A stretch of DNA of 64,000 nt from Anaerolineae bacterium. GTDB taxonomy: Bacteria > Chloroflexota > Anaerolineae > Anaerolineales > Villigracilaceae. The notes under the pieces were generated by a model that worked only from the letters and a program-made list of their open reading frames with translations, ran no database searches and was not told the DNA's origin. Each line of letters begins with the position of its first letter. Within the stretch, counting starts at the first letter, position 1. A program made the translations under genes and the position numbers. Location: the NCBI GenBank assembly GCA_021324435.1, contig JAJPIZ010000025.1, forward strand, positions 1-64,000, in the 5' to 3' direction. Below, one piece after another: positions 1-64,000 of this stretch.

Positions 1-360
1 AATCACGGTTTCGCCGTACTTCTCGCGCAGTTCATCCACGGCTTCCTGCAATTTGCGCGACTTCTCTGCATCCGTATCCCACAATCCCAATTGTCGGATG
101 GGCGGCCTGAGTCCGCTCACGCCGACGCCGATCAACCGCACTGCCTGCCCGGACCTGCGAACGGCTCTCATTAAATGGAACGCGGTCTCGGCGATTTCCT
201 TTTCCTGATCGGTCGAGTGTGGAAGCGTGGTTTGACGAGGCCTTGCTTCCGTATGCGTTCGGAAGAAAATATGCCAGCGCCCCGAAAGAGTTTTTGGGCA
301 ATATATTTTTTCCCCTTCTGTTCGCTCCATGGATCCTGTTTCGAAAAAGACCGGGCGTCA
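1..360 (-). pseudogene. DNA polymerase IV (DinB, Y family) C-terminal remnant
   Basis: Read leftwards from about 240 to the window edge, one frame gives a typical little-finger domain of DNA polymerase IV, with RQTTLPHSTDQE, VRLIGVGVSGL and a following IRQLGLWDT. The frame runs off the left edge, so the very C-terminus is missing here. Upstream the same frame is open only to a TGA near 360, and the sequence from 240 to 600 shows none of the polymerase palm or finger motifs in any frame. A complete dinB needs about 1.1 kb, and trxB starts at 605. The catalytic part is therefore absent. I read this as a 5'-truncated, decayed gene. The upper boundary is approximate. Confidence 0.6.
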
Positions 361-497
361 TCATCTTGCCCTGCTGTTTTACAGAAGGCATTCGTGAAAC
401 CGCGCGTTTGGCTGGCAATGATAAGCGCGATCCGCATCCACGTCCTTCAGCGCGGCGGGCTGGCCGTAAAAAGACCGCTGGATTCGTAAAGGCGATA

Positions 498-527
498 TTG
501 TTTGTCCACTTTCACATCTGATAAAAT
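498..527 (+). promoter_or_regulatory. Candidate sigma-70 promoter for trxB
   Basis: A TTGTTT hexamer at 498-503 and a TAAAAT hexamer at 522-527 are separated by 18 nt and lie about 80 nt before trxB. The match is moderate and rests on sequence only. Confidence 0.4.
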
Positions 528-604
528 TCAAATGTAATACGCATATTAGACACTGCGTCTTGAACAAGGTGAAAAAAATAAGCAAAACAAGGTATTGAAT
601 TCAA

Positions 605-1546
605 ATGGGATCAAACGGTAACTCAAATCACGTCAAAGTTTTGGTATTAGGCTCCGGCCCGGCGGGACTTTCCGCCGCGCTATACGCGGCGCGCGCGGAA
701 CTCGCGCCCGTGGTGCTGACTGGAATTCAATTGGGCGGGCAGGCCGCGCTGACCTACACCATCGAGAACTATCCCGGTTTTCCAGAGGGCGTGGGCGGCG
801 CGCAGTTGGGTGAGTTGTTCCAGAAGCAGGCCGAGCATTTCGGCGCGAAAGTGGAATTCGATTCAGCCAATGAAGTGGATTTGTCCAAACGCCCGTTCGT
901 CGTCAAGACCGATAACGGCGAATACGCCGCGGATACGATCATCGTCACGACCGGGGCCAGCCCGAACAAGTTGCAGATTCCCGGAGAAGAAGAATTGACC
1001 GGGCGCGGTGTGTCGTATTGCGCCACCTGCGACGGCTGGTTTTTCAAAGACAAGAAAGTGATCATCGTCGGCGGCGGAGACAGCGCGCTGGAAGAAGGCC
1101 TGTTCATCACGCGCTACGCATCGTCAGTGACCGTCATTCATCGGCGCGAAGAATTCCGCGCCAGTCCCATCCTGCAAAAGCGCGCCAAAGAGCACCCAAA
1201 GATGAATTTCATTTTGAACACAGTTGTGACTGAAGTGATCGGCAACGAGAAGGTTGAAGCGGTGCGTTTGAAAAATGCAAAGACGGGCGAAGAGACCATC
1301 TTTGAAACGGATGGCGTATTCATCTTCATTGGTCATACTCCGAACACACAGATGTTCAAAGGAAAATTGGAAATGAGCGGGCTGGGCTACATCACGATCA
1401 ACGACAAAATGGAAACCAGCGTCCCCGGCGTGTTCGCGGCGGGCGAGGCGGCGGACCCGCATTTTCGTCAGGTGGTCACCTCGGCGGGGATGGGCGCCGC
1501 GGCGGCCATTCAGGCCACCCGCTTCCTCGAAGCGGAATCAGGCTAA
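605..1546 (+). CDS. trxB: Thioredoxin reductase
   Basis: NADPH-dependent flavoenzyme that reduces thioredoxin in the cytoplasm; 313 residues, the usual length for the low-molecular-weight bacterial class. The FAD-binding GSGPAG motif is at residues 16-21, the redox-active pair is C139-A-T-C142 followed by DGWFF, the NADPH Rossmann motif VGGGDSALEE lies near 154-163, and the C-terminal FAD contact appears as AAGEAADPHFRQ. That last motif has Glu where most family members have Asp (AAGD), a minor oddity. The start follows a weak AAGG ribosome site. The gene stands alone, is followed at once by a strong terminator, and is probably transcribed from the promoter near 500. Confidence 0.95.
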   Translation: MGSNGNSNHVKVLVLGSGPAGLSAALYAARAELAPVVLTGIQLGGQAALTYTIENYPGFPEGVGGAQLGELFQKQAEHFGAKVEFDSANEVDLSKRPFVVKTDNGEYAADTIIVTTGASPNKLQIPGEEELTGRGVSYCATCDGWFFKDKKVIIVGGGDSALEEGLFITRYASSVTVIHRREEFRASPILQKRAKEHPKMNFILNTVVTEVIGNEKVEAVRLKNAKTGEETIFETDGVFIFIGHTPNTQMFKGKLEMSGLGYITINDKMETSVPGVFAAGEAADPHFRQVVTSAGMGAAAAIQATRFLEAESG

Positions 1547-1566
1547 CGGTCCGGAGCGAAGCGAAC

Positions 1567-1611
1567 ACAGGACTTTCGTCACACATTTCGTGGGCGGAAG
1601 TCCTGTTTTTT
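1567..1611 (+). terminator. Rho-independent terminator after trxB
   Basis: ACAGGACT at 1567-1574 pairs with AGTCCTGT at 1599-1606, and a T run follows directly. The spacing after the trxB stop codon is about 20 nt. Confidence 0.75.
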
Positions 1612-1677
1612 GTCAGGTGACTTCTGTGTTGCGCAAGTATCGGATAAAATTGCTGTATCTTTTTGTCTGGAGGCCGC

Positions 1678-2613
<936 letters not shown>

Positions 2614-2616
2614 TTC

Positions 2617-2669
2617 TTCCCTCACTCCAACATCTCTCCCCACAGGAGAGGGACAAGGGGGTGAGGGAA
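2617..2669. repeat. Palindromic repeat, family B (copy 1)
   Basis: Nested inverted repeat between mdh and gltA: TTCCCTCAC (2617-2625) pairs with GTGAGGGAA (2661-2669), and CTCTCC (2634-2639) pairs with GGAGAG (2645-2650). A clear relative lies inside the gamma-glutamyltransferase gene at 23217-23266. Confidence 0.7.
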
Positions 2670-2685
2670 AATTTTTGGAGGCAAC

Positions 2686-4002
2686 ATGATTTTGCACGAA
2701 AAGATCGAAGCGCAACTCCCTCAATGGCGCGAGCGCATGAGGGTGCTTGCCAAAGAGCATGCCGACGTCGTGGTAGATCACGTTACTGTGGGACAGATCA
2801 TAGGCGGGATGCGCGACATCAAATCGCTGTTGACCGATGTCTCGTTTGTGGACCCCGCGGAGGGCATCCGTTTCCGCGGCATGTCCATCCCCGAAGTGCT
2901 GAATGCTCTGCCCAAAGCGCGCGGCGGAAAGATGCCGCTGGTCGGCGGCTTGTATTATCTGTTGATGGTCGGCGAAGTCCCAACCAAAGAACAAGCCTGG
3001 GAAGTGGAAGAGGAATGGGGCAGGCGCGCCGTGGTGCCCGATTACGTCTACAAGATGCTCAAGTCCATGCCGAAAGAGACGCACCCGATGACGTTGTTCT
3101 CGCAGGCCGTCCTGGCTTTGCAGAATCAATCTGTATTTGCGAAGAAATATCATGAGATCAAGAAGGACGCGTACTGGGAACCCGCGCTGGAAGACAGCCT
3201 CGACCTGACGGCCAAGCTCCCGGTCATTGCGGCGTTCATCTATCGCATGAAATATTTCGGCGAGACCAGGAAGCCGCGTTACAACCCGAAATGGGATTAC
3301 GGCCAGAACTTCTCCAGGATGATGGGCGTAGCCGATAAAAAAGGCTACGCGGATTTGGCGCGCCTATATTTCATTTTGCATAGCGACCATGAATCCGGCA
3401 ACGTTTCCGCGCACGCCATGCACCTCGTCGGCTCGGCGCTCTCCGACCCGTTCCTGTCGTTCTCTGCCGCGCTCAACGGTCTCGCGGGACCGTTACACGG
3501 TCTCGCCAATCAGGAATGCCTCGGCTGGTTGATCGAGGTGAAAAATAAATTCGGCCGCGTCCCGACGCGGGATGAGTTGTATAAATTCGCCTGGGACACG
3601 CTCAATGCTGGTCATGTCATCCCCGGCTACGGCCACGCGGTTCTGCGCGTTCCCGATCCGCGTTTCACCGCGCAGATGAACTTTGCCAAACAGCGCTTTC
3701 CCGATGATGACTTGGTCCGCCTCGCGGATCTGGTCTTCGATGTTGTTCCGCAAGTGTTGAGGGAACAGGGCAAGGCCAAGAATCCCGCCCCGAACGTGGA
3801 TGCCATCAGCGGCACGTTGCAATACTACTATGGCGTGCGCCAATTCGACTTCTACACCGTGTTGTTCGGCATCGGACGTGCGCTGGGTGTGACGGCTAAC
3901 TATGTTTGGGCGCGTGCCCTCGGCTTGCCGATTGAACGCCCCAAATCATTGACGACAAAGATGCTGGAAGAAATGGTACAAAAAGAACTTCAGCCCGCAT
4001 AG
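2686..4002 (+). CDS. gltA: Citrate synthase, mitochondrial-like type
   Basis: Condenses acetyl-CoA with oxaloacetate. The 438-residue protein carries the catalytic triad H271 (GPLHGLANQE), H317 (PGYGHAVLR) and D372 (NVDAISG). Each number is exactly three below the pig mitochondrial enzyme (274, 320, 375), and the core NVSAHAMHLVGSALSDPFLS is much closer to animal and plant mitochondrial enzymes than to the hexameric E. coli type. Similar eukaryote-like citrate synthases are known from Geobacter and a few other bacteria. A GGAGG ribosome site precedes the ATG. It lies directly after mdh and is closed by a strong terminator. Confidence 0.95.
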   Translation: MILHEKIEAQLPQWRERMRVLAKEHADVVVDHVTVGQIIGGMRDIKSLLTDVSFVDPAEGIRFRGMSIPEVLNALPKARGGKMPLVGGLYYLLMVGEVPTKEQAWEVEEEWGRRAVVPDYVYKMLKSMPKETHPMTLFSQAVLALQNQSVFAKKYHEIKKDAYWEPALEDSLDLTAKLPVIAAFIYRMKYFGETRKPRYNPKWDYGQNFSRMMGVADKKGYADLARLYFILHSDHESGNVSAHAMHLVGSALSDPFLSFSAALNGLAGPLHGLANQECLGWLIEVKNKFGRVPTRDELYKFAWDTLNAGHVIPGYGHAVLRVPDPRFTAQMNFAKQRFPDDDLVRLADLVFDVVPQVLREQGKAKNPAPNVDAISGTLQYYYGVRQFDFYTVLFGIGRALGVTANYVWARALGLPIERPKSLTTKMLEEMVQKELQPA

Positions 4003-4012
4003 GTTTCCAAAT

Positions 4013-4049
4013 CAAAGACGGCGGCGCAATTTCTGCGCCGCCGTCTTTG
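4013..4049. terminator. Strong bidirectional terminator between gltA and the next gene
   Basis: A perfect 16-bp stem (4013-4028 with 4034-4049) and a 5-nt loop separate two converging genes. T-rich sequence on either side would let it act for both. Confidence 0.75.
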
Positions 4050-4064
4050 ATTGTTATCACAATC

Positions 4065-4325
4065 TTATTGCTTCTTGTGCGGACGAATCTCTTTATCTTT
4101 TGAAAAGTTCTCGACCCTCACGATGCGCGCCTTGTTCCGAATTGACCATGGAACGATTTGTTTGGCGTGTTCGATGTTGTCGCTATCAATGAATGCCCAG
4201 CCCGTGTGTACTCCGTCATGGCAGCCCCATTCGAAATGATGCAGATAGCCCGCGTGATGAATTTCGCGAATGATCCGGTCGCAGTCTTCCGGCGCATGAG
4301 GCGATTCGATCAAAAACCGATACAT
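4065..4325 (-). CDS. Small conserved-looking protein of unknown function
   Basis: An 86-residue soluble protein with an AAGGAG ribosome site before its ATG. It is rich in His, Cys and aromatic residues (HHFEWGCHDGVHTGWAF) and ends with a basic tail. The pattern HxPEDC near the start, a central GC/DG-HT block and a VENF-like end recalls the small protein at 46515-46820, so both may share a ferredoxin-like fold. That is only a pattern resemblance seen by eye. It converges on gltA. I do not recognise a function. Confidence 0.7.
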   Translation of the reverse strand: MYRFLIESPHAPEDCDRIIREIHHAGYLHHFEWGCHDGVHTGWAFIDSDNIEHAKQIVPWSIRNKARIVRVENFSKDKEIRPHKKQ

Positions 4326-4389
4326 ACTGGGCTCCTTCTGTCTTTTTCAAAAAATTCCTGTATGATAGTCGCGCTTCGGTCTCAAGTTC

Positions 4390-5136
4390 TTACGTGATCA
4401 ATGTGCTCTGCTCGATGTTTTCCATGCGGCCATATAAAATTTCCTCGTTGATTTCAAGGTTGTTGATCAGACTCAACGCCAAAATAATTCCATCTCCGAT
4501 GAGCTCGCCTTCGATCTCGCCGTATTCAATTTCCAGGACGACGTTATCCGCCTGCATGTCGTTGGCCGCGCCTTTGGGGTCTTGCCACGTGCCCAGCGCG
4601 CTGAGTTCGGTGGTGGCCTTCATAAAGTCCAGCGCGTCGGATTTGGCGCGCGGCACCGTCAGAGTGAGCAATTCGCGCTGGATGCGGTCGAAATATGTGT
4701 TTGTGGATTCGTCGCCGAAAAGCAGACCAAACAACAGGTCCTTTGCCGACTCGAGCAGGGCATTGCCTTTTGGACTTCGAAACCGAGCCGTGATCAGGTC
4801 CGCGCCTTTGACCGGGGCATTCTTTTTGAGATACCCCTCGCGAATTAACCGCTTCCGATCCAGACCTTTGTACTTGTTCACAAATCTCGAAAGTTGATCG
4901 CGATCCAGGCCCAACGCGCGGACTCGTCGTGCGCGTTCGGAGCGCTTTCGGTCCTCTTCATCTCGAAAGCGTTTGCGGTCCATCTCTTGCAGGCTGTGGG
5001 CATCGAGCGTCAGGCGGATGATCTGCTCGATGAGCCACTCTTTATCCTGGTCCGCAAGATGGGCGCGTAGTCTCTCTTCAAATTGCGGCACTAATTCCCG
5101 GTTGATCTGTCGAACGACGGTTTCGATGGTGGACAT
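4390..5136 (-). CDS. Hypothetical protein with charged helical N-terminal half
   Basis: A 248-residue cytoplasmic protein with no signal peptide or membrane segment. Residues 1-80 are strongly charged and probably helical, with a run of Arg, Lys, Glu and Asp (DRKRFRDEEDRKRSERARR). The middle contains a hydrophobic patch (LLFGLLFGDEST). The C-terminal part is acidic and rich in Ile and Leu. The ATG is preceded by GGAGTG, an acceptable ribosome site. It is transcribed away from deoC. No domain or catalytic motif is recognisable. Confidence 0.7.
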   Translation of the reverse strand: MSTIETVVRQINRELVPQFEERLRAHLADQDKEWLIEQIIRLTLDAHSLQEMDRKRFRDEEDRKRSERARRVRALGLDRDQLSRFVNKYKGLDRKRLIREGYLKKNAPVKGADLITARFRSPKGNALLESAKDLLFGLLFGDESTNTYFDRIQRELLTLTVPRAKSDALDFMKATTELSALGTWQDPKGAANDMQADNVVLEIEYGEIEGELIGDGIILALSLINNLEINEEILYGRMENIEQSTLIT

Positions 5137-5249
5137 AAATCACTCCTAAAGAAAACTGCGACAAAACTTTTGTCTATTGTCGCAGATACTCATTTGGGAA
5201 TCCATCCGCATTAAGTGGGATATTATCACAGAAACTTCTGTATCCGCTG

Positions 5250-5255
5250 TATAAT
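5250..5255 (+). promoter_or_regulatory. -10 box upstream of deoC
   Basis: A perfect TATAAT lies 28 nt before the deoC start. No convincing -35 box is seen, so an upstream-activated promoter is possible. Confidence 0.4.
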
Positions 5256-5283
5256 GCTGTCAGACAATGAATTTGGAGTTCCC

Positions 5284-6243
5284 ATGACTTCGAACCACAA
5301 TCGCAACCCCGGCGTGCCTCTCGACTTAGACTGGGTGATGGGCGCGCATGTCAACAAGAGCGCGGTCGAGCGGCGCGTCGAGACACTTCCCAAGCGACGC
5401 ACCGTCAAAAAAGAATGGCAGGCCGCCTGGCTCTTGCGCGCTGTCACCTGCATTGACCTGACGACTCTCTCCGGCGACGACACGCCCGGGCGCGTCAAAC
5501 GTCTGTGTGCCAAAGCAAAATATCCGATCCGCCCGGATATGCTCGAACGCCTCGGTCTGGATGGGGAGCGGATCACCGTTGGCGCGGTCTGCGTCTACCC
5601 CAATCGCGTCCACGACGCGGTGGAGGCTCTGCGCGGCTCGGACATCCCGGTCGCCTCTGTGGCGACGGGCTTTCCCGCGGGACAGACCCCTTTGTCTCAG
5701 CGCATCCAGGAGATTGAGCAAGCCATTGAGTCTGGTGCGCGTGAAGTGGACGTGGTCATTTCCCGCTATCACGTGTTGACCGGGGATTGGAAGTCTCTTT
5801 ACGACGAACTCAAACAATTCCGCGAAGCTTGCGGCGACGCGCACATGAAAACGATTTTAGCGACCGGCGACCTCGGGACATTGAAGCAGGTGTATCAAGC
5901 CAGTCTTGTTGCGATGATGGCTGGCTCGGATTTCATCAAGACCTCGACCGGTAAGGAATCGGTCAACGCCACGCTGGAAGTCAGTTTGGTGATGACCCGC
6001 GCCATTCGCGAATATCTTGAGCGCTTCGGTTACAAAATTGGCTTCAAGCCCGCGGGCGGAATCAGTTCTGCCAAGCAGGCGATGAACTGGCAATTCCTGA
6101 TGAAGGAAGAACTCGGCGACGAGTGGATGATGCCAAACCTGTTCCGCTTCGGCGCAAGCAGCTTGCTCACCGACCTCGAGCGGCAGTTATATCACTACCT
6201 CACCGGTCATTACGCCGCCAAACATCACATGCCGATGGGATAA
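5284..6243 (+). CDS. deoC: Deoxyribose-phosphate aldolase
   Basis: Cleaves 2-deoxyribose 5-phosphate to acetaldehyde and glyceraldehyde 3-phosphate in deoxynucleoside breakdown. The 319-residue protein is of the longer, eukaryote-like DERA class. The Schiff-base lysine is K219 in DFIKTSTGK and the second active-site lysine is K255 in GFKPAGG. The ATG at 5284 follows a GGAG ribosome site; in-frame codons further upstream lack one. Downstream on the same strand, after the GIY-YIG insert, comes an aldehyde dehydrogenase that could oxidise the acetaldehyde. Purine nucleoside phosphorylase, another salvage enzyme, is encoded at 56 kb. Confidence 0.95.
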   Translation: MTSNHNRNPGVPLDLDWVMGAHVNKSAVERRVETLPKRRTVKKEWQAAWLLRAVTCIDLTTLSGDDTPGRVKRLCAKAKYPIRPDMLERLGLDGERITVGAVCVYPNRVHDAVEALRGSDIPVASVATGFPAGQTPLSQRIQEIEQAIESGAREVDVVISRYHVLTGDWKSLYDELKQFREACGDAHMKTILATGDLGTLKQVYQASLVAMMAGSDFIKTSTGKESVNATLEVSLVMTRAIREYLERFGYKIGFKPAGGISSAKQAMNWQFLMKEELGDEWMMPNLFRFGASSLLTDLERQLYHYLTGHYAAKHHMPMG

Positions 6244-6249
6244 GTACTT

Positions 6250-6387
6250 CGATGGTCGAGTAGGGTTGGCGCTTTTCCAGCCCGTATCGAGACCATCGGT
6301 TGGATGTAAACAAATGGTTTCTTGGTACAGGTATTCTCGATATGCTTCTCACAAAGAACGCTCGTCGCTACTCAACCACCGAGTTTA
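6250..6387. repeat. Palindromic repeats (family A) left of the GIY-YIG gene
   Basis: Two related units lie here. The first (6250-6298) begins CGATGGTCGAGTAG and ends GTATCGAGACCATCG, so its outer arms pair. The second (about 6327-6387) contains TTCTCGATATGC and ends CGCTACTCAACCACCGAG. Both share the GTCGAGTAG / TATCGAGAC core with the units at 6693-6741 and 6770-6838. Confidence 0.7.
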
Positions 6388-6405
6388 GATGGAGCAAGAG
6401 TTTAC

Positions 6406-6744
6406 ATGGCGTGGATGTATATTCTCAAGTGCGCTGACGGCTCATATTATGTCGGCTCGACTAAGAATCTTGAGAGGCGCATGGAGCAGCATCAATCTGG
6501 TAAAGGCGCAAGATATACATTGAGACGGCTTCCAGTGGAACTGATATATAGCGAAGAATATGATCGCGTTGCCGATGCGTACTATAGAGAGAAGCAGGTC
6601 CAAAATTGGAGCAGAGCGAAACGGGAAGCGTTGATCAACGGTGAATATGAAAAACTTCCCGCGCTTGCAAAGAAGAAATTTCAAAAGCAACCTGTTGGTC
6701 GAGTAGTGGCGCCACAATCGCCACGTATCGAGACCAACGAGTAA
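6406..6744 (+). CDS. GIY-YIG nuclease family protein
   Basis: A single-domain GIY-YIG protein of 112 residues (UPF0213/YhbQ-like). The signature is MYILKCADGSYYVGST at residues 4-19, followed by NLERRMEQHQSGKGARYT and an ELIYSEEY block with the metal-binding Glu region. The body ends near residue 96. The last 16 residues, VGRVVAPQSPRIETNE, are encoded by a palindromic repeat that also supplies the stop codon. The ATG at 6406 is chosen because the family normally starts one or two residues before the YIL motif; no good ribosome site is visible. The gene splits deoC from the aldehyde dehydrogenase and is bracketed by family A repeats, which suggests a mobile or repeat-maintaining unit. Confidence 0.85.
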   Translation: MAWMYILKCADGSYYVGSTKNLERRMEQHQSGKGARYTLRRLPVELIYSEEYDRVADAYYREKQVQNWSRAKREALINGEYEKLPALAKKKFQKQPVGRVVAPQSPRIETNE

Positions 6745-6838
6745 CCAGAGAACGAAAGATTGTATGAAACCGCTGGTCTCGATACAGATGAGAAGAACAC
6801 TCATCCTACTCGACCAGCGAGGCTACTCAACCACCGAG
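6693..6838. repeat. Palindromic repeats (family A) at and after the GIY-YIG stop codon
   Basis: The unit at 6693-6741 begins GTTGGTCGAGTAG and ends GTATCGAGACCAAC, with an inner GTGGCG/CGCCAC stem, and lies inside the 3' end of the coding sequence. The unit at 6770-6838 begins CTGGTCTCGATAC, has a GATGAG/CTCATC inner stem and a CTACTCGACCAG arm, and is followed by CTACTCAACCACCGAG. Confidence 0.75.
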
Positions 6839-6851
6839 ACTGGACAAAACA

Positions 6852-9323
6852 ATGTCAACCTTACTCGACCTCTTCAAAACCATGGAATACGGACCTGCCC
6901 CCGAATCTCCCGCCGCGGCCAATGCCTGGCTGGACGATCACGGACGCAAGTTCGGACTCTTCATCAACAACGAATGGGTGACGCCCAAGGGTGCGAAATA
7001 TTACCCGTCGTATGATCCATCGAATGGCAACCTGCTGGCAGAAACCGTGCAGGCGGGTAAAAAGGAAGTAGATGACGCCGTCGCCGCGGCGCGCGCCGCC
7101 TTCGCGACGTGGAGCAAAACTCCCGGCGTCGTACGCGCCCGTTACATGTATGCCATTGCCCGCAACATCCAGAAACATCATCGTCTGCTGGCGGTGTTGG
7201 AGAGCATGGACAACGGCAAGCCCATCCGCGAGTCGCGCGATATTGATGTGCCGCTGTTGGCGCGTCACTTTTACTACTATGCGGGATGGGCGCAACTGAT
7301 GGAAACCGAACTGCGCGATTACCAGCCCGTTGGCGTGGTGGGACAAATTATCCCGTGGAATTTTCCGTTGTTGATGCTGGCGTGGAAGATCGCGCCCGCC
7401 ATTGCGATGGGTAACACCGTAGTGCTCAAACCCGCGTCGTACACGCGGCTCTCGGCGCTGCTCTTTGCCGAAATCGTCGCCGAAGCAGGACTGCCCCCTG
7501 GCGTGATCAACATCATCACTGGAAGCAGCGGCGCGGGTTCAATGATCGTCACACACCCTGATGTGGATAAGATCGCGTTTACAGGCTCGACTGATGTCGG
7601 TCGCACACTGCGCCATCAAACCGCGGGGTCAGGCAAGAAACTGTCGCTCGAACTCGGCGGCAAGAGTCCGTTCGTGGTGTTCGAAGATGCCGATTTGGAT
7701 GGAGCCATCGAGGGCGTGGTGGACGCGATCTGGTTCAACCAGGGTCAGGTCTGTTGCGCGGGCTCCCGCCTCATCGTCCAGGAAAATGTTGCGGATAAAT
7801 TCATCCGCAAATTGAAAGCGCGCATGGAACACATGCGCGTCGGCGACCCGCTTGATAAATCCATTGACATGGGCGCCATCGTTGACAAGACTCAATGGGA
7901 GACAGTGGATCATTGGGTCAAGAGGGGAATCAGCGAAGGCGGTGAATGTTATCAGCCGAACATCAAAATGCCGGAGAAGGGCCTCTTCTACAAACCTACA
8001 TTGATCACAGGCCTTGATCCGGCGGCATCCACGGTGCAGGAGGAAATTTTCGGCCCTGTTCTGGTTTCGCTTACGTTCCGCACGCCCGAAGAAGCGATTG
8101 CGCTCGCGAACAACACACGCTACGGCCTCGCCGCGAGCGTGTGGAGCGACAACATCAATCTCGCGCTGGATGTGGCGAGTAAGATCAAGGCCGGTTCGCT
8201 GTGGGTCAATTGCACGAATCTGTTCGACGGCGCATCGGGCTTCGGCGGCTATCGCGAATCGGGATTCGGACGCGAGGGCGGACGCGAGGGATTGTTCGAA
8301 TATATTCGACCGAAATGGATGGATCGCCCGCGCCCTGACTTGACATCATTGGGACTTGACCCCGCGACCAACGAACCAGCCCAGCCATTGACGTGGGGCG
8401 AGCATATTCCTGCGCGTCCCGCGCCGCCGACAACGGCTCGAGCCAATGGGGTTGATCATCTGCCTCGAATTGATCGCACGCCGAAGATGTATATCGGCGG
8501 CAAACAGGTTCGGCCCGATGGACATTACACTCTGACTGTGTTGGGCGCGGATGGGACGATCATCGGTCAAGTCGGCGACGGCAATCGCAAAGACATCCGC
8601 GACGCGGTGGAAGCCGCGCACGCGGTCATCGAAGCCAAGCAGGGCTGGGCGATGCGTCACGGCTACAACCGTTCGCAGATTTTGTATTTCATCGCCGAAA
8701 ACCTGGACGCGCGCAACGCGGAGTTTGTGAAACGAATCGTCGAGATGACGGGGCGCACGCAGAAGTCCGCGCAAGCCGAAGTGGATGCGGCGGTGGAGCG
8801 TCTCTTCACCTACGCGGCCTGGGCGGATAAATACGGCGGCACGGTGCAGGAGACCACCCTGCGCGGCATCACAGTAGCGGTCAACGAGCCTGTGGGCGTG
8901 ATCGGCATTGCCTGCCCCGACGAAGTTCCGCTGTTGGGATTCATCTCGCTCATGGCGCCTGCGATTGCGCGCGGCAACACGGTGGTGATGATTCCCAGCC
9001 AGAAACATCCGCTCTCGGCGACGGACTTCTATCAGGTGCTGGATACGTCCGACGTGCCTGGCGGCGTGGTCAACATTGTCACCGGCGACCGCGACCACCT
9101 GACCAAGACTCTCGTCCAGCACGAAGACGTGGACGCGGTCTGGTACTTCGGCTCGGCGGAAGGCAGTTACTGGGTGGAGTACGAATCCGCCGCCAACATG
9201 AAGCGGACGTGGGTCAACTACGGCTTGCCGCGCGACTGGATGGATCGCGAGCAGGGCGAGGGTCACGAGTTTTTGCACGAGGCGACGCAGGTGAAGAATA
9301 TCTGGGTGCCGACGGGGGAGTGA
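6852..9323 (+). CDS. Double-domain aldehyde dehydrogenase (ALDH16-like)
   Basis: An 823-residue protein with two ALDH domains in tandem. Domain 1 (about 1-500) is complete: IIPWNFPLLM, the ELGGKSP motif with catalytic Glu and the nucleophile Cys in FNQGQVCCAGSR. Domain 2 (about 540-800) keeps the cofactor-domain fold (IACPDEVPLL, PAIARGNTVV, VNIVTGD), but where the catalytic Cys loop should be there is WVNYGLPRDW, so it is catalytically dead. This architecture is known as ALDH16. It probably oxidises acetaldehyde or a similar product; the position after deoC supports acetaldehyde. The ATG at 6852 has no strong ribosome site. A terminator follows the stop codon. Confidence 0.9.
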   Translation: MSTLLDLFKTMEYGPAPESPAAANAWLDDHGRKFGLFINNEWVTPKGAKYYPSYDPSNGNLLAETVQAGKKEVDDAVAAARAAFATWSKTPGVVRARYMYAIARNIQKHHRLLAVLESMDNGKPIRESRDIDVPLLARHFYYYAGWAQLMETELRDYQPVGVVGQIIPWNFPLLMLAWKIAPAIAMGNTVVLKPASYTRLSALLFAEIVAEAGLPPGVINIITGSSGAGSMIVTHPDVDKIAFTGSTDVGRTLRHQTAGSGKKLSLELGGKSPFVVFEDADLDGAIEGVVDAIWFNQGQVCCAGSRLIVQENVADKFIRKLKARMEHMRVGDPLDKSIDMGAIVDKTQWETVDHWVKRGISEGGECYQPNIKMPEKGLFYKPTLITGLDPAASTVQEEIFGPVLVSLTFRTPEEAIALANNTRYGLAASVWSDNINLALDVASKIKAGSLWVNCTNLFDGASGFGGYRESGFGREGGREGLFEYIRPKWMDRPRPDLTSLGLDPATNEPAQPLTWGEHIPARPAPPTTARANGVDHLPRIDRTPKMYIGGKQVRPDGHYTLTVLGADGTIIGQVGDGNRKDIRDAVEAAHAVIEAKQGWAMRHGYNRSQILYFIAENLDARNAEFVKRIVEMTGRTQKSAQAEVDAAVERLFTYAAWADKYGGTVQETTLRGITVAVNEPVGVIGIACPDEVPLLGFISLMAPAIARGNTVVMIPSQKHPLSATDFYQVLDTSDVPGGVVNIVTGDRDHLTKTLVQHEDVDAVWYFGSAEGSYWVEYESAANMKRTWVNYGLPRDWMDREQGEGHEFLHEATQVKNIWVPTGE

Positions 9324-9355
9324 GTTGAGATAAGATAGTAGAGAGTAGATGAGCA

Positions 9356-9386
9356 GACCTCCGAGAGATGGCTCGGAGGTCTTTTA
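9356..9386 (+). terminator. Terminator after the ALDH16 gene
   Basis: GACCTCCGAG (9356-9365) pairs with CTCGGAGGTC (9372-9381), with a 6-nt loop and TTTTATT behind it. It also separates the GC-rich metabolic genes from the AT-rich HEPN cassette. Confidence 0.75.
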
Positions 9387-9395
9387 TTGTCGATC

Positions 9396-10154
9396 CTATT
9401 TTAGTTTTTCGAAAACTATTTTCGCGAGTTTGCTCCAATCATGTGCATAAAGAAGTAAACGATCTCTATCTTTTTTTGTAACTGGATTGTTGTGCGCAAG
9501 TATGTTTCTTGTCTTTTCGATTTCATCAATCCAGACTGTTAGGTGTTCGAATTTATCACCCAAGACTTGGCGAAACTCCCGACTGTTGCTGTTTATTATT
9601 TTCTTGAGATCATCGATATCAGTGAAATAAATCGGATCGGCTCCTCTGCTTGAATGCCAGGGCGCTTCCTTTTCTGCCGATTTACGAATAGTCACATTCT
9701 TATGGATAGTCGTGTTTACCGTTTCAATTTTATCTGCCCACCAATTATCCTTGAAGTTCCTTTTCATAACAGTGGCAACAAAATTTCTTATAGAATTTTC
9801 AAACAAGTAAATTACGGGGTAAATCTCGGCATTGTTGTTTGCGGCACTAAATACTTGGTTGTTAATAAATGGGTCATCTGATTTTGGTAGCGGTTTTTTG
9901 GATTTTCTTTTCACAGGGGATAAATTCGCTGGTTTGCCCAAAGCAAGTTCATCTTGAACCGCTTTTCTTGTTACATCGTCAATAATTGAAGAAACATTGA
10001 TGTCGAGTTTGTTCTTTTTTATATAATAACATGCAGCTTGGTCAATGCTCTTGAGATCAAGGCGCTTTTTGATTCTCGACAAAGTGACTTGTAACCCTTC
10101 TCGCTTTATATTGAGCTTCTTATTTAGAATTTGACTGATTAGGTTCTTGGACAT
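9396..10154 (-). CDS. Swt1-type HEPN domain protein, probable RNase
   Basis: The 252-residue product has a C-terminal HEPN domain resembling the Swt1 class. Residues about 108-125 (EIYPVIYLFENSIRNFV), WW at 138-139, SSRGADPIYFTDIDDL at 168-183 and the catalytic-type R216-N-I-L-A-H221 motif are all in family order. HEPN proteins with the RxxxxH motif are typically metal-independent RNases in toxin-antitoxin and defence loci. The N-terminal 100 residues are basic and helical and may bind nucleic acid. Its start overlaps the preceding gene by 35 nt, which suggests translational coupling. Base composition is clearly more AT-rich than the neighbours, pointing to horizontal transfer. Function as a toxin is inference. 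Confidence 0.75.
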   Translation of the reverse strand: MSKNLISQILNKKLNIKREGLQVTLSRIKKRLDLKSIDQAACYYIKKNKLDINVSSIIDDVTRKAVQDELALGKPANLSPVKRKSKKPLPKSDDPFINNQVFSAANNNAEIYPVIYLFENSIRNFVATVMKRNFKDNWWADKIETVNTTIHKNVTIRKSAEKEAPWHSSRGADPIYFTDIDDLKKIINSNSREFRQVLGDKFEHLTVWIDEIEKTRNILAHNNPVTKKDRDRLLLYAHDWSKLAKIVFEKLK

Positions 10155-10371
10155 GCTTCGCCCTCTTCTTGCCTTTTTTGCCTAGGCGTGCGTTGCGTAT
10201 TGAACCTTCAGCGGCATTACATATCTTTGCTATGTCTGGTCCTGAAAAGCCAAAACGATCAAGAACTTCAACCATTTCAGGCAGGGTTTTTAGGTCTTTG
10301 ACACAGAGATAACCAAGCAATAGAAGTTCTTGATTTGTGCCGAGCTTATTGCTCTTTTTCTTGTTCATCAT
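10120..10371 (-). CDS. Small helix-turn-helix protein
   Basis: An 83-residue basic protein. Residues about 38-62 (RFGFSGPDIAKICNAAEGSIRNARLG) resemble the helix-turn-helix of sigma-70 region 4, the part that reads DNA. The rest is a leading helix and a Lys/Arg-rich tail. It overlaps the winged-helix gene upstream (26 nt) and the HEPN gene downstream (35 nt), so the three are one operon. A role as a cassette regulator or antitoxin is plausible but not shown by the sequence. Confidence 0.6.
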   Translation of the reverse strand: MMNKKKSNKLGTNQELLLLGYLCVKDLKTLPEMVEVLDRFGFSGPDIAKICNAAEGSIRNARLGKKGKKRAKHVQEPNQSNSK

Positions 10372-10723
10372 TTTCCACCTTTTCTTTTGCGATATTGGTC
10401 TTATTCTTGGCCAACGCTTTCTTTCTCACTGGAATCTTCAATAGCCCCGCGTAACGCCCGGTTTTTCCAACCTTATAAATGATCCCCTCGTTTTCCCATG
10501 TTTGCAATACTGAAACCATCCCGGGCTGAGATATGCCGACAATCTTTGCAAGATCAACCCCGCTCGTTGTCCCGTCAAGAGCGTTATAAGCTAAGACAAA
10601 TTTGTCGGGGTCGCCTTTCTTTTTGCCACTCCTGACTATCTTTTCGATATGTTGAATGCCTATAACGCTTCTGGCTAGCAAGGATATGATTATTTTGTTT
10701 TGTTCCTCAATCAGTTCGCTCAT
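10346..10723 (-). CDS. Winged-helix DNA-binding protein
   Basis: 125 residues, first gene of the three-gene cassette. A MarR/ROK-like winged helix is suggested by TSGVDLAKIVGISQPGMVSVLQTWENEGIIYKVGKTGRYAGLLKIP (helix-turn-helix, then a wing with a GRYAG turn). The N-terminus (about 1-45) is helical. An AGGAGGG ribosome site lies 3-10 nt before the ATG, and a good promoter sits about 60 nt upstream. It could repress its own operon or act as the antitoxin for the HEPN protein; this is inference from context. Confidence 0.65.
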   Translation of the reverse strand: MSELIEEQNKIIISLLARSVIGIQHIEKIVRSGKKKGDPDKFVLAYNALDGTTSGVDLAKIVGISQPGMVSVLQTWENEGIIYKVGKTGRYAGLLKIPVRKKALAKNKTNIAKEKVENDEQEKEQ

Positions 10724-10779
10724 ATACCCTCCTTTAGGGGTGTCAGCGAAAAGCTTTTGAGATCGTTCAGTCTGAAAAA

Positions 10780-10808
10780 ATTATAGATGTTTTTAATCTA
10801 AAGCGCAA
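10780..10808 (-). promoter_or_regulatory. Promoter of the HEPN cassette
   Basis: On the minus strand TTGCGC (10808-10803) and TATAAT (10785-10780) are separated by exactly 17 nt, about 60 nt before the winged-helix gene. Confidence 0.65.
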
Positions 10809-10819
10809 TATCCAAAAAG

Positions 10820-11326
10820 TCACTCACGCCGATACGGCGCTTCGCCTTCGATATTTCCCACGTATTGATACAAGTCTTTGTGCCCGATCATCTGCCTGAT
10901 GGCTTGGATTTCGCCGATGTGATACCAGTAATGATACGTGATTCGCCGCAAGGCGTCGCCGCGCGTCTGCCCGACCTCTTTGCCGTTCAACAACAAAGGT
11001 GTCAACAGAATCGCGGTTGTCAATGAATCGAGATAAGGGTCGGCGGCTTTGGTGACCGCTTGCCAGGTCTCGGACATCTCTTTAAGTGATGGCGTGGACA
11101 TCAGCGCGCCGAATGCAAACACTTCGTTCAACTTCGGAAACAAAATAATGTCCTGTGGACGTTGCAAGAACGTACGCTGTTCGTGCCACGCCAAGTGTCC
11201 AACGATCCAACTGATGCAGTTCATCTGCCCGAAGTGACGCGCGCCCTCTTCCTCGGTCACGCCTTCGAGTCCGTGCATCCATTCACTGCGCGTGAAACGG
11301 AATTGATCCACGAGTGGGTGAGTCAT
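10820..11326 (-). CDS. DinB-superfamily (DUF664-like) four-helix protein
   Basis: A 168-residue putative metal-dependent hydrolase or transferase of the DinB/YfiT four-helix fold, unrelated to polymerase DinB. Histidines likely to hold a metal are in GHLAWHEQ (about residues 43-49) and in HYWYHIGEIQAIRQMIGH (about 131-148), the usual spacing. It is preceded on the same strand by ridA with a 24-nt gap, so both are probably co-transcribed. Bacterial relatives often act in thiol-dependent detoxification; the substrate here cannot be read from the sequence. Confidence 0.8.
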   Translation of the reverse strand: MTHPLVDQFRFTRSEWMHGLEGVTEEEGARHFGQMNCISWIVGHLAWHEQRTFLQRPQDIILFPKLNEVFAFGALMSTPSLKEMSETWQAVTKAADPYLDSLTTAILLTPLLLNGKEVGQTRGDALRRITYHYWYHIGEIQAIRQMIGHKDLYQYVGNIEGEAPYRRE

Positions 11327-11350
11327 TGATTTCTCCTGCGCGGAGCAAGT

Positions 11351-11731
11351 TCACGCTTCTGCGACTACCGCGATGGATACCTTCATGTTCTTTGGGCGAA
11401 TGGGAAGTTTTGAACCTTGGCGCGCGGGCGGGTCTTTTGGAAACCACTTGTTCCATTCCTCGTTCATCCCTGCGAAATCTTCCGGCTCAGCCAGGATGAA
11501 CGTCGCGTTTACGGCCTTGTCCAGCGAACTGCCCGCCGCTTCCAGAATGGCCTGAATGTTTTTCAAACATTGCCGCGTTTGTTCCTGAATGGTCTCACCG
11601 ACCACCTCGCCTGTTGCCGGATCAAATGGTCCCTGCCCGGCGACGAAGATAAGTCCAGCCGCCTTCACGCCCTGACTATAGCCTGCCAATGATTTCGGCG
11701 CTTTATCGGTGTGGATGATTTGCTTTGCCAT
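11351..11731 (-). CDS. ridA: RidA family protein (reactive enamine/imine deaminase)
   Basis: 126 residues, the standard length of the YjgF/YER057c/UK114 family, whose members hydrolyse reactive 2-aminoacrylate-type imines made by PLP enzymes. Family landmarks are GYSQGVKAAGLIFVAGQGPFDPATGE, the EQTRQCLKNIQAILEAAG helix and the arginine in DPPARQ that binds the carboxylate. The end SIAVVAEA replaces the usual EIEAVA. The window carries many PLP enzymes (cysteine synthases, threonine aldolase, alanine racemase) that could generate such intermediates. Confidence 0.9.
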   Translation of the reverse strand: MAKQIIHTDKAPKSLAGYSQGVKAAGLIFVAGQGPFDPATGEVVGETIQEQTRQCLKNIQAILEAAGSSLDKAVNATFILAEPEDFAGMNEEWNKWFPKDPPARQGSKLPIRPKNMKVSIAVVAEA

Positions 11732-11815
11732 ATGTTCGTCTCCAATCTTTGGTTACGAACAATGCAACACTCGCAATTTTGCGAGGGCCTTGTGATGATC
11801 TAAATTCCCAGATTT

Positions 11816-12370
11816 CTATGGATTGTATGCGCCGACGCCGCACAAGACATTGGTGTCGAACTTCAAAAAGAACAGTGTCTTCGGCTCGGTCACTCCAGAG
11901 ACGGGATTGACCCAATGATAGTTGACCGAATTTACTGTGGTGGTGGAAGCGATATCCCAGGTTGCCTTGCCGAGGGGCTGGCCGTCATTGCTCTGCAAAC
12001 TATCTGCCGAGACGCCGACATATTGCGGGAATCCGCCATTGGCGAGTTCGATGTGGTTCGGGTCCATGCAGACGACATACAGGTCGCGGTCTTTGAATGG
12101 AGAAACCCCGTTGTTGAAATCTTTGAGCGCCTGATCGCGTCCCACTTGCTGATAGTGTTGGATCGCCAGTTGAAGCATGGCTTTGGCCTCATCGGGTGTG
12201 CCGCGTTCGCCTTTTGTGGCTGGCGCAGACTGGGGCGCTTGCGATTCGTTGGAAGACGATGGGTTGCCCATTCCACTTGGCGTTTGCGAACCGGCGTTGC
12301 AAGCCAATTGTGCAGCGACCAAAACAATCAGTGCTATAAAAATATATTTCCGTACAGATAAAACGTTCAT
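11816..12370 (-). CDS. Lipoprotein with a single Cache sensor domain
   Basis: A 184-residue secreted lipoprotein. The signal peptide ends in the lipobox AAQLAC, giving a lipidated Cys near residue 24, followed by a low-complexity Ser/Pro/Gln linker. Residues about 55-184 form a Cache domain of the type found in chemoreceptors: DEAKAMLQLAIQHYQQVGRDQALKDFNN, then DRDLYVVCMDPN, and the end VGAGVYK-like VLCGVGAYNP. The ATG at 12370 is chosen because AGGAGA precedes it at proper spacing. It probably binds a small ligand outside the cell. No transmembrane output domain is attached. Confidence 0.8.
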   Translation of the reverse strand: MNVLSVRKYIFIALIVLVAAQLACNAGSQTPSGMGNPSSSNESQAPQSAPATKGERGTPDEAKAMLQLAIQHYQQVGRDQALKDFNNGVSPFKDRDLYVVCMDPNHIELANGGFPQYVGVSADSLQSNDGQPLGKATWDIASTTTVNSVNYHWVNPVSGVTEPKTLFFLKFDTNVLCGVGAYNP

Positions 12371-12437
12371 GGCCTTTCTCCTTTCTTGGCTCACGTCTAA
12401 TTCTTGAAGCGAAGAATAGACCCTTTACCTGCGTAAA

Positions 12438-13457
12438 TCAATCACCCTTCTGTCGGATGGGCTGTTTTCGTTTCACTTCGAGCACCGCGATCTTGGTGGA
12501 ATGATTGAACGGCGTAGGATCGGTGATGGGTTGGGCCATCTCGCCATAGCCGATGAAATCCTGCGGCACGGGAATCGACTCCTTGATCTTCAAGTATCCG
12601 TCCTCGCACAGCGATTCGAGTGTCCGCATGTATTCTTTCCCGCTGACGTACAACGCGTTGTTGATGGCAATCAGGTGACCGCCATCGTTGATGAGTGGAC
12701 GAACTTTGTTGATGAGCCGCGCGCTGTCGTGTTCCTGATCCACTTTGCCCCTGGAAGTCGTTGAAAAAAATGGCGGATCAATCAGCGCGCAATCGAACGT
12801 CTCGCCTGTGCGCCTGAATTTGCCGATCTGTGGGAAGAAATCTGCCGCGATGAAATCCGATTTGTGGATGGGAAAGCCGTTGAGGGTGTATGAATCTTTT
12901 GCTAGATTCAAGAAGGCGCGGTTTCGATCCAGTTGGACGACGCGGCTGGCGCCGCCTGCCGTCGCGGCGACTCCCAAACTGCCGGTGTATGCGAACGCAT
13001 TCAGGATGGTCTTGCCTTTTGAATTTTCGGTCAGCCATTTTCGCAAATTGCGCGTGTCAAGATAAAAACTGGCGTCACGATTCATGGTCAGGTTGACGGC
13101 GTACCAGATTCCGTTTTCTTTGACCCTCCGATCAGGCTCGAGACCGAAGAGCAAAGCGCCGCGTCTTTCTTCGACCTTTCGGCTGTTGCGCGATTTGACA
13201 ATCCCCGCGCGCAACCGCTTTGATGTAAGCGGATGGCCCTGGAGAAAACGTTGCGCTTCATCCACCAGAACCATGCCCTGCGCGGGGTCACTGGCGTAGT
13301 TATGAAAGATAACGGTACCCGCATACAGGTCCAGGGAAAGATGCGGACAGCCTTCCGTGAATCCGTTGAACAGGCGGAAGGCTGTCTCATGCCGCGCGTC
13401 GAAAAATTCCCTGCGCGCCTCCAAAGCCTTGTTCAACAAATCCGTAATCGCCGGCAA
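12438..13457 (-). CDS. Class I SAM-dependent methyltransferase, RlmI/RlmK-like
   Basis: Probable 23S rRNA cytosine methyltransferase-like protein. The SAM-binding site is TILNAFAYTGSLGVAATAGGASRVVQLDRN, the catalytic-type motif is DCALIDPPFF, and the N-terminal half has the family's LFNGFTEGCPHLSLDLYAGTVIFHNYA. The start is not settled. The frame stays open up to 13640, but that stretch overlaps the 73-residue gene and has no homology-like character. No ATG lies near the family start, so a TTG at 13457 is assumed; it sits just after the upstream gene's stop region. An ATT or CTG start around 13485 cannot be excluded. Confidence 0.85.
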   Translation of the reverse strand: MPAITDLLNKALEARREFFDARHETAFRLFNGFTEGCPHLSLDLYAGTVIFHNYASDPAQGMVLVDEAQRFLQGHPLTSKRLRAGIVKSRNSRKVEERRGALLFGLEPDRRVKENGIWYAVNLTMNRDASFYLDTRNLRKWLTENSKGKTILNAFAYTGSLGVAATAGGASRVVQLDRNRAFLNLAKDSYTLNGFPIHKSDFIAADFFPQIGKFRRTGETFDCALIDPPFFSTTSRGKVDQEHDSARLINKVRPLINDGGHLIAINNALYVSGKEYMRTLESLCEDGYLKIKESIPVPQDFIGYGEMAQPITDPTPFNHSTKIAVLEVKRKQPIRQKGD

Positions 13458-13480
13458 TTTTTCCGTCCGCTTCCCATCAA

Positions 13481-13702
13481 TCAGATTTTCTGAATGTTCT
13501 TTGGATTCAACACCGATATTAATTTCACTCCTAAAATGGCTTGCGCCTGATCGTTCAACTCCACCCAATGAAAACTTCGATGTTCGGAATAAGGCTCGAT
13601 TTTTACAACCGTTCCCTCGAACCAGCCTTCGCTGTTCCAATGCTTCGAATCAAAATGGACTTTGACGCGGTCGCCGACGCGAATGACTTGCGGCTCGTTC
13701 AT
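13481..13702 (-). CDS. Small SH3-like hypothetical protein
   Basis: A 73-residue protein with alternating beta-type sequence (VIRVGDRVKVHFDSKHW, EGTVVKIEPYSEHRSFHWVELND), suggesting an SH3-like barrel of the kind that binds RNA or protein. A TATAAT box (13711-13716) ends 8 nt before the ATG and there is no good ribosome site, so the transcript is probably leaderless. Its 3' end lies next to or overlaps the methyltransferase. It may be a real but uncharacterised partner of that enzyme. Confidence 0.6.
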   Translation of the reverse strand: MNEPQVIRVGDRVKVHFDSKHWNSEGWFEGTVVKIEPYSEHRSFHWVELNDQAQAILGVKLISVLNPKNIQKI

Positions 13703-13743
13703 CGCCCTGAATTATAAACTCACCTTGCGAGTGCGACGCGCCC

Positions 13744-16470
13744 TCACAGATCTCCCTGCATATCGAGGAAAGTTCGCACGACTCGCGGATCGAAGTGACT
13801 GCCGCTTTGCTCCTGAATATGTTTCAGCGCCTGGTCTTTGGTCCATGCAGGGCGGTAGGGGCGGTCGGAGGTGACCGCGTCCCACACATCCACCACAGCG
13901 AAGATGCGCGCTACCAGCGGAATCTCTTCGCCTTTCAAACCGCGCGGGTAGCCCGTGCCGTCCCATTTTTCATGATGGCAAAAGGGAATATCGAGCGAGC
14001 GGCGCAGATAGGAAATCGGCGTGAGCAGATCGAACGCATATTGTGGGTGACGGCGCATGATCTCCCATTCTTCATCCGTCAATTTGCCGGGCTTCAACAG
14101 GATATTATCCGGCACGCCCATCTTGCCGATGTCATGCAGGAGCGCGCCGCGCCGCACGTGGACCATGTCTTCGTCGGCGATGCCCATTTTTTGCGCGAGT
14201 TTGATCGTCATCTCGGTCACGCGCAGGGTGTGACCTTCGGTCTCTTTATCGCGCAGATCCAACGCATGAGACCAGCCTTCGATGGTGGCGTCGTACGCCA
14301 GCGCCAGGTCGAGGTTGGAACGTTGCAGGTCCAGGAAGAGCGATGAATTATCCACGGCGATCGCGGCCTGATTCCCAAGCGCCTCCATAAATTCTTCCCA
14401 TTCGGGATCGCGCGCCAGATTGGAACGGTGGAAAATTTCCAGCACGCCTTTGATCTTGCCTTTTGCGATCAAGGGCACTGCGTAATACGACACAAACTTT
14501 TCATCGGCCATCAGGTCGGGCCGCTTGAATGCATCCTCTTGCGCCTTAAAATTTCCAACGCGGATGATTTTCCGTTCGAGCATCGCGCGGCCGGGGAGTC
14601 CCTCGCCGAGGCGCAGATCAGTGGACTCGATATCGCGCGTCCAGAAGCCTTTTCCGGCCGCGAAGCGCAGGCCTTTCGATTCAGGGCTTTGCAGAAGGAT
14701 GGCCGCCGCGTCCACGTTGAGTTGTTTAATCACCTGATCGAGAAGCACATTCAAGGTCAGGTTCAAGTCGAGACTGCTGGTGATGGTGATATCTATGGCG
14801 CGCAGGGATGCCAATCGTTCCAGTTGTTTCAGTGTGCGCTCATGCAATCCCACGCGATGGATGGCATTGCCCGCAATTTCGGCCAGCGTCGTCAGCAAAT
14901 GAACATCTGAATCATTGAATTCGCGCGGCAGTTCCGCGTTGACGTACAACGCGCCGATGACTTGATGGGCGGATCGAATCGGAACACACGCGCCGCCGCG
15001 TCCGGGCGGGACCTGATTGCGTGCCGCCTCGTGAAGTTTCGGATCCGTTCTTATTTCCCTCGACACATACGGCTCGCCCGATGCGATTACCTGACCGGGA
15101 ATGCCTTCGCCCGGCCGAACGGGCGGGGGTTTGTAATTCCAGCCATGTTCATAGGCCATGCGAATTTCATTGCTGGGCGGGTCGTCCAACCAGATCGAGC
15201 CTGCGCTCCCGTTTAGCGCTCTGATGGTTTCTTCCAAAAAGTGTGGGAGCATTTCATCGAGAGTTTGAGCCGTACGCAGGGCGGTCGAGACGCGGTTGAC
15301 GGCTTCCAGCTCTGTCAGGCGCTGTTTGACATCTGCCTCGGCGCGCAGGCGTTCGGTAATGTCATTGACCAGCACCAGCCGCGCGGATTTCTTCGCAAAT
15401 TCAAAGTTGTGCGAAACAATCTCCACGTTGATGATCGTGCCATCCTTCTTGCGATGTTTCCACGGGCCGGAGCGTTCGCGCGGCTGACGCCCCTGCGCCA
15501 GATTCTTTTCCAGTGTTGTGATTTCTTCCTCTGGCCGGATGTCGCGAATGGTCATGGAGAGAAATTCTTCGCGTGAATAACCATAATGCTCGATGGCCGC
15601 ATCGTTGACGGCCAGAAAGTTCAAATTCTTTGCATCATAAACCCACATGGGTTGCGGGTTTCTCTCGAACAGAAGACGATAGCGTTCCTCTGAATCGCGC
15701 AGGGCCTGCTCGGCCTGTTTGCGGTCTGTGATGTCAGTGGTTGTGCCTTCGTAAAAAAGCAATGTTCCCTGATCGTCGCGCACGGCGTGCGCGTTCTCTG
15801 AGACCCAGATCGTACGGCCGTCTTTGCGATAGACTTCCGATTCAAAATTGACGACCTCGCCATGCTGTTCCATGATTCGCTTGAATTCTGCGCGGCGATT
15901 TGGGTCTACGTAAAATTGGCGGTTCAGATCCATGCTCGAAATCAGTTCCTCAGGCGAGTTATATCCGAGCATGCGCGCGGTGGCGGGGTTGGCGGTGATG
16001 TATTTGCCATCCGGGGAGGTCTGGTAGATTCCTTCGATGGCGTGTTCGAAGATATCGCGATATTTTTCCTCGGCCTGTTGCTTCTCCTCCTGCAGACGTT
16101 TCTCCTCCAGCGCGCGCCGCACGGCCTCGCCCAAGCGCGCGGGACGATCTTTCAAAATGTAATCGGCCGCGCCGCGCTTGATGATCGAAACGGCTTCTTC
16201 CTCGCCAACTGTCCCGGATACCAGGATGAGTGGAACATCCACATGCAATTCTTTGATGATTTCCAATGCGCGGCTTGCGCCGAACTGCGGCATACTGTGA
16301 TCCGCCAGGATGATCTCAGGTCGCGCCGCCTCCAGCGCGGACCGGAAATCGGCCTCCGTTTCGATGCGCCTCCACTCCGGCGTGAAACCGGCGCGCTTCA
16401 ATTCGCGCAGAAGCAACTCAGCGTCTTCAGGCCGGTCTTCCAGGAGCAATACGTTTAGCGGTACGGCCAT
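13744..16470 (-). CDS. Response regulator with PAS, GAF and HD-GYP domains
   Basis: A 908-residue cytoplasmic c-di-GMP phosphodiesterase candidate. In order: receiver domain (1-125; E11-D12 and phosphoacceptor D57 in ILADHSMP), two PAS domains (about 130-250 and 265-385, each ending in DITxR), two GAF domains (about 400-555 and 570-715) and an HD-GYP domain (about 725-905). The HD-GYP site is intact: HTLRVTEM, HDIGKMGVPDNIL, HHEKWDGTGYPRGL. The gene follows the CheY-like regulator by 18 nt and ends the signalling operon that begins with the PAS histidine kinase, so phosphotransfer to its receiver is likely to control c-di-GMP breakdown. Confidence 0.9.
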   Translation of the reverse strand: MAVPLNVLLLEDRPEDAELLLRELKRAGFTPEWRRIETEADFRSALEAARPEIILADHSMPQFGASRALEIIKELHVDVPLILVSGTVGEEEAVSIIKRGAADYILKDRPARLGEAVRRALEEKRLQEEKQQAEEKYRDIFEHAIEGIYQTSPDGKYITANPATARMLGYNSPEELISSMDLNRQFYVDPNRRAEFKRIMEQHGEVVNFESEVYRKDGRTIWVSENAHAVRDDQGTLLFYEGTTTDITDRKQAEQALRDSEERYRLLFERNPQPMWVYDAKNLNFLAVNDAAIEHYGYSREEFLSMTIRDIRPEEEITTLEKNLAQGRQPRERSGPWKHRKKDGTIINVEIVSHNFEFAKKSARLVLVNDITERLRAEADVKQRLTELEAVNRVSTALRTAQTLDEMLPHFLEETIRALNGSAGSIWLDDPPSNEIRMAYEHGWNYKPPPVRPGEGIPGQVIASGEPYVSREIRTDPKLHEAARNQVPPGRGGACVPIRSAHQVIGALYVNAELPREFNDSDVHLLTTLAEIAGNAIHRVGLHERTLKQLERLASLRAIDITITSSLDLNLTLNVLLDQVIKQLNVDAAAILLQSPESKGLRFAAGKGFWTRDIESTDLRLGEGLPGRAMLERKIIRVGNFKAQEDAFKRPDLMADEKFVSYYAVPLIAKGKIKGVLEIFHRSNLARDPEWEEFMEALGNQAAIAVDNSSLFLDLQRSNLDLALAYDATIEGWSHALDLRDKETEGHTLRVTEMTIKLAQKMGIADEDMVHVRRGALLHDIGKMGVPDNILLKPGKLTDEEWEIMRRHPQYAFDLLTPISYLRRSLDIPFCHHEKWDGTGYPRGLKGEEIPLVARIFAVVDVWDAVTSDRPYRPAWTKDQALKHIQEQSGSHFDPRVVRTFLDMQGDL

Positions 16471-16488
16471 CCGGAACGATACCCTTTG

Positions 16489-16947
16489 TTACAAACTGCC
16501 CGCGCCGTTGCTGGGCGGTTGATTCAATAGCAGCCAGTACAACCCAAGCAGGCGCGCCGACTCGATGAATTGATCGAAGTCCACCGGCTTGACGATATAA
16601 CTGTTCACGCCCAATTGATAACTCTCGACGATGTCGCGTTCTTCGCGCGAAGACGTCAGCACTACCACGGGGATGGTCTTCGTGCGCGGGTCAGATTTGA
16701 CTCTTCGCAGAACCTCCAGACCGTCCACTTTTGGCAGTTTCAAATCCAGCAAAATGATCTTGGGCCCATTTTCCACCTGGCGGCCAGCAAAGGCCCCGGT
16801 GCCGAAAATAAATTCGAGCGCCTCGGCGCCGTCGCGCACGACTTCAATGGGATTGGTCAAATTATTTTTCTTGAAGGCGCGCAGAGTTAATTCCACATCG
16901 TTCGGGTTGTCTTCGACCAATAAGATTTCGACATTTTTTACATTCAT
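16489..16947 (-). CDS. Single-domain response regulator (Rcp1/CheY-like)
   Basis: 152 residues consisting only of a receiver domain. E12-D13 form the acidic pair, D68 in [12 protein letters not shown] is the phosphoacceptor, the switch Thr is in VVLTSS and K120 is in YIVKP. The insertion around FGTGAFAGR and the [12 protein letters not shown] tail match regulators that pair with phytochrome-type histidine kinases. The ATG at 16947 is preferred because AAGGAGAC precedes it; in-frame codons upstream lack a site. It lies between a 7TM gene and the HD-GYP regulator and probably relays phosphate from the kinase at 17818-21015. Confidence 0.9.
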
Positions 16948-16977
16948 CGAAGTGTCTCCTTCGAGAAACAAATTGTA

Positions 16978-17766
16978 TCACCTGCCATCTGGCTCTTCGT
17001 GAATGGCAGTGATTCCATAACGTTGTCTCAGCCATTTCGGCGGCATGTACGCCAACAGGGCGGTCAGAGCGGCGGCCAATCCGATCACGCGGCTGACGAT
17101 CTGCCAGTCATCCTGCTGGCTGAATCCGGTGGCCGAGGCGGCCAGCGCGCTTCCAAACCAAACGAAGATACTGAGTGACACTAGCAGGATGCGATATCGT
17201 TGTGTAGCCTCTTTAACGCGGAAGTAAAGTGTGAAATACGCTAAACTGCCTATCATTTGCGGAAGGATCAACAACAGCAGGACCAAAACAAAGAGCGGAC
17301 CGTTGAGCGGCGAGCGATAACTCAACGCGACATTCCATCGGTTCACCTGCACATTGCTCGGGCCGCTGGCTGTGATGTAATACGTGAGCAGGGCGTAGTA
17401 AAGAATGTAGAAAACAGTGAGAGGCAGGAAGGTGCGAGGATTGCCTGTAAAAAGATAGATCAAATAGTACAGAAGTCCCCATAGCGCGATGCAAATGATC
17501 AGGATGTTGATGTATGTGATGGACACGAACAGCGGCAGACTGATTTCCGCGATTCCGCCAAGCAGACTCAGGATTCCGTTGATAAAGGTCGTGACCGCGA
17601 TTCCATACCACCACACCGTGAACAAACGCCAGGCGAGGGAAGATTCGGCAGATTTGATCTTGCGCTCGCTTAAGCGCCAGCCCGTATAGGCATAGATACC
17701 TGCATCCACGACAGAGAAGAGTGAGCCGATCAGTAATGTAGATTCAATCATCGCGTCCGTCTCCAA
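16978..17766 (-). CDS. Multi-pass membrane protein of the signalling operon
   Basis: 262 residues with about seven hydrophobic segments and a short cytoplasmic tail (PPKWLRQRYGITAIHEEPDGR). The overall plan resembles the stand-alone 7TM sensory modules that sit in front of histidine kinases, but no kinase is attached. It is sandwiched between the histidine kinase and the CheY-like regulator, so it may be the input partner of that pathway. The start may be the ATG at 17766 or the one five codons later. No specific family is recognised. Confidence 0.7.
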   Translation of the reverse strand: METDAMIESTLLIGSLFSVVDAGIYAYTGWRLSERKIKSAESSLAWRLFTVWWYGIAVTTFINGILSLLGGIAEISLPLFVSITYINILIICIALWGLLYYLIYLFTGNPRTFLPLTVFYILYYALLTYYITASGPSNVQVNRWNVALSYRSPLNGPLFVLVLLLLILPQMIGSLAYFTLYFRVKEATQRYRILLVSLSIFVWFGSALAASATGFSQQDDWQIVSRVIGLAAALTALLAYMPPKWLRQRYGITAIHEEPDGR

Positions 17767-17773
17767 ATATTTT

Positions 17774-17815
17774 ATGTCGTTGTGAGGAGGCAGCGCGAGC
17801 GTCTCGCAACGACAT
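17774..17815. repeat. Palindromic repeat, family G
   Basis: ATGTCGTTG (17774-17782) pairs with CAACGACAT (17807-17815) around a GC-rich loop containing GAGGAGGCAGCGCGAGC. It separates the histidine kinase from the 7TM gene. Confidence 0.6.
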
Positions 17816-17817
17816 GA

Positions 17818-20800
17818 CTAAACCAAATCTTTCGCTCGCTTTTCAATGGTTTCCTTTTCCTTCGGCAGTGGCCGCTTCGCGGCGCGTGCCGCGCTGGGCA
17901 ACATGAAATAGAACGTCGCCCCCTGGTCTACAGCGGCCTCCGCCCACACGCGTCCGCCGTGGCGATGGATGATGCGCTGAACGATGGCGAGGCCCACACC
18001 GGTGCCTTCGAATTCATCGGCGCGATGCAGGCGCTGGAACACGTTGAATAGTTTGTCGGCATATTTCATGTCGAAGCCCGCGCCGTTATCCTTCACGAAA
18101 TAGACGTTCTCTCCATCGGATTGTGAACAGCCCACCTCGATGCGGGCGTTCTCGCGTTGACGTGTGAACTTGAGCGCGTTGCCAAGCAGGTTGACCAGCA
18201 CCTGTTTCAGGAGATTCGGATCGCCCCGGCAGGGCGGCAGATCGTTGACGATGACCTCGACCTGCCGTCCATCCCGCGCGGGTTGCAGGGAGACAAGCAC
18301 ATCGCGAGTTAATTCTGTGAGCGAGACCACTTTCATCTCCGGAGACTGGCGGCTGACGCGAGAGAAGGTCAATAGGTCGTCAATCAACTGTCCCATCTGG
18401 CGGGTGTTGTCGCTGATGACCTTGAGATAACGTTGCCCTTCCGAGTCGAGATGAGGCGCGTAATCCTCCTGCAGGATGCGCGCGAAGCCATCAATCGAAC
18501 GGAGAGGCGCGCGCAAGTCATGCGAGACGGAATAGGAAAACGCCTCCAGCTCCTTGTTGGCGGATTCGAGTTGCAAGGTCCGCAGAGCGACGCGTTGTTC
18601 GAGTTCCTCGTTCAGCTTTCTGATTTCTTCTTCGACCCGTTTGCGCTCAGTGATGTCGCGATTCACTGCGACAATTCCTGCAGGTTTACCCCGGCTGTCT
18701 TTGTAAAGCGAGACGGAAGACAAGACTGGCATCTTTGTTCCATCACGGCGCGAGTGAAGCACTTCGCCAGACCAATATCCCTCGTTGATGATTTGCGCCG
18801 TTACCGCCTCGCGCGTCTCGCGCCCGAAGTCGGTGTTGAGGACATCCTTTGACAACTGTCCCAAAACCTCCTCTGCTTTCCAGCCATACATTTTTTCGGC
18901 GCCTGCGTTCCAGCTTTCGATGACTTGCTGCATGTCGGTCGCGATGACGGCATCTGAAACACTGCTAACCAGATTTGCAAGAAAGCGGTTCCGTTCCTCG
19001 ACCTGCTTGCGTTCGCTGACATCACGGACGATGGCTTGCATGTTTCCAGTCGGGAGCATCTTGGCGCTGATCTCCGCATATAAGATACTTCCATCTTTGC
19101 GGCGCAGTCGGCGTTCGCTGAGTATCGTCTTTCCGCTTTTCACTTCATCCAGACGCGGCGGGGCAATGTTCAACTCCTCGGGGTCCATCACATCGCGCAC
19201 GTTGAGTTTCGTCAGTTCAGCCAGTTCGTAACCCAGCATCCCGCAACCGCGCGGATTGGCATCCAGATAATTCCCCTGCGCGTCACTAATGAAGATGCCA
19301 TCAGCCGCCTGTGCGATTAACATGCGGGCGCGTTCCTCGCTTTCACGCAAGGCATTTTCCGCGTGCTTGCGTTCGGTAATATCGCGCAGGAAGCCGGTGA
19401 ATACCGCGGGGTTGCTGTCTTTTACGCGTGTGATGCTGAGTTCCACGGGGAACTCGCTTCCGTTCGATCTCATGCCGGTCAGTTCGATTCGCTTTCCCAG
19501 CACGGGCCCTTCCCCGGTTTGCAGATATTTTTGAAGCCCGCGTCGGTGCTGATCGCGCAGCGCAGGCGGGATAATTAACTCCGCCATTTCTCTGCCGAGC
19601 GCGTCTTCCAGTTTGTAACCAAATGTAGATTGCGCCGCGGGATTGAATTCCAGAATCCGCCCGCGATGGTCCATGGTGATAATGCAATCCAGCGCAGATT
19701 CAAGGACGGCGGCCTTGCGCGCTTCACTGGCCCGAAGCGATTCTTCCGTCTGCTTGCGCTCCGTAATATCGCGCAGAATCGCAGTATACGTTTTGCGTCC
19801 GCCGCTATCCACCTTCGAGATCGAAACCTCGAGTGGAAATTCTTCTCCGTTCGCGCGCAGACCGAAGACCGTGCCCAGTTTTCCCATGGTTCGCTTCGTC
19901 GCTGATGATTTCCCAAACGCGCGCACATTGCCTTCATGTTCAGCGCGCAGACGTTCGGGAATCAGCATAGTCAATGGTTTCCCGATGACCTTGTCTGCGG
20001 GCCGCATGAAGATTTTCTCCGCGGCAGGGTTGAAGATGATGATGCGCTGGTCTTCGTCAATGGAGATGATGCCGTCCATTGCTGAATTGGAGATGGCCAT
20101 CATGCTCAATTCCCTCTCGCGCAGATTGCTCTCCGATTGTTGGCGGGTAATATCCAGGCGCTCCAGTTGGCCGGCATTCCACCAGATGACAATGCACAAC
20201 AGCACTGTGGTCAGGACGACCATCCACACAAGACCAAAAGTTGTGTCGTAATAACCGAGTCTCTGTCCCCATAAACTGAGCCAGCCTAGAAGGATTGGCA
20301 TTCCAATCGCGACCGGCAGTAAGCGGCGTAAGACTTCGCCGCCTACGGTATCTGCAATGACGATTCTCAACAAACCGCGTTGTGGTCGCGCGCAAAAGAT
20401 TCCCAGCGAAAGCAATATGAAACTGAGCGCGGTATGAACGGCCATCGAAGAATACGGCTTGACGCTGTAAAGGGATTTGACATCGTAAAGATAGCCGATT
20501 AAGGCCAGCGAGGCGATGGACCCGGCGAGGATCGTCAGCGCTTGTTGAAGATAAAAAATGCGACGGCCCCGCGAGTCTGCGAGGAGCGAGGCTATGCCCA
20601 GCAATGCGAAGTTCAGCGCGGTCGCGATGGACATCCGCCCTGGAAATGCGTTGATGGGCGTTTGCGGGTCTTTGAACAGGAGTTGGTCTATGCCCCAATT
20701 CACCCCAAAGGCATATTCGCTCAATGTGAAGATGGCGAGGAGGGCAACGATCACCGCGCAGGCACTGGCGAAGATGCGTCGCACGCGGCCGGAGTTCTCG

Positions 20801-21015
20801 TCAATGCTCGAGAAAAGCGCCGCGCCCGCCAGCAGGAAAGCGGCGGCCGTGTTGGCTTTCATCGTTGCCAGGCCGGGGATCACGCTTTTCAGAGATTGGA
20901 TATCAAAAGCCCAGCCGAGGAGCGCGAGCAGGCCTGTCGCGGCGGCAATCCCCCCCGCAATTTTTGAAAACGTTTTGAGGGCGGAAACGAGGCGAACTTC
21001 CGAATGAGCGTCCAT
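17818..21015 (-). CDS. Membrane PAS-domain sensor histidine kinase
   Basis: A 1065-residue inner-membrane kinase. About eight hydrophobic segments occupy residues 15-290. Four PAS domains follow (about 310-430, 435-555, 560-680, 685-805), each ending in the DITERK-type linker, then a coiled coil, the HisKA domain with phospho-accepting His in FSYSVSHDLRAPLRSIDGF, and HATPase_c with NLLGNALKFT, DNGAGFDMKYADKLFNVF and GTGVGLAIVQRIIHRHGG. The kinase core is of the phytochrome-like class that normally uses an Rcp1-like regulator, which is encoded two genes downstream. First gene of the operon; nothing obvious identifies its signal. Confidence 0.92.
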   Translation of the reverse strand: MDAHSEVRLVSALKTFSKIAGGIAAATGLLALLGWAFDIQSLKSVIPGLATMKANTAAAFLLAGAALFSSIDENSGRVRRIFASACAVIVALLAIFTLSEYAFGVNWGIDQLLFKDPQTPINAFPGRMSIATALNFALLGIASLLADSRGRRIFYLQQALTILAGSIASLALIGYLYDVKSLYSVKPYSSMAVHTALSFILLSLGIFCARPQRGLLRIVIADTVGGEVLRRLLPVAIGMPILLGWLSLWGQRLGYYDTTFGLVWMVVLTTVLLCIVIWWNAGQLERLDITRQQSESNLRERELSMMAISNSAMDGIISIDEDQRIIIFNPAAEKIFMRPADKVIGKPLTMLIPERLRAEHEGNVRAFGKSSATKRTMGKLGTVFGLRANGEEFPLEVSISKVDSGGRKTYTAILRDITERKQTEESLRASEARKAAVLESALDCIITMDHRGRILEFNPAAQSTFGYKLEDALGREMAELIIPPALRDQHRRGLQKYLQTGEGPVLGKRIELTGMRSNGSEFPVELSITRVKDSNPAVFTGFLRDITERKHAENALRESEERARMLIAQAADGIFISDAQGNYLDANPRGCGMLGYELAELTKLNVRDVMDPEELNIAPPRLDEVKSGKTILSERRLRRKDGSILYAEISAKMLPTGNMQAIVRDVSERKQVEERNRFLANLVSSVSDAVIATDMQQVIESWNAGAEKMYGWKAEEVLGQLSKDVLNTDFGRETREAVTAQIINEGYWSGEVLHSRRDGTKMPVLSSVSLYKDSRGKPAGIVAVNRDITERKRVEEEIRKLNEELEQRVALRTLQLESANKELEAFSYSVSHDLRAPLRSIDGFARILQEDYAPHLDSEGQRYLKVISDNTRQMGQLIDDLLTFSRVSRQSPEMKVVSLTELTRDVLVSLQPARDGRQVEVIVNDLPPCRGDPNLLKQVLVNLLGNALKFTRQRENARIEVGCSQSDGENVYFVKDNGAGFDMKYADKLFNVFQRLHRADEFEGTGVGLAIVQRIIHRHGGRVWAEAAVDQGATFYFMLPSAARAAKRPLPKEKETIEKRAKDLV

Positions 21016-21345
21016 CCTGCCTTCCTAGAGATAAAGAACAATCAAACGAAGGTGGTGCGCGCTGAGGTCAATCGTATGATGAAATAGGGTAAGACGAGCC
21101 ACTTGAGAGTTCATGTGCTCCTCATCAAATAAAAAAAGATGAAACGAGACCCGGTCTCTGAGGGATGAGAAGCTTTTGAAATTCAATCCCCCAGAGCACA
21201 TAACAGTTCATCTTCCGGCTCTGAATCGGACAGATTCTGTCTAATTTTGTGCAGTAACTATACGACTTTACTTGAAGAAAATCAAGGGTGGATCGGTCGC
21301 GTTGCTTGGCAAAATTGCAAACCCCCTGAGGATACATGTAAAAGA
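21016..21345. other. 330-nt intergenic region without recognisable gene
   Basis: Upstream of the histidine kinase. A short GAGACCGGGTCTC palindrome followed by a T run on the minus strand (around 21125-21165) could form a weak terminator or leader hairpin. I see no riboswitch consensus, tRNA or convincing promoter. Confidence 0.4.
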
Positions 21346-21525
21346 TTAACGGCGTCTACTCCACGCAAGCAGGATAATTCCTGCTGCCACCATGACAACG
21401 CCGATAATTGCCCAGTTTGGGTCACCGGTCATGAAACTTCCGGGCAGGATGTTAATGCCTTGCAGGAAGAATGTTCCGCCCGCCGCTAGAAGACAAATTG
21501 CGAAGATGTTCAATAAGGTTTTCAT
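21346..21525 (-). CDS. Small two-helix membrane protein
   Basis: A 59-residue protein starting MKTLLNIFAICLLAAGG with two hydrophobic helices joined by the short loop QGINILPGSFMTGDPNW and a basic WSRRR end. The loop sequence LPGSFMTG recurs in short unannotated membrane proteins of many bacteria that I have seen described only as hypothetical. The ribosome site is weak. It lies between the histidine kinase and the LysM protein, on the same strand as both. Confidence 0.65.
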   Translation of the reverse strand: MKTLLNIFAICLLAAGGTFFLQGINILPGSFMTGDPNWAIIGVVMVAAGIILLAWSRRR

Positions 21526-21588
21526 TCCATATTTGTTATACAAAATCCAACGACATCCAATTGCCGCCTCGACTTCGGAAGTTGTTTG

Positions 21589-22752
21589 CTACGGTGTGGG
21601 TGTTGCCGGGACTGCCGCGCCGACCCAGGTAAAGACTCGCTTATCGCTGGGCGCGCCCGCCGAGTTATAGATTGGCTGGCCTTGCGCATCCGTGCCGGTC
21701 TGCCGCACAGTGACAACCCACCAGCGCATCACATGCGCGATATTGTCCTTCGGGCGGAAGGAAGCGGGGACGATGAACTTGGTGTCGGTCACATACTGCA
21801 CAATGCGTTGCGCCTGTCCGGCGGTCACATCTTCCACAGTGACTTGATAAGACTCGTTATCGCGCAGAGTCCCAACGGAGGCCCATTGCAGTGTCACCGC
21901 GTCGTTGGCCAGGGTGAAGGCCGAGCCGTCCGCAGGCAGGAGCAAATTCGGGGCGGGGTAGGGAGGCGGAATGGTCGGAGTCGGCGTGGGGCCGGGCGTC
22001 GCGGCGCGCGCGCAAAGCGGGATGATGATCGTGGTCCCAATGAAAACCGTGTTGGTTGAGAGTCCGTTATAGTCTATGATGGCTTGCTGTGGCACAGCGT
22101 AATTGGCCGCGATGCTTGAAAGGGTGTCATTCGCTTGCACGGTATATGACACATGATCACAGGCCAGCGCGGTCTGCGTGGCCGGGAGGGGAGTGTCGGT
22201 GGGAACCGGCGGAGGCGTAGGTGTGGGGTATGGAATCTTCAACACGTCGCCAACGTGGATCAGGCAATCGGATGAAAGATTATTCAGGATAATGATGCTT
22301 CGCACCGAAACGCCAAAGTTTGCGGCAATCACACCGCAGGATGCATCATTGGGCCCGACGGTGTAATTGAACGGCGGTTGATCGGTGGCAGTTGGAACAA
22401 GGGTCGGGAGTTGAGTATCGGTGGGTGTGACCGAAGCCGTGGGGGTCTCGGACGCAGGGGGGATCGCGGTTGGATTTACCACGCGGTTGGCGGCGTTCAA
22501 ACCAACATAGACCACAGTCGCGCCGACGATGAGGAACAGCACCAGCAATCCCAACGCAACAGGCAGGCTGAGAGTCACTTCGGGCATGCGCGCGGCCTGC
22601 ACAGAAGTCTCTGCGCGTTTTGGCGGCTGGGAAGTTTTTGTTTTGGGTCGCAGATCTGTTCCACACACAGGACAACGCACGGCTGTTTCAGAGAGCCGCG
22701 TTCCGCATGTTGGACAGACCTGAGTTTTTTGAGATGAAGTTTCTGGACTCAT
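21589..22752 (-). CDS. Zinc-ribbon, membrane-anchored LysM-repeat protein
   Basis: 387 residues. The N-terminus is a double-CxxC zinc ribbon (CPTCG and CPVCG, residues about 13-30). One transmembrane helix follows (about 60-85). Outside are Pro/Thr-rich linkers and two LysM domains (about 130-175, FNYTVGPNDASCGVIAANFGV; and about 200-250, VSYTVQANDTLSSIAANYAV), which bind peptidoglycan-type sugars. The last 120 residues look like an Ig/fibronectin-type beta domain (LLLPADGSAF...LQW). It probably tethers the cell surface to glycan. The zinc ribbon should face the cytoplasm. Confidence 0.85.
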   Translation of the reverse strand: MSPETSSQKTQVCPTCGTRLSETAVRCPVCGTDLRPKTKTSQPPKRAETSVQAARMPEVTLSLPVALGLLVLFLIVGATVVYVGLNAANRVVNPTAIPPASETPTASVTPTDTQLPTLVPTATDQPPFNYTVGPNDASCGVIAANFGVSVRSIIILNNLSSDCLIHVGDVLKIPYPTPTPPPVPTDTPLPATQTALACDHVSYTVQANDTLSSIAANYAVPQQAIIDYNGLSTNTVFIGTTIIIPLCARAATPGPTPTPTIPPPYPAPNLLLPADGSAFTLANDAVTLQWASVGTLRDNESYQVTVEDVTAGQAQRIVQYVTDTKFIVPASFRPKDNIAHVMRWWVVTVRQTGTDAQGQPIYNSAGAPSDKRVFTWVGAAVPATPTP

Positions 22753-22784
22753 ACGGGCGAAGATTATACCTCACAACAAAAAGA

Positions 22785-22860
22785 TGTCACCCTTCCGTCT
22801 CGCACCGGCGTGCCGCCGTTGTTCGCGGCACGAACGGTGAGCGCAGCGAAGGGTCTCGAC
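22785..22860. repeat. Palindromic repeat, family F (copy 1)
   Basis: Contains GTCACCCTTCCG on one side and GTGAGCGCAGCGAAGGGTCT on the other, matching the repeat at 46411-46497. Fills most of the gap between the LysM and ggt genes. Confidence 0.55.
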
Positions 22861-22869
22861 ATGATTCTT

Positions 22870-24543
22870 TTATATAAGTGCAACTGCGAGACCATCCGCG
22901 CGCGGATCACTTCCACCGATCAAGACTCCGTTGTCTGAGTCGCGCAGGATGATTTGACCGCGGCCGAATAACGCGCGTTCCCATCCCGTCACTTTCTGGA
23001 CCTTGTGCCCTCGTTCCGCTAAATCAGCCATGACCGCGTCTGCGATTCCCTCCTCCAACGCGACCGCGCCGCCCGCGGTTCCATCGTCAATGCAAAAGCG
23101 CGGCAGATCCAGCGCGGCTTGCGGGTCGAGGCCGCTGTCCACCAATGCGGCAAAAACTTGCACATGTCCCTGCGGTTGCATGAATCCGCCCATCACGCCG
23201 AAGGACGCGAATAAGACCTCACCCCCGCCCCCTCTCCCAGCGGGAGAGGGGAGTGAGGGATGAGGGAGCCGCGTCGCCATCGCGGGAATGATCGTGTGAT
23301 AGGGTCTCTTGCGCGGCGCTAACGCGTTGGGGTGATTGGGATCGAGATCGAAATTGTGTCCGCGATTTTGAAGTGTGAATCCCCAGCCTTTCGGGACAAT
23401 GCCCGTTCCGAAACCCATGTAATTGCTGTTGATGAAAGAACAAGCATTCCCGAATTTATCCACGATGCTGAGATAAACTGTGTCCGACGAACTGACCGGC
23501 GTGCCGCGCTTCTGGTCCATGGTGGCGCGGCGCGGGTCAATTAATTTCCGGCGCTCGTGCGCATATTCTTTGGAGAGCAAATCTTTGATCGGAATTTTTG
23601 AGAATTGCGGATCTGCCACATACCAGCGCGCGTCGGCGAAGGCCAATCGCATCGCTTCGATTTCGAGATGCAATCTGTCCGCTGAAATTGGATCGAGCGA
23701 TGAGAGATCGAACCCCTCGAGCAAGTTCAATGCAATCAAAGCCGTGATGCCCTGTCCATTCGGCGGACATTCGTACACGCGGTAACCTCGATACGTAACA
23801 CTGATGGGCGTCTCCCACGTGGACACATGCGCGGCCAAATCATCGGTCGTCAAACATCCGCCTGCCTGTTTCAACACCGCCGCAATTGCCTCGGCAATCT
23901 CGCCTTCATAAAAACTTTTCTTTCCACCCTCCGCAATTTTTTGGAACGTGCGCGCCAGCCCTGGATTTTTGAAGATCTCTCCGGCGTTTGGCCCGCGGCC
24001 GTCAACGGTCAATTCGCGGCCGTTGAGTGCGGAGGCAAGCTGTCTCTGCGCGCCGCGTCCCCAGAAATACGAGGTGATCGGCGCGACGGGGAATCCCTCT
24101 TCGGCAAGTTTGATGGCCGGCGCGAGAATCTCAGCCATCGTTTTGGTTCCGTGTTTTTCGATCAGGTCGCACCAGCCCGCGCACGCGCCGGGGACGGTCA
24201 CGGTGTACGCGTGGAACGGCGGCAATTCATTCAAGCCTTCTTTTTTCAATCGTTCGAGAGTCAGCGCGGCGGGCGCGCGGCCCGATCCGTTCAACGCGCT
24301 GACCTTTTGAGTCTTGGCGTCGAAGAACAGCGCGAACATGTCCCCGCCGATTCCGGTGGAAGTTGGCTCGGTCACGTTGAGCGCCGCGGCAACTGCCACC
24401 GCCGCGTCCGCCGCGTTGCCGCCGTTAGACAAAATTTCAATTCCTGCGGCAACGGCCATCGGTTGAGACGCGGCCACCATTCCGCCGCGCCCGAAAACGG
24501 GTGAGCGACGCGAAGAAAAAGATGGTTTTTGAAGTTCTCTCAC
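22870..24543 (-). CDS. ggt: Gamma-glutamyltransferase with in-frame repeat insertion
   Basis: 557-residue Ntn-hydrolase that transfers or hydrolyses gamma-glutamyl groups of glutathione-like substrates. Large-subunit motifs are NGGNAADAAVA and GIGGDMFALFFD; the small subunit begins at the processing threonine in SSSDTVYLSIVDKFGNA, with NSNYMGFGTG and SFGVMGGFMQPQGH after it. No signal peptide is seen, so it may be cytoplasmic. Between the segment MATR and FASFGVMGG, about 17 residues rich in Pro and Gly (LPHPSLPSPAGRGGGGE) are encoded by a family B palindromic repeat. The GTG at 24543 is chosen because GGAGGA lies ten nt ahead; the frame upstream overlaps the CorC gene. Confidence 0.9.
   Translation of the reverse strand: MRELQKPSFSSRRSPVFGRGGMVAASQPMAVAAGIEILSNGGNAADAAVAVAAALNVTEPTSTGIGGDMFALFFDAKTQKVSALNGSGRAPAALTLERLKKEGLNELPPFHAYTVTVPGACAGWCDLIEKHGTKTMAEILAPAIKLAEEGFPVAPITSYFWGRGAQRQLASALNGRELTVDGRGPNAGEIFKNPGLARTFQKIAEGGKKSFYEGEIAEAIAAVLKQAGGCLTTDDLAAHVSTWETPISVTYRGYRVYECPPNGQGITALIALNLLEGFDLSSLDPISADRLHLEIEAMRLAFADARWYVADPQFSKIPIKDLLSKEYAHERRKLIDPRRATMDQKRGTPVSSSDTVYLSIVDKFGNACSFINSNYMGFGTGIVPKGWGFTLQNRGHNFDLDPNHPNALAPRKRPYHTIIPAMATRLPHPSLPSPAGRGGGGEVLFASFGVMGGFMQPQGHVQVFAALVDSGLDPQAALDLPRFCIDDGTAGGAVALEEGIADAVMADLAERGHKVQKVTGWERALFGRGQIILRDSDNGVLIGGSDPRADGLAVALI
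23217..23266. repeat. Palindromic repeat, family B (copy 2), inside ggt
   Basis: CCTCTCCC (23231-23238) pairs with GGGAGAGG (23242-23249), flanked by CCTCAC and GTGAGGG arms. It is the same family as 2617-2669 but is translated in frame within ggt. Confidence 0.75.
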
Positions 24544-24570
24544 TGGCGCCTGTTCCTCCAAGAAGACTGA

Positions 24571-24620
24571 ACGCGAAGACGCCAGGGCGCGAAGTTTTTT
24601 AAATCCTTTGCGCCTCCGCG
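24571..24620. repeat. Dispersed inverted repeat, family E (copy 1)
   Basis: CGCGAAGACGCCAGGGCGCGAAG on the left and CTTTGCGCCTCCGCG on the right form an imperfect hairpin between ggt and the CorC gene. Related sequences occur at 47184-47259 and 63335-63360. Confidence 0.55.
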
Positions 24621-24649
24621 TAAACCTTCGTGCTTGCGTTGATTTGTAA

Positions 24650-25972
24650 TCACTGTTTTTTCGGTTCTGTGATCGGCTGGGTGGGTGAGCGCGCCGGCAA
24701 AGTTGTAACCAGCACCTTGTCCACACGACGGCCATCCATATCCATCACCTCGAAGCGCAGGCCGTTCCACTCGAAATGGTCAGCCGGTTGGGGGACGCGT
24801 CCGAGCGAAGTCATCACGAATCCGCTCAGGGTCTCATATTCGTCTTCATGCGGCAATTTTTCCACTTTGAAAATTTCTTTGAAGTTATCCACTTCCAACA
24901 TTCCGTCCAACAACCACGAGCCGTCTTGCCTTTGCGTGGCCTGCGGTTCGACTTCGATGTCGCCCACGATTTCCTCGATGATGTCATTGAGGGTCAGCAG
25001 GCCTTGCAGACTTCCAAACTCGTCAATGACAAGCATTAACTCAGCGCTTTTTTCCTTGAAGACCTCCAATGCGCGCGAAGCGAACATAGTCTCCGGCACA
25101 TAGAATGCAGGACGCAATTTATCTTTCAGTCTGAAATTCTCGCTTGACAACCCGGGAGGAGCGAGCAGGTCACGCGCCTTGATAATGCCTAGCACGGTAT
25201 CAAGACTATCTTGACAAACGGGAAATCGGGAGTACGGGCTGTTTGTGATCTTGTTGCGGATTTCATCCGGCGTATCTTTGATGTCCAGCCAAACGATGTC
25301 GGCGCGGGGCGTCATCAATGAATACACGCACGAGTCGCTCAAACTGAAGATACCTTCCACCATATCCTGTTCGGCTTCTTCGATCACGCCCGCCTCTGTT
25401 CCCTGATCGATCAGTAATTGGATCTCTTCTTCTGTTACAGGCGTTGGCTCTCCGGGGCGGATGCCCATCATTCGTATGATCAGATCAGTAAGTTGGTTGA
25501 GTAACCAAATCAGCGGCGAGAACAATTTTGAGAGGAAGATCATTGTCCCGGCAGTGGCCGCGGCAATCTTTTCCGGTTCATATAAAGCCAGGCGTTTCGG
25601 GACGAGTTCTCCGAGCAGAACGGTCAAGGTGGTGATCAGCACCACGACGATGCCCAGGGCGAGCGAATCGGCGTAAGGAACTAAAAACGGCCAGCGCTTA
25701 AAAAGTTCGGCAAGAGGCCGTGAAAATCCTTCTCCGCTCACGGCTCCCAGCAGAACGCCGACCAGCGTGATTCCGATTTGAACTGTCGAGAGAAAAACGT
25801 TTGGGTTCTGCGCCAGACCGAGCGCGGTCCCGGCGGGTTTATTTCCCTCGTTGGATTGCTGTTGTAATTTTGTCTTGCGTGCGGAGAGGACGGCAATTTC
25901 TGATACTACGAATACTCCGTTCAACAGAAGCAGGAGTAGCAGAACTAGAATCTCTACAGCGATATTCGACAT
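24650..25972 (-). CDS. CorC/HlyC-type CNNM and CBS-domain membrane protein
   Basis: 440 residues, a hemolysin-family (CorB/CorC-like) protein thought to help Mg/Co export. A CNNM domain with three or four membrane helices occupies 1-190 (NGVFVVSEIAVLSARKTKL, the TVLLGELVPKRLAL motif). Two CBS domains follow (about 215-335; MTPRADIVWLD, LMLVIDEFGSLQGLLTLNDIIEEIVGDI), then the CorC_HlyC FAD-like domain (about 345-430; DGMLEVDNF, TLSGFVMTSLGRVP). All parts are intact and the length is typical. It lies between selD and ggt on the same strand, about 40 nt from selD, but has no functional link that I can see. Confidence 0.9.
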   Translation of the reverse strand: MSNIAVEILVLLLLLLLNGVFVVSEIAVLSARKTKLQQQSNEGNKPAGTALGLAQNPNVFLSTVQIGITLVGVLLGAVSGEGFSRPLAELFKRWPFLVPYADSLALGIVVVLITTLTVLLGELVPKRLALYEPEKIAAATAGTMIFLSKLFSPLIWLLNQLTDLIIRMMGIRPGEPTPVTEEEIQLLIDQGTEAGVIEEAEQDMVEGIFSLSDSCVYSLMTPRADIVWLDIKDTPDEIRNKITNSPYSRFPVCQDSLDTVLGIIKARDLLAPPGLSSENFRLKDKLRPAFYVPETMFASRALEVFKEKSAELMLVIDEFGSLQGLLTLNDIIEEIVGDIEVEPQATQRQDGSWLLDGMLEVDNFKEIFKVEKLPHEDEYETLSGFVMTSLGRVPQPADHFEWNGLRFEVMDMDGRRVDKVLVTTLPARSPTQPITEPKKQ

Positions 25973-26013
25973 TAATCTAATCTCACCTGGCAGGATGAAC
26001 GAATCTGCCGGAA

Positions 26014-27075
26014 CTATTTTACCCGAATCCCTGTCCCTGCCTTAACTTCCCCGATAACCCACAGGGGTTGATCTATTTCCTTTGCCCGCGCCGTGAACGC
26101 ATCCAACGTTTCTCGCGGCACACCGAGCAACAATCCGCCGCTGGTCTGCGGATCGAAGAGAAGCATCTGTGATGGTTCATCCATTGATTCATTGAATTGC
26201 ACATGTGAACTGAAGTAAGAACGATTATCGAACAGTCCGCCTGCGAATGCGCCTTTCTCCGCATATTTGCGCGCGCCGCTGATGAACGGTACTTTGTTGA
26301 ATTCGATTTCCAGCGCGACGCCCGCGGCGTTGGCCATTTCCCAGCCATGGCCGAGCAGACTGAAGCCGGTCACGTCCGTGCCGCCGCGCAGGTTGAATTC
26401 CATCGCCAGTTGACCGGCGGTTTTGTTCAGGCGCTTCATCCACGCGACCACTTCTTCTATATCTTTTCCATCCGCTTGATCGCGTTTCAGCGCAGTGGTC
26501 GTGACTCCGAAACCGAGCGGCTTGGTCAGCGCCAACGCGTCACCGACTTTGAGTCCGCGTTTACTCAGCATCTTTTGCGGATCAGCGAATCCGATCGCGA
26601 CCAATCCGTACTTTGGTTCTTTATCTTGAACGGTGTGCCCGCCTGCAATGACCACGCCCGCCTCTCGGGCTTTCTCCGCGCCGCCGCGCAAAATCTCGGA
26701 TGAAATATCCGTTGGCAGGTCCGGGGGAAGAGCCGCTATATTCAGCGCGAGAAATGGAGTCCCGCCCATCGCGTAAATGTCGGAGAGACTGTTCGCCGCG
26801 GCGATCGCGCCGTAATCGTACGCGTCGTCCACAACCGGCGTGAAGAAGTCGGTGGTGACAACCAGGGCGCGCGAATCGTCCAGCCGCCAGACCGCCGCAT
26901 CGTCCGGGCCTTCGAGTCCGACCAGGAGATCAGGATAGTCGGACGATTTGAAAACATCCTGCACGGGGCGCAGAACCTGCGCCAGCGTTTCCGCGTTGAG
27001 TTTCGACGCTCAACCCGCGCAGGCCGCCAGACTCGTCAAGCGAATTTGGCGGCCACTCGGCTTCTTCGGATTCAT
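26014..27075 (-). CDS. selD: Selenide, water dikinase (SelD) with in-frame UGA at the active site
   Basis: Makes selenophosphate from selenide and ATP. The reading frame after the stop at 27010-27012 contains the complete kinase (LVVTTDFFTPVVDD, AAANSLSDIYAMGG, AGGHTVQDKEPKYG, TDVTGFSLLGHGWEMA). Reading through that TGA extends it to an ATG at 27075 with a proper AGGAGT ribosome site, for 353 residues, the family length. The TGA is codon 22 in ...LAACAG-TGA-ASKL, exactly where SelD has its catalytic Cys or Sec, before the conserved Lys. Hairpins after the UGA could act as a bacterial SECIS: GCGCAG/CUGCGC with a GUU loop about 27-40 nt downstream. It is therefore most likely a selenoprotein. 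Confidence 0.85.
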
Positions 27076-27091
27076 GGACTCCTAAAAGTTA

Positions 27092-27125
27092 ATGTGACAG
27101 TCATTTTTAAAAATGACCGTCACAT
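27092..27125. repeat. Near-perfect 34-nt palindrome between SPFH gene and selD
   Basis: ATGTGACAGTCATTTTT (27092-27108) is the reverse complement of AAAAATGACCGTCACAT (27109-27125) except for one pair. It could form a cruciform or terminator-like hairpin and lies just upstream of the selD ribosome site. Confidence 0.6.
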
Positions 27126-27132
27126 CTAATGC

Positions 27133-28143
27133 CTATTGCGGGGTGACGTTGGGCAGTGGCAGGATAAATTGGTTGCCCGATGGAATGAAGATGGTCTGCA
27201 CGTTGGGAGATAATTTAAGAATGTATTGATACTGAAGCAATTGCGGCGTAAGCGATTTGTTGAGCAGGTCGTTTGCCTGCGCTTCGGCCTGTGCCTGGAT
27301 GATGCGCGCATCTGCCGCGCCTTTGGCCGCGATCACCTGTGCATCGGCCTGACCTTGCGCCACCTGTCGCGCCTGTTCGGCTTCCTGTTTCTTTTGCTCG
27401 ACTACCAACTTGGCCTGCAAGGCTTGTTGCTCTGCGATTTGCTTCTGCTCAACAGCCTGGGCATATTGGTCGCTGAACCGGATGTTGCGAAGCAGAAAAC
27501 TGGACATGATCAGGTTATTATCTGCCAGACCCTTACGGATCGTCTCGGTAATCATTTGCTCCAGTTCGGTGCGCTTGGTGCTGACGATCTCTTCAACACC
27601 GAATTGCGAGACCGCATCGCGGATGGCGGCGCGCACTACTGGGCGCACGACGTTATCTTCATACCGATTCTGCCAGATGATATGCAGATCAATCAGATGG
27701 GCCGGGTCAATCGAGTAAATGACTGACGCATCAATATGGACTTGTTGTCCGTCCTTCGTGCGCGCTTCGATGGAATCATCGCCTCCTACCTGACCTTCTG
27801 TGACCGATGAGGACATCGTGTATGTTTGTCTTGCAATCGAGTAAGGTTGTACGCTCTCCACAAACGGCACGATCCAGTGCAGGCCGGGTCCCAATGGTTG
27901 TGGGCGATAGCCGTTCGGCTGGAGCGCGGAAATCACGACGCCATATTGATCCGCCTGCAGGAACACCAGCCCTGCGCCGAGGGTGGTTAAAAGTATCGCC
28001 GCGACCAGCAGGATGATGATAAATGAACTCAATCCTCGCGTCGGCTGTCCGCGGCTGGAACGAACGAACGTCAGCGCAACCAGCGCGATCAGACCCATCC
28101 ATGCAATGGTTGCAATAGCTTGAAAGACACTTGCAATGTTCAT
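27133..28143 (-). CDS. SPFH/prohibitin-family membrane protein
   Basis: 336 residues. Two N-terminal hydrophobic segments (about 8-28 and 42-65) anchor the protein; an SPFH domain (about 70-240) includes LGPGLHWIVPFVESVQPYSIARQTYTM and TKDGQQVHIDASVIYSI, and a long Gln/Ala/Glu-rich coiled coil (about 240-300) drives oligomerisation. Such proteins organise membrane microdomains and protease complexes. The ATG at 28143 follows GGAGGAGAAC. The end is hydrophobic rather than charged. A second, stomatin-type SPFH protein is encoded at 32179. Its relation to selD downstream is positional only. Confidence 0.88.
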   Translation of the reverse strand: MNIASVFQAIATIAWMGLIALVALTFVRSSRGQPTRGLSSFIIILLVAAILLTTLGAGLVFLQADQYGVVISALQPNGYRPQPLGPGLHWIVPFVESVQPYSIARQTYTMSSSVTEGQVGGDDSIEARTKDGQQVHIDASVIYSIDPAHLIDLHIIWQNRYEDNVVRPVVRAAIRDAVSQFGVEEIVSTKRTELEQMITETIRKGLADNNLIMSSFLLRNIRFSDQYAQAVEQKQIAEQQALQAKLVVEQKKQEAEQARQVAQGQADAQVIAAKGAADARIIQAQAEAQANDLLNKSLTPQLLQYQYILKLSPNVQTIFIPSGNQFILPLPNVTPQ

Positions 28144-28187
28144 GTTCTCCTCCGAAATCGAATTGACAATGTGATTATTATAACCGC

Positions 28188-28216
28188 TTGCCCCGCGCTG
28201 GCTCACATGTTACGAT
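28188..28216 (+). promoter_or_regulatory. Promoter for a probably leaderless transcript of the PyrK-like gene
   Basis: TTGCCC (28188-28193) and TACGAT (28211-28216) are 17 nt apart; the -10 box ends 6 nt before the ATG at 28223, so transcription would start at or next to the start codon. Confidence 0.5.
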
Positions 28217-28222
28217 GGTACC

Positions 28223-28900
28223 ATGCAGACCAAAGGGACAATTGCTGAACTGGTTTTGCTGGATGGACTCCCCGCGGCGCGGATTCTCTGCCCGCCGCCG
28301 ATGATCCCCGCGCCGGGGAAATATCTCCTCGCTCATGCAAACGGATCAGACGCGCCGTTAGCGGCCTCCGTGTTCCCGGCTTCTTCTTTCACTGACGGCT
28401 TTCTCGCCGCGCCGCCCATCCCTGATTCGTGGACTCCCGGCACACACCTTCATCTGCGAGGTCCGCTCGGACATGGCTTTATTCTGCCTCAAAGCGCGCG
28501 GCGCGTCGGGTTGATTGCCTTTGATGATTCGTCGCGGCGCCTGCTGGCTCTGCTCGATACAGCGCTCACACAAGATGCATCAGTGACTCTCGTTTGCGAG
28601 AATCCACCGGACGATTTGCCGTTGCGGGTGGAAGTCCAGCCATTGCGCGCGTTGAACGAAGTCTGCGCGTGGGCGGATTATGTCGCGGTGGACGCGGCGC
28701 GCGAGTCGCTGCCTGTGTTGAAGTCAAGGTTGGGGATCGGAAGTCCGCTTCGTGTCCCGAAGGATGCGCAGATTTTGATCCGCACTCCCATGCCGTGCGG
28801 CGCGCTGGCCGAATGTGGAGTCTGCGCGGTTGAGACCCGCGATGGTCATCGTTTGGCTTGTGAGGATGGACCGGTGTTTGACCTCAAAGAAATTTTCTGA
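28223..28900 (+). CDS. PyrK-like iron-sulfur electron transfer protein
   Basis: 225 residues. The C-terminus carries the [2Fe-2S] signature of the dihydroorotate dehydrogenase B electron-transfer subunit: four cysteines in MPCGALAECGVCAVETRDG and RLACEDGPVFDLKEIF. The N-terminal part (about 1-200) resembles a weak ferredoxin-reductase-like flavin fold (LRGPLGHGFILP). No catalytic subunit PyrD is next to it, and it stands alone between divergent and convergent neighbours. It might serve a PyrD encoded elsewhere or another oxidoreductase. No ribosome site is present; see the promoter at 28188. Confidence 0.7.
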   Translation: MQTKGTIAELVLLDGLPAARILCPPPMIPAPGKYLLAHANGSDAPLAASVFPASSFTDGFLAAPPIPDSWTPGTHLHLRGPLGHGFILPQSARRVGLIAFDDSSRRLLALLDTALTQDASVTLVCENPPDDLPLRVEVQPLRALNEVCAWADYVAVDAARESLPVLKSRLGIGSPLRVPKDAQILIRTPMPCGALAECGVCAVETRDGHRLACEDGPVFDLKEIF

Positions 28901-30031
28901 TCATTTGAAATTCAGCAAAGCCGCGACGATCTTCTCTGCCGCGTGACCATCACCAAACGGATTGACTGCTTTTGCCATCTCCGCGTAAGCCGATGGTTGA
29001 TCCAACAACCGCGTTGCCTCTGCAACAATGCGCTGAGTATCTGTTCCAACCAACTTGAGCGTCCCCGCCTCGACTCCCTCCGGGCGTTCCGTCACTTCAC
29101 GCAAAACCAATACCGGAATTCCGAACGCAGGCGCTTCCTCTTGAATTCCGCCGGAGTCGGTCAGGATCAGTGTGGCGCGTTTCATGAGATGCACGAGAGG
29201 CAAGTAATCGAGCGGCGGCAAAAGCGTGACATGCTCGACATGTTTCAAAAGACGATTCACCGGCTCCTGCACATTCGGATTGAGATGCACGGGGTAGACG
29301 ATTTCCACATCGCCGCGCTCCGCCAGCTCTTTGAGGGCAAGACAAATATCTTCCAGTGGTTTGCCAAAATTTTCGCGGCGATGGGCCGTAACGAGGACTA
29401 GTCTTCTCGTCTCCGGTCCTTTAGTCATTGGTTTCTCAATTTCCAATTTATCCAGCAACTGCTTTACTGTCTCTGGCTCCGCTTGTTTTGCCACGAATTG
29501 CAACGCGTCAATTACAGGATTCCCCGTGAGCGCGATCGTCGCATCAATCACGCCTTCGCGCAACAAGTTTTGCCGCGCCTGTTCGGTGGGAGCAAAATGC
29601 AGATCGGCGGCCACGCCAGCCACGCGGCGATTGATCTCTTCGGGGAAGGGTTGCCACTTGTCATGCGTGCGCAGGCCGGCCTCGACGTGTCCTACGCGGA
29701 TGCGGCGATAATATGCGAGCAGGGCTGTGATCGCAACGGTCGTTGTATCGCCCTGGACCAGAACCCAATCCGGTTTGAAACCTGCAAGGATGGGGTCAAG
29801 GTCCGTAAAGATCGCCGCGCTGAGTTCGGCCAGTGATTGATCGTCGCGCATCAAATCGAGATCGTAATCAGGCTTGATCTGAAATAAATCCAAGACCTGA
29901 TCCAGCATCTGACGGTGTTGCGCGGTGACACACACGCGCGACTCGATTCCTTTTGTCTGAGCAAGGGCGCGCACAACCGGCGCCATCTTCACAGCTTCGG
30001 GGCGAGTGCCAAAAACGGAGAGGATTTTCAT
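28901..30031 (-). CDS. wecB: UDP-N-acetylglucosamine 2-epimerase (non-hydrolysing)
   Basis: Converts UDP-GlcNAc to UDP-ManNAc for surface polysaccharide. 376 residues, full length. Motifs are FGTRPEAVKMAPVV at the start, VQGDTTTVAITALLAYYRRIRVGHVEAGLRT, PEEINRRVAGVAADLHFAPTE and LTDSGGIQEEAPAFGIPVLVLREVTERPEGVEAGT. It lies directly downstream of wecC in the same operon. The palindromic repeat between them sits where a ribosome site would be expected, and I see no clear Shine-Dalgarno before this ATG. Confidence 0.95.
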   Translation of the reverse strand: MKILSVFGTRPEAVKMAPVVRALAQTKGIESRVCVTAQHRQMLDQVLDLFQIKPDYDLDLMRDDQSLAELSAAIFTDLDPILAGFKPDWVLVQGDTTTVAITALLAYYRRIRVGHVEAGLRTHDKWQPFPEEINRRVAGVAADLHFAPTEQARQNLLREGVIDATIALTGNPVIDALQFVAKQAEPETVKQLLDKLEIEKPMTKGPETRRLVLVTAHRRENFGKPLEDICLALKELAERGDVEIVYPVHLNPNVQEPVNRLLKHVEHVTLLPPLDYLPLVHLMKRATLILTDSGGIQEEAPAFGIPVLVLREVTERPEGVEAGTLKLVGTDTQRIVAEATRLLDQPSAYAEMAKAVNPFGDGHAAEKIVAALLNFK

Positions 30032-30034
30032 AGT

Positions 30035-30087
30035 GCGTAATGCGTGATGCGCAATCTGTTTTACGAATTACGCATCACGCAACAGAT
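30035..30087. repeat. Inverted repeat, family C (copy 1), between wecC and wecB
   Basis: GCGTGATGCGCAAT (30042-30055) pairs with ATTACGCATCACGC (30067-30080) with one mismatch, and AATCTGTT/AACAGATT can pair alternatively. A second copy with a perfect 16-bp stem is at 50525-50569. Confidence 0.65.
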
Positions 30088-30088
30088 T

Positions 30089-31393
30089 TTATTTTCTCAC
30101 ACCCAAACGCGTCACTTTAAATCCCGCAGCTTGCCAATCTACCGCGTTCCATCCGTTGACAGCGTCCACGATCGCGCGGGCTTTTGTTTTCGACGCAATG
30201 TCAGCCGGTTTCAAGCTGACAAATTCCGTGTGGCGGACAAGGAGGAGGATCGCATCGGCATCTTTGAGCGCGGCGTCTAGGCTTTGCGCCATGTCCATGC
30301 CGGGCAAGTTTGCGTCGGGCTTGAACGGCTCCCAGGCTTTGACCTGCGCGCCTTCATTTCGAAGAAGATGTACAACCTCAGCCGCCGGGCTTTCGCGCAA
30401 GTCATCCACATCGGGTTTGTAAGCCAGGCCGAGCGCGGCGATTCGTTTCCCTTTCAAATTTCCAAGCGCGCGCTTGACCAAATCCACAACAAAGTGCGGT
30501 TGCGCGTCGTTGACGCGGCGCGCGTTGTAAATGAGCGGCGTCAACTCGGGCGCGGTCTCTACGAAGAACCACGGGTCCACGCTGATACAGTGTCCGCCGA
30601 CGCCCGGGCCCGGACTCAAAATCTTGACGCGCGGATGCAGGCTGGCAATTTGAATCGCCTCCCACACATCCACGCCAAATTTATCGGCGAGACGCGCGAA
30701 CTCGTTGGCGATGGCGATGTTCACATCGCGATACGTGTTTTCCATCAACTTGACCATCTCCGCGGTCGTCGCATCGGTCTGGACGATTTGGCCTTTGACG
30801 AAAATCGAATAGAGGTCCGCGCCTGCCTGAGCGGATTCGGGAGTCACGCCGCCGATGACGCGCGCGTTCTCGATCAACTCGCGCAGGATTTGTCCCGGCA
30901 GGACGCGTTCGGGGGAATAAGCCAGATGGAAGTCGCGCCCGGCCTGAAGTCCCGAACGAGCGAGAATCGGAGCGACCAGTTCAATCGTCGTGCGCGGGGG
31001 TGAAGTCGATTCGAGCACCACCAGATTTCCTTTTCGCAAGAATGGAACAATGGCCTCGGTCGCGGACGTCACGGCGCGCATATCAGCCAGTTTATATTTT
31101 TGTCCTTCATATTCGCCGAACTTATCTTCATGAAACGGAGTGGGCACGGCAATGAGGAAAGCATCTGCTTCCTCTGGTTTTGTTGAGACGCTGAAATTTC
31201 CAGAGGCCAGCGCGGTTTTGACGGTCTCGCGCAAACCCGGTTCATGGATGTGGATGCCGCCGTTGCGAAGCGTTTCGATGACTTGTGGATTTATATCCAC
31301 GCCCAGCACTTTGACGCCATGCGCGGCAAACGTGGACGCGGTGGGCAGGCCGATGTAGCCCAGGCCCAGCACACAAATTTTGTTGAATTTCAC
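30089..31393 (-). CDS. wecC: UDP-N-acetyl-D-mannosamine dehydrogenase
   Basis: Oxidises UDP-ManNAc to UDP-ManNAcA with two NAD+. 434 residues of the UDP-glucose/GDP-mannose dehydrogenase family: NAD-binding GLGYIGLPTASTFAAHG at residues 10-26, AVPTPFHED, ESTSPPRTT, the YSPERVLPGQ segment, MKLMENTYRDVNIAIANEFA with the catalytic Lys region, and the Cys in PGVGGHCISVDPWF. The start is a GTG with AAGGAG ahead of it. It is the first gene of a two-gene operon with wecB; no glycosyltransferase follows, so the final polymer is unknown. Confidence 0.93.
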   Translation of the reverse strand: MKFNKICVLGLGYIGLPTASTFAAHGVKVLGVDINPQVIETLRNGGIHIHEPGLRETVKTALASGNFSVSTKPEEADAFLIAVPTPFHEDKFGEYEGQKYKLADMRAVTSATEAIVPFLRKGNLVVLESTSPPRTTIELVAPILARSGLQAGRDFHLAYSPERVLPGQILRELIENARVIGGVTPESAQAGADLYSIFVKGQIVQTDATTAEMVKLMENTYRDVNIAIANEFARLADKFGVDVWEAIQIASLHPRVKILSPGPGVGGHCISVDPWFFVETAPELTPLIYNARRVNDAQPHFVVDLVKRALGNLKGKRIAALGLAYKPDVDDLRESPAAEVVHLLRNEGAQVKAWEPFKPDANLPGMDMAQSLDAALKDADAILLLVRHTEFVSLKPADIASKTKARAIVDAVNGWNAVDWQAAGFKVTRLGVRK

Positions 31394-31554
31394 GAATTCT
31401 CCTTCATTGCCCTCAACTTGACCCCTAAAAAATGAGATGGAGTGAGGGGCAAAATCTGCTTGATTATACTCTGCACAACTTGAAGGCGCGCCTTACGTAG
31501 ACTCCATTGAAAGCGATTGGTTGTATAATGAATCCGGCTTTCGGTGGAGGCCAA

Positions 31555-32151
31555 ATGGAAGTCTTTTTGAACCCCGACGTTGCGTATCTTGTGATCGTCG
31601 CGGCGAGTTTTCTGGTCTTGATCGCCATCATTATCCCCGGCACAGGAATGCCTGAAATCGGCGCACTGTTTTGCGTTTTGCTGGGCGCTTATGCAGTCTA
31701 TCATTTGTCGTTGAACTGGTGGGCGCTGGCCTTGATGATTCTGAGTCTGATCCCGTTCTTTTTGAGCATGCGCAAATCCCGCAGTGGACTTTGGCTGGCG
31801 CTTTCCATCCTTGGGCTTGCTGCTGGCTCGGCGTTTTTCTTCCCGGCCAAACAGGGATGGATTTCGGTGAATCCCATTTTGGCGATTATAACTTCCGCTT
31901 TGTATGCCGCCTTCGTGTGGCTGGCGGCGCGCAAATCCATTCAGGCCGCGCAGACAAAAGCCGTGCATGACATGTCCACGCTCATCGGTCAACGCGGTGA
32001 GGCGAAGACGCAGATCGGCGAAGAAGGTTCCGTGCAAGTCGCCGGTGAGTTGTGGTCAGCGCGAAGCGCAAAAACGATTCCGGCTGGAAGCATGGTGCGC
32101 GTGATCGGGCGTGAAGGTTTTATTTTGCTCGTTGAGGAAGATCATCGTTAA
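31555..32151 (+). CDS. NfeD family membrane protein
   Basis: 198 residues with four to five hydrophobic segments in the first 140 and a soluble C-terminal OB-fold domain (about 145-198; LIGQRGEAKTQIGEEGSVQVAGELWSARS, VRVIGREGFILLVE). This is the short NfeD type without a ClpP-like protease. NfeD genes almost always neighbour a stomatin gene, as here with a 27-nt gap, and the OB domain docks on the stomatin. The ATG at 31555 follows a GGTGGAGG ribosome site; codons upstream lack one. A TATAAT box lies at about 31524. Confidence 0.9.
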   Translation: MEVFLNPDVAYLVIVAASFLVLIAIIIPGTGMPEIGALFCVLLGAYAVYHLSLNWWALALMILSLIPFFLSMRKSRSGLWLALSILGLAAGSAFFFPAKQGWISVNPILAIITSALYAAFVWLAARKSIQAAQTKAVHDMSTLIGQRGEAKTQIGEEGSVQVAGELWSARSAKTIPAGSMVRVIGREGFILLVEEDHR

Positions 32152-32178
32152 CCGATACATCATTTCCAAGGAGAAGAT

Positions 32179-33075
32179 ATGGATGCGTCACTGTATTTTC
32201 TGTGTTTCGCGGTCGTCTTCGTGGCAATCGCGGTTGTTATCCTGGCGAATGCCATTCGTGTTGTCCCTGAATATCAGCGTCTGGTGGTCTTTCGATTGGG
32301 GCGCGTGCTAAACACGCCGCGCGGGCCGGGACTCGTGTTCCTGATCCCGATCATTGATCGGCCTGTCCGTGTGGACCTGCGCGAGCAGGTGCGCGAAGTG
32401 CCGCATCAGATTTCGATCACTAAAGACAATGCGCCCATTTCGATTGACTTCCTGTGGTATTTCAAAGTCGTCGAGCCGACGGCCAGTGTGGTTGCGGTCG
32501 GTAATTTCGAGCAATCCGCGGCAGGCATGGCAACCACCACTCTGCGTTCCGTGATCGGCGGGATTCCGCTGGACGATGTTCTTTCACAACGCGAGAACAT
32601 CAACACCACCCTGCGAACGAAACTGGATGAAGTCACCGAACGCTGGGGCGTCAAAGTCACCAACGTTGAAATCCGCGAGATCATTCCTCCGAAAGACGTG
32701 CAGGAAGCGATGAATCGCCAAATGACCGCCGAACGCATCCGCCGCGCGGTCGTGACCGAGTCAACGGGTACGCGCGAAGCGGCTATCAATGTGGCTGAAG
32801 GCGAAAAACAATCTGCCATTTTGCGGGCCGAAGGCCAGAAGCAGGCCGCGATCCTGCAAGCCGAAGGTGAACGACAGGCTCAACAGTTGCGCGCCGAAGG
32901 GTTCTCGATTGCCCTGCAAAAGATTTTCGATACGGCCAAGGGCATTGACCAGAACACGCTGACCCTTCAATATTTCGAAGCGCTCAAGTCAATCGGTCAG
33001 GGCGCCTCGACGAAATATATCTTTCCGCTGGAGTTCACCGGTCTGGCCGAGAAGATCATGGCCGGAAAGAAATAA
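32179..33075 (+). CDS. Stomatin/SPFH family protein
   Basis: 298 residues. One membrane segment (about 5-27) is followed by the stomatin-type SPFH domain (about 28-190: VVPEYQRLVVFRLGRVLNTPRGPGLVFLIPIIDRPVRVDLREQ, NAPISIDFLWYFKVVEP) and a coiled coil rich in Ala/Glu/Gln (EGEKQSAILRAEGQKQAAILQAEGERQAQQLRAEG). The end STKYIFPLEFTGL is typical. It forms a pair with nfeD and probably builds membrane microdomains. AAGGAG precedes the ATG. A clear terminator follows. Confidence 0.93.
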   Translation: MDASLYFLCFAVVFVAIAVVILANAIRVVPEYQRLVVFRLGRVLNTPRGPGLVFLIPIIDRPVRVDLREQVREVPHQISITKDNAPISIDFLWYFKVVEPTASVVAVGNFEQSAAGMATTTLRSVIGGIPLDDVLSQRENINTTLRTKLDEVTERWGVKVTNVEIREIIPPKDVQEAMNRQMTAERIRRAVVTESTGTREAAINVAEGEKQSAILRAEGQKQAAILQAEGERQAQQLRAEGFSIALQKIFDTAKGIDQNTLTLQYFEALKSIGQGASTKYIFPLEFTGLAEKIMAGKK

Positions 33076-33096
33076 CAGACAAGAGTGAAGTAAAAT

Positions 33097-33131
33097 AGAG
33101 TCCTCCGCGATGTTGGAGGACTCTTGTTTTT
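33097..33131 (+). terminator. Terminator after the stomatin gene
   Basis: AGAGTCCTCC (33097-33106) pairs with GGAGGACTCT (33115-33124), followed by TGTTTTTT. Confidence 0.75.
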
Positions 33132-33233
33132 TAACTGCAGATAACCACAAATGAAATTTTTCAGCGACTTGTCACTATGCTTTTATCAAAGATTGGAATG
33201 CCTGCGTTCAGCCGCGGTGAATTTGAGGTCTTC

Positions 33234-33671
33234 ATGGAAATAACCACCGCATCTTTCTTCGACCTCAGTGCGCTCAACAAACTGGAACATGCCTGTTTTG
33301 AAAAAGATGCCTGGCCCTTCCTCGATCTGATCGCCGTGCTGACCTTTCCCGATATAGTCCGTTTGAAGGCTGTTGATATCGGACAGATGATCGGTTTTGT
33401 GGCCGGTGACCCGCACCCCGCGGATGGATTCTCGTGGATTGCCACGATTGCGGTCCTGCCGGAATATCGCCGGCGCGGAATTGGCCGCGAACTGCTTCAT
33501 GCCTGCGAAGGACAACTGAAGACTCCGCGCATTCGACTTTCTGTGCGCGCCTCCAACGATGGCGCGATTCATTTGTATGAACGGGAGGGATACCGCCACA
33601 TTGATGTGTGGCAAAAATATTACAACGACGGCGAGGCCGCCATCGTCATGGAAAAACAACGAGGGATATAA
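33234..33671 (+). CDS. GNAT family N-acetyltransferase (RimI-like)
   Basis: 145 residues. The acetyl-CoA site is IATIAVLPEYRRRGIGRELLHAC (the R/Q-x-x-G-x-G/A motif as RRRGIG), followed by IRLSVRASNDGAIHLYEREGYR, the arrangement of RimI and other protein N-terminal acetyltransferases. The ATG at 33234 is chosen for its GAGG site; the frame upstream has no family character. RNase D starts 8 nt after its stop codon. Confidence 0.85.
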   Translation: MEITTASFFDLSALNKLEHACFEKDAWPFLDLIAVLTFPDIVRLKAVDIGQMIGFVAGDPHPADGFSWIATIAVLPEYRRRGIGRELLHACEGQLKTPRIRLSVRASNDGAIHLYEREGYRHIDVWQKYYNDGEAAIVMEKQRGI

Positions 33672-33672
33672 T
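33667..33672 (+). promoter_or_regulatory. -10 box ending 7 nt before the rnd start
   Basis: A perfect TATAAT overlaps the stop codon of the acetyltransferase gene, and the rnd ATG lies at 33680 with no good ribosome site, which suggests an internal promoter with a leaderless transcript. Confidence 0.45.
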
Positions 33673-33679
33673 CACGCTC

Positions 33680-34810
33680 ATGGATTTGGAATCTCTCGCT
33701 CCGCCTGTGCTTGTTCAAACGGTGGATCAATTCAAGAAACTCCTCCATGATCTGAGCAAACAACCGCGCGTCGCGGTGGATACTGAGTCAAACAGTTTGC
33801 ATGCGTATCGTGAGCGCGTGTGCCTGATTCAATTCTCCACGCCTGAAACGGATTACATTCTTGACCCGCTCGCGCTCGATGACCTCAGCGCGCTGGGGCC
33901 GATCTTTGCCAATCCGCGCATCGAGAAAATTTTTCACGCGTCTGAATATGACATCATTTGCCTTCGCCGCGATTATGGATTCTCGTTTTCCAACATCTTC
34001 GACACGATGCAAGCCGGACGCATCCTGGGGCGTAAACAGGCCGGGCTTGACCGTTTGCTGGAAGATAAATTTGGGATAAAAGTCAACAAGCGATTCCAGA
34101 AAGCGGATTGGGGCGTGCGTCCGCTCTCGCGGGACCTTTTGCTTTATGCGCGCCTCGATACGCATTTCCTCATTCCGTTGCGTGACCTGCTAAAAGCCGA
34201 GCTCGAAGAAAAAGGACTCTGGCAGTTGGCGCAGGAAGATTTTGCGATGGCCTGCAATCCCAACGGTTTGAAATCAAAACCTGAAGCGCCATCCTGGACG
34301 CGCTTCAGCGCACGGCGCGATCTCACCCCGCGCGATCTGACGGTGCTGAGCGAACTTGTCGCTTTCCGCGAACAAATGGCGGCGCGGTTGGATCGTCCGC
34401 CGTTCAAAGTCCTCGATGATGACCGCTTGATCGCCATTGCAAAAGGAGCGCCATCCACGCTGGACGACTTAACGACGATTGGCTTGACCTCGCGGCAAGT
34501 GCAATATTGGGGACAACCCATTCTTGACGCGGTGGGGCGCGGGGTGGAGAGTCCGTTGATGAAACGGATTCCGCCCAGGCGTCCGGATGATGCGTATTTG
34601 AAACGTCTCGATAAACTCAAGAACTGGCGGAAGAAAGTCGCGGCGCAGATGGGCGTCGAGTCGGATGTCGTTTTGCCGCGCTCGCTTTTGCTTGCGCTGG
34701 CAGAACGCGGCCGCGAAGGGTACGAAGAAATTATGAAATATTCTCCATGGCGAGCGGAACGATTTGGATTACAAATTCTAAAGGCTTTAGGAGATCACGA
34801 TGCGGCTTAA
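33680..34810 (+). CDS. rnd: Ribonuclease D-like 3'-5' exonuclease
   Basis: 376 residues. A DEDD exonuclease domain (about 10-175) shows the acidic ligands: VAVDTESNSLH (motif I), HASEYDIICLRRDYG (motif II) and LLLYARLDTHFLIPL (motif III, YxxxD). One HRDC-type helical domain (about 210-290) and a second helical region follow, as in RNase D, which trims tRNA and other stable RNA 3' ends. The stop codon region overlaps the next gene (34800), another RNA-processing nuclease, so the two are coupled. Confidence 0.92.
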   Translation: MDLESLAPPVLVQTVDQFKKLLHDLSKQPRVAVDTESNSLHAYRERVCLIQFSTPETDYILDPLALDDLSALGPIFANPRIEKIFHASEYDIICLRRDYGFSFSNIFDTMQAGRILGRKQAGLDRLLEDKFGIKVNKRFQKADWGVRPLSRDLLLYARLDTHFLIPLRDLLKAELEEKGLWQLAQEDFAMACNPNGLKSKPEAPSWTRFSARRDLTPRDLTVLSELVAFREQMAARLDRPPFKVLDDDRLIAIAKGAPSTLDDLTTIGLTSRQVQYWGQPILDAVGRGVESPLMKRIPPRRPDDAYLKRLDKLKNWRKKVAAQMGVESDVVLPRSLLLALAERGREGYEEIMKYSPWRAERFGLQILKALGDHDAA

Positions 34811-36194
34811 TTTTCACGGCGCGGCGCAGACGGTGACCGGCTCTCAGCATTTGCTGGAGATCAATGGCTCAAAACTTTTGTTGGATTGCGGCTTGTATCA
34901 GGGTCGCCGCGAAGAGAGTTATCGGCGCAATCGAAATTTTCCTTTCGATCCGCGTGAGGTGGATGCGATTATTCTTTCCCATGCTCACATTGACCACGCA
35001 GGCAATTTGCCAAATTTGCTGAAACAAGGTTTTGATGGACCGATCTACACGACGCGCGCCACAGCGGACTTATCCGACATCATGTTGCGCGACTCGGGCC
35101 ATATCCAGGAATCAGACGCGGAGTTTGTCAACAAGAAACAATCGCGGCGCGGAGATGGTCCCATCGAGCCGCTTTACACACAGGCGGACGCGGAGCGCGT
35201 GGCCGGCCATTTTCATTCGATGGATTACAAACAACGGTTTGAGCCTGTTCCGGGCGTGACTGCCCAATTTTTTGATGCGGGTCATATTCTGGGTTCGGCA
35301 GGGATGTTACTGGAAATCAACGAGAAGGGACGCAAGGTGCGCTTCTGGTTTTCCGGCGACATCGGTCGTTTCGACTTGCCGTTGATCCAAGACCCGACTT
35401 TGCCCGAACCGGTTGATTACTTGTTGATGGAATCAACTTATGGTGATAAGTTGCATAACGATCCGCGACTGGCTTTTGAAGAATTCCGTCAGGTGGTAAT
35501 GAGGACGATTGAGCGCGGCGGCAAAGTGATCGTCCCGGCTTTCGCCGTGGGCCGCACACAGCAACTTGTGTTTTATCTGAACGAAATGGTCAACAACGGC
35601 GATATCAAGCCGATTCCCGTGTATGTAGATAGCCCGTTGGCGGTCAATACGTCGGACGTATTTCGCAGACACCCCGAATGTTTTGATCAGGAGACGCGCG
35701 CTTTTGTTCAGCAAAGCAAGCATCCTGCTCTGGACTTCAAAGGCCTGACGTACATCCGCTCGGTGGATGAATCAAAAGCGCTGAATGAACGCAAAGACCC
35801 GATGGTGATTATTTCCGCTTCGGGTATGGCAGAAACGGGACGCATCTTGCACCACCTCAGAAATAACATTGAAAACCCCAACAACACGATTTTGATTGTT
35901 TCGTGGCAGGCGCCCGATACCCTCGGACGTCGCCTGGCGGACCGCGAGAAGCGCGTGAAAATTTTCGGCGAGCCGTACGATGTCAAAGCCCGCGTTGAGA
36001 CGATTGGCGGACTCTCTGGTCATGCGGGTCAGGATCTGTTGGTCAGGTACGCGGCCACAATCAAGAGTCAAGTGAAGAAAGTTTTCCTTGTGCATGGCGA
36101 ACAAAAACCGGCTCAAACGTTGATGGGCAAACTGAAAGATCAATCCCTGCGTGAAGTATATTATCCCGAACTGCATTCGAGCGTGGATTTGTAG
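34800..36194 (+). CDS. MBL-fold beta-CASP RNA nuclease (CPSF73-like)
   Basis: 464 residues. Metallo-beta-lactamase metal ligands: LSHAHIDHAGNLP (HxHxDH), AGHILGSAGM, FSGDIGR. Beta-CASP motifs: VIVPAFAVGRTQQL (A), SASGMAETGRILHHL (B) and GGLSGHAGQDLL plus VHGEQ (C). This set defines RNA-processing nucleases related to eukaryotic CPSF73. No KH domain is present, so it is the bacterial YsiH/RNase J-unlike short type. It overlaps rnd by 11 nt, pointing to coordinated RNA maturation or decay. Confidence 0.92.
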   Translation: MRLNFHGAAQTVTGSQHLLEINGSKLLLDCGLYQGRREESYRRNRNFPFDPREVDAIILSHAHIDHAGNLPNLLKQGFDGPIYTTRATADLSDIMLRDSGHIQESDAEFVNKKQSRRGDGPIEPLYTQADAERVAGHFHSMDYKQRFEPVPGVTAQFFDAGHILGSAGMLLEINEKGRKVRFWFSGDIGRFDLPLIQDPTLPEPVDYLLMESTYGDKLHNDPRLAFEEFRQVVMRTIERGGKVIVPAFAVGRTQQLVFYLNEMVNNGDIKPIPVYVDSPLAVNTSDVFRRHPECFDQETRAFVQQSKHPALDFKGLTYIRSVDESKALNERKDPMVIISASGMAETGRILHHLRNNIENPNNTILIVSWQAPDTLGRRLADREKRVKIFGEPYDVKARVETIGGLSGHAGQDLLVRYAATIKSQVKKVFLVHGEQKPAQTLMGKLKDQSLREVYYPELHSSVDL

Positions 36195-36249
36195 GTTATA
36201 ATCGGCGCGCACGTGGCATTTGATTCCCCACACGTGACACACTTAATTT

Positions 36250-36342
<93 letters not shown>

Positions 36343-36344
36343 AT

Positions 36345-36371
36345 AGACCCTGAGGATTTTCCTCGGGGTCT
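36345..36371 (+). terminator. Hairpin after tRNA-Ser
   Basis: AGACCCTGAGG (36345-36355) pairs with CCTCGGGGTCT (36361-36371) with one G-T pair. There is no long T tract, so termination strength is uncertain. Confidence 0.5.
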
Positions 36372-36446
36372 AATAGTTCGAGGCAGATGCGTCTATTAGC
36401 CGTAGAATATCATGGACGCCTGAATTTCAGTGGTAAGATTCAAACA

Positions 36447-37295
36447 ATGCAAATCAACCTCGCCCTCGCTCAAATCGCTACGAAACTGGGGGATGTGCAG
36501 TGCAACCTTGAGAAGCATCTGGACTTCATCAAACAAGCCAAAGCCCAGAAGGCTGACCTCGTCGTATTTCCAGAACTTTCGTTGACCGGATATGTTCTGC
36601 AGGATTTAGTGCCGACCGTGGCGCATAAACCTGTGGATGATGATCCGATCTTTCAACCGCTTCTCAAAGCGAGTCAAAATCTGGACCTCGTGGTCGGCTT
36701 TGTGGACGAGGACCCGGGTCACCGCTTTTACATTTCCTCCGCCTACCTCTCCGGCGGACGCGTGCTCCATGTTCATCACAAAATATATCTGCCCACATAC
36801 GGCTTGTTTGACGAAGGACGCTTTTTTGCGCATGGTGATTCCATCCGCGCCTTTGATACACGATTTGGTCGAGTGGGTTTGTTGATCTGCGAAGATTTCT
36901 GGCACGCTTCCCCGCCGTATCTTCTCTGGTTGGATGGCGCCGATATTCTGATCTTCTCCTCGGCCTCACCGGGGCGCGGTTTGAACGCGCACGATAAATT
37001 AGAGTCCGCGTGGTGGGTGGAGAACGTCAATCAATCCTACGCGAATCTGTTCAGCAGTTTTGTGGTGCACAGCAACCGCGTCGGTTTTGAAGACGGATTG
37101 AACTTCTGGGGTGGGGCAACAGCCTACGACCCGAACGGCGAACGAATTGCGCATGGCCCGTACTTTGAAGAAGCCTTGACGATGACAACCCTGGATTTAA
37201 ATCAGTTACGGCGAACTCGCTCGCGCCTGCCGTTGATGCGCGATGAACGCGCCTATCTTGTTCAGAGAGAACTCAATCGTATTCTATCGAAATGA
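36447..37295 (+). CDS. Nitrilase-fold glutaminase subunit next to NAD+ synthetase
   Basis: 282 residues of the carbon-nitrogen hydrolase superfamily. The catalytic triad is visible: Glu in VVFPELSLTGYVL, Lys in HHKIYLPTYGLFDEGRFF, and Cys in VGLLICEDFWH. In most bacteria this domain is fused to NAD+ synthetase and supplies ammonia from glutamine; here it is a separate gene whose stop codon overlaps the nadE start (ATGA). The ATG at 36447 follows a TAAGAT box by 7 nt without a ribosome site, so the mRNA may be leaderless. Confidence 0.85.
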   Translation: MQINLALAQIATKLGDVQCNLEKHLDFIKQAKAQKADLVVFPELSLTGYVLQDLVPTVAHKPVDDDPIFQPLLKASQNLDLVVGFVDEDPGHRFYISSAYLSGGRVLHVHHKIYLPTYGLFDEGRFFAHGDSIRAFDTRFGRVGLLICEDFWHASPPYLLWLDGADILIFSSASPGRGLNAHDKLESAWWVENVNQSYANLFSSFVVHSNRVGFEDGLNFWGGATAYDPNGERIAHGPYFEEALTMTTLDLNQLRRTRSRLPLMRDERAYLVQRELNRILSK

Positions 37296-38116
37296 ACATT
37301 GATCTCAGCATCAATACCGATCTGGCTCGCAAAATCCTGGCTGGCTTCCTAAAAAGCGAAATTACGCGTGTGGGTTATTCACGCGCGGTGATCAATCTCT
37401 CCGGCGGGTTGGATTCGGCTGTCTCGTGCGCTCTGGCAGTGGAAGCCGTTGGCGCCGAAAATGTATTGGCGTTGCGTCTGCCATATAAAACGTCTTCGCC
37501 TGATTCGCTGGAACATGCTCAATGGTTGGTTGACCAGTTCAAGGTCCGGTGTGAGACGGTGGAAATCACAGACATGGTCGAGCCATTGTTCCGCCTTGAT
37601 CCGGAAATGTCCAAGTCGCGGCGAGGCAATGTCATGGCGCGGGCGCGCATGATTGTTTTATACGATCGCTCCGAAGTCTTCAAAGCCCTGCCCATTGGAA
37701 CGAGCAACAAGACCGAGATTCTGCTTGGTTACACAACAATGTGGGGCGATATGGCTTCAGCCCTCAACCCGCTTGGTGATCTATATAAAACCCAGGTGCG
37801 TCAATTGGCGCGCGCGTTGAATATTCCGCAACCAATTATTGACAAACCGCCGTCCGCTGATCTTTGGGCCGGGCAAACCGATGAGGGCGAACTCGGCTTC
37901 ACGTATGACGAAGTGGACAAACTGTTATATCTGCTGGTGGATAAACGATACACTGTACAAGACTGCATTGAGGCGGGTTTCGACAAGGCTTTCGTAGATA
38001 AGGTCGTCGGCCGCGTTCAGCGCAGTCAATTCAAGCGCATGATGCCTCCCGTCGCCAAATTGAGCAACCGCACTGTTGGTTATGATTTTCTATATTTGCG
38101 CGATTGGGGGACGTGA
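37292..38116 (+). CDS. nadE: NAD+ synthetase, stand-alone synthetase domain
   Basis: 274 residues. Amidates nicotinic acid adenine dinucleotide to NAD+ using ATP. The PP-loop is NLSGGLDSAVS (residues about 37-47), with RARMIVLYDRSEVF, GTSNKTEILLGYTTMWGDMA and KPPSADLWAGQTDEGELGFTYDEVD, all family hallmarks. The length fits the ammonia-dependent form, but the coupled nitrilase-like gene upstream suggests a two-protein glutamine-dependent enzyme. Confidence 0.93.
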   Translation: MNIDLSINTDLARKILAGFLKSEITRVGYSRAVINLSGGLDSAVSCALAVEAVGAENVLALRLPYKTSSPDSLEHAQWLVDQFKVRCETVEITDMVEPLFRLDPEMSKSRRGNVMARARMIVLYDRSEVFKALPIGTSNKTEILLGYTTMWGDMASALNPLGDLYKTQVRQLARALNIPQPIIDKPPSADLWAGQTDEGELGFTYDEVDKLLYLLVDKRYTVQDCIEAGFDKAFVDKVVGRVQRSQFKRMMPPVAKLSNRTVGYDFLYLRDWGT

Positions 38117-38120
38117 TCGG

Positions 38121-38178
38121 TAAACAGAAATCAGTATTCAGTGATCAGTAATCAGTGATCAGTAATCAGTAATCAGTG
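38121..38178. repeat. Short tandem repeat of ATCAGTA/ATCAGTG units
   Basis: About seven degenerate copies of a 7-8 nt unit (ATCAGTA, TTCAGTG, ATCAGTA, ATCAGTG...) fill the gap between nadE and the MFS gene. No spacer structure, so it is not CRISPR. Confidence 0.75.
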
Positions 38179-38235
38179 GTGGGAGGTGAAGTCAATTCGC
38201 CTCCTGTCCTTGTCTCTGAAAGGATTTCCATCGAA

Positions 38236-39489
38236 ATGCTTCGTGTTCCTCCTGCTTTGAAGTATCGTCGTTTTACGTTGATTTGGACCGGTTTGATTGT
38301 GTCCATGATCGGCTCACAGATGCAGCAATGGGCTTTGTTCTGGCACATCAGCCTGTTGAGCAAGGACCCGATTGCGGTCAGCGTGGTGGGCGGCGTCCGT
38401 TTTGTGGCCGTGCTGGCCTTTTCTCTGATCGGCGGCCTGGTTGCAGACCGTTATGATCGCCGCAGGATTTTGTTCATCACGCAAAGCACTGCGACCTTGG
38501 TCGCGTTGGCGCTCGGCGCGTTGACTTTTACCCACGTGATTCAACTCTGGCATATTTATGTGCTCACCGCCATTCAGGCCTCTGCCATGGCGTTTGATTT
38601 GCCGGCGCGTCAATCGCTGGTGCCAAACCTTGTGCCGCGCGAAGATTTGCCAAGCGCGTTTTCTCTGCAGTCCATTGCGTTTAACACGGGAGCCATCGCG
38701 GGTCCGGCGCTGAGCGGCGTGGTCATCGGTTATTTGGGGCAGGAGTACGTCTACTTTATCAATGCGCTGAGTTTTCTGGCTGTGATCCTGGCGTTGATCA
38801 TCATGGGGCCTGTGCCTCAACAGCAATCCGCCAATATTGGCAAAGGTCTGCGCGCCGCGCTGGTGGATATTCGTGACGGGATTCGATTCATCTCCAGCCA
38901 GCCGCTGATTCTCTCGAGTATGATTCTCGATTTCTTCGCCACGTTCTTTTCATCGGCGAATACACTTCTGCCGTGGTTTACACAGAACATCCTTCATGTT
39001 GGCGAAGTAGCCTATGGCTGGCTGGCCTCGGCGCAATCCATTGGCGCGGTGGCGGTGGGATTGATTGTGTCGCAGTTTAACAATATCCGTCGTCAAGGAC
39101 AACTCTTGCTGGGTTCCGTGCTTGTATTTGGCCTCGCGACGATTTTATTCGGCGTGTCGCGCGTCTATGCTCTGATCTTCCTCGCGCTGGTCGTGGCCGG
39201 CGCGGCGGATTCGGTCAGTACGATCATTCGTAATACGATTCGGAATCTGCAGACGCCCGATTCTTTGCGCGGACGAATGACGGGCATTAATCAAATTTTC
39301 TTTATGGGCGGCCCGCAACTGGGTGAGATTGAAGCGGGCGCAGTCGCTCAAGGCTTCGGTGTCCCGTTTGCAATCGTCAGCGGCGGCGTTGGGACCATCC
39401 TGATCGTAGGCTTGATTGCCGCCCGTTGGCCCGTGCTCTTGCGCTACAATGGCGATGAACCCTCTGCAGTTGCCTCTCCCGCGGACTAG
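38236..39489 (+). CDS. Major facilitator superfamily exporter
   Basis: 417 residues with about twelve hydrophobic helices. The loop 2-3 motif of MFS is GGLVADRYDRRRILF (residues about 70-84), and PARQSLVPNLVPREDLPSAFSLQSIAFNTGAIAGPALSG is typical of the MFS_3/EntS-type exporters of siderophores and drugs. The ATG at 38236 is used because the first helix follows directly; the ribosome site (AAAGGA) is 11 nt away. The short tandem repeat lies upstream. Substrate not predictable. Confidence 0.88.
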   Translation: MLRVPPALKYRRFTLIWTGLIVSMIGSQMQQWALFWHISLLSKDPIAVSVVGGVRFVAVLAFSLIGGLVADRYDRRRILFITQSTATLVALALGALTFTHVIQLWHIYVLTAIQASAMAFDLPARQSLVPNLVPREDLPSAFSLQSIAFNTGAIAGPALSGVVIGYLGQEYVYFINALSFLAVILALIIMGPVPQQQSANIGKGLRAALVDIRDGIRFISSQPLILSSMILDFFATFFSSANTLLPWFTQNILHVGEVAYGWLASAQSIGAVAVGLIVSQFNNIRRQGQLLLGSVLVFGLATILFGVSRVYALIFLALVVAGAADSVSTIIRNTIRNLQTPDSLRGRMTGINQIFFMGGPQLGEIEAGAVAQGFGVPFAIVSGGVGTILIVGLIAARWPVLLRYNGDEPSAVASPAD

Positions 39490-39532
39490 ACGGCGTTTGC
39501 CCTACAATTTACCGACACCTTCTAAATTGGTG

Positions 39533-39561
39533 TTGACTTGCACTCTGAATCTGACTATACT
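39533..39561 (+). promoter_or_regulatory. Near-consensus sigma-70 promoter
   Basis: TTGACT (39533-39538) and TATACT (39556-39561) with an exact 17-nt spacer, one of the best matches in the window. Initiation is expected near 39568. Confidence 0.75.
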
Positions 39562-39567
39562 CGGCAC

Positions 39568-39651
39568 ATAGGTAATCCGCTTATGCGAGCAGTGGCTGAC
39601 AATACGTTGGCTGTATGAACAAAAGACACGCGTCCCTTCGCGTGTCTTTTT
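39568..39651 (+). ncRNA. Possible short RNA or leader ahead of the SWIM-finger gene
   Basis: The strong promoter at 39533 is followed only about 55 nt later by a perfect 12-bp terminator, so the default product would be an RNA of about 84 nt. It contains no convincing open reading frame and matches no riboswitch consensus I know. It could be a small RNA or an attenuated leader of the gene at 39701. Confidence 0.45.
39621..39651 (+). terminator. Terminator of the short transcript before the SWIM-finger gene
   Basis: AAAAGACACGCG (39621-39632) pairs perfectly with CGCGTGTCTTTT (39639-39650); the T run is part of the 3' arm. Confidence 0.75.
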
Positions 39652-39700
39652 TACTGCTTGTGCCGTGCGAAATATCCCACATCTGAAAGGAGACTGTACG

Positions 39701-39943
39701 ATGGATTCCGGAATGATTGGAAAAAGAGAGAAAGCCAAGCGATACGCCGAGGAGCCTGAACGCTTCCGCTTCAACAAATTTGACCTGACCTTCCATGGCG
39801 ATAATAACAACCACCATGTAACCTTTGAAAACGGTGCAATGCACTGCGATTGCGAGTTCTTTGTCACTCACCAACGATGTGCCCACAGTATGGCTCTTGA
39901 GATCATGTTGAAAGACATGATCCCGGCCCCAGTCGAAGCCTAA
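39701..39943 (+). CDS. Small SWIM-type zinc-finger protein
   Basis: 80 residues. CDCEFFVTHQRCAH gives the CxC...CxH pattern of the SWIM zinc finger (residues about 50-63), preceded by HVTFENGAMHCDC as in SWIM domains of nucleic-acid-binding proteins. The rest is charged and short (RFRFNKFDLTFHGDNNNHH). A GAAAGGAG ribosome site precedes the ATG. It may bind DNA or a protein partner. The strong promoter and terminator upstream suggest regulation by read-through. Confidence 0.75.
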   Translation: MDSGMIGKREKAKRYAEEPERFRFNKFDLTFHGDNNNHHVTFENGAMHCDCEFFVTHQRCAHSMALEIMLKDMIPAPVEA

Positions 39944-39962
39944 TCAACAATTGAATATACTG

Positions 39963-39998
39963 ACTGCCCTTCGGCTCACGCCCGAGGGCAGTTTTTTT
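39963..39998 (+). terminator. Terminator after the SWIM-finger gene
   Basis: ACTGCCCTT (39963-39971) pairs with GAGGGCAGT (39984-39992), wobble included, followed by a run of eight T. Confidence 0.75.
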
Positions 39999-40020
39999 GT
40001 TTTGGAGTACAATCTTCCGC

Positions 40021-41070
40021 ATGTCGCACCAATTTTCACGTCGCGATTTTCTGAAACTAGGCGGCCTGAGTCTGGCTGGCCTTGCCCTCGGCCGTTTCAC
40101 TCCCGACTTTGCAGGTTTCGATGATAGCAATGTGGTACGCGTGGCGACCAAATCGGTCAGTGTTTACAGCACACCTTCCGACGACTTGAAAAAATCTGCT
40201 ATCACCGGCACGTGGTACAAAGACGACCTGATTCACGTCTATGAAGAAGTGACTGCTGAGGAGCCGAAACTGAATCCGATCTGGTATCGCGTCTGGGGAG
40301 GCTATGTGTGGCGCGGACGCTTGCAGCGCGTCAAGACCATCTTGAATCTGCCGGTCGCCTCCATTCCGGAGGGGAAGCGGCTGATCGCAGAAGTTACCGT
40401 TCCTTTCACTCAGCCATGGCGCCACACCAAAACCTATGGATGGCGCCCCCTGGATTTCCGCCTTTACTACGAGTCGGTCCACTGGATTGAAGCCATCGAG
40501 GAAGGCCCGGATGGGCAGACGTGGTACCGCGTCTTCGATGAACTCGCCGGCACGTATTATGTGTCCACGCTTCATTTACGCCAGGTGCCGCCGGAGTCCC
40601 TCGACCCGATTTCTCCTGAAATTTCATGGGAGAACAAACGTATTGAAGTTAATCTGACAACGCAGACGTTGAACGCGTATGAATATGACAAAATCGTATT
40701 CCAGACCAACATCTCATCTGGAATTCCGGGCCGCGGTGGAGGAGCAAACGGAATTTCAACCACCACGCCAAAAGGCCAATTCCATATTCAGGAAAAAATG
40801 CCGTCCAAGCACATGGGCAACGGCAATCTCTTCGCAGGCGCGGACGATTATGAACTGCCCGGCGTCCCATGGACGTGTTTCTTTACCGACGCGGGCCACG
40901 CCTTTCACGGCACATATTGGCATGAGAATTTTGGCACACCGATGAGTCACGGCTGTGTCAACATGCGCACCAGTGAAGCCAAATGGCTTTTCCGCTGGGC
41001 GCTCCCGCCGCACAAAGTGGACGCGCTTTACAATCGCGGCTACGGCACGACTGTGGACATTCATTACTAG
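40021..41070 (+). CDS. L,D-transpeptidase with Tat-type signal
   Basis: 349 residues. The N-terminus SRRDFLKLGGLSLAGLALG is a twin-arginine signal. Middle region: two SH3-like stretches (VRVATKSVSVYSTPSDD, WYRVFDELAGTYYV). The C-terminal YkuD domain (about 205-345) has the catalytic motif HGTYWHENFGTPMSHGCVNMRTSEAKWLF, with the nucleophile Cys in SHGCVNM. It cross-links peptidoglycan or attaches proteins outside the membrane. A TACAAT box ends 7 nt before the ATG; GGAG is 13 nt away, so the message may be leaderless. Confidence 0.9.
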   Translation: MSHQFSRRDFLKLGGLSLAGLALGRFTPDFAGFDDSNVVRVATKSVSVYSTPSDDLKKSAITGTWYKDDLIHVYEEVTAEEPKLNPIWYRVWGGYVWRGRLQRVKTILNLPVASIPEGKRLIAEVTVPFTQPWRHTKTYGWRPLDFRLYYESVHWIEAIEEGPDGQTWYRVFDELAGTYYVSTLHLRQVPPESLDPISPEISWENKRIEVNLTTQTLNAYEYDKIVFQTNISSGIPGRGGGANGISTTTPKGQFHIQEKMPSKHMGNGNLFAGADDYELPGVPWTCFFTDAGHAFHGTYWHENFGTPMSHGCVNMRTSEAKWLFRWALPPHKVDALYNRGYGTTVDIHY

Positions 41071-41108
41071 CTTTAGACGATAATTAGCGTCATGCGAAGG
41101 TGGGTGAT

Positions 41109-41663
41109 TTATTTCCTCTTGTGGCTTAAACCCTTCAGAACAAGGTAAGCCCGTGCAAGTGTTCCCCCAAATGGCGCCAGCCATGCTGGTGGATTACTAG
41201 GATTCACGGAGAACCAAGCTGTTTCTTGTCCGGCAGAGCCTGTATGTTGTCCCATATGGCCTATGACATTTTTCTTTAGTAAGGTCTTGCTTGCAACCCA
41301 ACAATGAGCTTCGAATGGCGAGATTCCGAGACAAATGCAGTATTCATAATTCTGATCGCGAATTTGTTGGAATTTATATATTCCCGTCTCCCATAAAGTT
41401 GAGAACTTCACCTCTACTTTGTGGCCATTGATTAACATGTCGGCATCAGAATCGGAGCTACCATCCACCGAAAGACCCTTCAGTGCACACCATTGATATA
41501 CTAATCGTTTTCCGAGCTTTCCTTTCGATGCTGAAGGTAAGGATAATACCCATTCAAAAGCGCTACCCGCCCAAGGCGACGAGTCTTTTTGGAACTCCCC
41601 TCGAATAAAATTGGCCGCTGATGCTAGGAGATCAAATTCTGAGTCAGTGCTATTTTGCGACAT
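41109..41663 (-). CDS. Putative type II restriction endonuclease, paralogue of the methyltransferase tail
   Basis: 184 residues aligned over nearly their full length with residues 348-520 of the adjacent methyltransferase (shared FEWVL, KGKL, KFSTLW, GIYKFQQIR, CLGISPF, AHCWV, GGTL). The motif D75-x8-E84-V-K86 (DMLINGHKVEVK) fits a PD-(D/E)xK nuclease site. The methyltransferase copy has FAIK at the same place and lacks the Glu. The stand-alone protein is therefore the likely cutting subunit. It begins 6 nt after the methyltransferase stop codon, and the region is AT-rich relative to its surroundings. Function as an endonuclease is inferred from context and motif. Confidence 0.65.
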   Translation of the reverse strand: MSQNSTDSEFDLLASAANFIRGEFQKDSSPWAGSAFEWVLSLPSASKGKLGKRLVYQWCALKGLSVDGSSDSDADMLINGHKVEVKFSTLWETGIYKFQQIRDQNYEYCICLGISPFEAHCWVASKTLLKKNVIGHMGQHTGSAGQETAWFSVNPSNPPAWLAPFGGTLARAYLVLKGLSHKRK

Positions 41664-41669
41664 CCAGAA

Positions 41670-43232
41670 CTACCTCCTTGTCAGATTCTTGAGGACCTTG
41701 TAAGCTTGATCTAAAGTTCCGCCATGAATGGTGATCCACTCTTCGGGTTCATTTGGATGGACCGCCATCCAGTATTCAGCCCCTTTTGCGCTCTTGTGTT
41801 GAGGTGTAGCATGCATGATTGCATACTTTCGTTCAAAAACCCAACAATGTGCATCGAAAGGAGAAATGCCTAAGCAAATTAGATAATCGAAACCCTTGGG
41901 CCGAATCTGTTGAAATTTATAGATGCCATTTGTCCAAAGGGTTGAAAACTTGATCGCGAATCGAAGACCATTTAGCGAGATCATCTCACTTGAGTCTTTG
42001 ACTGGGTCAAGCTGCAATCCTTTGCTGTTAAGCCAATATCGGATGAGGTCTCCCGCTAACTTACCTTTTTGCCTTGGTGACAAGTGTAGCACCCATTCAA
42101 AAGGACTGTATTCCCATAGGTCATTACTTTCCCCTAGGGCTTCTTGTAAGTGATTTGCTACTCCTGCGAGCATAATAAACTCACTGCTCATCTTCTGTTT
42201 GGGTTGCTGAGGCTTTTGGGTCTCGGGTTTAGTATCTTTTGTTTGAAAAGGGTTAGGATCAAAGTCTATCCACTGAATGTTACTTGCGCCAGAGAATCTC
42301 TTTGCCATTACCTCTAATGCAGATTTGTTGTTGTCGATAAGAATGAAGTTTCTGTTCAGTTCTAGACAGCTTTCTCCAACTGTCCCACTGCCTGCAAAAA
42401 AATCCAATACCACGTCTCCTTCATAAGAAGAGGCTTTTACAATTCGGTCGATCAGTTTTCTAGGCTTTTGAGTGGGATAACCCAATCTTTCTTTACTTCC
42501 TGTGGGAATTATTGTCTGCCACCATATATCATTCTGACCTGTAGGTTGTCGCTTAGAGGCAACCCAAACATCGGTTTGGTATCTATTTCTTGCGAAATGA
42601 ATCCACCAAGTATCAGATGGTGATTTTGGCTCGTTTGTGCCTGTATACAATGCCCACCATGTGTCTGTGGGCATTTTGCCTTTCTCGGCTTTTTCAGGTC
42701 CTACTAAACCAGGAGCCATATAGGGTTCCTTGTCTATATCTTCGCGATTGAAGACATAGTTTCTGGGGTTTTTTGCGTAAAACAAAATATTGTCATGCTT
42801 CGCGGGCCACTTTGACCGTGGCCTACCTCCGTAGTCATAGGCCCAAATAATTTCGTTGAGGAAACCCTCCCTCCCGAAAATATGATCTAGAAGTAACTTG
42901 CAATAATGTGCCTCGCGATAGTCGATATGAAAATACAGGCTTCCAGTGGGCTTCAAGATTCTATAAGCTTCTCGAAGTCTGGGCCTCAGAAAACCGTCAA
43001 TATAAGCATCAAAATTATCATCGTATTCTTGAGTTCCGACTTTTATGGTTCGGTAAGTATTGCCTTTAAATCCCTTTCGATCTCCGCCAGGATCTTGAAT
43101 CGTTCGAATGGTGGTTCTCTTTTGCGTCTTCTTAGTATTGAACGGTGGGTCTATATAGATAAGATCAACTGACTCGCTGGGCAGTTTTTTTAGTATTTTC
43201 AGATTGTCGCCGAAGTAAATCTTGTTGTCCAT
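41670..43232 (-). CDS. DNA methyltransferase of the beta class with C-terminal nuclease-like domain
   Basis: 520 residues. The catalytic DPPF is at 28-31 and the SAM-binding FAGSGT at 279-284, the order of beta-class amino-methyltransferases (N6-adenine or N4-cytosine). The target-recognition region between them holds four related motifs, TDTWW (189), SDTWW (206), TDVWV (220) and NDIWW (234). A Gln/Pro/Lys linker (331-347) leads to a C-terminal domain (348-520) homologous to the neighbouring 184-residue protein, but with the nuclease Glu replaced (FAIK). It should protect host DNA from its partner; the dead nuclease domain may help site recognition or dimerisation. AT-rich composition suggests recent transfer. 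Confidence 0.85.
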   Translation of the reverse strand: MDNKIYFGDNLKILKKLPSESVDLIYIDPPFNTKKTQKRTTIRTIQDPGGDRKGFKGNTYRTIKVGTQEYDDNFDAYIDGFLRPRLREAYRILKPTGSLYFHIDYREAHYCKLLLDHIFGREGFLNEIIWAYDYGGRPRSKWPAKHDNILFYAKNPRNYVFNREDIDKEPYMAPGLVGPEKAEKGKMPTDTWWALYTGTNEPKSPSDTWWIHFARNRYQTDVWVASKRQPTGQNDIWWQTIIPTGSKERLGYPTQKPRKLIDRIVKASSYEGDVVLDFFAGSGTVGESCLELNRNFILIDNNKSALEVMAKRFSGASNIQWIDFDPNPFQTKDTKPETQKPQQPKQKMSSEFIMLAGVANHLQEALGESNDLWEYSPFEWVLHLSPRQKGKLAGDLIRYWLNSKGLQLDPVKDSSEMISLNGLRFAIKFSTLWTNGIYKFQQIRPKGFDYLICLGISPFDAHCWVFERKYAIMHATPQHKSAKGAEYWMAVHPNEPEEWITIHGGTLDQAYKVLKNLTRR

Positions 43233-43287
43233 GATGGGAACCGTGGCGGGTATAGAATTAATGTTCTGTTATTATACTACATCAAAA

Positions 43288-43310
43288 AGGGCGACCACTT
43301 CGGTCGCCCT
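43288..43310 (-). terminator. Terminator after the response regulator
   Basis: AGGGCGACC (43288-43296) pairs with GGTCGCCCT (43302-43310), and on the minus strand it is followed by a T run. It overlaps the stop codon of the regulator gene. Confidence 0.75.
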
Positions 43311-43962
43311 AAACGTCTAAGCGGTATCCAACGCCGCGCATCGTTTTCAGGAATTTCGGTTTGAGGGGATCGAGTTCAATGGCGCGCCTGAGCCATGAGA
43401 TGTGGACATCCAGCGTGCGCGTATCGCCTGTGTAGTTTGTTTCCCACACCTTTTTGAACAGGGCTTCGCGCTCCACGACTTCTCCGTGTTTGTCCATCAG
43501 AATTTGAAGGAGGGTTACAAGCCGCGGCGTGAGTTTGGTATTCTTGCCGAGACATTTCACGCGGCGATGTTCCACGTCGAGGCGAATCGGGCCGACGTGC
43601 AAAACGTTTTTTCCATCGCCGGGAAGCAGCGGCTTGATGCGATTAGCCAGTTTCTGAACAGTGAAAGGCAAGACCAATACTGCATCCGCCAAATCTTTTC
43701 CAACTTTTGCTTCTTTGGCAAGAACAAGAATGATGGGATATTTTGAGTTTTTCGCGCGCAGGGATTGGCAGATGCGCAGACCGGTGCTTCGCAGTGATGC
43801 GGCATTGACAACCACAAGACTTGGGTTGATCTTTTCCAAACGCGATACGCCCACACTGCCGCTGGTGACAGTATGAACTTCAAATCCTTTCTTCTGCAAT
43901 TCAGTTGAGAAAGAAGGGATGTCGGCGTGTCGTCCTTCGATGACCAGGAGAGAATCAGTCAT
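43309..43962 (-). CDS. OmpR-family regulator with degenerate receiver domain
   Basis: 217 residues. The C-terminal winged helix (about 120-215) is clear: LTPRLVTLLQILMDKHGEVVEREALFKKVW and TLDVHISWLRRAIE...MRGVGYRL. The N-terminal half has the receiver fold, but the acidic pair is replaced (LLVIEGRHAD) and the phosphoacceptor position reads VVVNAASL, without Asp. It therefore probably cannot be phosphorylated and may respond to another cue or act constitutively. No histidine kinase is adjacent. It neighbours the initiator tRNA and, divergently, the cysteine locus. Confidence 0.85.
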   Translation of the reverse strand: MTDSLLVIEGRHADIPSFSTELQKKGFEVHTVTSGSVGVSRLEKINPSLVVVNAASLRSTGLRICQSLRAKNSKYPIILVLAKEAKVGKDLADAVLVLPFTVQKLANRIKPLLPGDGKNVLHVGPIRLDVEHRRVKCLGKNTKLTPRLVTLLQILMDKHGEVVEREALFKKVWETNYTGDTRTLDVHISWLRRAIELDPLKPKFLKTMRGVGYRLDV

Positions 43963-44153
43963 GTGTGTTCAGGATGATTGCAAAGATCATGATGAAATCT
44001 ATTATCTTTATCTATTCTAAGTTGTGCGGGCAGTAGGCGCATTATACACCAAATCTTAACAAATTTTGTCAACCGTATGTACTAGCCTTTAACATTCTGT
44101 TTTCTCCCATGTTACTGCATAACAATGATGAATGCTTTCAATAATGACAACGC

Positions 44154-44182
44154 TTGACGTTGATTTGGTAATCTGGTATATT
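44154..44182 (+). promoter_or_regulatory. Promoter of the initiator tRNA
   Basis: TTGACG (44154-44159) and TATATT (44177-44182) with exactly 17 nt between them; the tRNA starts at 44196. Confidence 0.75.
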
Positions 44183-44195
44183 CTGCGGGCTTCGA

Positions 44196-44267
44196 TGCGG
44201 GGTGGAGCAGTGGCAGCTCGTCGGGCTCATAACCCGAAGGTCGCAGGTTCAAGTCCTGCCCCCGCTA
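44196..44267 (+). tRNA. Initiator tRNA-Met (CAT anticodon)
   Basis: The anticodon arm is TCGGG-CTCATAA-CCCGA, with the three G-C pairs specific to initiators. The acceptor arm has an unpaired first position (T1 opposite T72), also an initiator mark. T arm GCAGG-TTCAAGT-CCTGC. CCA is not encoded. Confidence 0.92.
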
Positions 44268-44282
44268 CTCATTCTGATCTTT

Positions 44283-44312
44283 GACCGCCGGATAAAATCT
44301 GGCGGTCTTTGA
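44283..44312 (+). terminator. Terminator after initiator tRNA
   Basis: GACCGCC (44283-44289) pairs with GGCGGTC (44301-44307), followed by TTTG. The remainder of the gap to 44508 holds only a TACAAT box at 44497-44502. Confidence 0.6.
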
Positions 44313-44508
44313 TTTTAGCGACCTGCCTTTAATTATTATTTTTTCATCGAGGCTCTTCCATTCGGAAAGAATCTACATATTGGTTTTATTTCTCAACGAT
44401 TACAGCAATATGGATCGAATGTCACCGTTGAGATTGCTTGTGGTATGGCTACTGTTTGGTTTGGAAAGAGAGACTTCCATTTTGCTGCGAACAGACTACA
44501 ATTAACTC

Positions 44509-44781
44509 ATGGCCGTTCTAAAAGTCGGTGCGTTGATGCGATACTACATCAATAACCAGCCGCAAGCCGTTGTGCATGGCGCGACGGTGCTTGAGGCTTT
44601 GCAGGACGCTGTTACTCGGTATCCTGCGCTCAAGTTTCATGTTTTTGATTCGAATGGTAAGATACGCCGCCATATCAACATCTTTGTCAACAGTCAAAAC
44701 ATTCGAGATTTAAAAGGCCTGAAGACCAAAATCAACGAAGATGATCAAATTATGTTGCTGGCCTCGATCTCGGGTGGGTGA
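44509..44781 (+). CDS. Ubiquitin-like sulfur carrier protein (MoaD/ThiS/CysO fold)
   Basis: 90 residues ending in the free Gly-Gly that is adenylated and thiocarboxylated in this family (SISGG). Core: NNQPQAVVHGATVLEALQDAVTRYPAL, HINIFVNSQNIRDLKGLKTKINEDDQIMLLASISGG, close in pattern to mycobacterial CysO and to MoaD. It probably carries sulfur for the CysM-like enzyme encoded next. The -10 box TACAAT (44497-44502) ends 6 nt before the ATG and no ribosome site is visible, suggesting a leaderless mRNA. Another carrier of the same fold is encoded at 46902. Confidence 0.85.
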   Translation: MAVLKVGALMRYYINNQPQAVVHGATVLEALQDAVTRYPALKFHVFDSNGKIRRHINIFVNSQNIRDLKGLKTKINEDDQIMLLASISGG

Positions 44782-44866
44782 GAATTCAATTAGTTTTTTT
44801 ACCGTTAATCTTGACAAATCTGGCAAATTTTGTAGAATATCTATCATAAATATCTAGGAAATTCCA

Positions 44867-44911
44867 ATGATGATTACTAACTATTGCTTGTGTCTGAGGC
44901 GGGGCTCGTAA
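44867..44911 (+). CDS. Putative cysteine leader peptide MMITNYCLCLRRGS
   Basis: A 14-codon reading frame with an AGGAA ribosome site 6 nt before its first ATG. It contains two Cys codons (C7 and C9) followed by LRRGS, the makeup expected of an attenuator leader that senses cysteinyl-tRNA. The frame's 3' end overlaps the 5' arm of a hairpin (44896-44902 with 44914-44920). It lies 130 nt before the cysM-like gene, and a terminator-type hairpin follows it. Confidence 0.6.
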   Translation: MMITNYCLCLRRGS

Positions 44912-45031
44912 CGCCGCCTCTTCAAGAAGCCGATAGCCAACGAACTTGAAGGACGGTGTGCGACTCCGCATTCGAAACAAATCGAATCGCGCGACGCCTG
45001 CACGCGTCCTTTTTGTTTTCGTTGGCTTTTT
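44896..45031 (+). promoter_or_regulatory. Candidate transcription attenuator upstream of cysM
   Basis: Three pairings are visible. GAGGCGG/CCGCCTC (44896-44902 with 44914-44920) covers the leader's last codons. TTCAAG/CTTGAA (44921-44926 with 44945-44950) encloses AGCCAACGAA (44935-44944). That segment can instead pair with TTCGTTGGCT (45018-45027), with an inner AAGGACG/CGTCCTT stem, and a T run follows directly. The second and third structures exclude each other, as in Trp- or His-type attenuation. Confidence 0.55.
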
Positions 45032-45043
45032 GTTTGGAGATTC

Positions 45044-45988
45044 ATGACACTGACGCAAATACCCAAAATCCAATTCAATGAAACGACAGGACTCGAATCT
45101 TTGGTGGGGAACACGCCTCTGCTTCCGCTTCATCGCGTGACCCGAAACCTGCCGCGCCAAATTCAGGTCTTTGCCAAGGCTGAATGGTTCAACCCGGGCG
45201 GCTCTGTCAAGGACCGGCCCGCGCTCAACATTATTCGCGCGGCCCTCGACAGCGGCGAACTTACATCCGGCAAACGTTTGCTTGACTCAACATCGGGCAA
45301 CATGGGCATTTCGTATGCAACCTTCGGCGCGGCGCTGGGAATCTCGGTGACGCTCTGCGTTCCTGCCAACGCCAGCCCGGAGCGGATCACGATCTTACGG
45401 GCCCTCGGTGCCGAGATCATATTGACCGATCCATCCGAAGGCTCGGATGGCGCGATTTTGAAAGCGCGCGAAATGGCCGCTGAAAAGCCAGACTTGTATT
45501 GGTATGCCAATCAATACAACAACCCGGCCAATTGGCAGGCGCATTATCAAACCACCGGCCCCGAAATTCTGAATCAAGCGAATGAGAAGGTCACTCACTT
45601 TGTGGCCGGGCTTGGGACGTCAGGTACGTTGATGGGAACAGGCCGTTACTTGCGCGAGCAATTGCCTACCGTAAAGATCATCGCCTTTCAACCGGATGCG
45701 CCCTTTCACGGACTCGAAGGACTCAAACACATGCCGTCCGCGATCAAACCCGGGATTTATGATCCGTCTTTTGCGGACGAAACGCTCGAGGTGCGGACTG
45801 AGGCGGCGCACGAAATGGTTCGTCGCTTGGCGCGCGAAGAAGGTTTGTTCGTTGGAATCTCATCCGGCGCGGCGATGGTCGCGGCGTTGAAAGTCGCGGA
45901 AGAATTAAAGGAAGGCGTCGTCGTCACAATCTTCCCCGATGCGGGCTACAAGTATTTGAGCGACAAGGCCCTGTGGGAGGGAAAGTGA
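45044..45988 (+). CDS. cysM: Cysteine synthase, CysM-like (PLP enzyme)
   Basis: 314 residues. PLP-binding Lys in NPGGSVKDRPALNII, phosphate loop STSGNMGIS, AGLGTSGTLMGTGR, and the C-terminal ISSGAAMVAAL with GYKYLSDKALW, close to M. tuberculosis CysM, which uses O-phosphoserine and a thiocarboxylated carrier. Two carrier genes and a JAMM peptidase lie around it, so the same carrier-based route is likely. It starts after a putative leader peptide and attenuator, with GGAG before the ATG. Its stop codon overlaps the GTG start of the peptidase gene. Confidence 0.9.
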   Translation: MTLTQIPKIQFNETTGLESLVGNTPLLPLHRVTRNLPRQIQVFAKAEWFNPGGSVKDRPALNIIRAALDSGELTSGKRLLDSTSGNMGISYATFGAALGISVTLCVPANASPERITILRALGAEIILTDPSEGSDGAILKAREMAAEKPDLYWYANQYNNPANWQAHYQTTGPEILNQANEKVTHFVAGLGTSGTLMGTGRYLREQLPTVKIIAFQPDAPFHGLEGLKHMPSAIKPGIYDPSFADETLEVRTEAAHEMVRRLAREEGLFVGISSGAAMVAALKVAEELKEGVVVTIFPDAGYKYLSDKALWEGK

Positions 45989-46422
45989 CCCTGCGACTTT
46001 CCAAAGATGTCCTGAGTCAAATTCACTTGCATGGCGAGCAGGCTTATCCGGAAGAAGGCGCCGGTTTTTTGCTTGGCGCAGATGAAGCGGAGCGCGTAGT
46101 GCAGGCCATCTTCCCGCTGTCGAATTCGCGCGAAGACGCGGCGCGGCACAATCGTTATTTGATCACGCCTCAAGATTATTTGAAGGCTGAGATGGAAGCA
46201 GATCGCCTGAATCTGAGTCTGATCGGTGTATTCCACTCGCATCCCGATCATCCGAATCGTCCCTCGGAATTTGATCGCGAGTGGGCACAACCATTTTTCT
46301 CATACATCATCACGAGCGTGCAATCTGGCAAAGCTGTTGAGAGTCGCTCGTGGCGACTGATCGAAGATCGTTCACAGTTCGTGGAAGAGAAAATTCATAT
46401 TACATCACCCGTGTCACCCTGA
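45985..46422 (+). CDS. mec: JAMM/MPN zinc metallopeptidase (Mec-like)
   Basis: 145 residues. The JAMM metal site is HSHPDHPNRPSEFD, with the upstream catalytic Glu in PEEGAGFLLG, the layout of M. tuberculosis Mec, which frees cysteine from CysO-Cys. The GTG start (45985) overlaps the cysM stop (GTGA), with AGGGAAA ahead, so both are translationally coupled. The last residues SPVSP and the stop codon come from a palindromic repeat. The same enzyme class could also trim residues after Gly-Gly on the tailed carrier at 46902. Confidence 0.88.
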   Translation: MTLRLSKDVLSQIHLHGEQAYPEEGAGFLLGADEAERVVQAIFPLSNSREDAARHNRYLITPQDYLKAEMEADRLNLSLIGVFHSHPDHPNRPSEFDREWAQPFFSYIITSVQSGKAVESRSWRLIEDRSQFVEEKIHITSPVSP

Positions 46423-46497
46423 GCGTAGCGAAGGGTCTTGCCTGTTAGATATTAGACTCTTCGGTCGCCTGCGAAATGGCTCCCTCAGAGTGACACA
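46411..46497. repeat. Palindromic repeat, family F (copy 2), at the mec stop codon
   Basis: GTGTCACCCTGAGCGTAGCGAAGGGTCT on the left and AGACTCTTCGG...CTCAGAGTGACAC on the right form an inverted repeat that supplies the end and the stop codon of the JAMM gene. Related to 22785-22860. Confidence 0.65.
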
Positions 46498-46514
46498 ATA
46501 AGAAGGAGTTTCAA

Positions 46515-46820
46515 ATGTCTCTATATTTCGTTCGCCATCAGCACTGTCCGGAAACCTGCCCGGCCAAGGATCCTGAAATGGGCCAGATGCTGGTCCAGCA
46601 TGTGGATAAGAAAAATGCACGCAAGTTCGGCGTGGATATTCTCGGCGATGCTGTGATTGATGGTCAGCACACTTTTGTGTTGATCGTCGAGGCGGAAGAC
46701 AAACAATATATTGAGAATTTCATGCAACCATTCTCGCAGGCCGGCTCGGTCGAGATTCTCTCCGCTTCGACGTGTGAGGCGGTTGCCGAGCGGCAGGGTT
46801 GTGACCCTGTCCCGGCCTAG
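46515..46820 (+). CDS. Small Cys/His-rich protein of the cysteine locus
   Basis: 101 residues with an AAGGAG ribosome site. The start YFVRHQHCPETCPAKDPEMGQMLVQHV has paired Cys and His residues; the middle (GVDILGDAVIDGQHTFVLIVEAEDKQYIENFMQPFSQAGSVEILSASTCEAV) looks like a ferredoxin-like alpha/beta fold. I know similar short proteins only as uncharacterised. Its position between the peptidase and the second carrier suggests a role in sulfur handling, perhaps metal or thiol binding, but this is inference. It shares a loose pattern with the protein at 4065-4325. Confidence 0.7.
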   Translation: MSLYFVRHQHCPETCPAKDPEMGQMLVQHVDKKNARKFGVDILGDAVIDGQHTFVLIVEAEDKQYIENFMQPFSQAGSVEILSASTCEAVAERQGCDPVPA

Positions 46821-46901
46821 GCTGTTGAAATGTGGCTGGGTGAAGGATAAAATAGATTCAACCTTCACCCAGCCTGAAATCATGGCTTGAAGAGGTTTAT
46901 T

Positions 46902-47219
46902 GTGGCAACGTTAAAAATACCAACGCCTTTGCGAAGTTACACAAACGGGCTGGCCGAGGTCTCCGTGCGCGGCGCGAGCATCGCGGAAGCGATGGCTGAC
47001 CTGACGCAGAAATTTCCCGCGTTGAAGCCGCATCTTTACAGCGGCGACGGAGAACTGCGCCCGTTTGTGAATCTGTTCGTCGGCGAAAACAACATCAAGG
47101 ATTTGCAGGGACTGGACACTCCGCTGGATGAAAATGCGCGCGTGATTCTGATCCCTTCGATTGCTGGTGGAAAAGAAATTAAACACGAAGGGCACAATGG
47201 TCACGAAGGAAGAAAGTGA
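46902..47219 (+). CDS. CysO-like sulfur carrier with a C-terminal extension past Gly-Gly
   Basis: 105 residues. The body matches CysO (TLKIPTPLRSYTNG, FVNLFVGENNIKDLQGLDTPLDENARVILIPSIAGG). Gly-Gly is at residues 89-90 (47166-47171), where CysO normally ends. Here 15 more residues follow (KEIKHEGHNGHEGRK), encoded by an inverted repeat of family E. Adenylation of carriers requires an exposed Gly-Gly, so the tail must be removed first or the protein is inactive. The JAMM peptidase encoded just upstream is a candidate for trimming. GTG 46902 is chosen for the GAGG site and the family start. Confidence 0.85.
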   Translation: MATLKIPTPLRSYTNGLAEVSVRGASIAEAMADLTQKFPALKPHLYSGDGELRPFVNLFVGENNIKDLQGLDTPLDENARVILIPSIAGGKEIKHEGHNGHEGRK

Positions 47220-47259
47220 GTCAAGATTTTTAACCTTTGTGTACTTCGTGTCCTTTGTG
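47184..47259. repeat. Dispersed inverted repeat, family E (copy 2), at the end of the carrier gene
   Basis: The left arm (47184-47209, CACGAAGGGCACAATGG...) and right arm (47234-47259, ...TTCGTGTCCTTTGTG) pair imperfectly. The left arm is translated as the tail of the carrier protein. Confidence 0.7.
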
Positions 47260-47280
47260 ATGAAAAAGTGAGAGAGAGAT

Positions 47281-48432
47281 ATGCTTCCTGGTTTAACTCG
47301 TGATGAAATTTTGCGCTACTCGCGCCATCTTTTGATTCCCGAAGTGGGTCTTGAAGGCCAGCGCAAATTGAAAGGCTCGTCGGCGCTCATCATTGGCACG
47401 GGCGGGCTGGGGTCGCCGGTCGCGTTGTATTTGGCGGCGGCCGGCATCGGTCGCATCGGACTCGTGGATTACGATGTGGTCGATTCGTCGAATCTGCAAC
47501 GTCAGGTGATCCATGGAACATCCACGGTCGGCAAATTGAAAGTCGAAAGCGCGAAGGCAAAACTTGTGGATTTGAATCCTGATATCGAAGTGGATGTGTA
47601 TAATGAGCCGTTCACTTCGGAAAATGCCATGCGCATCGCGCGGGACTATGATATTTTGCTCGACGGAACCGACAATTTCCCAACCCGCTACTTGACCAAC
47701 GACGTGGCTGTGTTTCTCGGCAAGCCGAATGTGTATGCCTCGATCTATCGTTTCGATGGACAGGTCAGTGTCTTCTATGCAAAGGAAGGCCCGTGCTATC
47801 GCTGTCTCTTCCCCGAGCCGCCTCCGCCGGGACTGGTCCCTTCATGTGCGGAGGGCGGCGTGCTCGGCGTTTTGCCCGGCACAATTGGAACGATCCAGGC
47901 GACCGAGGCGCTGAAAGTTTTGCTCGGCATCGGCGAGCCGCTGATCGGAAAACTCCTGCTTTACAACGCGCTCGACATGTCGTTCGATTTTGTGAAGTTG
48001 AAGAAGAATCCCAATTGCCGCGTATGCGGACCGAACGCTGACATCAAAGAGTTGATAGATTACGAAGAATTTTGCGGCGTCCCCAGCCATGACCACGACG
48101 AAGGATCGGCTGGCGCAGGCTGGGACATCACCGCGCCCGAACTCGCCGCGCGGCTCAAGCAGAATCATTTGAAATTGCTGGACGTCCGTGAGCCGCATGA
48201 GTTGGAGATTTCGGCTTTGCCAAATGCAGTTAATATTCCGCTGGGAACGTTGGCGGCGCGGCTTTCTGAGCTCGACTCAGCAGAAGACATGGTCGTGTTC
48301 TGCAAATCAGGGACTCGCTCCGCGCGGGCGCTGGAATTATTGGCCAGCGCTGGATTCAAGAAAGTGAAGAATCTGAAAGGCGGCATCAACGCCTGGGCAA
48401 GAGAAGTGGATACCAGTCTGCCGATTTATTAG
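47281..48432 (+). CDS. MoeB/ThiF-type activating enzyme fused to rhodanese (MoeZ-like)
   Basis: 383 residues. The E1-like domain (about 1-260) has the ATP loop GTGGLGSPVALYLAAAGIG, the DNFPTRY substrate segment, the CxxC zinc pairs (CYRCLFPEP; NCRVCG) and the adenylation Arg/Asp set. A rhodanese domain (about 285-380) carries the active Cys in VVFCKSGTRSARAL. This fusion adenylates a Gly-Gly carrier and then transfers sulfur to it, as MoeZ does for CysO. It follows the tailed carrier directly. GAGAGAG lies before the ATG. Confidence 0.93.
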   Translation: MLPGLTRDEILRYSRHLLIPEVGLEGQRKLKGSSALIIGTGGLGSPVALYLAAAGIGRIGLVDYDVVDSSNLQRQVIHGTSTVGKLKVESAKAKLVDLNPDIEVDVYNEPFTSENAMRIARDYDILLDGTDNFPTRYLTNDVAVFLGKPNVYASIYRFDGQVSVFYAKEGPCYRCLFPEPPPPGLVPSCAEGGVLGVLPGTIGTIQATEALKVLLGIGEPLIGKLLLYNALDMSFDFVKLKKNPNCRVCGPNADIKELIDYEEFCGVPSHDHDEGSAGAGWDITAPELAARLKQNHLKLLDVREPHELEISALPNAVNIPLGTLAARLSELDSAEDMVVFCKSGTRSARALELLASAGFKKVKNLKGGINAWAREVDTSLPIY

Positions 48433-48450
48433 GTCTTTGGAAAACAATGC

Positions 48451-48483
48451 AACTCCCGTCGAAGTTACCGGCGGGAGTTTTTT
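48451..48483 (+). terminator. Terminator after the MoeZ-like gene
   Basis: AACTCCCG (48451-48458) pairs with CGGGAGTT (48472-48479), followed by TTTT. Confidence 0.65.
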
Positions 48484-48545
48484 GATGAGTTCATGCCCGC
48501 TTGTAGCAGCTCGCTGGTAAAATTGCCCCAGCCAAAGGAGAATGA

Positions 48546-49958
48546 ATGACAGGTCTGCCCGTTTCTGAAACAAAACGAGTTTACGATAATATATTGGGGG
48601 CCATCGGTCAAACACCGCTGGTCAGGTTGGGGAGGATTGCCCACGATCTGCCGTGTCCACTATACGCGAAACTGGAATTGCTGAATCCCGGCGGCTCGAC
48701 CAAAGACCGCGTCGGGCTGAACATCATCGAGCAGGCCGAGAAGCGCGGCGAACTCAAGCCGGGTGGGACGGTGGTTGAGGCTACATCGGGCAACACCGGT
48801 GTGGGTTTGGCCATCGCCGCGGCACTCAAAGGTTATAAAACGATCTTCGTGATGCCCGATAAAATGTCCAATGAGAAGATTCAATTGTTGCGGTCGTATG
48901 GAGCAAAGGTCGTCATTACGCCCACCGCAGTCGCGCCGGAAGACCCGCGCTCGTATTATGAAGTTGCGAAACGCTTTGCGCGCGAAACTCCCAATGCAAT
49001 TTTGGCAAATCAATATCACAACCCCGATAATCCTCAAACCCACGTAATGACCACCGGCCCTGAGATTTGGGATCAGACTGACGGGAAAGTCACGGATGTC
49101 ATCATCGGCATGGGCACTGGCGGGACCATCTCTGGAATTGGGCGTTATCTCAAATCGAAGAATCCAAAAGTCTGCATTGTTGGCGTGGATATTGAAGGTT
49201 CGATCCTTTATGAAATCTGGAAAAACAAGGGGAAAATTCCTGAAGGTGCATATCCCAAGACCTACAAGGTGGAGGGGATCGGTGAGGATTTTCTCCCATC
49301 CACCACGGATATCAACGTAGTGGATGAAATTGTGCGCGTCAATGACCGCGAGTCTTTTTTGTGGGCGCGTCAACTGGTGCGGCAGGAGGGAATTTTTGCA
49401 GGCGGTTCGTCTGGGTCCGCGCTGGCCGGCGCGATGAAATATTGCCGCAATCTCGGAGCGGACCGATTGGCAGTGGTGATCTTCCCCGATAGCGGCTCGC
49501 GCTATCTTTCAAAGTTCTATGATAACAAATGGATGCGCGAGAACGGCTTCCTCGAAATGGAATTTGGCGAAGTTACGCTTGGCGATTTACTGTTGGCGAA
49601 ACAAAATAAAGTGTTGTACACGGCTACATTGGGGGACTCCATGCGCAAAGTCATGGCGATGATGCGTCAGAACGCGATCTCGCAAATGCCGGTGCTCAAA
49701 TCGGATGGCTCGTTGGCCGGGACCATCGAAGAAGTAGACTTGCTGAATCATATGTTGGATGGTCATCGTCACAGTCACGATGAGCCGATTGATTCGCTTG
49801 TGCAGGAAGCCAAAGGCGTTTTTCCGCCCGATACACCTCTTGATAATGCAATGTCAACGTTGACGCAGGGCTTTGCGTTGATCGTAGTGGATGGCAATAA
49901 GCCTACTGGAATCCTGACGAAGATTGATGTGCTGGACTATGTAGCAGGGAAAATCTAG
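48546..49958 (+). CDS. Cystathionine beta-synthase-like enzyme with CBS domain pair
   Basis: 470 residues. The PLP domain (1-330) has GGSTKDRVGLNII (Lys), ATSGNTGVGLAIA, GMGTGGTISGIGRYLK and GGSSGSALAGAMKYC. Two CBS domains follow (about 345-465; MRKVMAMMRQNAISQMPVLKSDGSLAGTIEE, ...GFALIVVDGNKPTGILTKIDVLDY). This is the organisation of cystathionine beta-synthase; in bacteria similar proteins also act as cysteine synthase, and the CBS pair usually senses an adenosyl ligand. GGAGA is at 7 nt before the ATG. It ends the cysteine locus and begins after a terminator, so it has its own promoter (TAAAAT near 48515). Confidence 0.92.
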   Translation: MTGLPVSETKRVYDNILGAIGQTPLVRLGRIAHDLPCPLYAKLELLNPGGSTKDRVGLNIIEQAEKRGELKPGGTVVEATSGNTGVGLAIAAALKGYKTIFVMPDKMSNEKIQLLRSYGAKVVITPTAVAPEDPRSYYEVAKRFARETPNAILANQYHNPDNPQTHVMTTGPEIWDQTDGKVTDVIIGMGTGGTISGIGRYLKSKNPKVCIVGVDIEGSILYEIWKNKGKIPEGAYPKTYKVEGIGEDFLPSTTDINVVDEIVRVNDRESFLWARQLVRQEGIFAGGSSGSALAGAMKYCRNLGADRLAVVIFPDSGSRYLSKFYDNKWMRENGFLEMEFGEVTLGDLLLAKQNKVLYTATLGDSMRKVMAMMRQNAISQMPVLKSDGSLAGTIEEVDLLNHMLDGHRHSHDEPIDSLVQEAKGVFPPDTPLDNAMSTLTQGFALIVVDGNKPTGILTKIDVLDYVAGKI

Positions 49959-50013
49959 AATTGCCTTGATCTTTGCTGAGATCAGCGGAAAGATTTTTAT
50001 TCATTGAAAAGAC

Positions 50014-50041
50014 TTGACTAGAACTAATGTTCTGATAAAAT
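50014..50041 (+). promoter_or_regulatory. Promoter of the DUF1761 gene containing a GAAC-N4-GTTC operator
   Basis: TTGACT (50014-50019) and TAAAAT (50036-50041) with a 16-nt spacer. The spacer holds GAACTAATGTTC (50021-50032), a perfect match to the GAAC-N4-GTTC LexA box of Gram-positive bacteria and possibly Chloroflexota. A bound repressor would block RNA polymerase. Confidence 0.55.
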
Positions 50042-50086
50042 AGAAAGTGATCGGCGCGCCGATCCAATTCGCCAAAGGAGGCTCGA

Positions 50087-50509
50087 ATGGATTTCTCAAG
50101 CATTAACTGGTTAGGTGTGATTGTCTGCGTTGTGGCTTCCATGATCGTGGGTTCCATCTGGTTTAGCCGCAAAACATTTTTCCCAATGTGGTGGAAGGCA
50201 ATTGGAAAATCAGAAGAGGATGGCCCAGGTTCACAAAACATGGGAATGCTTTGGGGGTTGACCATCCTGGCTTCGTTTGTACAAGCCATCTTCATGTCTC
50301 TCATGGTCAATGCAATGGGGAGCATGACAGGTGGCCACACACTCGTGTCCGGCGCGCTGGCCGGTTTTTTCTTGTGGCTGGGCTTTGTTGCGCCCTCCAG
50401 TTTGACCAACAAATTGTTTGCGAACCAACTGACCGCATGGATGCTTGAAGCAGGCAACCATCTGGTCACGTTCGTCTTGATGGGCGCGATCCTGGGCGCG
50501 TGGCATTAG
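50087..50509 (+). CDS. DUF1761 family membrane protein
   Basis: 140 residues with four hydrophobic helices: INWLGVIVCVVASMIVGSIWF, WGLTILASFVQAIFMSLMVNAMG, LVSGALAGFFLWLGFVAPSSLTNKLF, and NHLVTFVLMGAILGAWH. The pattern WLGFVAPSS with Trp and Asn/Lys behind it is characteristic of DUF1761. AAAGGAGG precedes the ATG. A GAAC-N4-GTTC palindrome in its promoter suggests repression by LexA or a similar regulator. No function is known. Confidence 0.85.
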   Translation: MDFSSINWLGVIVCVVASMIVGSIWFSRKTFFPMWWKAIGKSEEDGPGSQNMGMLWGLTILASFVQAIFMSLMVNAMGSMTGGHTLVSGALAGFFLWLGFVAPSSLTNKLFANQLTAWMLEAGNHLVTFVLMGAILGAWH

Positions 50510-50524
50510 ACATTTAACGTAATT

Positions 50525-50569
50525 CGTAATGCGTGATACGCAATTGCAGTTTACGTATCACGCATTACG
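50525..50569. repeat. Inverted repeat, family C (copy 2), before alr
   Basis: CGTAATGCGTGATACG (50525-50540) and CGTATCACGCATTACG (50554-50569) form a perfect 16-bp stem with a 13-nt loop, followed by TTTT. It may also terminate the DUF1761 transcript. Confidence 0.8.
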
Positions 50570-50584
50570 TTTTAAAATGGTTGT

Positions 50585-51679
50585 ATGCGCCCAACCTACC
50601 TTGAAGTCAATTTGCCTCGCCTGAAACAAAATCTTGAGAATATTCGCGTCCATGTCGCGCCAGCGAAAGTGATGGCCGTGGTCAAAGCCAATGCATATGG
50701 GCACGGTGTGGATGAGGTCGCGCCGTACATTGCGCCGTACGCGGATTATCTGGGCGTGGCGATTCTTGAAGAAGGAATCCGTTTGCGCGAACTCGGGATT
50801 GATAAACCGATTCTTGTGATGGGCGGGACTCTGCCTGAACAGATTCCGCAATTCTTTCAATATGATTTAACCCTCGCCGCGTCTTCATTGGACCTTTTGC
50901 TGGCCGCCGAACAAATGGCGTCCTCAACCCGCAAGCGTCTCAAAGTTCATCTCAAAATTGATACTGGCATGGAACGCATTGGTGTTCACGAATATGAAGC
51001 CGAACCATTCATCGAAAAATCTCTGGCGTGTAGCCACTTGAACATTGAAGGAATCTTTTCTCACTTCGCAAATTCAGAAGCGCGTGATCTCACTCACGCA
51101 AAATTGCAGTTGGAACGATTCAATGATGTCCTGCATATTTACGAAAAGCGGAGCGCGCCGCGTCCGCCGATTCGTCACATGGCGAACTCCGGTGCGATTT
51201 TGAATCTGCCTGAGAGTCATTTCGATATGGTGCGACCAGGCGTTATGTTTTATGGAGTCTATCCTGGGCGCGACGCACAACGAACAGTTGAGGTGAAGCC
51301 CGCGTTGACTTGGCGCTCGAAAGTGGTGTACTCCAAAATCACCAAGCCCGGGCGGCCGGTCAGTTATGGGTCGTTGTGGCAGGCCGAGGGTCCCGTGCGA
51401 ATCGTGACGATCCCATGTGGATACGCGGATGGATATTTTCGTCGCATGACCAATCAGGCGCGTGTTGTCATCAAAGAAAAAATATATCCACAAGTCGGAC
51501 GCATCTGCATGGATCAATTTATGGTCAACGTTGGAGACGATGATGTAAGGGTCGGCGATGAGGTGATTTTGTTAGGGGACGGGATCACTGCCGAGGATCT
51601 CGCCGAATGGGCCGGCACGAATGAATATGAAGTGATGACCAACATCAGCGCGCGGGTGCCGCGGGTCTTCATCAAGTAG
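50585..51679 (+). CDS. alr: Alanine racemase
   Basis: Supplies D-alanine for peptidoglycan. 364 residues. PLP Lys in VMAVVKANAYGHG (about residue 38), RPGVMFYGVYPG, the second catalytic Tyr in CGYADGYFRR, and VGRICMDQFMVNV. The -10 box TAAAAT (50573-50578) ends 6 nt before the ATG and there is no ribosome site, so the transcript looks leaderless. It is upstream of lspA and rluD in a compact run of genes, though the spacing to lspA (43 nt) leaves room for a separate promoter (TACAAT near 51685). Confidence 0.95.
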   Translation: MRPTYLEVNLPRLKQNLENIRVHVAPAKVMAVVKANAYGHGVDEVAPYIAPYADYLGVAILEEGIRLRELGIDKPILVMGGTLPEQIPQFFQYDLTLAASSLDLLLAAEQMASSTRKRLKVHLKIDTGMERIGVHEYEAEPFIEKSLACSHLNIEGIFSHFANSEARDLTHAKLQLERFNDVLHIYEKRSAPRPPIRHMANSGAILNLPESHFDMVRPGVMFYGVYPGRDAQRTVEVKPALTWRSKVVYSKITKPGRPVSYGSLWQAEGPVRIVTIPCGYADGYFRRMTNQARVVIKEKIYPQVGRICMDQFMVNVGDDDVRVGDEVILLGDGITAEDLAEWAGTNEYEVMTNISARVPRVFIK

Positions 51680-51722
51680 TGGGGTACAATAGGGCGCGCA
51701 AATTTTTCGTTGAGGTGTACAT

Positions 51723-52238
51723 TTGAATCGGTATTTCCGTGATTATACAGTTCTGCTTGGATTGGGCGGCGCGATCGTCGCGCTCGATCAATGGACAAAA
51801 TGGCTGGTGCGGACGAACATTCCGTTTATGGGTACGTGGCTTCCTGATTGGTTGAGCTGGCTCAGCCCGTATGCGCGCATCGTTCACTGGTCGAACAGCG
51901 GCGCGGCGTTTGGATCGTTTCAAAACGGCAACACCGTTTTTACCATTCTGGCAATCCTCGTCATCATTGCCATTTTTTATTACTACCCGCGCGTGGAATC
52001 CAATGATTGGACTCTGCGTTTGGCAATGGGCCTGCAATTGGGCGGCGCGGCGGGCAACCTGGTTGACCGTTTGATGATGGGCAAAGTCACCGATTTTATT
52101 TCGATTGGGACCTTTGCGGTTTTCAACATAGCCGACTCGTCCATTTCGGTGGGCGTGGTCGTATTGTTGCTGGGTGTCTGGCTCAAAGAGCGCGCCGATC
52201 AAAAGGCCGCGGCTCAGACGACGAGTACGGAGTTGTGA
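51723..52238 (+). CDS. lspA: Lipoprotein signal peptidase (signal peptidase II)
   Basis: 171 residues, integral membrane aspartic peptidase that cleaves lipoprotein signal peptides. Four hydrophobic helices; conserved NSGAAFGSF, GGAAGNLVDRLMMGKVTDFI (first catalytic Asp in VDR) and FNIADSSISVG (second in NIADS). The start is TTG at 51723 with GAGG ahead. The window encodes at least one lipoprotein (11816-12370). Its stop overlaps the GTG start of rluD. Confidence 0.95.
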   Translation: MNRYFRDYTVLLGLGGAIVALDQWTKWLVRTNIPFMGTWLPDWLSWLSPYARIVHWSNSGAAFGSFQNGNTVFTILAILVIIAIFYYYPRVESNDWTLRLAMGLQLGGAAGNLVDRLMMGKVTDFISIGTFAVFNIADSSISVGVVVLLLGVWLKERADQKAAAQTTSTEL

Positions 52239-53161
52239 CTGAAGAAGTTTTTACCTTCCGCTTCCAAAGGCCGGACGAGGAACGGCTCGACCACTTTTTA
52301 GTTGAGTCGTTGCCCGATTTTTCCCGCGCTCGCCTGCAGGCATTGATCAAAGATGGTCTTGTCCGCGTGAACGGTACGCCCGCAAAGAAGTCCGGGCAGA
52401 TGCTGGGGCGCGGCGCGTTGGTTGAAGTTCGCATCCCTCCGCCCGCGCCGACAGGTTTGGTGGGGGAAGATATTCCGCTCGATGTTGTTTTTGAAAATGA
52501 AGATTTGATCGTGATCAACAAACCTGCCGGGATGGTGGTTCATCCCGCCGCGGGGCACGATTCGGGAACGTTAGTTCACGCGGTGTTGGGTTATGACCCC
52601 GACATTGAAGGCATCGGCGGCGAAGAACGCCCCGGCGTCGTGCATCGGCTCGATAAAGATACTTCAGGCCTGATCGTTCTTGCGAAAAACGATCAAGCCC
52701 ATCGCTGGTTGCAGGATCAATTCCGTTTGCGAAAAGTCGAAAAGACGTATCTCGCGCTGGTGGACGGCAGACCTCCAACTCCATCGGGCCGCGTAGAGAC
52801 CGCAATTGGCCGTGATCCGAGGCATCGTAAGAAGATGGCGATTGTGCGTGAAGGCAAAGGCCGTGAGGCGATCAGCGAATACAAAACCGTTGAGTCTTTT
52901 CAGAATCACACTCTGCTTGAGTTTCGTCCGTTGACCGGTCGGACACATCAAATTCGTTTGCATTGTGCGTTTTTAGGATGCCCGATTGTCGGCGATGAAG
53001 TTTACGGAAAAAAGAAATCGTCCATCCCAATTGGTCGTCATTTTCTCCATGCATACCGATTGAAGATTGCCTTGCCGAACGGAAAACACGCACAGCAATT
53101 TGAGGCCTCATTGCCGCCGGAGTTACAACGCGCGCTGGATAATTTGCGAAAGGAAAACTGA
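52235..53161 (+). CDS. rluD: Pseudouridine synthase RluD-like
   Basis: 308 residues. S4 domain at 15-70 ([38 protein letters not shown]), then the catalytic domain with [17 protein letters not shown] (catalytic Asp), [13 protein letters not shown] and [24 protein letters not shown]. It isomerises uridines of 23S rRNA. GTG at 52235 overlaps the lspA stop codon, as is common for lspA-rluD pairs. Confidence 0.95.
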
Positions 53162-53163
53162 AA

Positions 53164-54201
53164 ATGGAATTCATTGACCTTCGTTCCGACACTGTCACCA
53201 AACCCACGCCTGAAATGCGCGAGGCCATGGCGAAAGCCGAAGTCGGCGATGACGTTTTTGGCGATGACCCAACCGTCAATCGCTTGCAGGAGATGGCCGC
53301 AGACATGATGGGCAAGGAGGCCGGGCTGTTCGTCCCTTCGGGCACGATGGGCAATCTGGCCGGTATTCTTTCTCATTGTCAGCGCGGCGATGAGGTCATC
53401 CTTGGAAAAAAGAATCACACGTTCCTGTTTGAAGCAGGAGGAATTTCAGTGCTTGGCGGAGTCCATTCGCATCAACTGGATAATCAGCCTGACGGCTCGC
53501 TTCTTCTTTCGGACATTGAGGCGGCCATCCGCCCCGACGATCCTCACGATCCGATCACGCGATTGATCTGCCTCGAGAACACGCATAATCGTTGCGGTGG
53601 GACGGTTCAGACTCCCGAATATATTCGGCAGGTCGCGGACTTTGCTCACGCGCGCGGATTAAAAGTTCATCTAGACGGCGCGCGGTTGTTCAATGCCGCG
53701 GCCGCACTGAATGTCTCGGCCAAAGAATTGGCCGGGCCGGTCGATTCGGTCACGTTTTGTTTGAGCAAAGGTCTATGTGCGCCGGTCGGGTCGGTGCTAT
53801 GTGGAGATAGAGAATTCATCAAGCGCGCGAACCGTATGCGCAAAATGCTGGGTGGAGGGATGCGTCAGGCCGGAGTGTTAGCCGCGGCCGGAATTGTGGC
53901 GCTCGAGAAAATGACGAAACGATTGAGCGAGGATCACGCGCGGGCGCGGAATCTGGCTGAAGGTCTGAGTGAGAACCGGAACATTATCCTCGACGCGGGG
54001 ACGCCTGCCACAAATATGATCTTCTTCAACCTTGCGCCAGGCGTGAAATTGTCCACATCGCAGATCGAAGAGAAAATGAAGACAAAAGGAATTCTGGTTC
54101 ACGCCAGCGGCGAACGCCGTTTCCGGCTTGTGACGCATTATTGGATTGATGACAAGGCGGTGGATAAAACAGTCGCTGTGTTTGCAGATGTTTTGCAATA
54201 A
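53164..54201 (+). CDS. ltaE: Low-specificity L-threonine aldolase
   Basis: 345 residues, fold-type I PLP enzyme cleaving L-threonine or L-allo-threonine into glycine and acetaldehyde. [54 protein letters not shown] and the Schiff-base Lys in [14 protein letters not shown]. It starts 2 nt after the rluD stop codon (own ATG, no strong ribosome site), so it is coupled to rluD. The product acetaldehyde may feed the ALDH at 6852. Confidence 0.95.
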
Positions 54202-54231
54202 AAGTAGAGGCCTGCTCGCGTGGCCGGGCTT

Positions 54232-55794
54232 CTATTTGTTCTCGCCTCTTTTTGATTTTGCCCATTCGGCAGAATCGGGTTCGATCTGATTCCGCCCGCG
54301 GCTCTTTGCGACATAGAGGCGTTGATCCGCAAGATCAATCAGCTTGATGATTTCGTTTGCTTCATCCGGGAATAATGCCAGTCCCTGGCTGACCGTTGGG
54401 ACAGGGATCGTTTTTTGATTCATGCCGTGAATCGTGAATACCGCCATCGTTTCGCGAATTCGCTCCGCGATCTGCCGCGCTTGCGCAGCGTTGGTGTTTG
54501 GCAATGAAATGGAAAACTCCTCGCCGCCCCAGCGCCCAACCGTATCTGTGCTTTTGATGTGCTGTTTGATTGTCTGACATAGGCTGGTTAGGACTTCATC
54601 ACCGACGAGATGGCCGTATGTGTCATTGTATTGTTTGAAGTGATCCACATCCAGCATGATGAGGCTGAGTTGTTGTTTTCTTTCAATGGCTTGGTCCGCT
54701 TGCTCCCTCAATAGGCGGAGAAACTGACCATGATTGTAAACTCCCGTCAGGCTGTCGAGTTGTGAGCGGAGTTCCACCTCTTCGTGATGATAGGTGTTGT
54801 GCAGAGCCTGCGTTGTATATTGCGCCAGGTTGGACAGCAATTCGAGATCCGCTTTGTCGAAAGCGTTGGGTCGGTAGGAGCCAATGGACATGATGCCATC
54901 AATCGTTCCGCTTTTGATCGGCACTCCCATCCACGACAGGCTGGTCTTGTGCTTTCCCGCCAGGACAAGGCGGACGCCGGGAAGTTCCACTTCCTTTCGA
55001 AGGTCGGGAAGAAAAAGACTTTGCTGATTGTTCACCACCCAGCTGGAAAGCGTGCCGTCCAATTTGACGCGCTGATTCTCGTAGGACTCACCATCATCGT
55101 AGACCAATTCGAGACGCAATTCGTCTCCTTCGCGAATGCCGACAAAATAAGTATCCGCCTCCACCGCGTTTCGGAAAGCGACACTCAGAAGCGCCAGGAC
55201 TTCCTTTCGGTCAATGGTGGACGCGATCTGGCGGCCAAAGTCTGTGATGATCTCGAGTCTGCGAATATGGTCAATTGATACGTTCTTAAGTTGACGGACT
55301 GTCTCGATAATAATGGCAGAGAGAACAGCCAGGCCGAGATGAAAAGTCCATTCTGCTATATCGCCGATATAATATCGCCGGATGATCAGAGTCAGGATCG
55401 TCGTCGCTATGACGAGAAAATAAGACGGAGCTCGGCCGGCAATGATCGAATTAGTGATAACCGCCAGGATCAAAAGAATGCCGATATAGATATCGAGTCG
55501 GTCGCGGATGGTGTAAGTGAGAATCGCCAGGCCCAGCGAAGTCACGATGGCATTCATCCACCCGATGCCGGGATACAAGTTGATGGCTGGGATCAGAACA
55601 AAATTGAAGACGAACAGATAGAGAATCCCTGCCAATCCCACCGTGACCAGCAATGACGCTCTGATCTGATCTATCGGCCACAAGAAAACGCCGGCGAAGA
55701 TCGTGATTGCCAAGACTGCAATGCTGGCGAAAGCCGAAGGCAACGCCGAAATATGGTGCTCTTGAGGTGTGAAGCCGAAACGTGAAGACTTCAT
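54232..55794 (-). CDS. Membrane diguanylate cyclase with GAF domain
   Basis: 520 residues. Six or more hydrophobic helices occupy 15-180, a GAF domain about 200-340 (EIITDFGRQIASTIDRKEVLALL, SWMGVPIKSGTIDGIMSIGS), and a GGDEF domain about 350-505 with the active GGEEF motif in VGRWGGEEFSISLP. LDSLTGVYNHGQF and LDVDHFKQYNDTYGH are also intact, so it should make c-di-GMP. The window also has an HD-GYP phosphodiesterase. ATG 55794 is chosen because the frame upstream is repeat-derived and overlaps a small reading frame. It converges on ltaE. Confidence 0.88.
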   Translation of the reverse strand: MKSSRFGFTPQEHHISALPSAFASIAVLAITIFAGVFLWPIDQIRASLLVTVGLAGILYLFVFNFVLIPAINLYPGIGWMNAIVTSLGLAILTYTIRDRLDIYIGILLILAVITNSIIAGRAPSYFLVIATTILTLIIRRYYIGDIAEWTFHLGLAVLSAIIIETVRQLKNVSIDHIRRLEIITDFGRQIASTIDRKEVLALLSVAFRNAVEADTYFVGIREGDELRLELVYDDGESYENQRVKLDGTLSSWVVNNQQSLFLPDLRKEVELPGVRLVLAGKHKTSLSWMGVPIKSGTIDGIMSIGSYRPNAFDKADLELLSNLAQYTTQALHNTYHHEEVELRSQLDSLTGVYNHGQFLRLLREQADQAIERKQQLSLIMLDVDHFKQYNDTYGHLVGDEVLTSLCQTIKQHIKSTDTVGRWGGEEFSISLPNTNAAQARQIAERIRETMAVFTIHGMNQKTIPVPTVSQGLALFPDEANEIIKLIDLADQRLYVAKSRGRNQIEPDSAEWAKSKRGENK

Positions 55795-55798
55795 TCTG

Positions 55799-55912
55799 TC
55801 ATTCCCCGTTTTGGATAGGCCCCCGCGACAGCCAGTATCCAGTCTCGACTGGCTCCCGTCCCGCGGTCGAGCTACAGGCTGAATTTTTGATGACAACCGC
55901 ACCTTTTTTCAT
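55799..55912 (-). CDS. Possible short peptide before the GGDEF gene
   Basis: A 37-residue reading frame (MKKGAVVIKNSACSSTAGRE...) with a perfect GGAGG site before its ATG and a stop only 5 nt ahead of the GGDEF start. It contains a CCAGTCGAGACTGG palindrome, so it may be only a repeat that happens to be open, or a coupled leader peptide. Confidence 0.3.
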   Translation of the reverse strand: MKKGAVVIKNSACSSTAGREPVETGYWLSRGPIQNGE

Positions 55913-56014
55913 AAAGTCCTCCATAGCATAGCATAAGAGGCCGTTTTTTTCTACCTTTTGAATGACCTTAAAAATATTTGATAGCCGATTGTAAATTCAG
56001 ACTTTGATTTCTGA

Positions 56015-56020
56015 TATAAT
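56015..56020 (+). promoter_or_regulatory. -10 box upstream of punA
   Basis: Perfect TATAAT 70 nt before the gene, in an AT-rich divergent intergenic region (55913-56089) shared with the GGDEF gene. No good -35 box at standard spacing. Confidence 0.4.
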
Positions 56021-56089
56021 CACCGCGCTAATTCCGCTTTATGGGGATCGCGCCCGACGCGCAGACAACATATCTTTCGACAGGTATTC

Positions 56090-56926
56090 ATGAGCGCCCA
56101 CTTTTCTTTGGATCAAATTGATGAGATTGTCAAAACGCTTCAATCCCGGACCTCGTATCGGCCGCGCGTTTCGATTATTTTAGGCTCCGGCCTGAACGAC
56201 CTCGCCAACTCCGTTCAAACGCCCGACGTCATTCCGTTTGGCGAACTCCCTCATTTTCCGGTTTCGACGGTCTTCGGTCACGCGGGGCGTATTATCATCG
56301 GTGAACTTGAAGGACAAACTGTCTTTGTCATGCAGGGACGCATTCACTTTTATGAGGGCTATACCATGGCGCAAGTCACTCTGCCGATTCGCGTCATGCA
56401 ACGATTCGGTATCGAGACGATGATCGTGACCAACGCGGCGGGCGGCGTGAACCCGGAGTTTATCCCCGGTGATGTAATGCTCATCACAGACCACCTTAAT
56501 TTCCTCGGCATGATGGGACACAATCCCCTGATGGGCCCTAATTATGATGAAATTGGCCCTCGCTTCCCTGATATGAGTCAGCCTTATGACCGCGCTTTGT
56601 GTGATCTGGCGCGCGGCGTGGCAAAGAAAGAGAAGATCACGCTCCGAGAGGGAGTCTACGCCGGGTTAAGCGGGCCTTCGTTTGAAGGTCCGGCAGATTT
56701 GCGTTTTCTTCGTCTGGCTGGCGCAGACTCGGTGGGGATGTCCACAGTCCCCGAGGTCATTGTCGCGCGGCACGGCGGTTTGCGCGTGCTTGGTTTCTCC
56801 GGCATCAGCAACAAGGCCAATCTGGATGGCTCGACAGTCACAACCCACGAAGAGGTGATCGAAGCGGGAAAAGTGATTACGCCGAAGATGGAAAAATTGA
56901 TCCGAGGCGTTTTGCGGCAGTTGTAA
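56090..56926 (+). CDS. punA: Purine nucleoside phosphorylase (trimeric type)
   Basis: 278 residues. Phosphorolysis of purine (deoxy)nucleosides. Motifs: ILGSGLNDLA (phosphate), FGHAGRIIIGEL, QGRIHFYEGY, TNAAGGVNPEFIPGDVMLITDHLNF, LSGPSFEGPADLRFLRLAGADSVGMSTVPEVIVARH and the Asn in SGISNKAN that binds purine N6/O6. Trimeric class for guanosine and inosine. Its deoxyribose 1-phosphate product is linked to deoC by phosphopentomutase, not found here. No clear ribosome site is seen. Confidence 0.95.
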   Translation: MSAHFSLDQIDEIVKTLQSRTSYRPRVSIILGSGLNDLANSVQTPDVIPFGELPHFPVSTVFGHAGRIIIGELEGQTVFVMQGRIHFYEGYTMAQVTLPIRVMQRFGIETMIVTNAAGGVNPEFIPGDVMLITDHLNFLGMMGHNPLMGPNYDEIGPRFPDMSQPYDRALCDLARGVAKKEKITLREGVYAGLSGPSFEGPADLRFLRLAGADSVGMSTVPEVIVARHGGLRVLGFSGISNKANLDGSTVTTHEEVIEAGKVITPKMEKLIRGVLRQL

Positions 56927-56941
56927 GCAAACGATTCTTAT

Positions 56942-57625
56942 ATGGCGCCTATCTATAAATTCCTCGGCACTTACGAAGTGCTGATCTATATTGGGCTGGC
57001 AATTGGCGGGCTTTTTGCTTTCCGCTGGTTGTGGCATTCGTGGAATGAATGGCGGCGCGCGATGTACAGCCTGGAGCGGGAATTCGCCCTTCAACGTATG
57101 ACGCGCTCGTTTGCATTCCTGGTGATCGTTCTTCTTTTGTTTTGTGGGGAATTGTTCACGGCCTCATTTGTGATCCCCAGTTTGCCCGCGTCGTATTTCA
57201 TCCCCACAGCGACTCTCGACTTGCTGGCGACTCCGACCGGGACGATCTCACCTGAATTGGCAACGCAGATCGCGCTGACGCCGCGCCCGGCTCCCACCCT
57301 GGGGAATGCCAGCGGTTGTGTGGAGAATCAATTGATCATCACTTCGCCAAAACCCGGCGCCGAAGTGAAAGGGACGATTGATATTCAGGGAACCGTCAAT
57401 ATTCCCAACTTTGGTTTTTACAAATATGAAGTCGCTCCGCTTAACTCTGATACCTGGGCCACGATTTCAGCAGACCGCAAAATTAAGGTCAACGAATCTT
57501 TGGGTTCATGGGATACAACCGCGTTGACTCCCGGAGATTATCAACTGCGCATCGTGGTCACTGATAATCAGGGACAGTCATTGCCGCCCTGCATTATTCC
57601 GATCCGTGTTATTCCAAATTCATAA
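56942..57625 (+). CDS. Membrane protein with Ig-like extracellular domain
   Basis: 227 residues. Two hydrophobic helices (about 8-28 and 55-80) separated by a charged loop with an aromatic cluster (WLWHSWNEWRRAMYSLEREFALQ). A Pro/Thr-rich stalk follows, then a beta-sandwich domain (about 135-225): ITSPKPGAEVKGTIDIQGTVNIPNFGFYKYEVAP, WDTTALTPGDYQLRIVVTDNQGQSLPPCIIPIRV. Such modules are common at Chloroflexota surfaces. Function unknown. It begins 15 nt after punA and ends 6 nt before the acetyltransferase. Confidence 0.7.
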   Translation: MAPIYKFLGTYEVLIYIGLAIGGLFAFRWLWHSWNEWRRAMYSLEREFALQRMTRSFAFLVIVLLLFCGELFTASFVIPSLPASYFIPTATLDLLATPTGTISPELATQIALTPRPAPTLGNASGCVENQLIITSPKPGAEVKGTIDIQGTVNIPNFGFYKYEVAPLNSDTWATISADRKIKVNESLGSWDTTALTPGDYQLRIVVTDNQGQSLPPCIIPIRVIPNS

Positions 57626-57631
57626 GGAAAT

Positions 57632-58171
57632 ATGTCTGCAACCGTTCAAATCCGTCCTGTGATCCAAGCCGACCTTCCACGCCTGATGGGTATGGATCAT
57701 TCCATTTCAAGCGAATACGTTTGGCAGCTGGAGTTGCGTCGCGAGACCGGGCAAATCGTCGCCACGTTCCGCGATGTGCGCCTGCCTCGGCCAATTACTT
57801 TAACCTACCCAAATAATCCCTTTTCTCTGGCGGATGATTGGACGCGCAAAGCCTTGTTCCTGACCGCCGTCTCGACCGCAGAACCGGTTGGGTATATCTG
57901 TCTGACGGAACATCCCGCGTCGGTCGCGTGGGTGACCGATCTGGTGGTCGCGCCCGAGTGGAGGCGTCGCGGCGTCGCTAGTGGGCTGTTGAATGCCGCA
58001 CAGGAATGGGCTTTGAATCGCGGTCACCGCAGGTTATTCATTGAAATGCAGTCCAAAAATCAACCGGCTATCCGCCTCGCCCAGAAACATGGATACGAAT
58101 TCTGCGGGTATAATGACCATTATTATTTGACGCAAGACGTCGCTCTATTCTTTGCGAGGGCATTGAAATAG
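57632..58171 (+). CDS. GNAT family N-acetyltransferase
   Basis: 179 residues. Acetyl-CoA motif VTDLVVAPEWRRRGVASGLLNAAQEWALNRGHRRLFIEMQSKNQPAIRLAQKHGYEFCGYN, with RRRGVA as the pyrophosphate loop. The N-terminal half is longer than usual and variable (SATVQIRPVIQADLPRLMGMDHSISSEYVWQLE). Substrate unknown; small molecule or peptide amines are typical. AAGGAAAT precedes the ATG. Confidence 0.83.
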   Translation: MSATVQIRPVIQADLPRLMGMDHSISSEYVWQLELRRETGQIVATFRDVRLPRPITLTYPNNPFSLADDWTRKALFLTAVSTAEPVGYICLTEHPASVAWVTDLVVAPEWRRRGVASGLLNAAQEWALNRGHRRLFIEMQSKNQPAIRLAQKHGYEFCGYNDHYYLTQDVALFFARALK

Positions 58172-58192
58172 AGCGTTTTTTGGGAAGGCTTT

Positions 58193-60106
58193 ATGTTTAA
58201 CGGTTGGACTGACAATTTACTGGTGGGGATCCAAACACTCAACCAGATCCTTACGGCGGGAATCGCCATCACGGCGTTCTCGTTATTTCTCTATTCCCTT
58301 TCCTTCAATTTACGTGACCGTGTAGCGCGATCCTTCGCAATCATTTTGATGTGTGTCGTGGTCGTCTTTACGACCGAGGCGCTTCAAAATAAATCCATTC
58401 CAAACTGGGGGATTGATGCATTGCTCCGCCTGCAATGGATTGGGATCGTTTTCCTCCCTGCTTCTTATCTACATCTTTCAGACGCAGTGCTGGTGACCGC
58501 CGGGCGTCCTTCGCGCGGCCGCCGACGTTTCGCCGTTCGTTTTATGTACGCGATCTCGGCAGGATTTTTGCTTCTGCTGGCCTTTGGGCTTTTACTGGGC
58601 CCGCTCGTTCCGGACGGGAAGCCGGCTCCACATCTTCAGCGGACTCTATGGGTCGAAGTTTTCACCGTCTACTACGTGGCGGCGATGGTCTGGGCGGGAA
58701 TCAATTTCGCGCGCGCCTATTCGCGCATGTTGACCCGTTCCGGCCGCCGCCGCATGTTGTATTTGATGGCTGGCGCGACGGCTCCCGCACTCGGATCGTT
58801 CCCATATCTGCTGTACGGTTCCGCGCTTGCCGCCCAGTATCCATTTTTCTTTTGGGGGCTGGCGACTATCATCAACGTGCTTGTCGGCGGATTGGTAGTG
58901 GTCATGGCCTATGCTGTGGCCTTCTTCGGCGTTTCGTGGCCGGATCGCGTTGTGAAAAGCAGATTGTTCAAATGGATCATGCGCGGCCCGGTCACGGCTT
59001 CACTGGCTTTGGCCATGATGACAATCGTGCGCCGCATTGGTGCGCTCATGGGCGCAGACTACAATGCTTTCGTTCCGTTGAGTGTTGTTGTTACGGTTCT
59101 GCTTTTTGAACACGCCATCACTCTATTCTTTCCGTTGTGGGAACGATATTTATTCTTTGGTCGCGACCGCGCTGAATTACAGGTTTTGCAAAGCATGGAA
59201 GAGCGACTGCTCACCGAGGGCGACTTGCAACAATTCCTGGAAGCGGTGCTGGCCGCGGTGCGCGATCACATGCAATCGCCGTCCGCTTTTGTGGCCGCGC
59301 TGGACGAAACGAAGTTATCGCTGATCGTCATGGGCGGCAATCGCGCCATGCTTGACCAGGACGCGCTCCCTGAAGCCCTCGAAATGCTTGGAAACGGCAA
59401 CGGCGGCGATCATCATGAATTCGTTTGGGGCAAATATTGGGTTCTTCCGCTTCACCAGCGCAAACGCGGCGACATGGATCGCGACGAGATTCCTCCGTTG
59501 TTGGGCTTGTTGGGCGTTGCCCGTCGAGGTGATCGCCCGATGGAGCGTGAGCAACGCGACGCTCTTTGGCTTCTTGCCGAGCGCGCCGCACTGGCATTGG
59601 AAGATCGTCAATTGCAACAACGCATCTTCCGCTCCTTGCAGGATTTGCAACCTCAAATGGACATGCTTCAACGTCTGCGTGCGGCGGGGCGGTATGATTC
59701 GCGCGCAAATCTTTTGAGTGAGGATGTGCCGCCAGAGTCCGATCTGGCTAACTGGGTGAAAGACGCGCTGACACATTATTGGGGCGGTCCAAAATTAACC
59801 AACAGTCCGTTGATGCAATTGCAGATCGTTCGGGAACTCGCGCGCGATCACGACGGCAACGCGTCCAACGCGTTGCGCGCGCTTCTGCGAAAAGCCGTGG
59901 ATCAAGTGAGGCCGGAGGGAGAGCGACGCTTCACCACGGAATGGATTTTGTACAATATCCTCGAAATGAAATTTATCGAGGGACGTAAAGTCCGCGAGGT
60001 GGCTGGGCGTTTGGCGATGTCTGAAGCGGATTTGTATCGCAAACAGCGCGTTGCAGTGGAAGCCGTGGCGAAAGCCATTCTTGAGATGGAAACACAAACG
60101 AGGTAA
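58193..60106 (+). CDS. 7TM sensor with GAF-like and helix-turn-helix C-terminal regions
   Basis: 637 residues. Seven to eight hydrophobic helices at 10-305 resemble the histidine-kinase N-terminal 7TM module, but no kinase follows. Residues about 320-470 look like a GAF-type domain (ELQVLQSMEERLLTEGDLQQFLEAVLAAV...SAFVAALDETKLSL). The C-terminal 90 residues (RPEGERRFTTEWILYNILEMKFIEGRKVREVAGRLAMSEADLYRKQRVAVEAVAKAI) are predicted helices with a helix-turn-helix feel. It could be a one-component membrane regulator. The stop codon overlaps the next start region (TAATG). Confidence 0.7.
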   Translation: MFNGWTDNLLVGIQTLNQILTAGIAITAFSLFLYSLSFNLRDRVARSFAIILMCVVVVFTTEALQNKSIPNWGIDALLRLQWIGIVFLPASYLHLSDAVLVTAGRPSRGRRRFAVRFMYAISAGFLLLLAFGLLLGPLVPDGKPAPHLQRTLWVEVFTVYYVAAMVWAGINFARAYSRMLTRSGRRRMLYLMAGATAPALGSFPYLLYGSALAAQYPFFFWGLATIINVLVGGLVVVMAYAVAFFGVSWPDRVVKSRLFKWIMRGPVTASLALAMMTIVRRIGALMGADYNAFVPLSVVVTVLLFEHAITLFFPLWERYLFFGRDRAELQVLQSMEERLLTEGDLQQFLEAVLAAVRDHMQSPSAFVAALDETKLSLIVMGGNRAMLDQDALPEALEMLGNGNGGDHHEFVWGKYWVLPLHQRKRGDMDRDEIPPLLGLLGVARRGDRPMEREQRDALWLLAERAALALEDRQLQQRIFRSLQDLQPQMDMLQRLRAAGRYDSRANLLSEDVPPESDLANWVKDALTHYWGGPKLTNSPLMQLQIVRELARDHDGNASNALRALLRKAVDQVRPEGERRFTTEWILYNILEMKFIEGRKVREVAGRLAMSEADLYRKQRVAVEAVAKAILEMETQTR

Positions 60107-60123
60107 TGGGAAGGCAGGATAGC

Positions 60124-61089
60124 ATGGTAAATCGTAAAGACTCGTCAAGAGAAAGTCCGATGCCGGTTGTGGATGATGGCTGGTGGGAGTCTGTGCTGGC
60201 AGAGGAGGGTCGTCATTCGCCGCATCCGGTCGTTCGTCCGCCGGTCCGGCGCGAGGTCCGGAATGAAGCGAAGCCGGAGGAGACGAATAAGATCACGCCG
60301 AACTGGATTCAAGTCAAGGACTTGTATTTGCGCGATCAAATCGTCAGCCTGAACGTGACGGGAAGTAATCGCGGCGGCTTGCTGGTCGAAGGGGAAGGGT
60401 TATATGGCTTTGTCCCATTTTCGCATTTGGTAGGTATGGGCGCCCAGGCCGAGCTTCAGGACCGCGATCAATGTATGCAGTCTTACATTGGCCGAACATT
60501 GAAACTCAAAGTGATCGAGTGCGTGCCGGAAGATGGGCGCATCGTTTTCTCGGAACGCGCCGCGCAGGCTGAACCGGGAAAACGCGCCGAGTTGTTTCAT
60601 TCGCTGCACTCCGGTGAGCGTGTGCGCGGCACGGTCACGAACATCACGGACTTCGGTGTGTTCGTTGATTTGGGCGGCGTGGAAGGTTTGATTCACATTT
60701 CCGAACTCTCTTGGGGGCGCGTCGTGCACCCAAATCAGATTGTCAAGATGGGACAAAACATTGAAGTCCAGGTGCTTGAACTTTCGCCGGAGCGTTGCCG
60801 CGTGGCTTTGAGTCTCAAGCGTCTATTTCCGAATCCGTGGCAAAAGATCGGCACTGATTTGAAAGTCGGTCAGATTGTTCCGGCCACAATCACGAGCGTT
60901 CTCTCGTATGGCGCGTTTGCCCGCCTTGATCTTGGTGTGGAGGGATTGATCCACGCGTCTGAAATGCCGCTGGCTCCCGGCCAATCGGTCAAAGATATTT
61001 TATCGGAAGGCCAGGCGGTGCAGGTTCGCATTCTGCATGTGGACGCTTCACATCAGCGCATGGGGCTGAGCATGAAACTCGACGCGTAA
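60124..61089 (+). CDS. S1 RNA-binding domain protein
   Basis: 321 residues. Three S1 domains: about 70-150 (IVSLNVTGSNRGGLLVEGEGLYGFVPFSHL), 165-240 (RVRGTVTNITDFGVFVDLGGVEGLIHISELSW) and 250-320 (IVPATITSVLSYGAFARLDLGVEGLIHASEM). The N-terminal 60 residues are basic and Pro-rich. It resembles a shortened ribosomal S1 and may bind mRNA. ATG 60124 has a better AAGGCAGGA site; an in-frame ATG at 60106 overlapping the upstream stop codon is possible. It lies 8 nt before ftsK. Confidence 0.85.
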   Translation: MVNRKDSSRESPMPVVDDGWWESVLAEEGRHSPHPVVRPPVRREVRNEAKPEETNKITPNWIQVKDLYLRDQIVSLNVTGSNRGGLLVEGEGLYGFVPFSHLVGMGAQAELQDRDQCMQSYIGRTLKLKVIECVPEDGRIVFSERAAQAEPGKRAELFHSLHSGERVRGTVTNITDFGVFVDLGGVEGLIHISELSWGRVVHPNQIVKMGQNIEVQVLELSPERCRVALSLKRLFPNPWQKIGTDLKVGQIVPATITSVLSYGAFARLDLGVEGLIHASEMPLAPGQSVKDILSEGQAVQVRILHVDASHQRMGLSMKLDA

Positions 61090-61097
61090 CTTTCATC

Positions 61098-63287
61098 ATG
61101 CCATCTACAACTCGCCGCCGCTATAAACAGGAACATCCATCGAACGATTGGCTGGATCGTTTGGCGCATTTCAATTTGCATTTCGGACGTTTCCTGCGTG
61201 ATGCTCTCGGCGTGATCTTGATTGCGCTGGCGTTGATGTCCTTGTTGGCGCGCTGGGGAGTCACAGGTGGAATTTTGCTGACGCCGTGGACGCAGTTTCT
61301 TTCCACATGGTTCGGGTGGGGAAGTTATCTGATTGTGTTCGCGATTGGATACGGCGGATTCGTTCTGATTCGCCGCGACGGCGGACGTTTGAGCTGGGGA
61401 CGGCTCTTATCTCTTGAACTCGCCTCACTCCTGACCCTGGGCCTGCTTTCCGTTTTCGGAGGCAATTCCCTCGTTTCGGCAGATGCCGGGCAGTTCGGCG
61501 GACGTCTGGGATGGGGACTCGCATATTTGCTGGGTCGCTACGTCGGTTTGGCCTGGAGCGGAGTCATCTTGTTTGTGTTGACTTTGCTGGCCGCGGTGAC
61601 AGGCTTTGGTCTATGGCCTGTGATAGAAACGTGGCTGTACAGGTTGGCAGGTGAAACTCCAATGGCGCCTCACCCGGCCCTCGTCCAGAAAGAAGCGGAA
61701 CCGGTCGCCTCGGAGGAAGCCGCAATCAAATCTGCTCCGAAGAAAAAAGCCAACGCCATCCCGCCGGAATTCCGCGCCTCATTGAAATCGTCCGACAAGA
61801 AAAGTGAAAAGCCTGCCAGGCCAATCCCGCGCGAAGAAGGTCTGCCGCCGCTCAATCTTTTGCTCATGGAACAATCGGTCCGCGCCGACGAGCGCACCAT
61901 CAACCAAACCGCGGGCATGATCATGAAGACGCTCTCCGAATTCGGCATTCCCGCCACCGTGATCGGATATCGCGTTGGCCCGGCGGTGACCCAATTCGCG
62001 GTGCAACCCGGCTTCATCAAAAAACCCGGCGCGACCGAAGACGATGATGCGCAACAGATGAAAGTACGCGTGGCGCAGATTGCCAGCCTTCAAAAAGATT
62101 TGGCGCTGGCGCTTTCGGCGGAGCGTTTGCGAATCGAGGCGCCTGTGCCCGGCAAACCGTACGTGGGAATCGAAGTGCCCAACCCGCATTCTTCGGTGGT
62201 GCGCATGAAACCGATTTTGGAGAGTGAATCGTTCCATCGAATCGGCGCGCCGCTGACCATTGCGTTGGGACGCGATGTGTCGGGTAATCCGCTTGTGGCG
62301 GACCTTGCGCGTATGCCTCATCTGCTGATTGCCGGCGCGACAGGCTCTGGCAAATCAGTCTGCATCACCGCGCTGGCCGCCTGTCTGGCGATGAACAACG
62401 CGCCCGAAGAACTGCGCATGGTGATGATCGACTCCAAGATGGTGGAACTCCTGCGCTTCAACGGCCTGACGCATCTTTATGGAAAAGTCGAAACCAACAT
62501 TGACCGCATCCTCGGCGTTTTGCGCTGGGTGGTGGTGGAGATGGAGCATCGCTATCGCCTGCTCGAAGCGGCTCACGCGCGTGACCTTGAAAACTACAAT
62601 CGCAAGCAGGCCCGCAAAGAAGACGGAGTGACCCTGCCGCGCATTGTGGTGCTGATTGATGAGTTGGCGGATTTGATGATGTCCGCGCCGGATCAGACCG
62701 AACACAATCTCGTTCGCCTCGCGCAAATGGCGCGCGCCACTGGAATTCATCTGGTGGTCGCGACTCAGCGTCCCTCCACAGACGTGGTGACGGGTCTCAT
62801 CAAAGCCAACTTCCCGGCGCGGCTGGCTTTTGCAGTCGCCTCCGGCGTGGACTCGCGCGTCATTCTTGACACCACTGGCGCGGAGACTCTGCTTGGCCGC
62901 GGCGATATGCTATTCTTGAATCCGGAGATCGGAAATCCGATTCGCGCGCAAGGCGTGATGGTCACCGACATGGAGATCGAGCGCATCATTGACTTCTGGC
63001 AGAAGAACAGCGAACTGGAAATTGAAGACGTCCCGCCGTGGGAGAAATTGCTGACCGAGCCGGACGAAGATGAAGACGATGGGTTGATCGAGCAAGCGAT
63101 CTCCATCGTGCGCCAAACTCAGCGCGCCTCCGCTTCGTTGTTGCAACGCCGCTTGCGGATCGGGTATCCGCGCGCCGCGCGTCTGCTCGATCAACTGGAA
63201 GAGATGGGAGTCGTGGGTCCCTCACAGGGCGGCGGCAAGGAACGCGATGTCATGCCGTTCGATGAAGAAGAGGAAGAGGGAGAATAA
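61098..63287 (+). CDS. ftsK: FtsK/SpoIIIE DNA translocase
   Basis: 729 residues, shorter than E. coli FtsK. Four to five membrane helices at 30-190, a charged linker, then the motor (about 240-640): beta domain RVGPAVTQFAVQPG, Walker A GATGSGKSVC, Walker B VVLIDELADLMM, and ATQRPSTDVVTGLIKANFPARLAF. The gamma winged helix (about 650-720; SASLLQRRLRIGYPRAARLLDQLEEMGVVGP) reads KOPS-like DNA signals. Role: pumping DNA at the septum. No strong ribosome site; the gap to the S1 gene is 8 nt, so it is co-transcribed. Confidence 0.95.
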   Translation: MPSTTRRRYKQEHPSNDWLDRLAHFNLHFGRFLRDALGVILIALALMSLLARWGVTGGILLTPWTQFLSTWFGWGSYLIVFAIGYGGFVLIRRDGGRLSWGRLLSLELASLLTLGLLSVFGGNSLVSADAGQFGGRLGWGLAYLLGRYVGLAWSGVILFVLTLLAAVTGFGLWPVIETWLYRLAGETPMAPHPALVQKEAEPVASEEAAIKSAPKKKANAIPPEFRASLKSSDKKSEKPARPIPREEGLPPLNLLLMEQSVRADERTINQTAGMIMKTLSEFGIPATVIGYRVGPAVTQFAVQPGFIKKPGATEDDDAQQMKVRVAQIASLQKDLALALSAERLRIEAPVPGKPYVGIEVPNPHSSVVRMKPILESESFHRIGAPLTIALGRDVSGNPLVADLARMPHLLIAGATGSGKSVCITALAACLAMNNAPEELRMVMIDSKMVELLRFNGLTHLYGKVETNIDRILGVLRWVVVEMEHRYRLLEAAHARDLENYNRKQARKEDGVTLPRIVVLIDELADLMMSAPDQTEHNLVRLAQMARATGIHLVVATQRPSTDVVTGLIKANFPARLAFAVASGVDSRVILDTTGAETLLGRGDMLFLNPEIGNPIRAQGVMVTDMEIERIIDFWQKNSELEIEDVPPWEKLLTEPDEDEDDGLIEQAISIVRQTQRASASLLQRRLRIGYPRAARLLDQLEEMGVVGPSQGGGKERDVMPFDEEEEEGE

Positions 63288-63334
63288 GTGTTGGTCATCG
63301 GCGAGACCACAAGCGCGCAAAGAAGAAAAAAGAA

Positions 63335-63360
63335 CCTTGTGTTCTCTGTGCTCTTCGTGG
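63335..63360. repeat. Dispersed repeat, family E (partial copy 3)
   Basis: CCTTGTGTTCTCTGTGCTCTTCGTGG matches the right arm of the repeat at 47184-47259; the left arm is degenerate. Confidence 0.5.
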
Positions 63361-63405
63361 TGAGTTTTCGGGTATGATTGGACAATCTGGCAATCGAGGA
63401 TGAGA

Positions 63406-64000
63406 GTGAAGAAAACATTCACGGATTTTTTGCGTGTGACTTTCAAATGGATACTTGATCCCATCGGCGGGTTCCTCAACAAGATCGGGCTGACGCCCAA
63501 CTCGGTGACGTTGATCGGCGTGGCCGGAAACGTGGCCGCGGCCTACTTTGTCGCACGCGGAGAATTGGTGACCGGCGGCATCATCATGTTGATTGCCTGG
63601 CCGATTGACGCGCTGGATGGCACAATGGCGCGTCTGCGCGGCGAAGCCAGTGATTGGGGTGCCTTCGTTGATTCTGTGAGTGACCGTTATTCCGAATTGA
63701 TTATTCTGGGCGGCCTGCTCTATCATTTCTCAATGACCAATCAGGACGTTGCCTCAGTTGTCACTTTCGCCGCCGCGGCCGGTTCGATTTTGGTCTCGTA
63801 TGTCAAGGCGCGAGCCGAGGCGCAGAGTTTCAGCGCCAAAGAAGGATTGCTCACTCGCGCGGAACGTTATCTTGTTTTGGGTCCATCGCTGGTGTTTGGC
63901 TTTCCCGTCATCGGCGTGTGGATCATTGCTGTGCTCGCCAATTTCACCGCGCTTCAGCGCATCTGGGTTGTCCGTGCTCAGGCGCATCGGAGAGCAATTG
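63406..64000 (+). CDS. CDP-alcohol phosphatidyltransferase, partial
   Basis: Runs off the right edge; at least 198 residues. The CDP-alcohol motif is complete: D-x2-D-G-x2-A-R-x8-G-x3-D-x3-D in PIDALDGTMARLRGEASDWGAFVDSVSDR. Hydrophobic helices around it show an integral membrane enzyme; phospholipid (phosphatidylglycerol- or inositol-type) synthesis is likely. Start uncertain: ATG 63400 or GTG 63406; GAGGA lies properly spaced only for the GTG. It follows ftsK by 118 nt. Confidence 0.85.
   Translation, partial: MKKTFTDFLRVTFKWILDPIGGFLNKIGLTPNSVTLIGVAGNVAAAYFVARGELVTGGIIMLIAWPIDALDGTMARLRGEASDWGAFVDSVSDRYSELIILGGLLYHFSMTNQDVASVVTFAAAAGSILVSYVKARAEAQSFSAKEGLLTRAERYLVLGPSLVFGFPVIGVWIIAVLANFTALQRIWVVRAQAHRRAI

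Follow-up and report, generated by a model that had tools for sequence, protein, structure and literature searches.

A Type II-like restriction-modification variant whose methyltransferase carries a disabled copy of the partner nuclease

Analysis of a 64,000-nt stretch of contig JAJPIZ010000025.1 of an Anaerolineae bacterium (GCA_021324435.1), referred to below as the window, revealed on its minus strand (41109-43232) a DNA methyltransferase whose C-terminal part is an inactivated copy of the predicted nuclease encoded beside it. This arrangement is conserved in other genomes and would be a variant of Type II restriction-modification (R-M); as in Type II systems, the nuclease gene adjoins the methyltransferase gene. 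Judging from the sequences, we put at slightly under an even chance (roughly 0.45) the reading that the disabled domain is a non-cutting DNA-binding module, which aims the methyltransferase at the sequence cut by the nuclease.

The stand-alone nuclease is designated R, the methyltransferase M, and the nuclease-like C-terminal domain of the fusion protein (M-Rf) is designated Rf. Loci were classified as type A (M-Rf and R), type B (M, a dead M-like protein named M', and R) or plain pairs (M and R). The features of the window locus are as follows.

41109..41663, minus strand: R, predicted stand-alone PD-(D/E)XK nuclease, 184 aa; D75, E84 and K86 present, K52 in place of the helix glutamate
41670..43232, minus strand: M-Rf, methyltransferase with a C-terminal dead nuclease domain, 520 aa
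42198..43232, minus strand: M domain, M-Rf residues 1-345, beta-class amino-methyltransferase fold with DPPF (28-31) and FAGSG (279-283)
42468..42746, minus strand: presumed target-recognition region of M, residues about 163-255, with extra DTWW-like copies
41670..42185, minus strand: Rf, inactivated nuclease copy, M-Rf residues 350-520; M417, A426 and K428 align with D75, E84 and K86 of R
41672..41679, minus strand: ribosome-binding site of R, AAGGAGGT, overlapping the 3' end of the M-Rf gene (read from the sequence)

M-Rf lies upstream and is separated from R by 6 bases. Together with the position of the R ribosome-binding site inside the 3' end of the M-Rf gene, this short gap fits a single operon with M-Rf as its first gene. 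Elsewhere in the window, at 44509-48432, inspection of the translations by eye revealed a likely sulfur-carrier cluster, composed of two small ThiS/MoaD-like genes and of cysteine-synthase-like, JAMM-like and MoeB-rhodanese-like genes. At the place of the operon, three of five congeners (L146, L147 and L148; about 80-1510) carry a different beta-class methylase, which adjoins the same response-regulator gene and, in L146 and L148, also the end of an L,D-transpeptidase-like gene. The best match of this methylase in the window genome is M itself.

The nuclease, the methyltransferase and the disabled nuclease copy

R was matched by the PADLOC family PDLC03515 (REase_II; 1.1e-60), and no family of Pfam or NCBIfam scored above cut-off. 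Since a sequence search of solved structures gave no significant match either (best E 0.75), a fold comparison was needed. The model of R (mean pLDDT 91, pTM 0.83, from a 79-row alignment) was closest to I-Ssp6803I (Z 12.2, rmsd 2.6, 121 residues), followed by NhoI/Eco15I (best Z 10.2) and Hjc (Z 8.4), with Z values below 8 regarded as possibly reflecting merely a common arrangement. We take I-Ssp6803I, NhoI and Hjc to be PD-(D/E)XK enzymes. Identity to these nearest solved folds was 10-14% in the fold alignments, and the common fold implies no common target or partner. In the model, D75 lies just ahead of strand 76-78, and E84 and K86 lie within strand 81-89, so that D and (D/E)xK occupy neighbouring strands, and R is predicted to have the PD-(D/E)XK nuclease fold. 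A predicted structure lacking a nuclease fold had been named beforehand, in an earlier note on this DNA, as an outcome that could refute the nuclease assignment; the fold obtained agrees with the assignment.

The catalytic residues are strongly conserved in the 86 stand-alone R proteins (D75 in 86, E84 in 84 and K86 in 85). The window R follows this pattern, as the earlier note had read from its D75...E84-V-K86 motif, but has lost an otherwise conserved glutamate of helix 44-61: position 52 is a glutamate in 70 of 73 plain-pair R proteins, in none of the 13 R proteins of types A and B and in none of the 11 Rf domains, and it is a lysine in the window. The corresponding helix of other PD-(D/E)XK enzymes has a glutamate that contributes to metal binding, and its loss may mean altered catalysis in R. 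Type B R proteins lack E52 although no Rf is present there; the loss therefore goes with R even where Rf is absent, and it probably came before the Rf duplication. Two plain pairs, of Arthrobacter and Paeniglutamicibacter (L093:4998-5528 and L094), encode an R with Q in place of E84 and K in place of E52; next to a methylase that looks live, this nuclease may be dead or altered.

With R as the query, matches were obtained in neither plasmid records nor viral contigs; five viral-contig loci were found with the R alignment as the query, of which L143 (distant) and L144 (a fragment) do not enter the residue counts. Thirteen phage records matched R, all of them cyanophages (e.g. S-BM3, S-RIM14, S-ShM2) and 12 annotated as hypothetical; these relatives are distant, with about 40% identity over residues 29-151 (two thirds of R).

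The N-terminal part of M-Rf was matched by PF01555 of Pfam (3.9e-46) and by PADLOC PDLC03300 (MTase_II; 6.4e-132). Motif IV (DPPF) precedes motif I (FAGSG) within an N6_N4_Mtase fold, the order that defines beta-class amino-methyltransferases. The best solved structures for M were MboIIA (Z 25.9), M.BceJIV, CcrM and M.RsrI, all with Z of 24-26, and chains of METTL3 and MTA1 were among its structural neighbours. Residues about 163-255 are presumed to form the target-recognition region because they are flanked by motif IV and the GYPTQKP segment. The M-Rf model (mean pLDDT 80) mostly falls below 50 between residues 169 and 240 of this region (segments 169-177, 185-200 and 209-240). In an alignment of 91 M rows, the extra DTWW-like copies were also seen in several other type A methylases, and were absent from L023, L045 and L046. 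One viral-contig methylase (L143:2058-3875) has a large insert in the recognition region, between PTD and CWWHT, which appears intein-like by eye.

The C-terminus of M-Rf and R are clear paralogues, as the earlier note had proposed: BLASTP aligned R 8-182 with M-Rf 350-520 at 78 of 175 identical residues (45%, E 3e-48), the family PDLC03515 that matches R also matches M-Rf 351-511 (7e-33), and the relationship recurs in other genomes. The E value and the open frames of all 11 M-Rf genes rule out chance similarity or a frame artefact as the source of the likeness. One apparent single-chain M-R protein (L026, an open frame of 524-531 aa) proved to be a plain pair, in which the frame of R simply happens to stay open further upstream, M being encoded in a different one.

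In the window, D75...E84-V-K86 of R corresponds to M417...A426-I-K428 of M-Rf. The replacement of VEVK by FAIK, which had been pointed out from the sequence, was thus borne out, and the first metal-binding aspartate proved to be gone as well. The same losses were found throughout the 11 Rf domains: the aspartate is kept in none, the glutamate in none (A in nine, S in two) and the lysine in all. Most of the conserved scaffold persists. Of 33 positions conserved in at least 95% of the 86 stand-alone R proteins, 21 are retained in at least 10 of the 11 Rf domains; the active-site lysine and most of the FQQxR and QH residues are likewise present. Four residues, D75, E84, Q104 and T148, are retained in no Rf; Q104 is invariant in R (86/86), and a short loop ahead of the QH motif is shortened in Rf. 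In the M-Rf model, residues 381-520 are confident (block means 84-97) and residues 350-380 weaker. The order of helices and strands is nearly that of R, the short strand 66-68 of R being missing from the list for Rf; the fold-match lists of the whole M-Rf model were filled by methyltransferases.

Could Rf still be a nuclease with a rearranged active site? An acid is kept at position 147 (E in 11/11), as is K86, but none of the 11 domains retains either PD-(D/E)XK acid or the helix glutamate. We regard this as the least probable of the readings considered here, and scarcely credible; by the two metal-binding acids that an active PD-(D/E)XK enzyme has, Rf falls outside the active members in 11 of 11 cases.

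Distribution, origin and selection

Type A loci with the same Rf losses were found in nine further genomes, and in a tenth (L059) M-Rf lies at a contig end, with R unseen. The fusion is known from 10 genomes of one order of Chloroflexota, and from one 5.9-kb contig labelled Draconibacterium (L063), which may be misbinned. In the window's family the nuclease family was present in 9 of 152 genomes (eight type A, one plain pair, G477). It was present in 13 of 400 genomes in a sample of the order (nine type A, including G757, whose contig ends before R; three type B; one plain pair), and in 15 of 400 genomes in a sample of the phylum (three type A, one type B, six plain pairs and five with weak matches only).

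Among named genomes, the best 80 of 105 relatives comprised nine type A loci, two type B loci and 69 loci with a single nuclease and no type-B dead methylase, so that plain pairs predominate among the loci found. M adjoins the nuclease in 68 of these 69 loci (L122 ends before M), and in L132 and L139 the single nuclease is split over two frames. Within the same 80, plain pairs occur in Chloroflexota, Planctomycetota, Gemmatimonadota, actinobacteria, Meiothermus and others; of the nine type A loci L063 alone was new, the other eight, like both type B loci, coming from genomes that the set already contained.

The tree of R and Rf comprised 54 rows, with positions 52, 75 and 84 omitted, and its bootstrap values were not fully settled. 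It included 30 of 73 plain-pair R rows; the other 43, and 47 of 74 plain-pair M rows in the M tree, were left out because of size. Matches below 100 bits were excluded from the R set, the R rows of L132 and L139 were dropped because of their frame break, 14 named-genome loci repeating genomes already in the set were dropped, and one plain pair found later (L145, genome G821) stands outside all counts.

The analysis revealed that the 11 Rf domains form one clade (100/99), which lies inside a 24-row clade that also contains the R proteins of types A and B (97/100); the 30 plain-pair R proteins lie outside it. The duplication may have preceded or followed the split of types A and B (support 89/86). 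In the M tree, the type A methylases form one group (93/85) within a clade of types A and B (97/96). By the tree of R and Rf, Rf has a single origin; it looks like a duplicate that arose within this order's own R lineage, became joined to M and was inactivated. The course of events set out in the earlier note, namely gene duplication, fusion and loss of catalysis, is supported by this topology and by the loss of D and E, and the retention of K, in 11 of 11 domains.

Rf is apparently under purifying selection. In all 55 pairs of Rf sequences pN (0.16-0.41) was below pS (0.59-0.89), and dN/dS was 0.10-0.41 in the 23 pairs with a computable dS, values that are rough because synonymous sites are near saturation. 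The domain nevertheless evolves more quickly than R, with mean identities (45 pairs) of 0.49 for Rf, 0.66 for R and 0.70 for M. This faster change would suit a reading of Rf as a by-product of gene fusion with no present role. Such a relic is very improbable, given 11 intact frames out of 11, the single origin, the excess of pS over pN in every pair, and the retention of K86 and of most FQQ and QH residues. At equal M identity, the R proteins of type A (L058 left out) are better conserved than those of plain pairs.

A mirror arrangement was detected in three genomes of the same order (G311, G530 and G678), where the operon has the order M, M', R.

L025:5520-6341: dead methylase-family protein M' between M and R
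L056:4037-4789: dead methylase-family protein M' between M and R
L057:4051-4818: dead methylase-family protein M' between M and R

M' still matches methylase families (PADLOC PDLC03300, 1.1e-41 to 1.2e-67; Pfam PF01555), with KPPV, KPPS or SLPK in place of the DPPF of motif IV and with the GYPTQKP segment missing; the FAGTG letters of motif I are retained in one of the three (L056). M' also retains, with changes, the segment PYMAPGLV...GKLPTDTWW usual for the family, which is shortened and changed in the live type B M. M' may have an origin other than duplication of its own M: the three M' rows, with branches of great length, lie outside the methylase clade of types A and B, their placement being unsure, and two of them are most similar to plain-pair methylases (46-47% to L081), the third to another M'. 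Type B R proteins are 58-61% identical to the window R, and no Rf occurs in these operons. Two sister lineages each keep one disabled enzyme, a nuclease copy in type A and a methylase in type B.

One M-Rf operon (L058:84-2170) encodes an R that groups with the type B R of L057 (100/97). R therefore does not look tied to its own Rf, and from the tree it appears to have been exchanged between type A and type B operons.

Possible roles of the disabled domain

In the reading of Rf as a module that aims M, a Type II-like operon has the following history and action: (i) M has captured a duplicate of its partner nuclease; (ii) the duplicate, fused to the C-terminus of M, has lost D75 and E84 but still has its predicted fold, the lysine of the active site and the residues of FQQxR and QH; (iii) R would cut unmodified DNA, with M modifying the same site; and (iv) Rf would bind the site of R without cutting and so aim M there. 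Types A and B have in common an R and an M that looks live, the dead part being the one that varies; taken with the exchange of R at L058, this favours a role of Rf beside M. Type B has a close R without Rf, but a dead M', and the extra dead part of both types can accordingly be read as a partner of M and not of R.

Three observations argue against Rf as an aiming module. Its faster change relative to R is more than would be expected of a domain reading a fixed site; the loss of Q104 in all 11 domains and the shortened loop before QH could either of them touch DNA recognition; and the extra conservation of type A R (L058 left out) might reflect a constraint on R from the surface of a partner.

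The last of these bears on the main rival, in which R would dock on M-Rf through a kept dimer surface, giving one restriction-and-modification complex with a single live nuclease site; it would nick DNA, or would need a second such complex in order to cut. The slow change of type A R, the retention of 21 of the 33 conserved scaffold positions in at least 10 of 11 domains beside a clean loss of the metal-binding acids, and the loss of E52 in types A and B (0/13, against 70/73 in plain pairs), by which catalysis may have changed, are all compatible with such a heterodimer. However, type B R proteins equally lack E52 with no Rf in the operon, the R of L058 groups with type B despite its M-Rf operon, and dimerisation of R is assumed from other Type II nucleases. 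On balance we hold a heterodimer of R and Rf to be rather unlikely.

A second possibility is that Rf restrains R until the genome is methylated, either by pairing with it into a dead heterodimer or by shielding host sites. The position of M-Rf as the first gene of the operon would suit such a brake, and a catalytically dead paralogue would be a ready dominant negative. Against it, 69 of the best 80 of 105 relatives manage with a single nuclease and without the dead methylase of type B, which leaves this role improbable.

If Rf does aim M, the two sister lineages might share one history: the nuclease of the lineage would have changed and the methylase followed, in type A by means of a welded dead nuclease reading the target for both enzymes, and in type B by means of a disabled methylase beside the live one. 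We offer this borrowing of recognition tentatively, as a proposition with perhaps one chance in three.

Relation to known systems and avoided sequences

The closest described system is the ordinary Type II pair with a beta-class methyltransferase (PDLC03515 and PDLC03300), which has the same R and M families in adjacent genes; in contrast to it, M here carries a disabled R copy, and R lacks the helix glutamate. Type IIC/IIG enzymes (MmeI, BcgI, TspGWI) are fused restriction-modification proteins. Like M-Rf, they combine a methyltransferase and a nuclease fold in one chain, whereas in M-Rf the nuclease part is dead and a live-looking copy is separate, so that no active nuclease resides in the chain. 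In the pairs METTL3-METTL14 and MTA1-MTA9, a live methyltransferase has a dead relative as its partner, METTL14 and MTA9 being catalytically dead. The M and M' of type B would resemble this as putative partners, but belong to a bacterial R-M operon.

PMC4081073 treats MmeI and BcgI, and describes Type IIT heterodimeric nucleases (BbvCI, Bpu10I, BstNBI/BspD6I), with catalytic sites in both parts, as well as engineered nicking dimers with one dead site. R and Rf are likewise two nuclease-type parts, possibly a heterodimer, but one of them is dead and joined to a methylase, and the metal-binding acids are present in one copy of the two. The earlier note did not recognise the arrangement as a described R-M class; among the open-access papers listed by our searches, no title or abstract opening described a methylase bearing an inactive copy of its own nuclease.

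Type II nucleases and their methyltransferases mostly share no sequence, and how both recognise the same site is an old question. The question becomes testable with a methylase to which an inactivated duplicate of its nuclease is attached, and the dead methylase of the sister systems is a natural comparison; borrowed recognition, if true, would show one way in which R and M proteins that are unrelated acquire a common specificity in nature. Dead-nuclease domains would also be useful as site-specific binding modules, if they still bind DNA.

A search for the target site drew attention to GCWGC, the most avoided of 512 5-mers in the window genome (O/E 0.16, 220 kb). It is also the most avoided in two type A genomes (G064, 0.58; G224, 0.52) and two type B genomes (G311, 0.19; G530, 0.15). 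As a candidate target it was nevertheless rejected: avoidance is also seen in each of six related genomes that lack the operon (0.25 to 0.78, first rank in four), and it is unavoided in five genomes of types A and B (G412, 0.95; G460, 0.93; G757, 1.04; G668, 1.21; G678, 1.10). When 193 palindromic or near-palindromic sites were compared between types A and B on the one hand and plain pairs and negatives on the other, none passed the Bonferroni line of 0.00026 (smallest p 0.010); with samples of 40-220 kb per genome, weak avoidance would escape detection. Among 15 sampled genomes of family f1, GCWGC avoidance varied with or without the operon (O/E 0.16-0.95), which points to a cause other than the operon.
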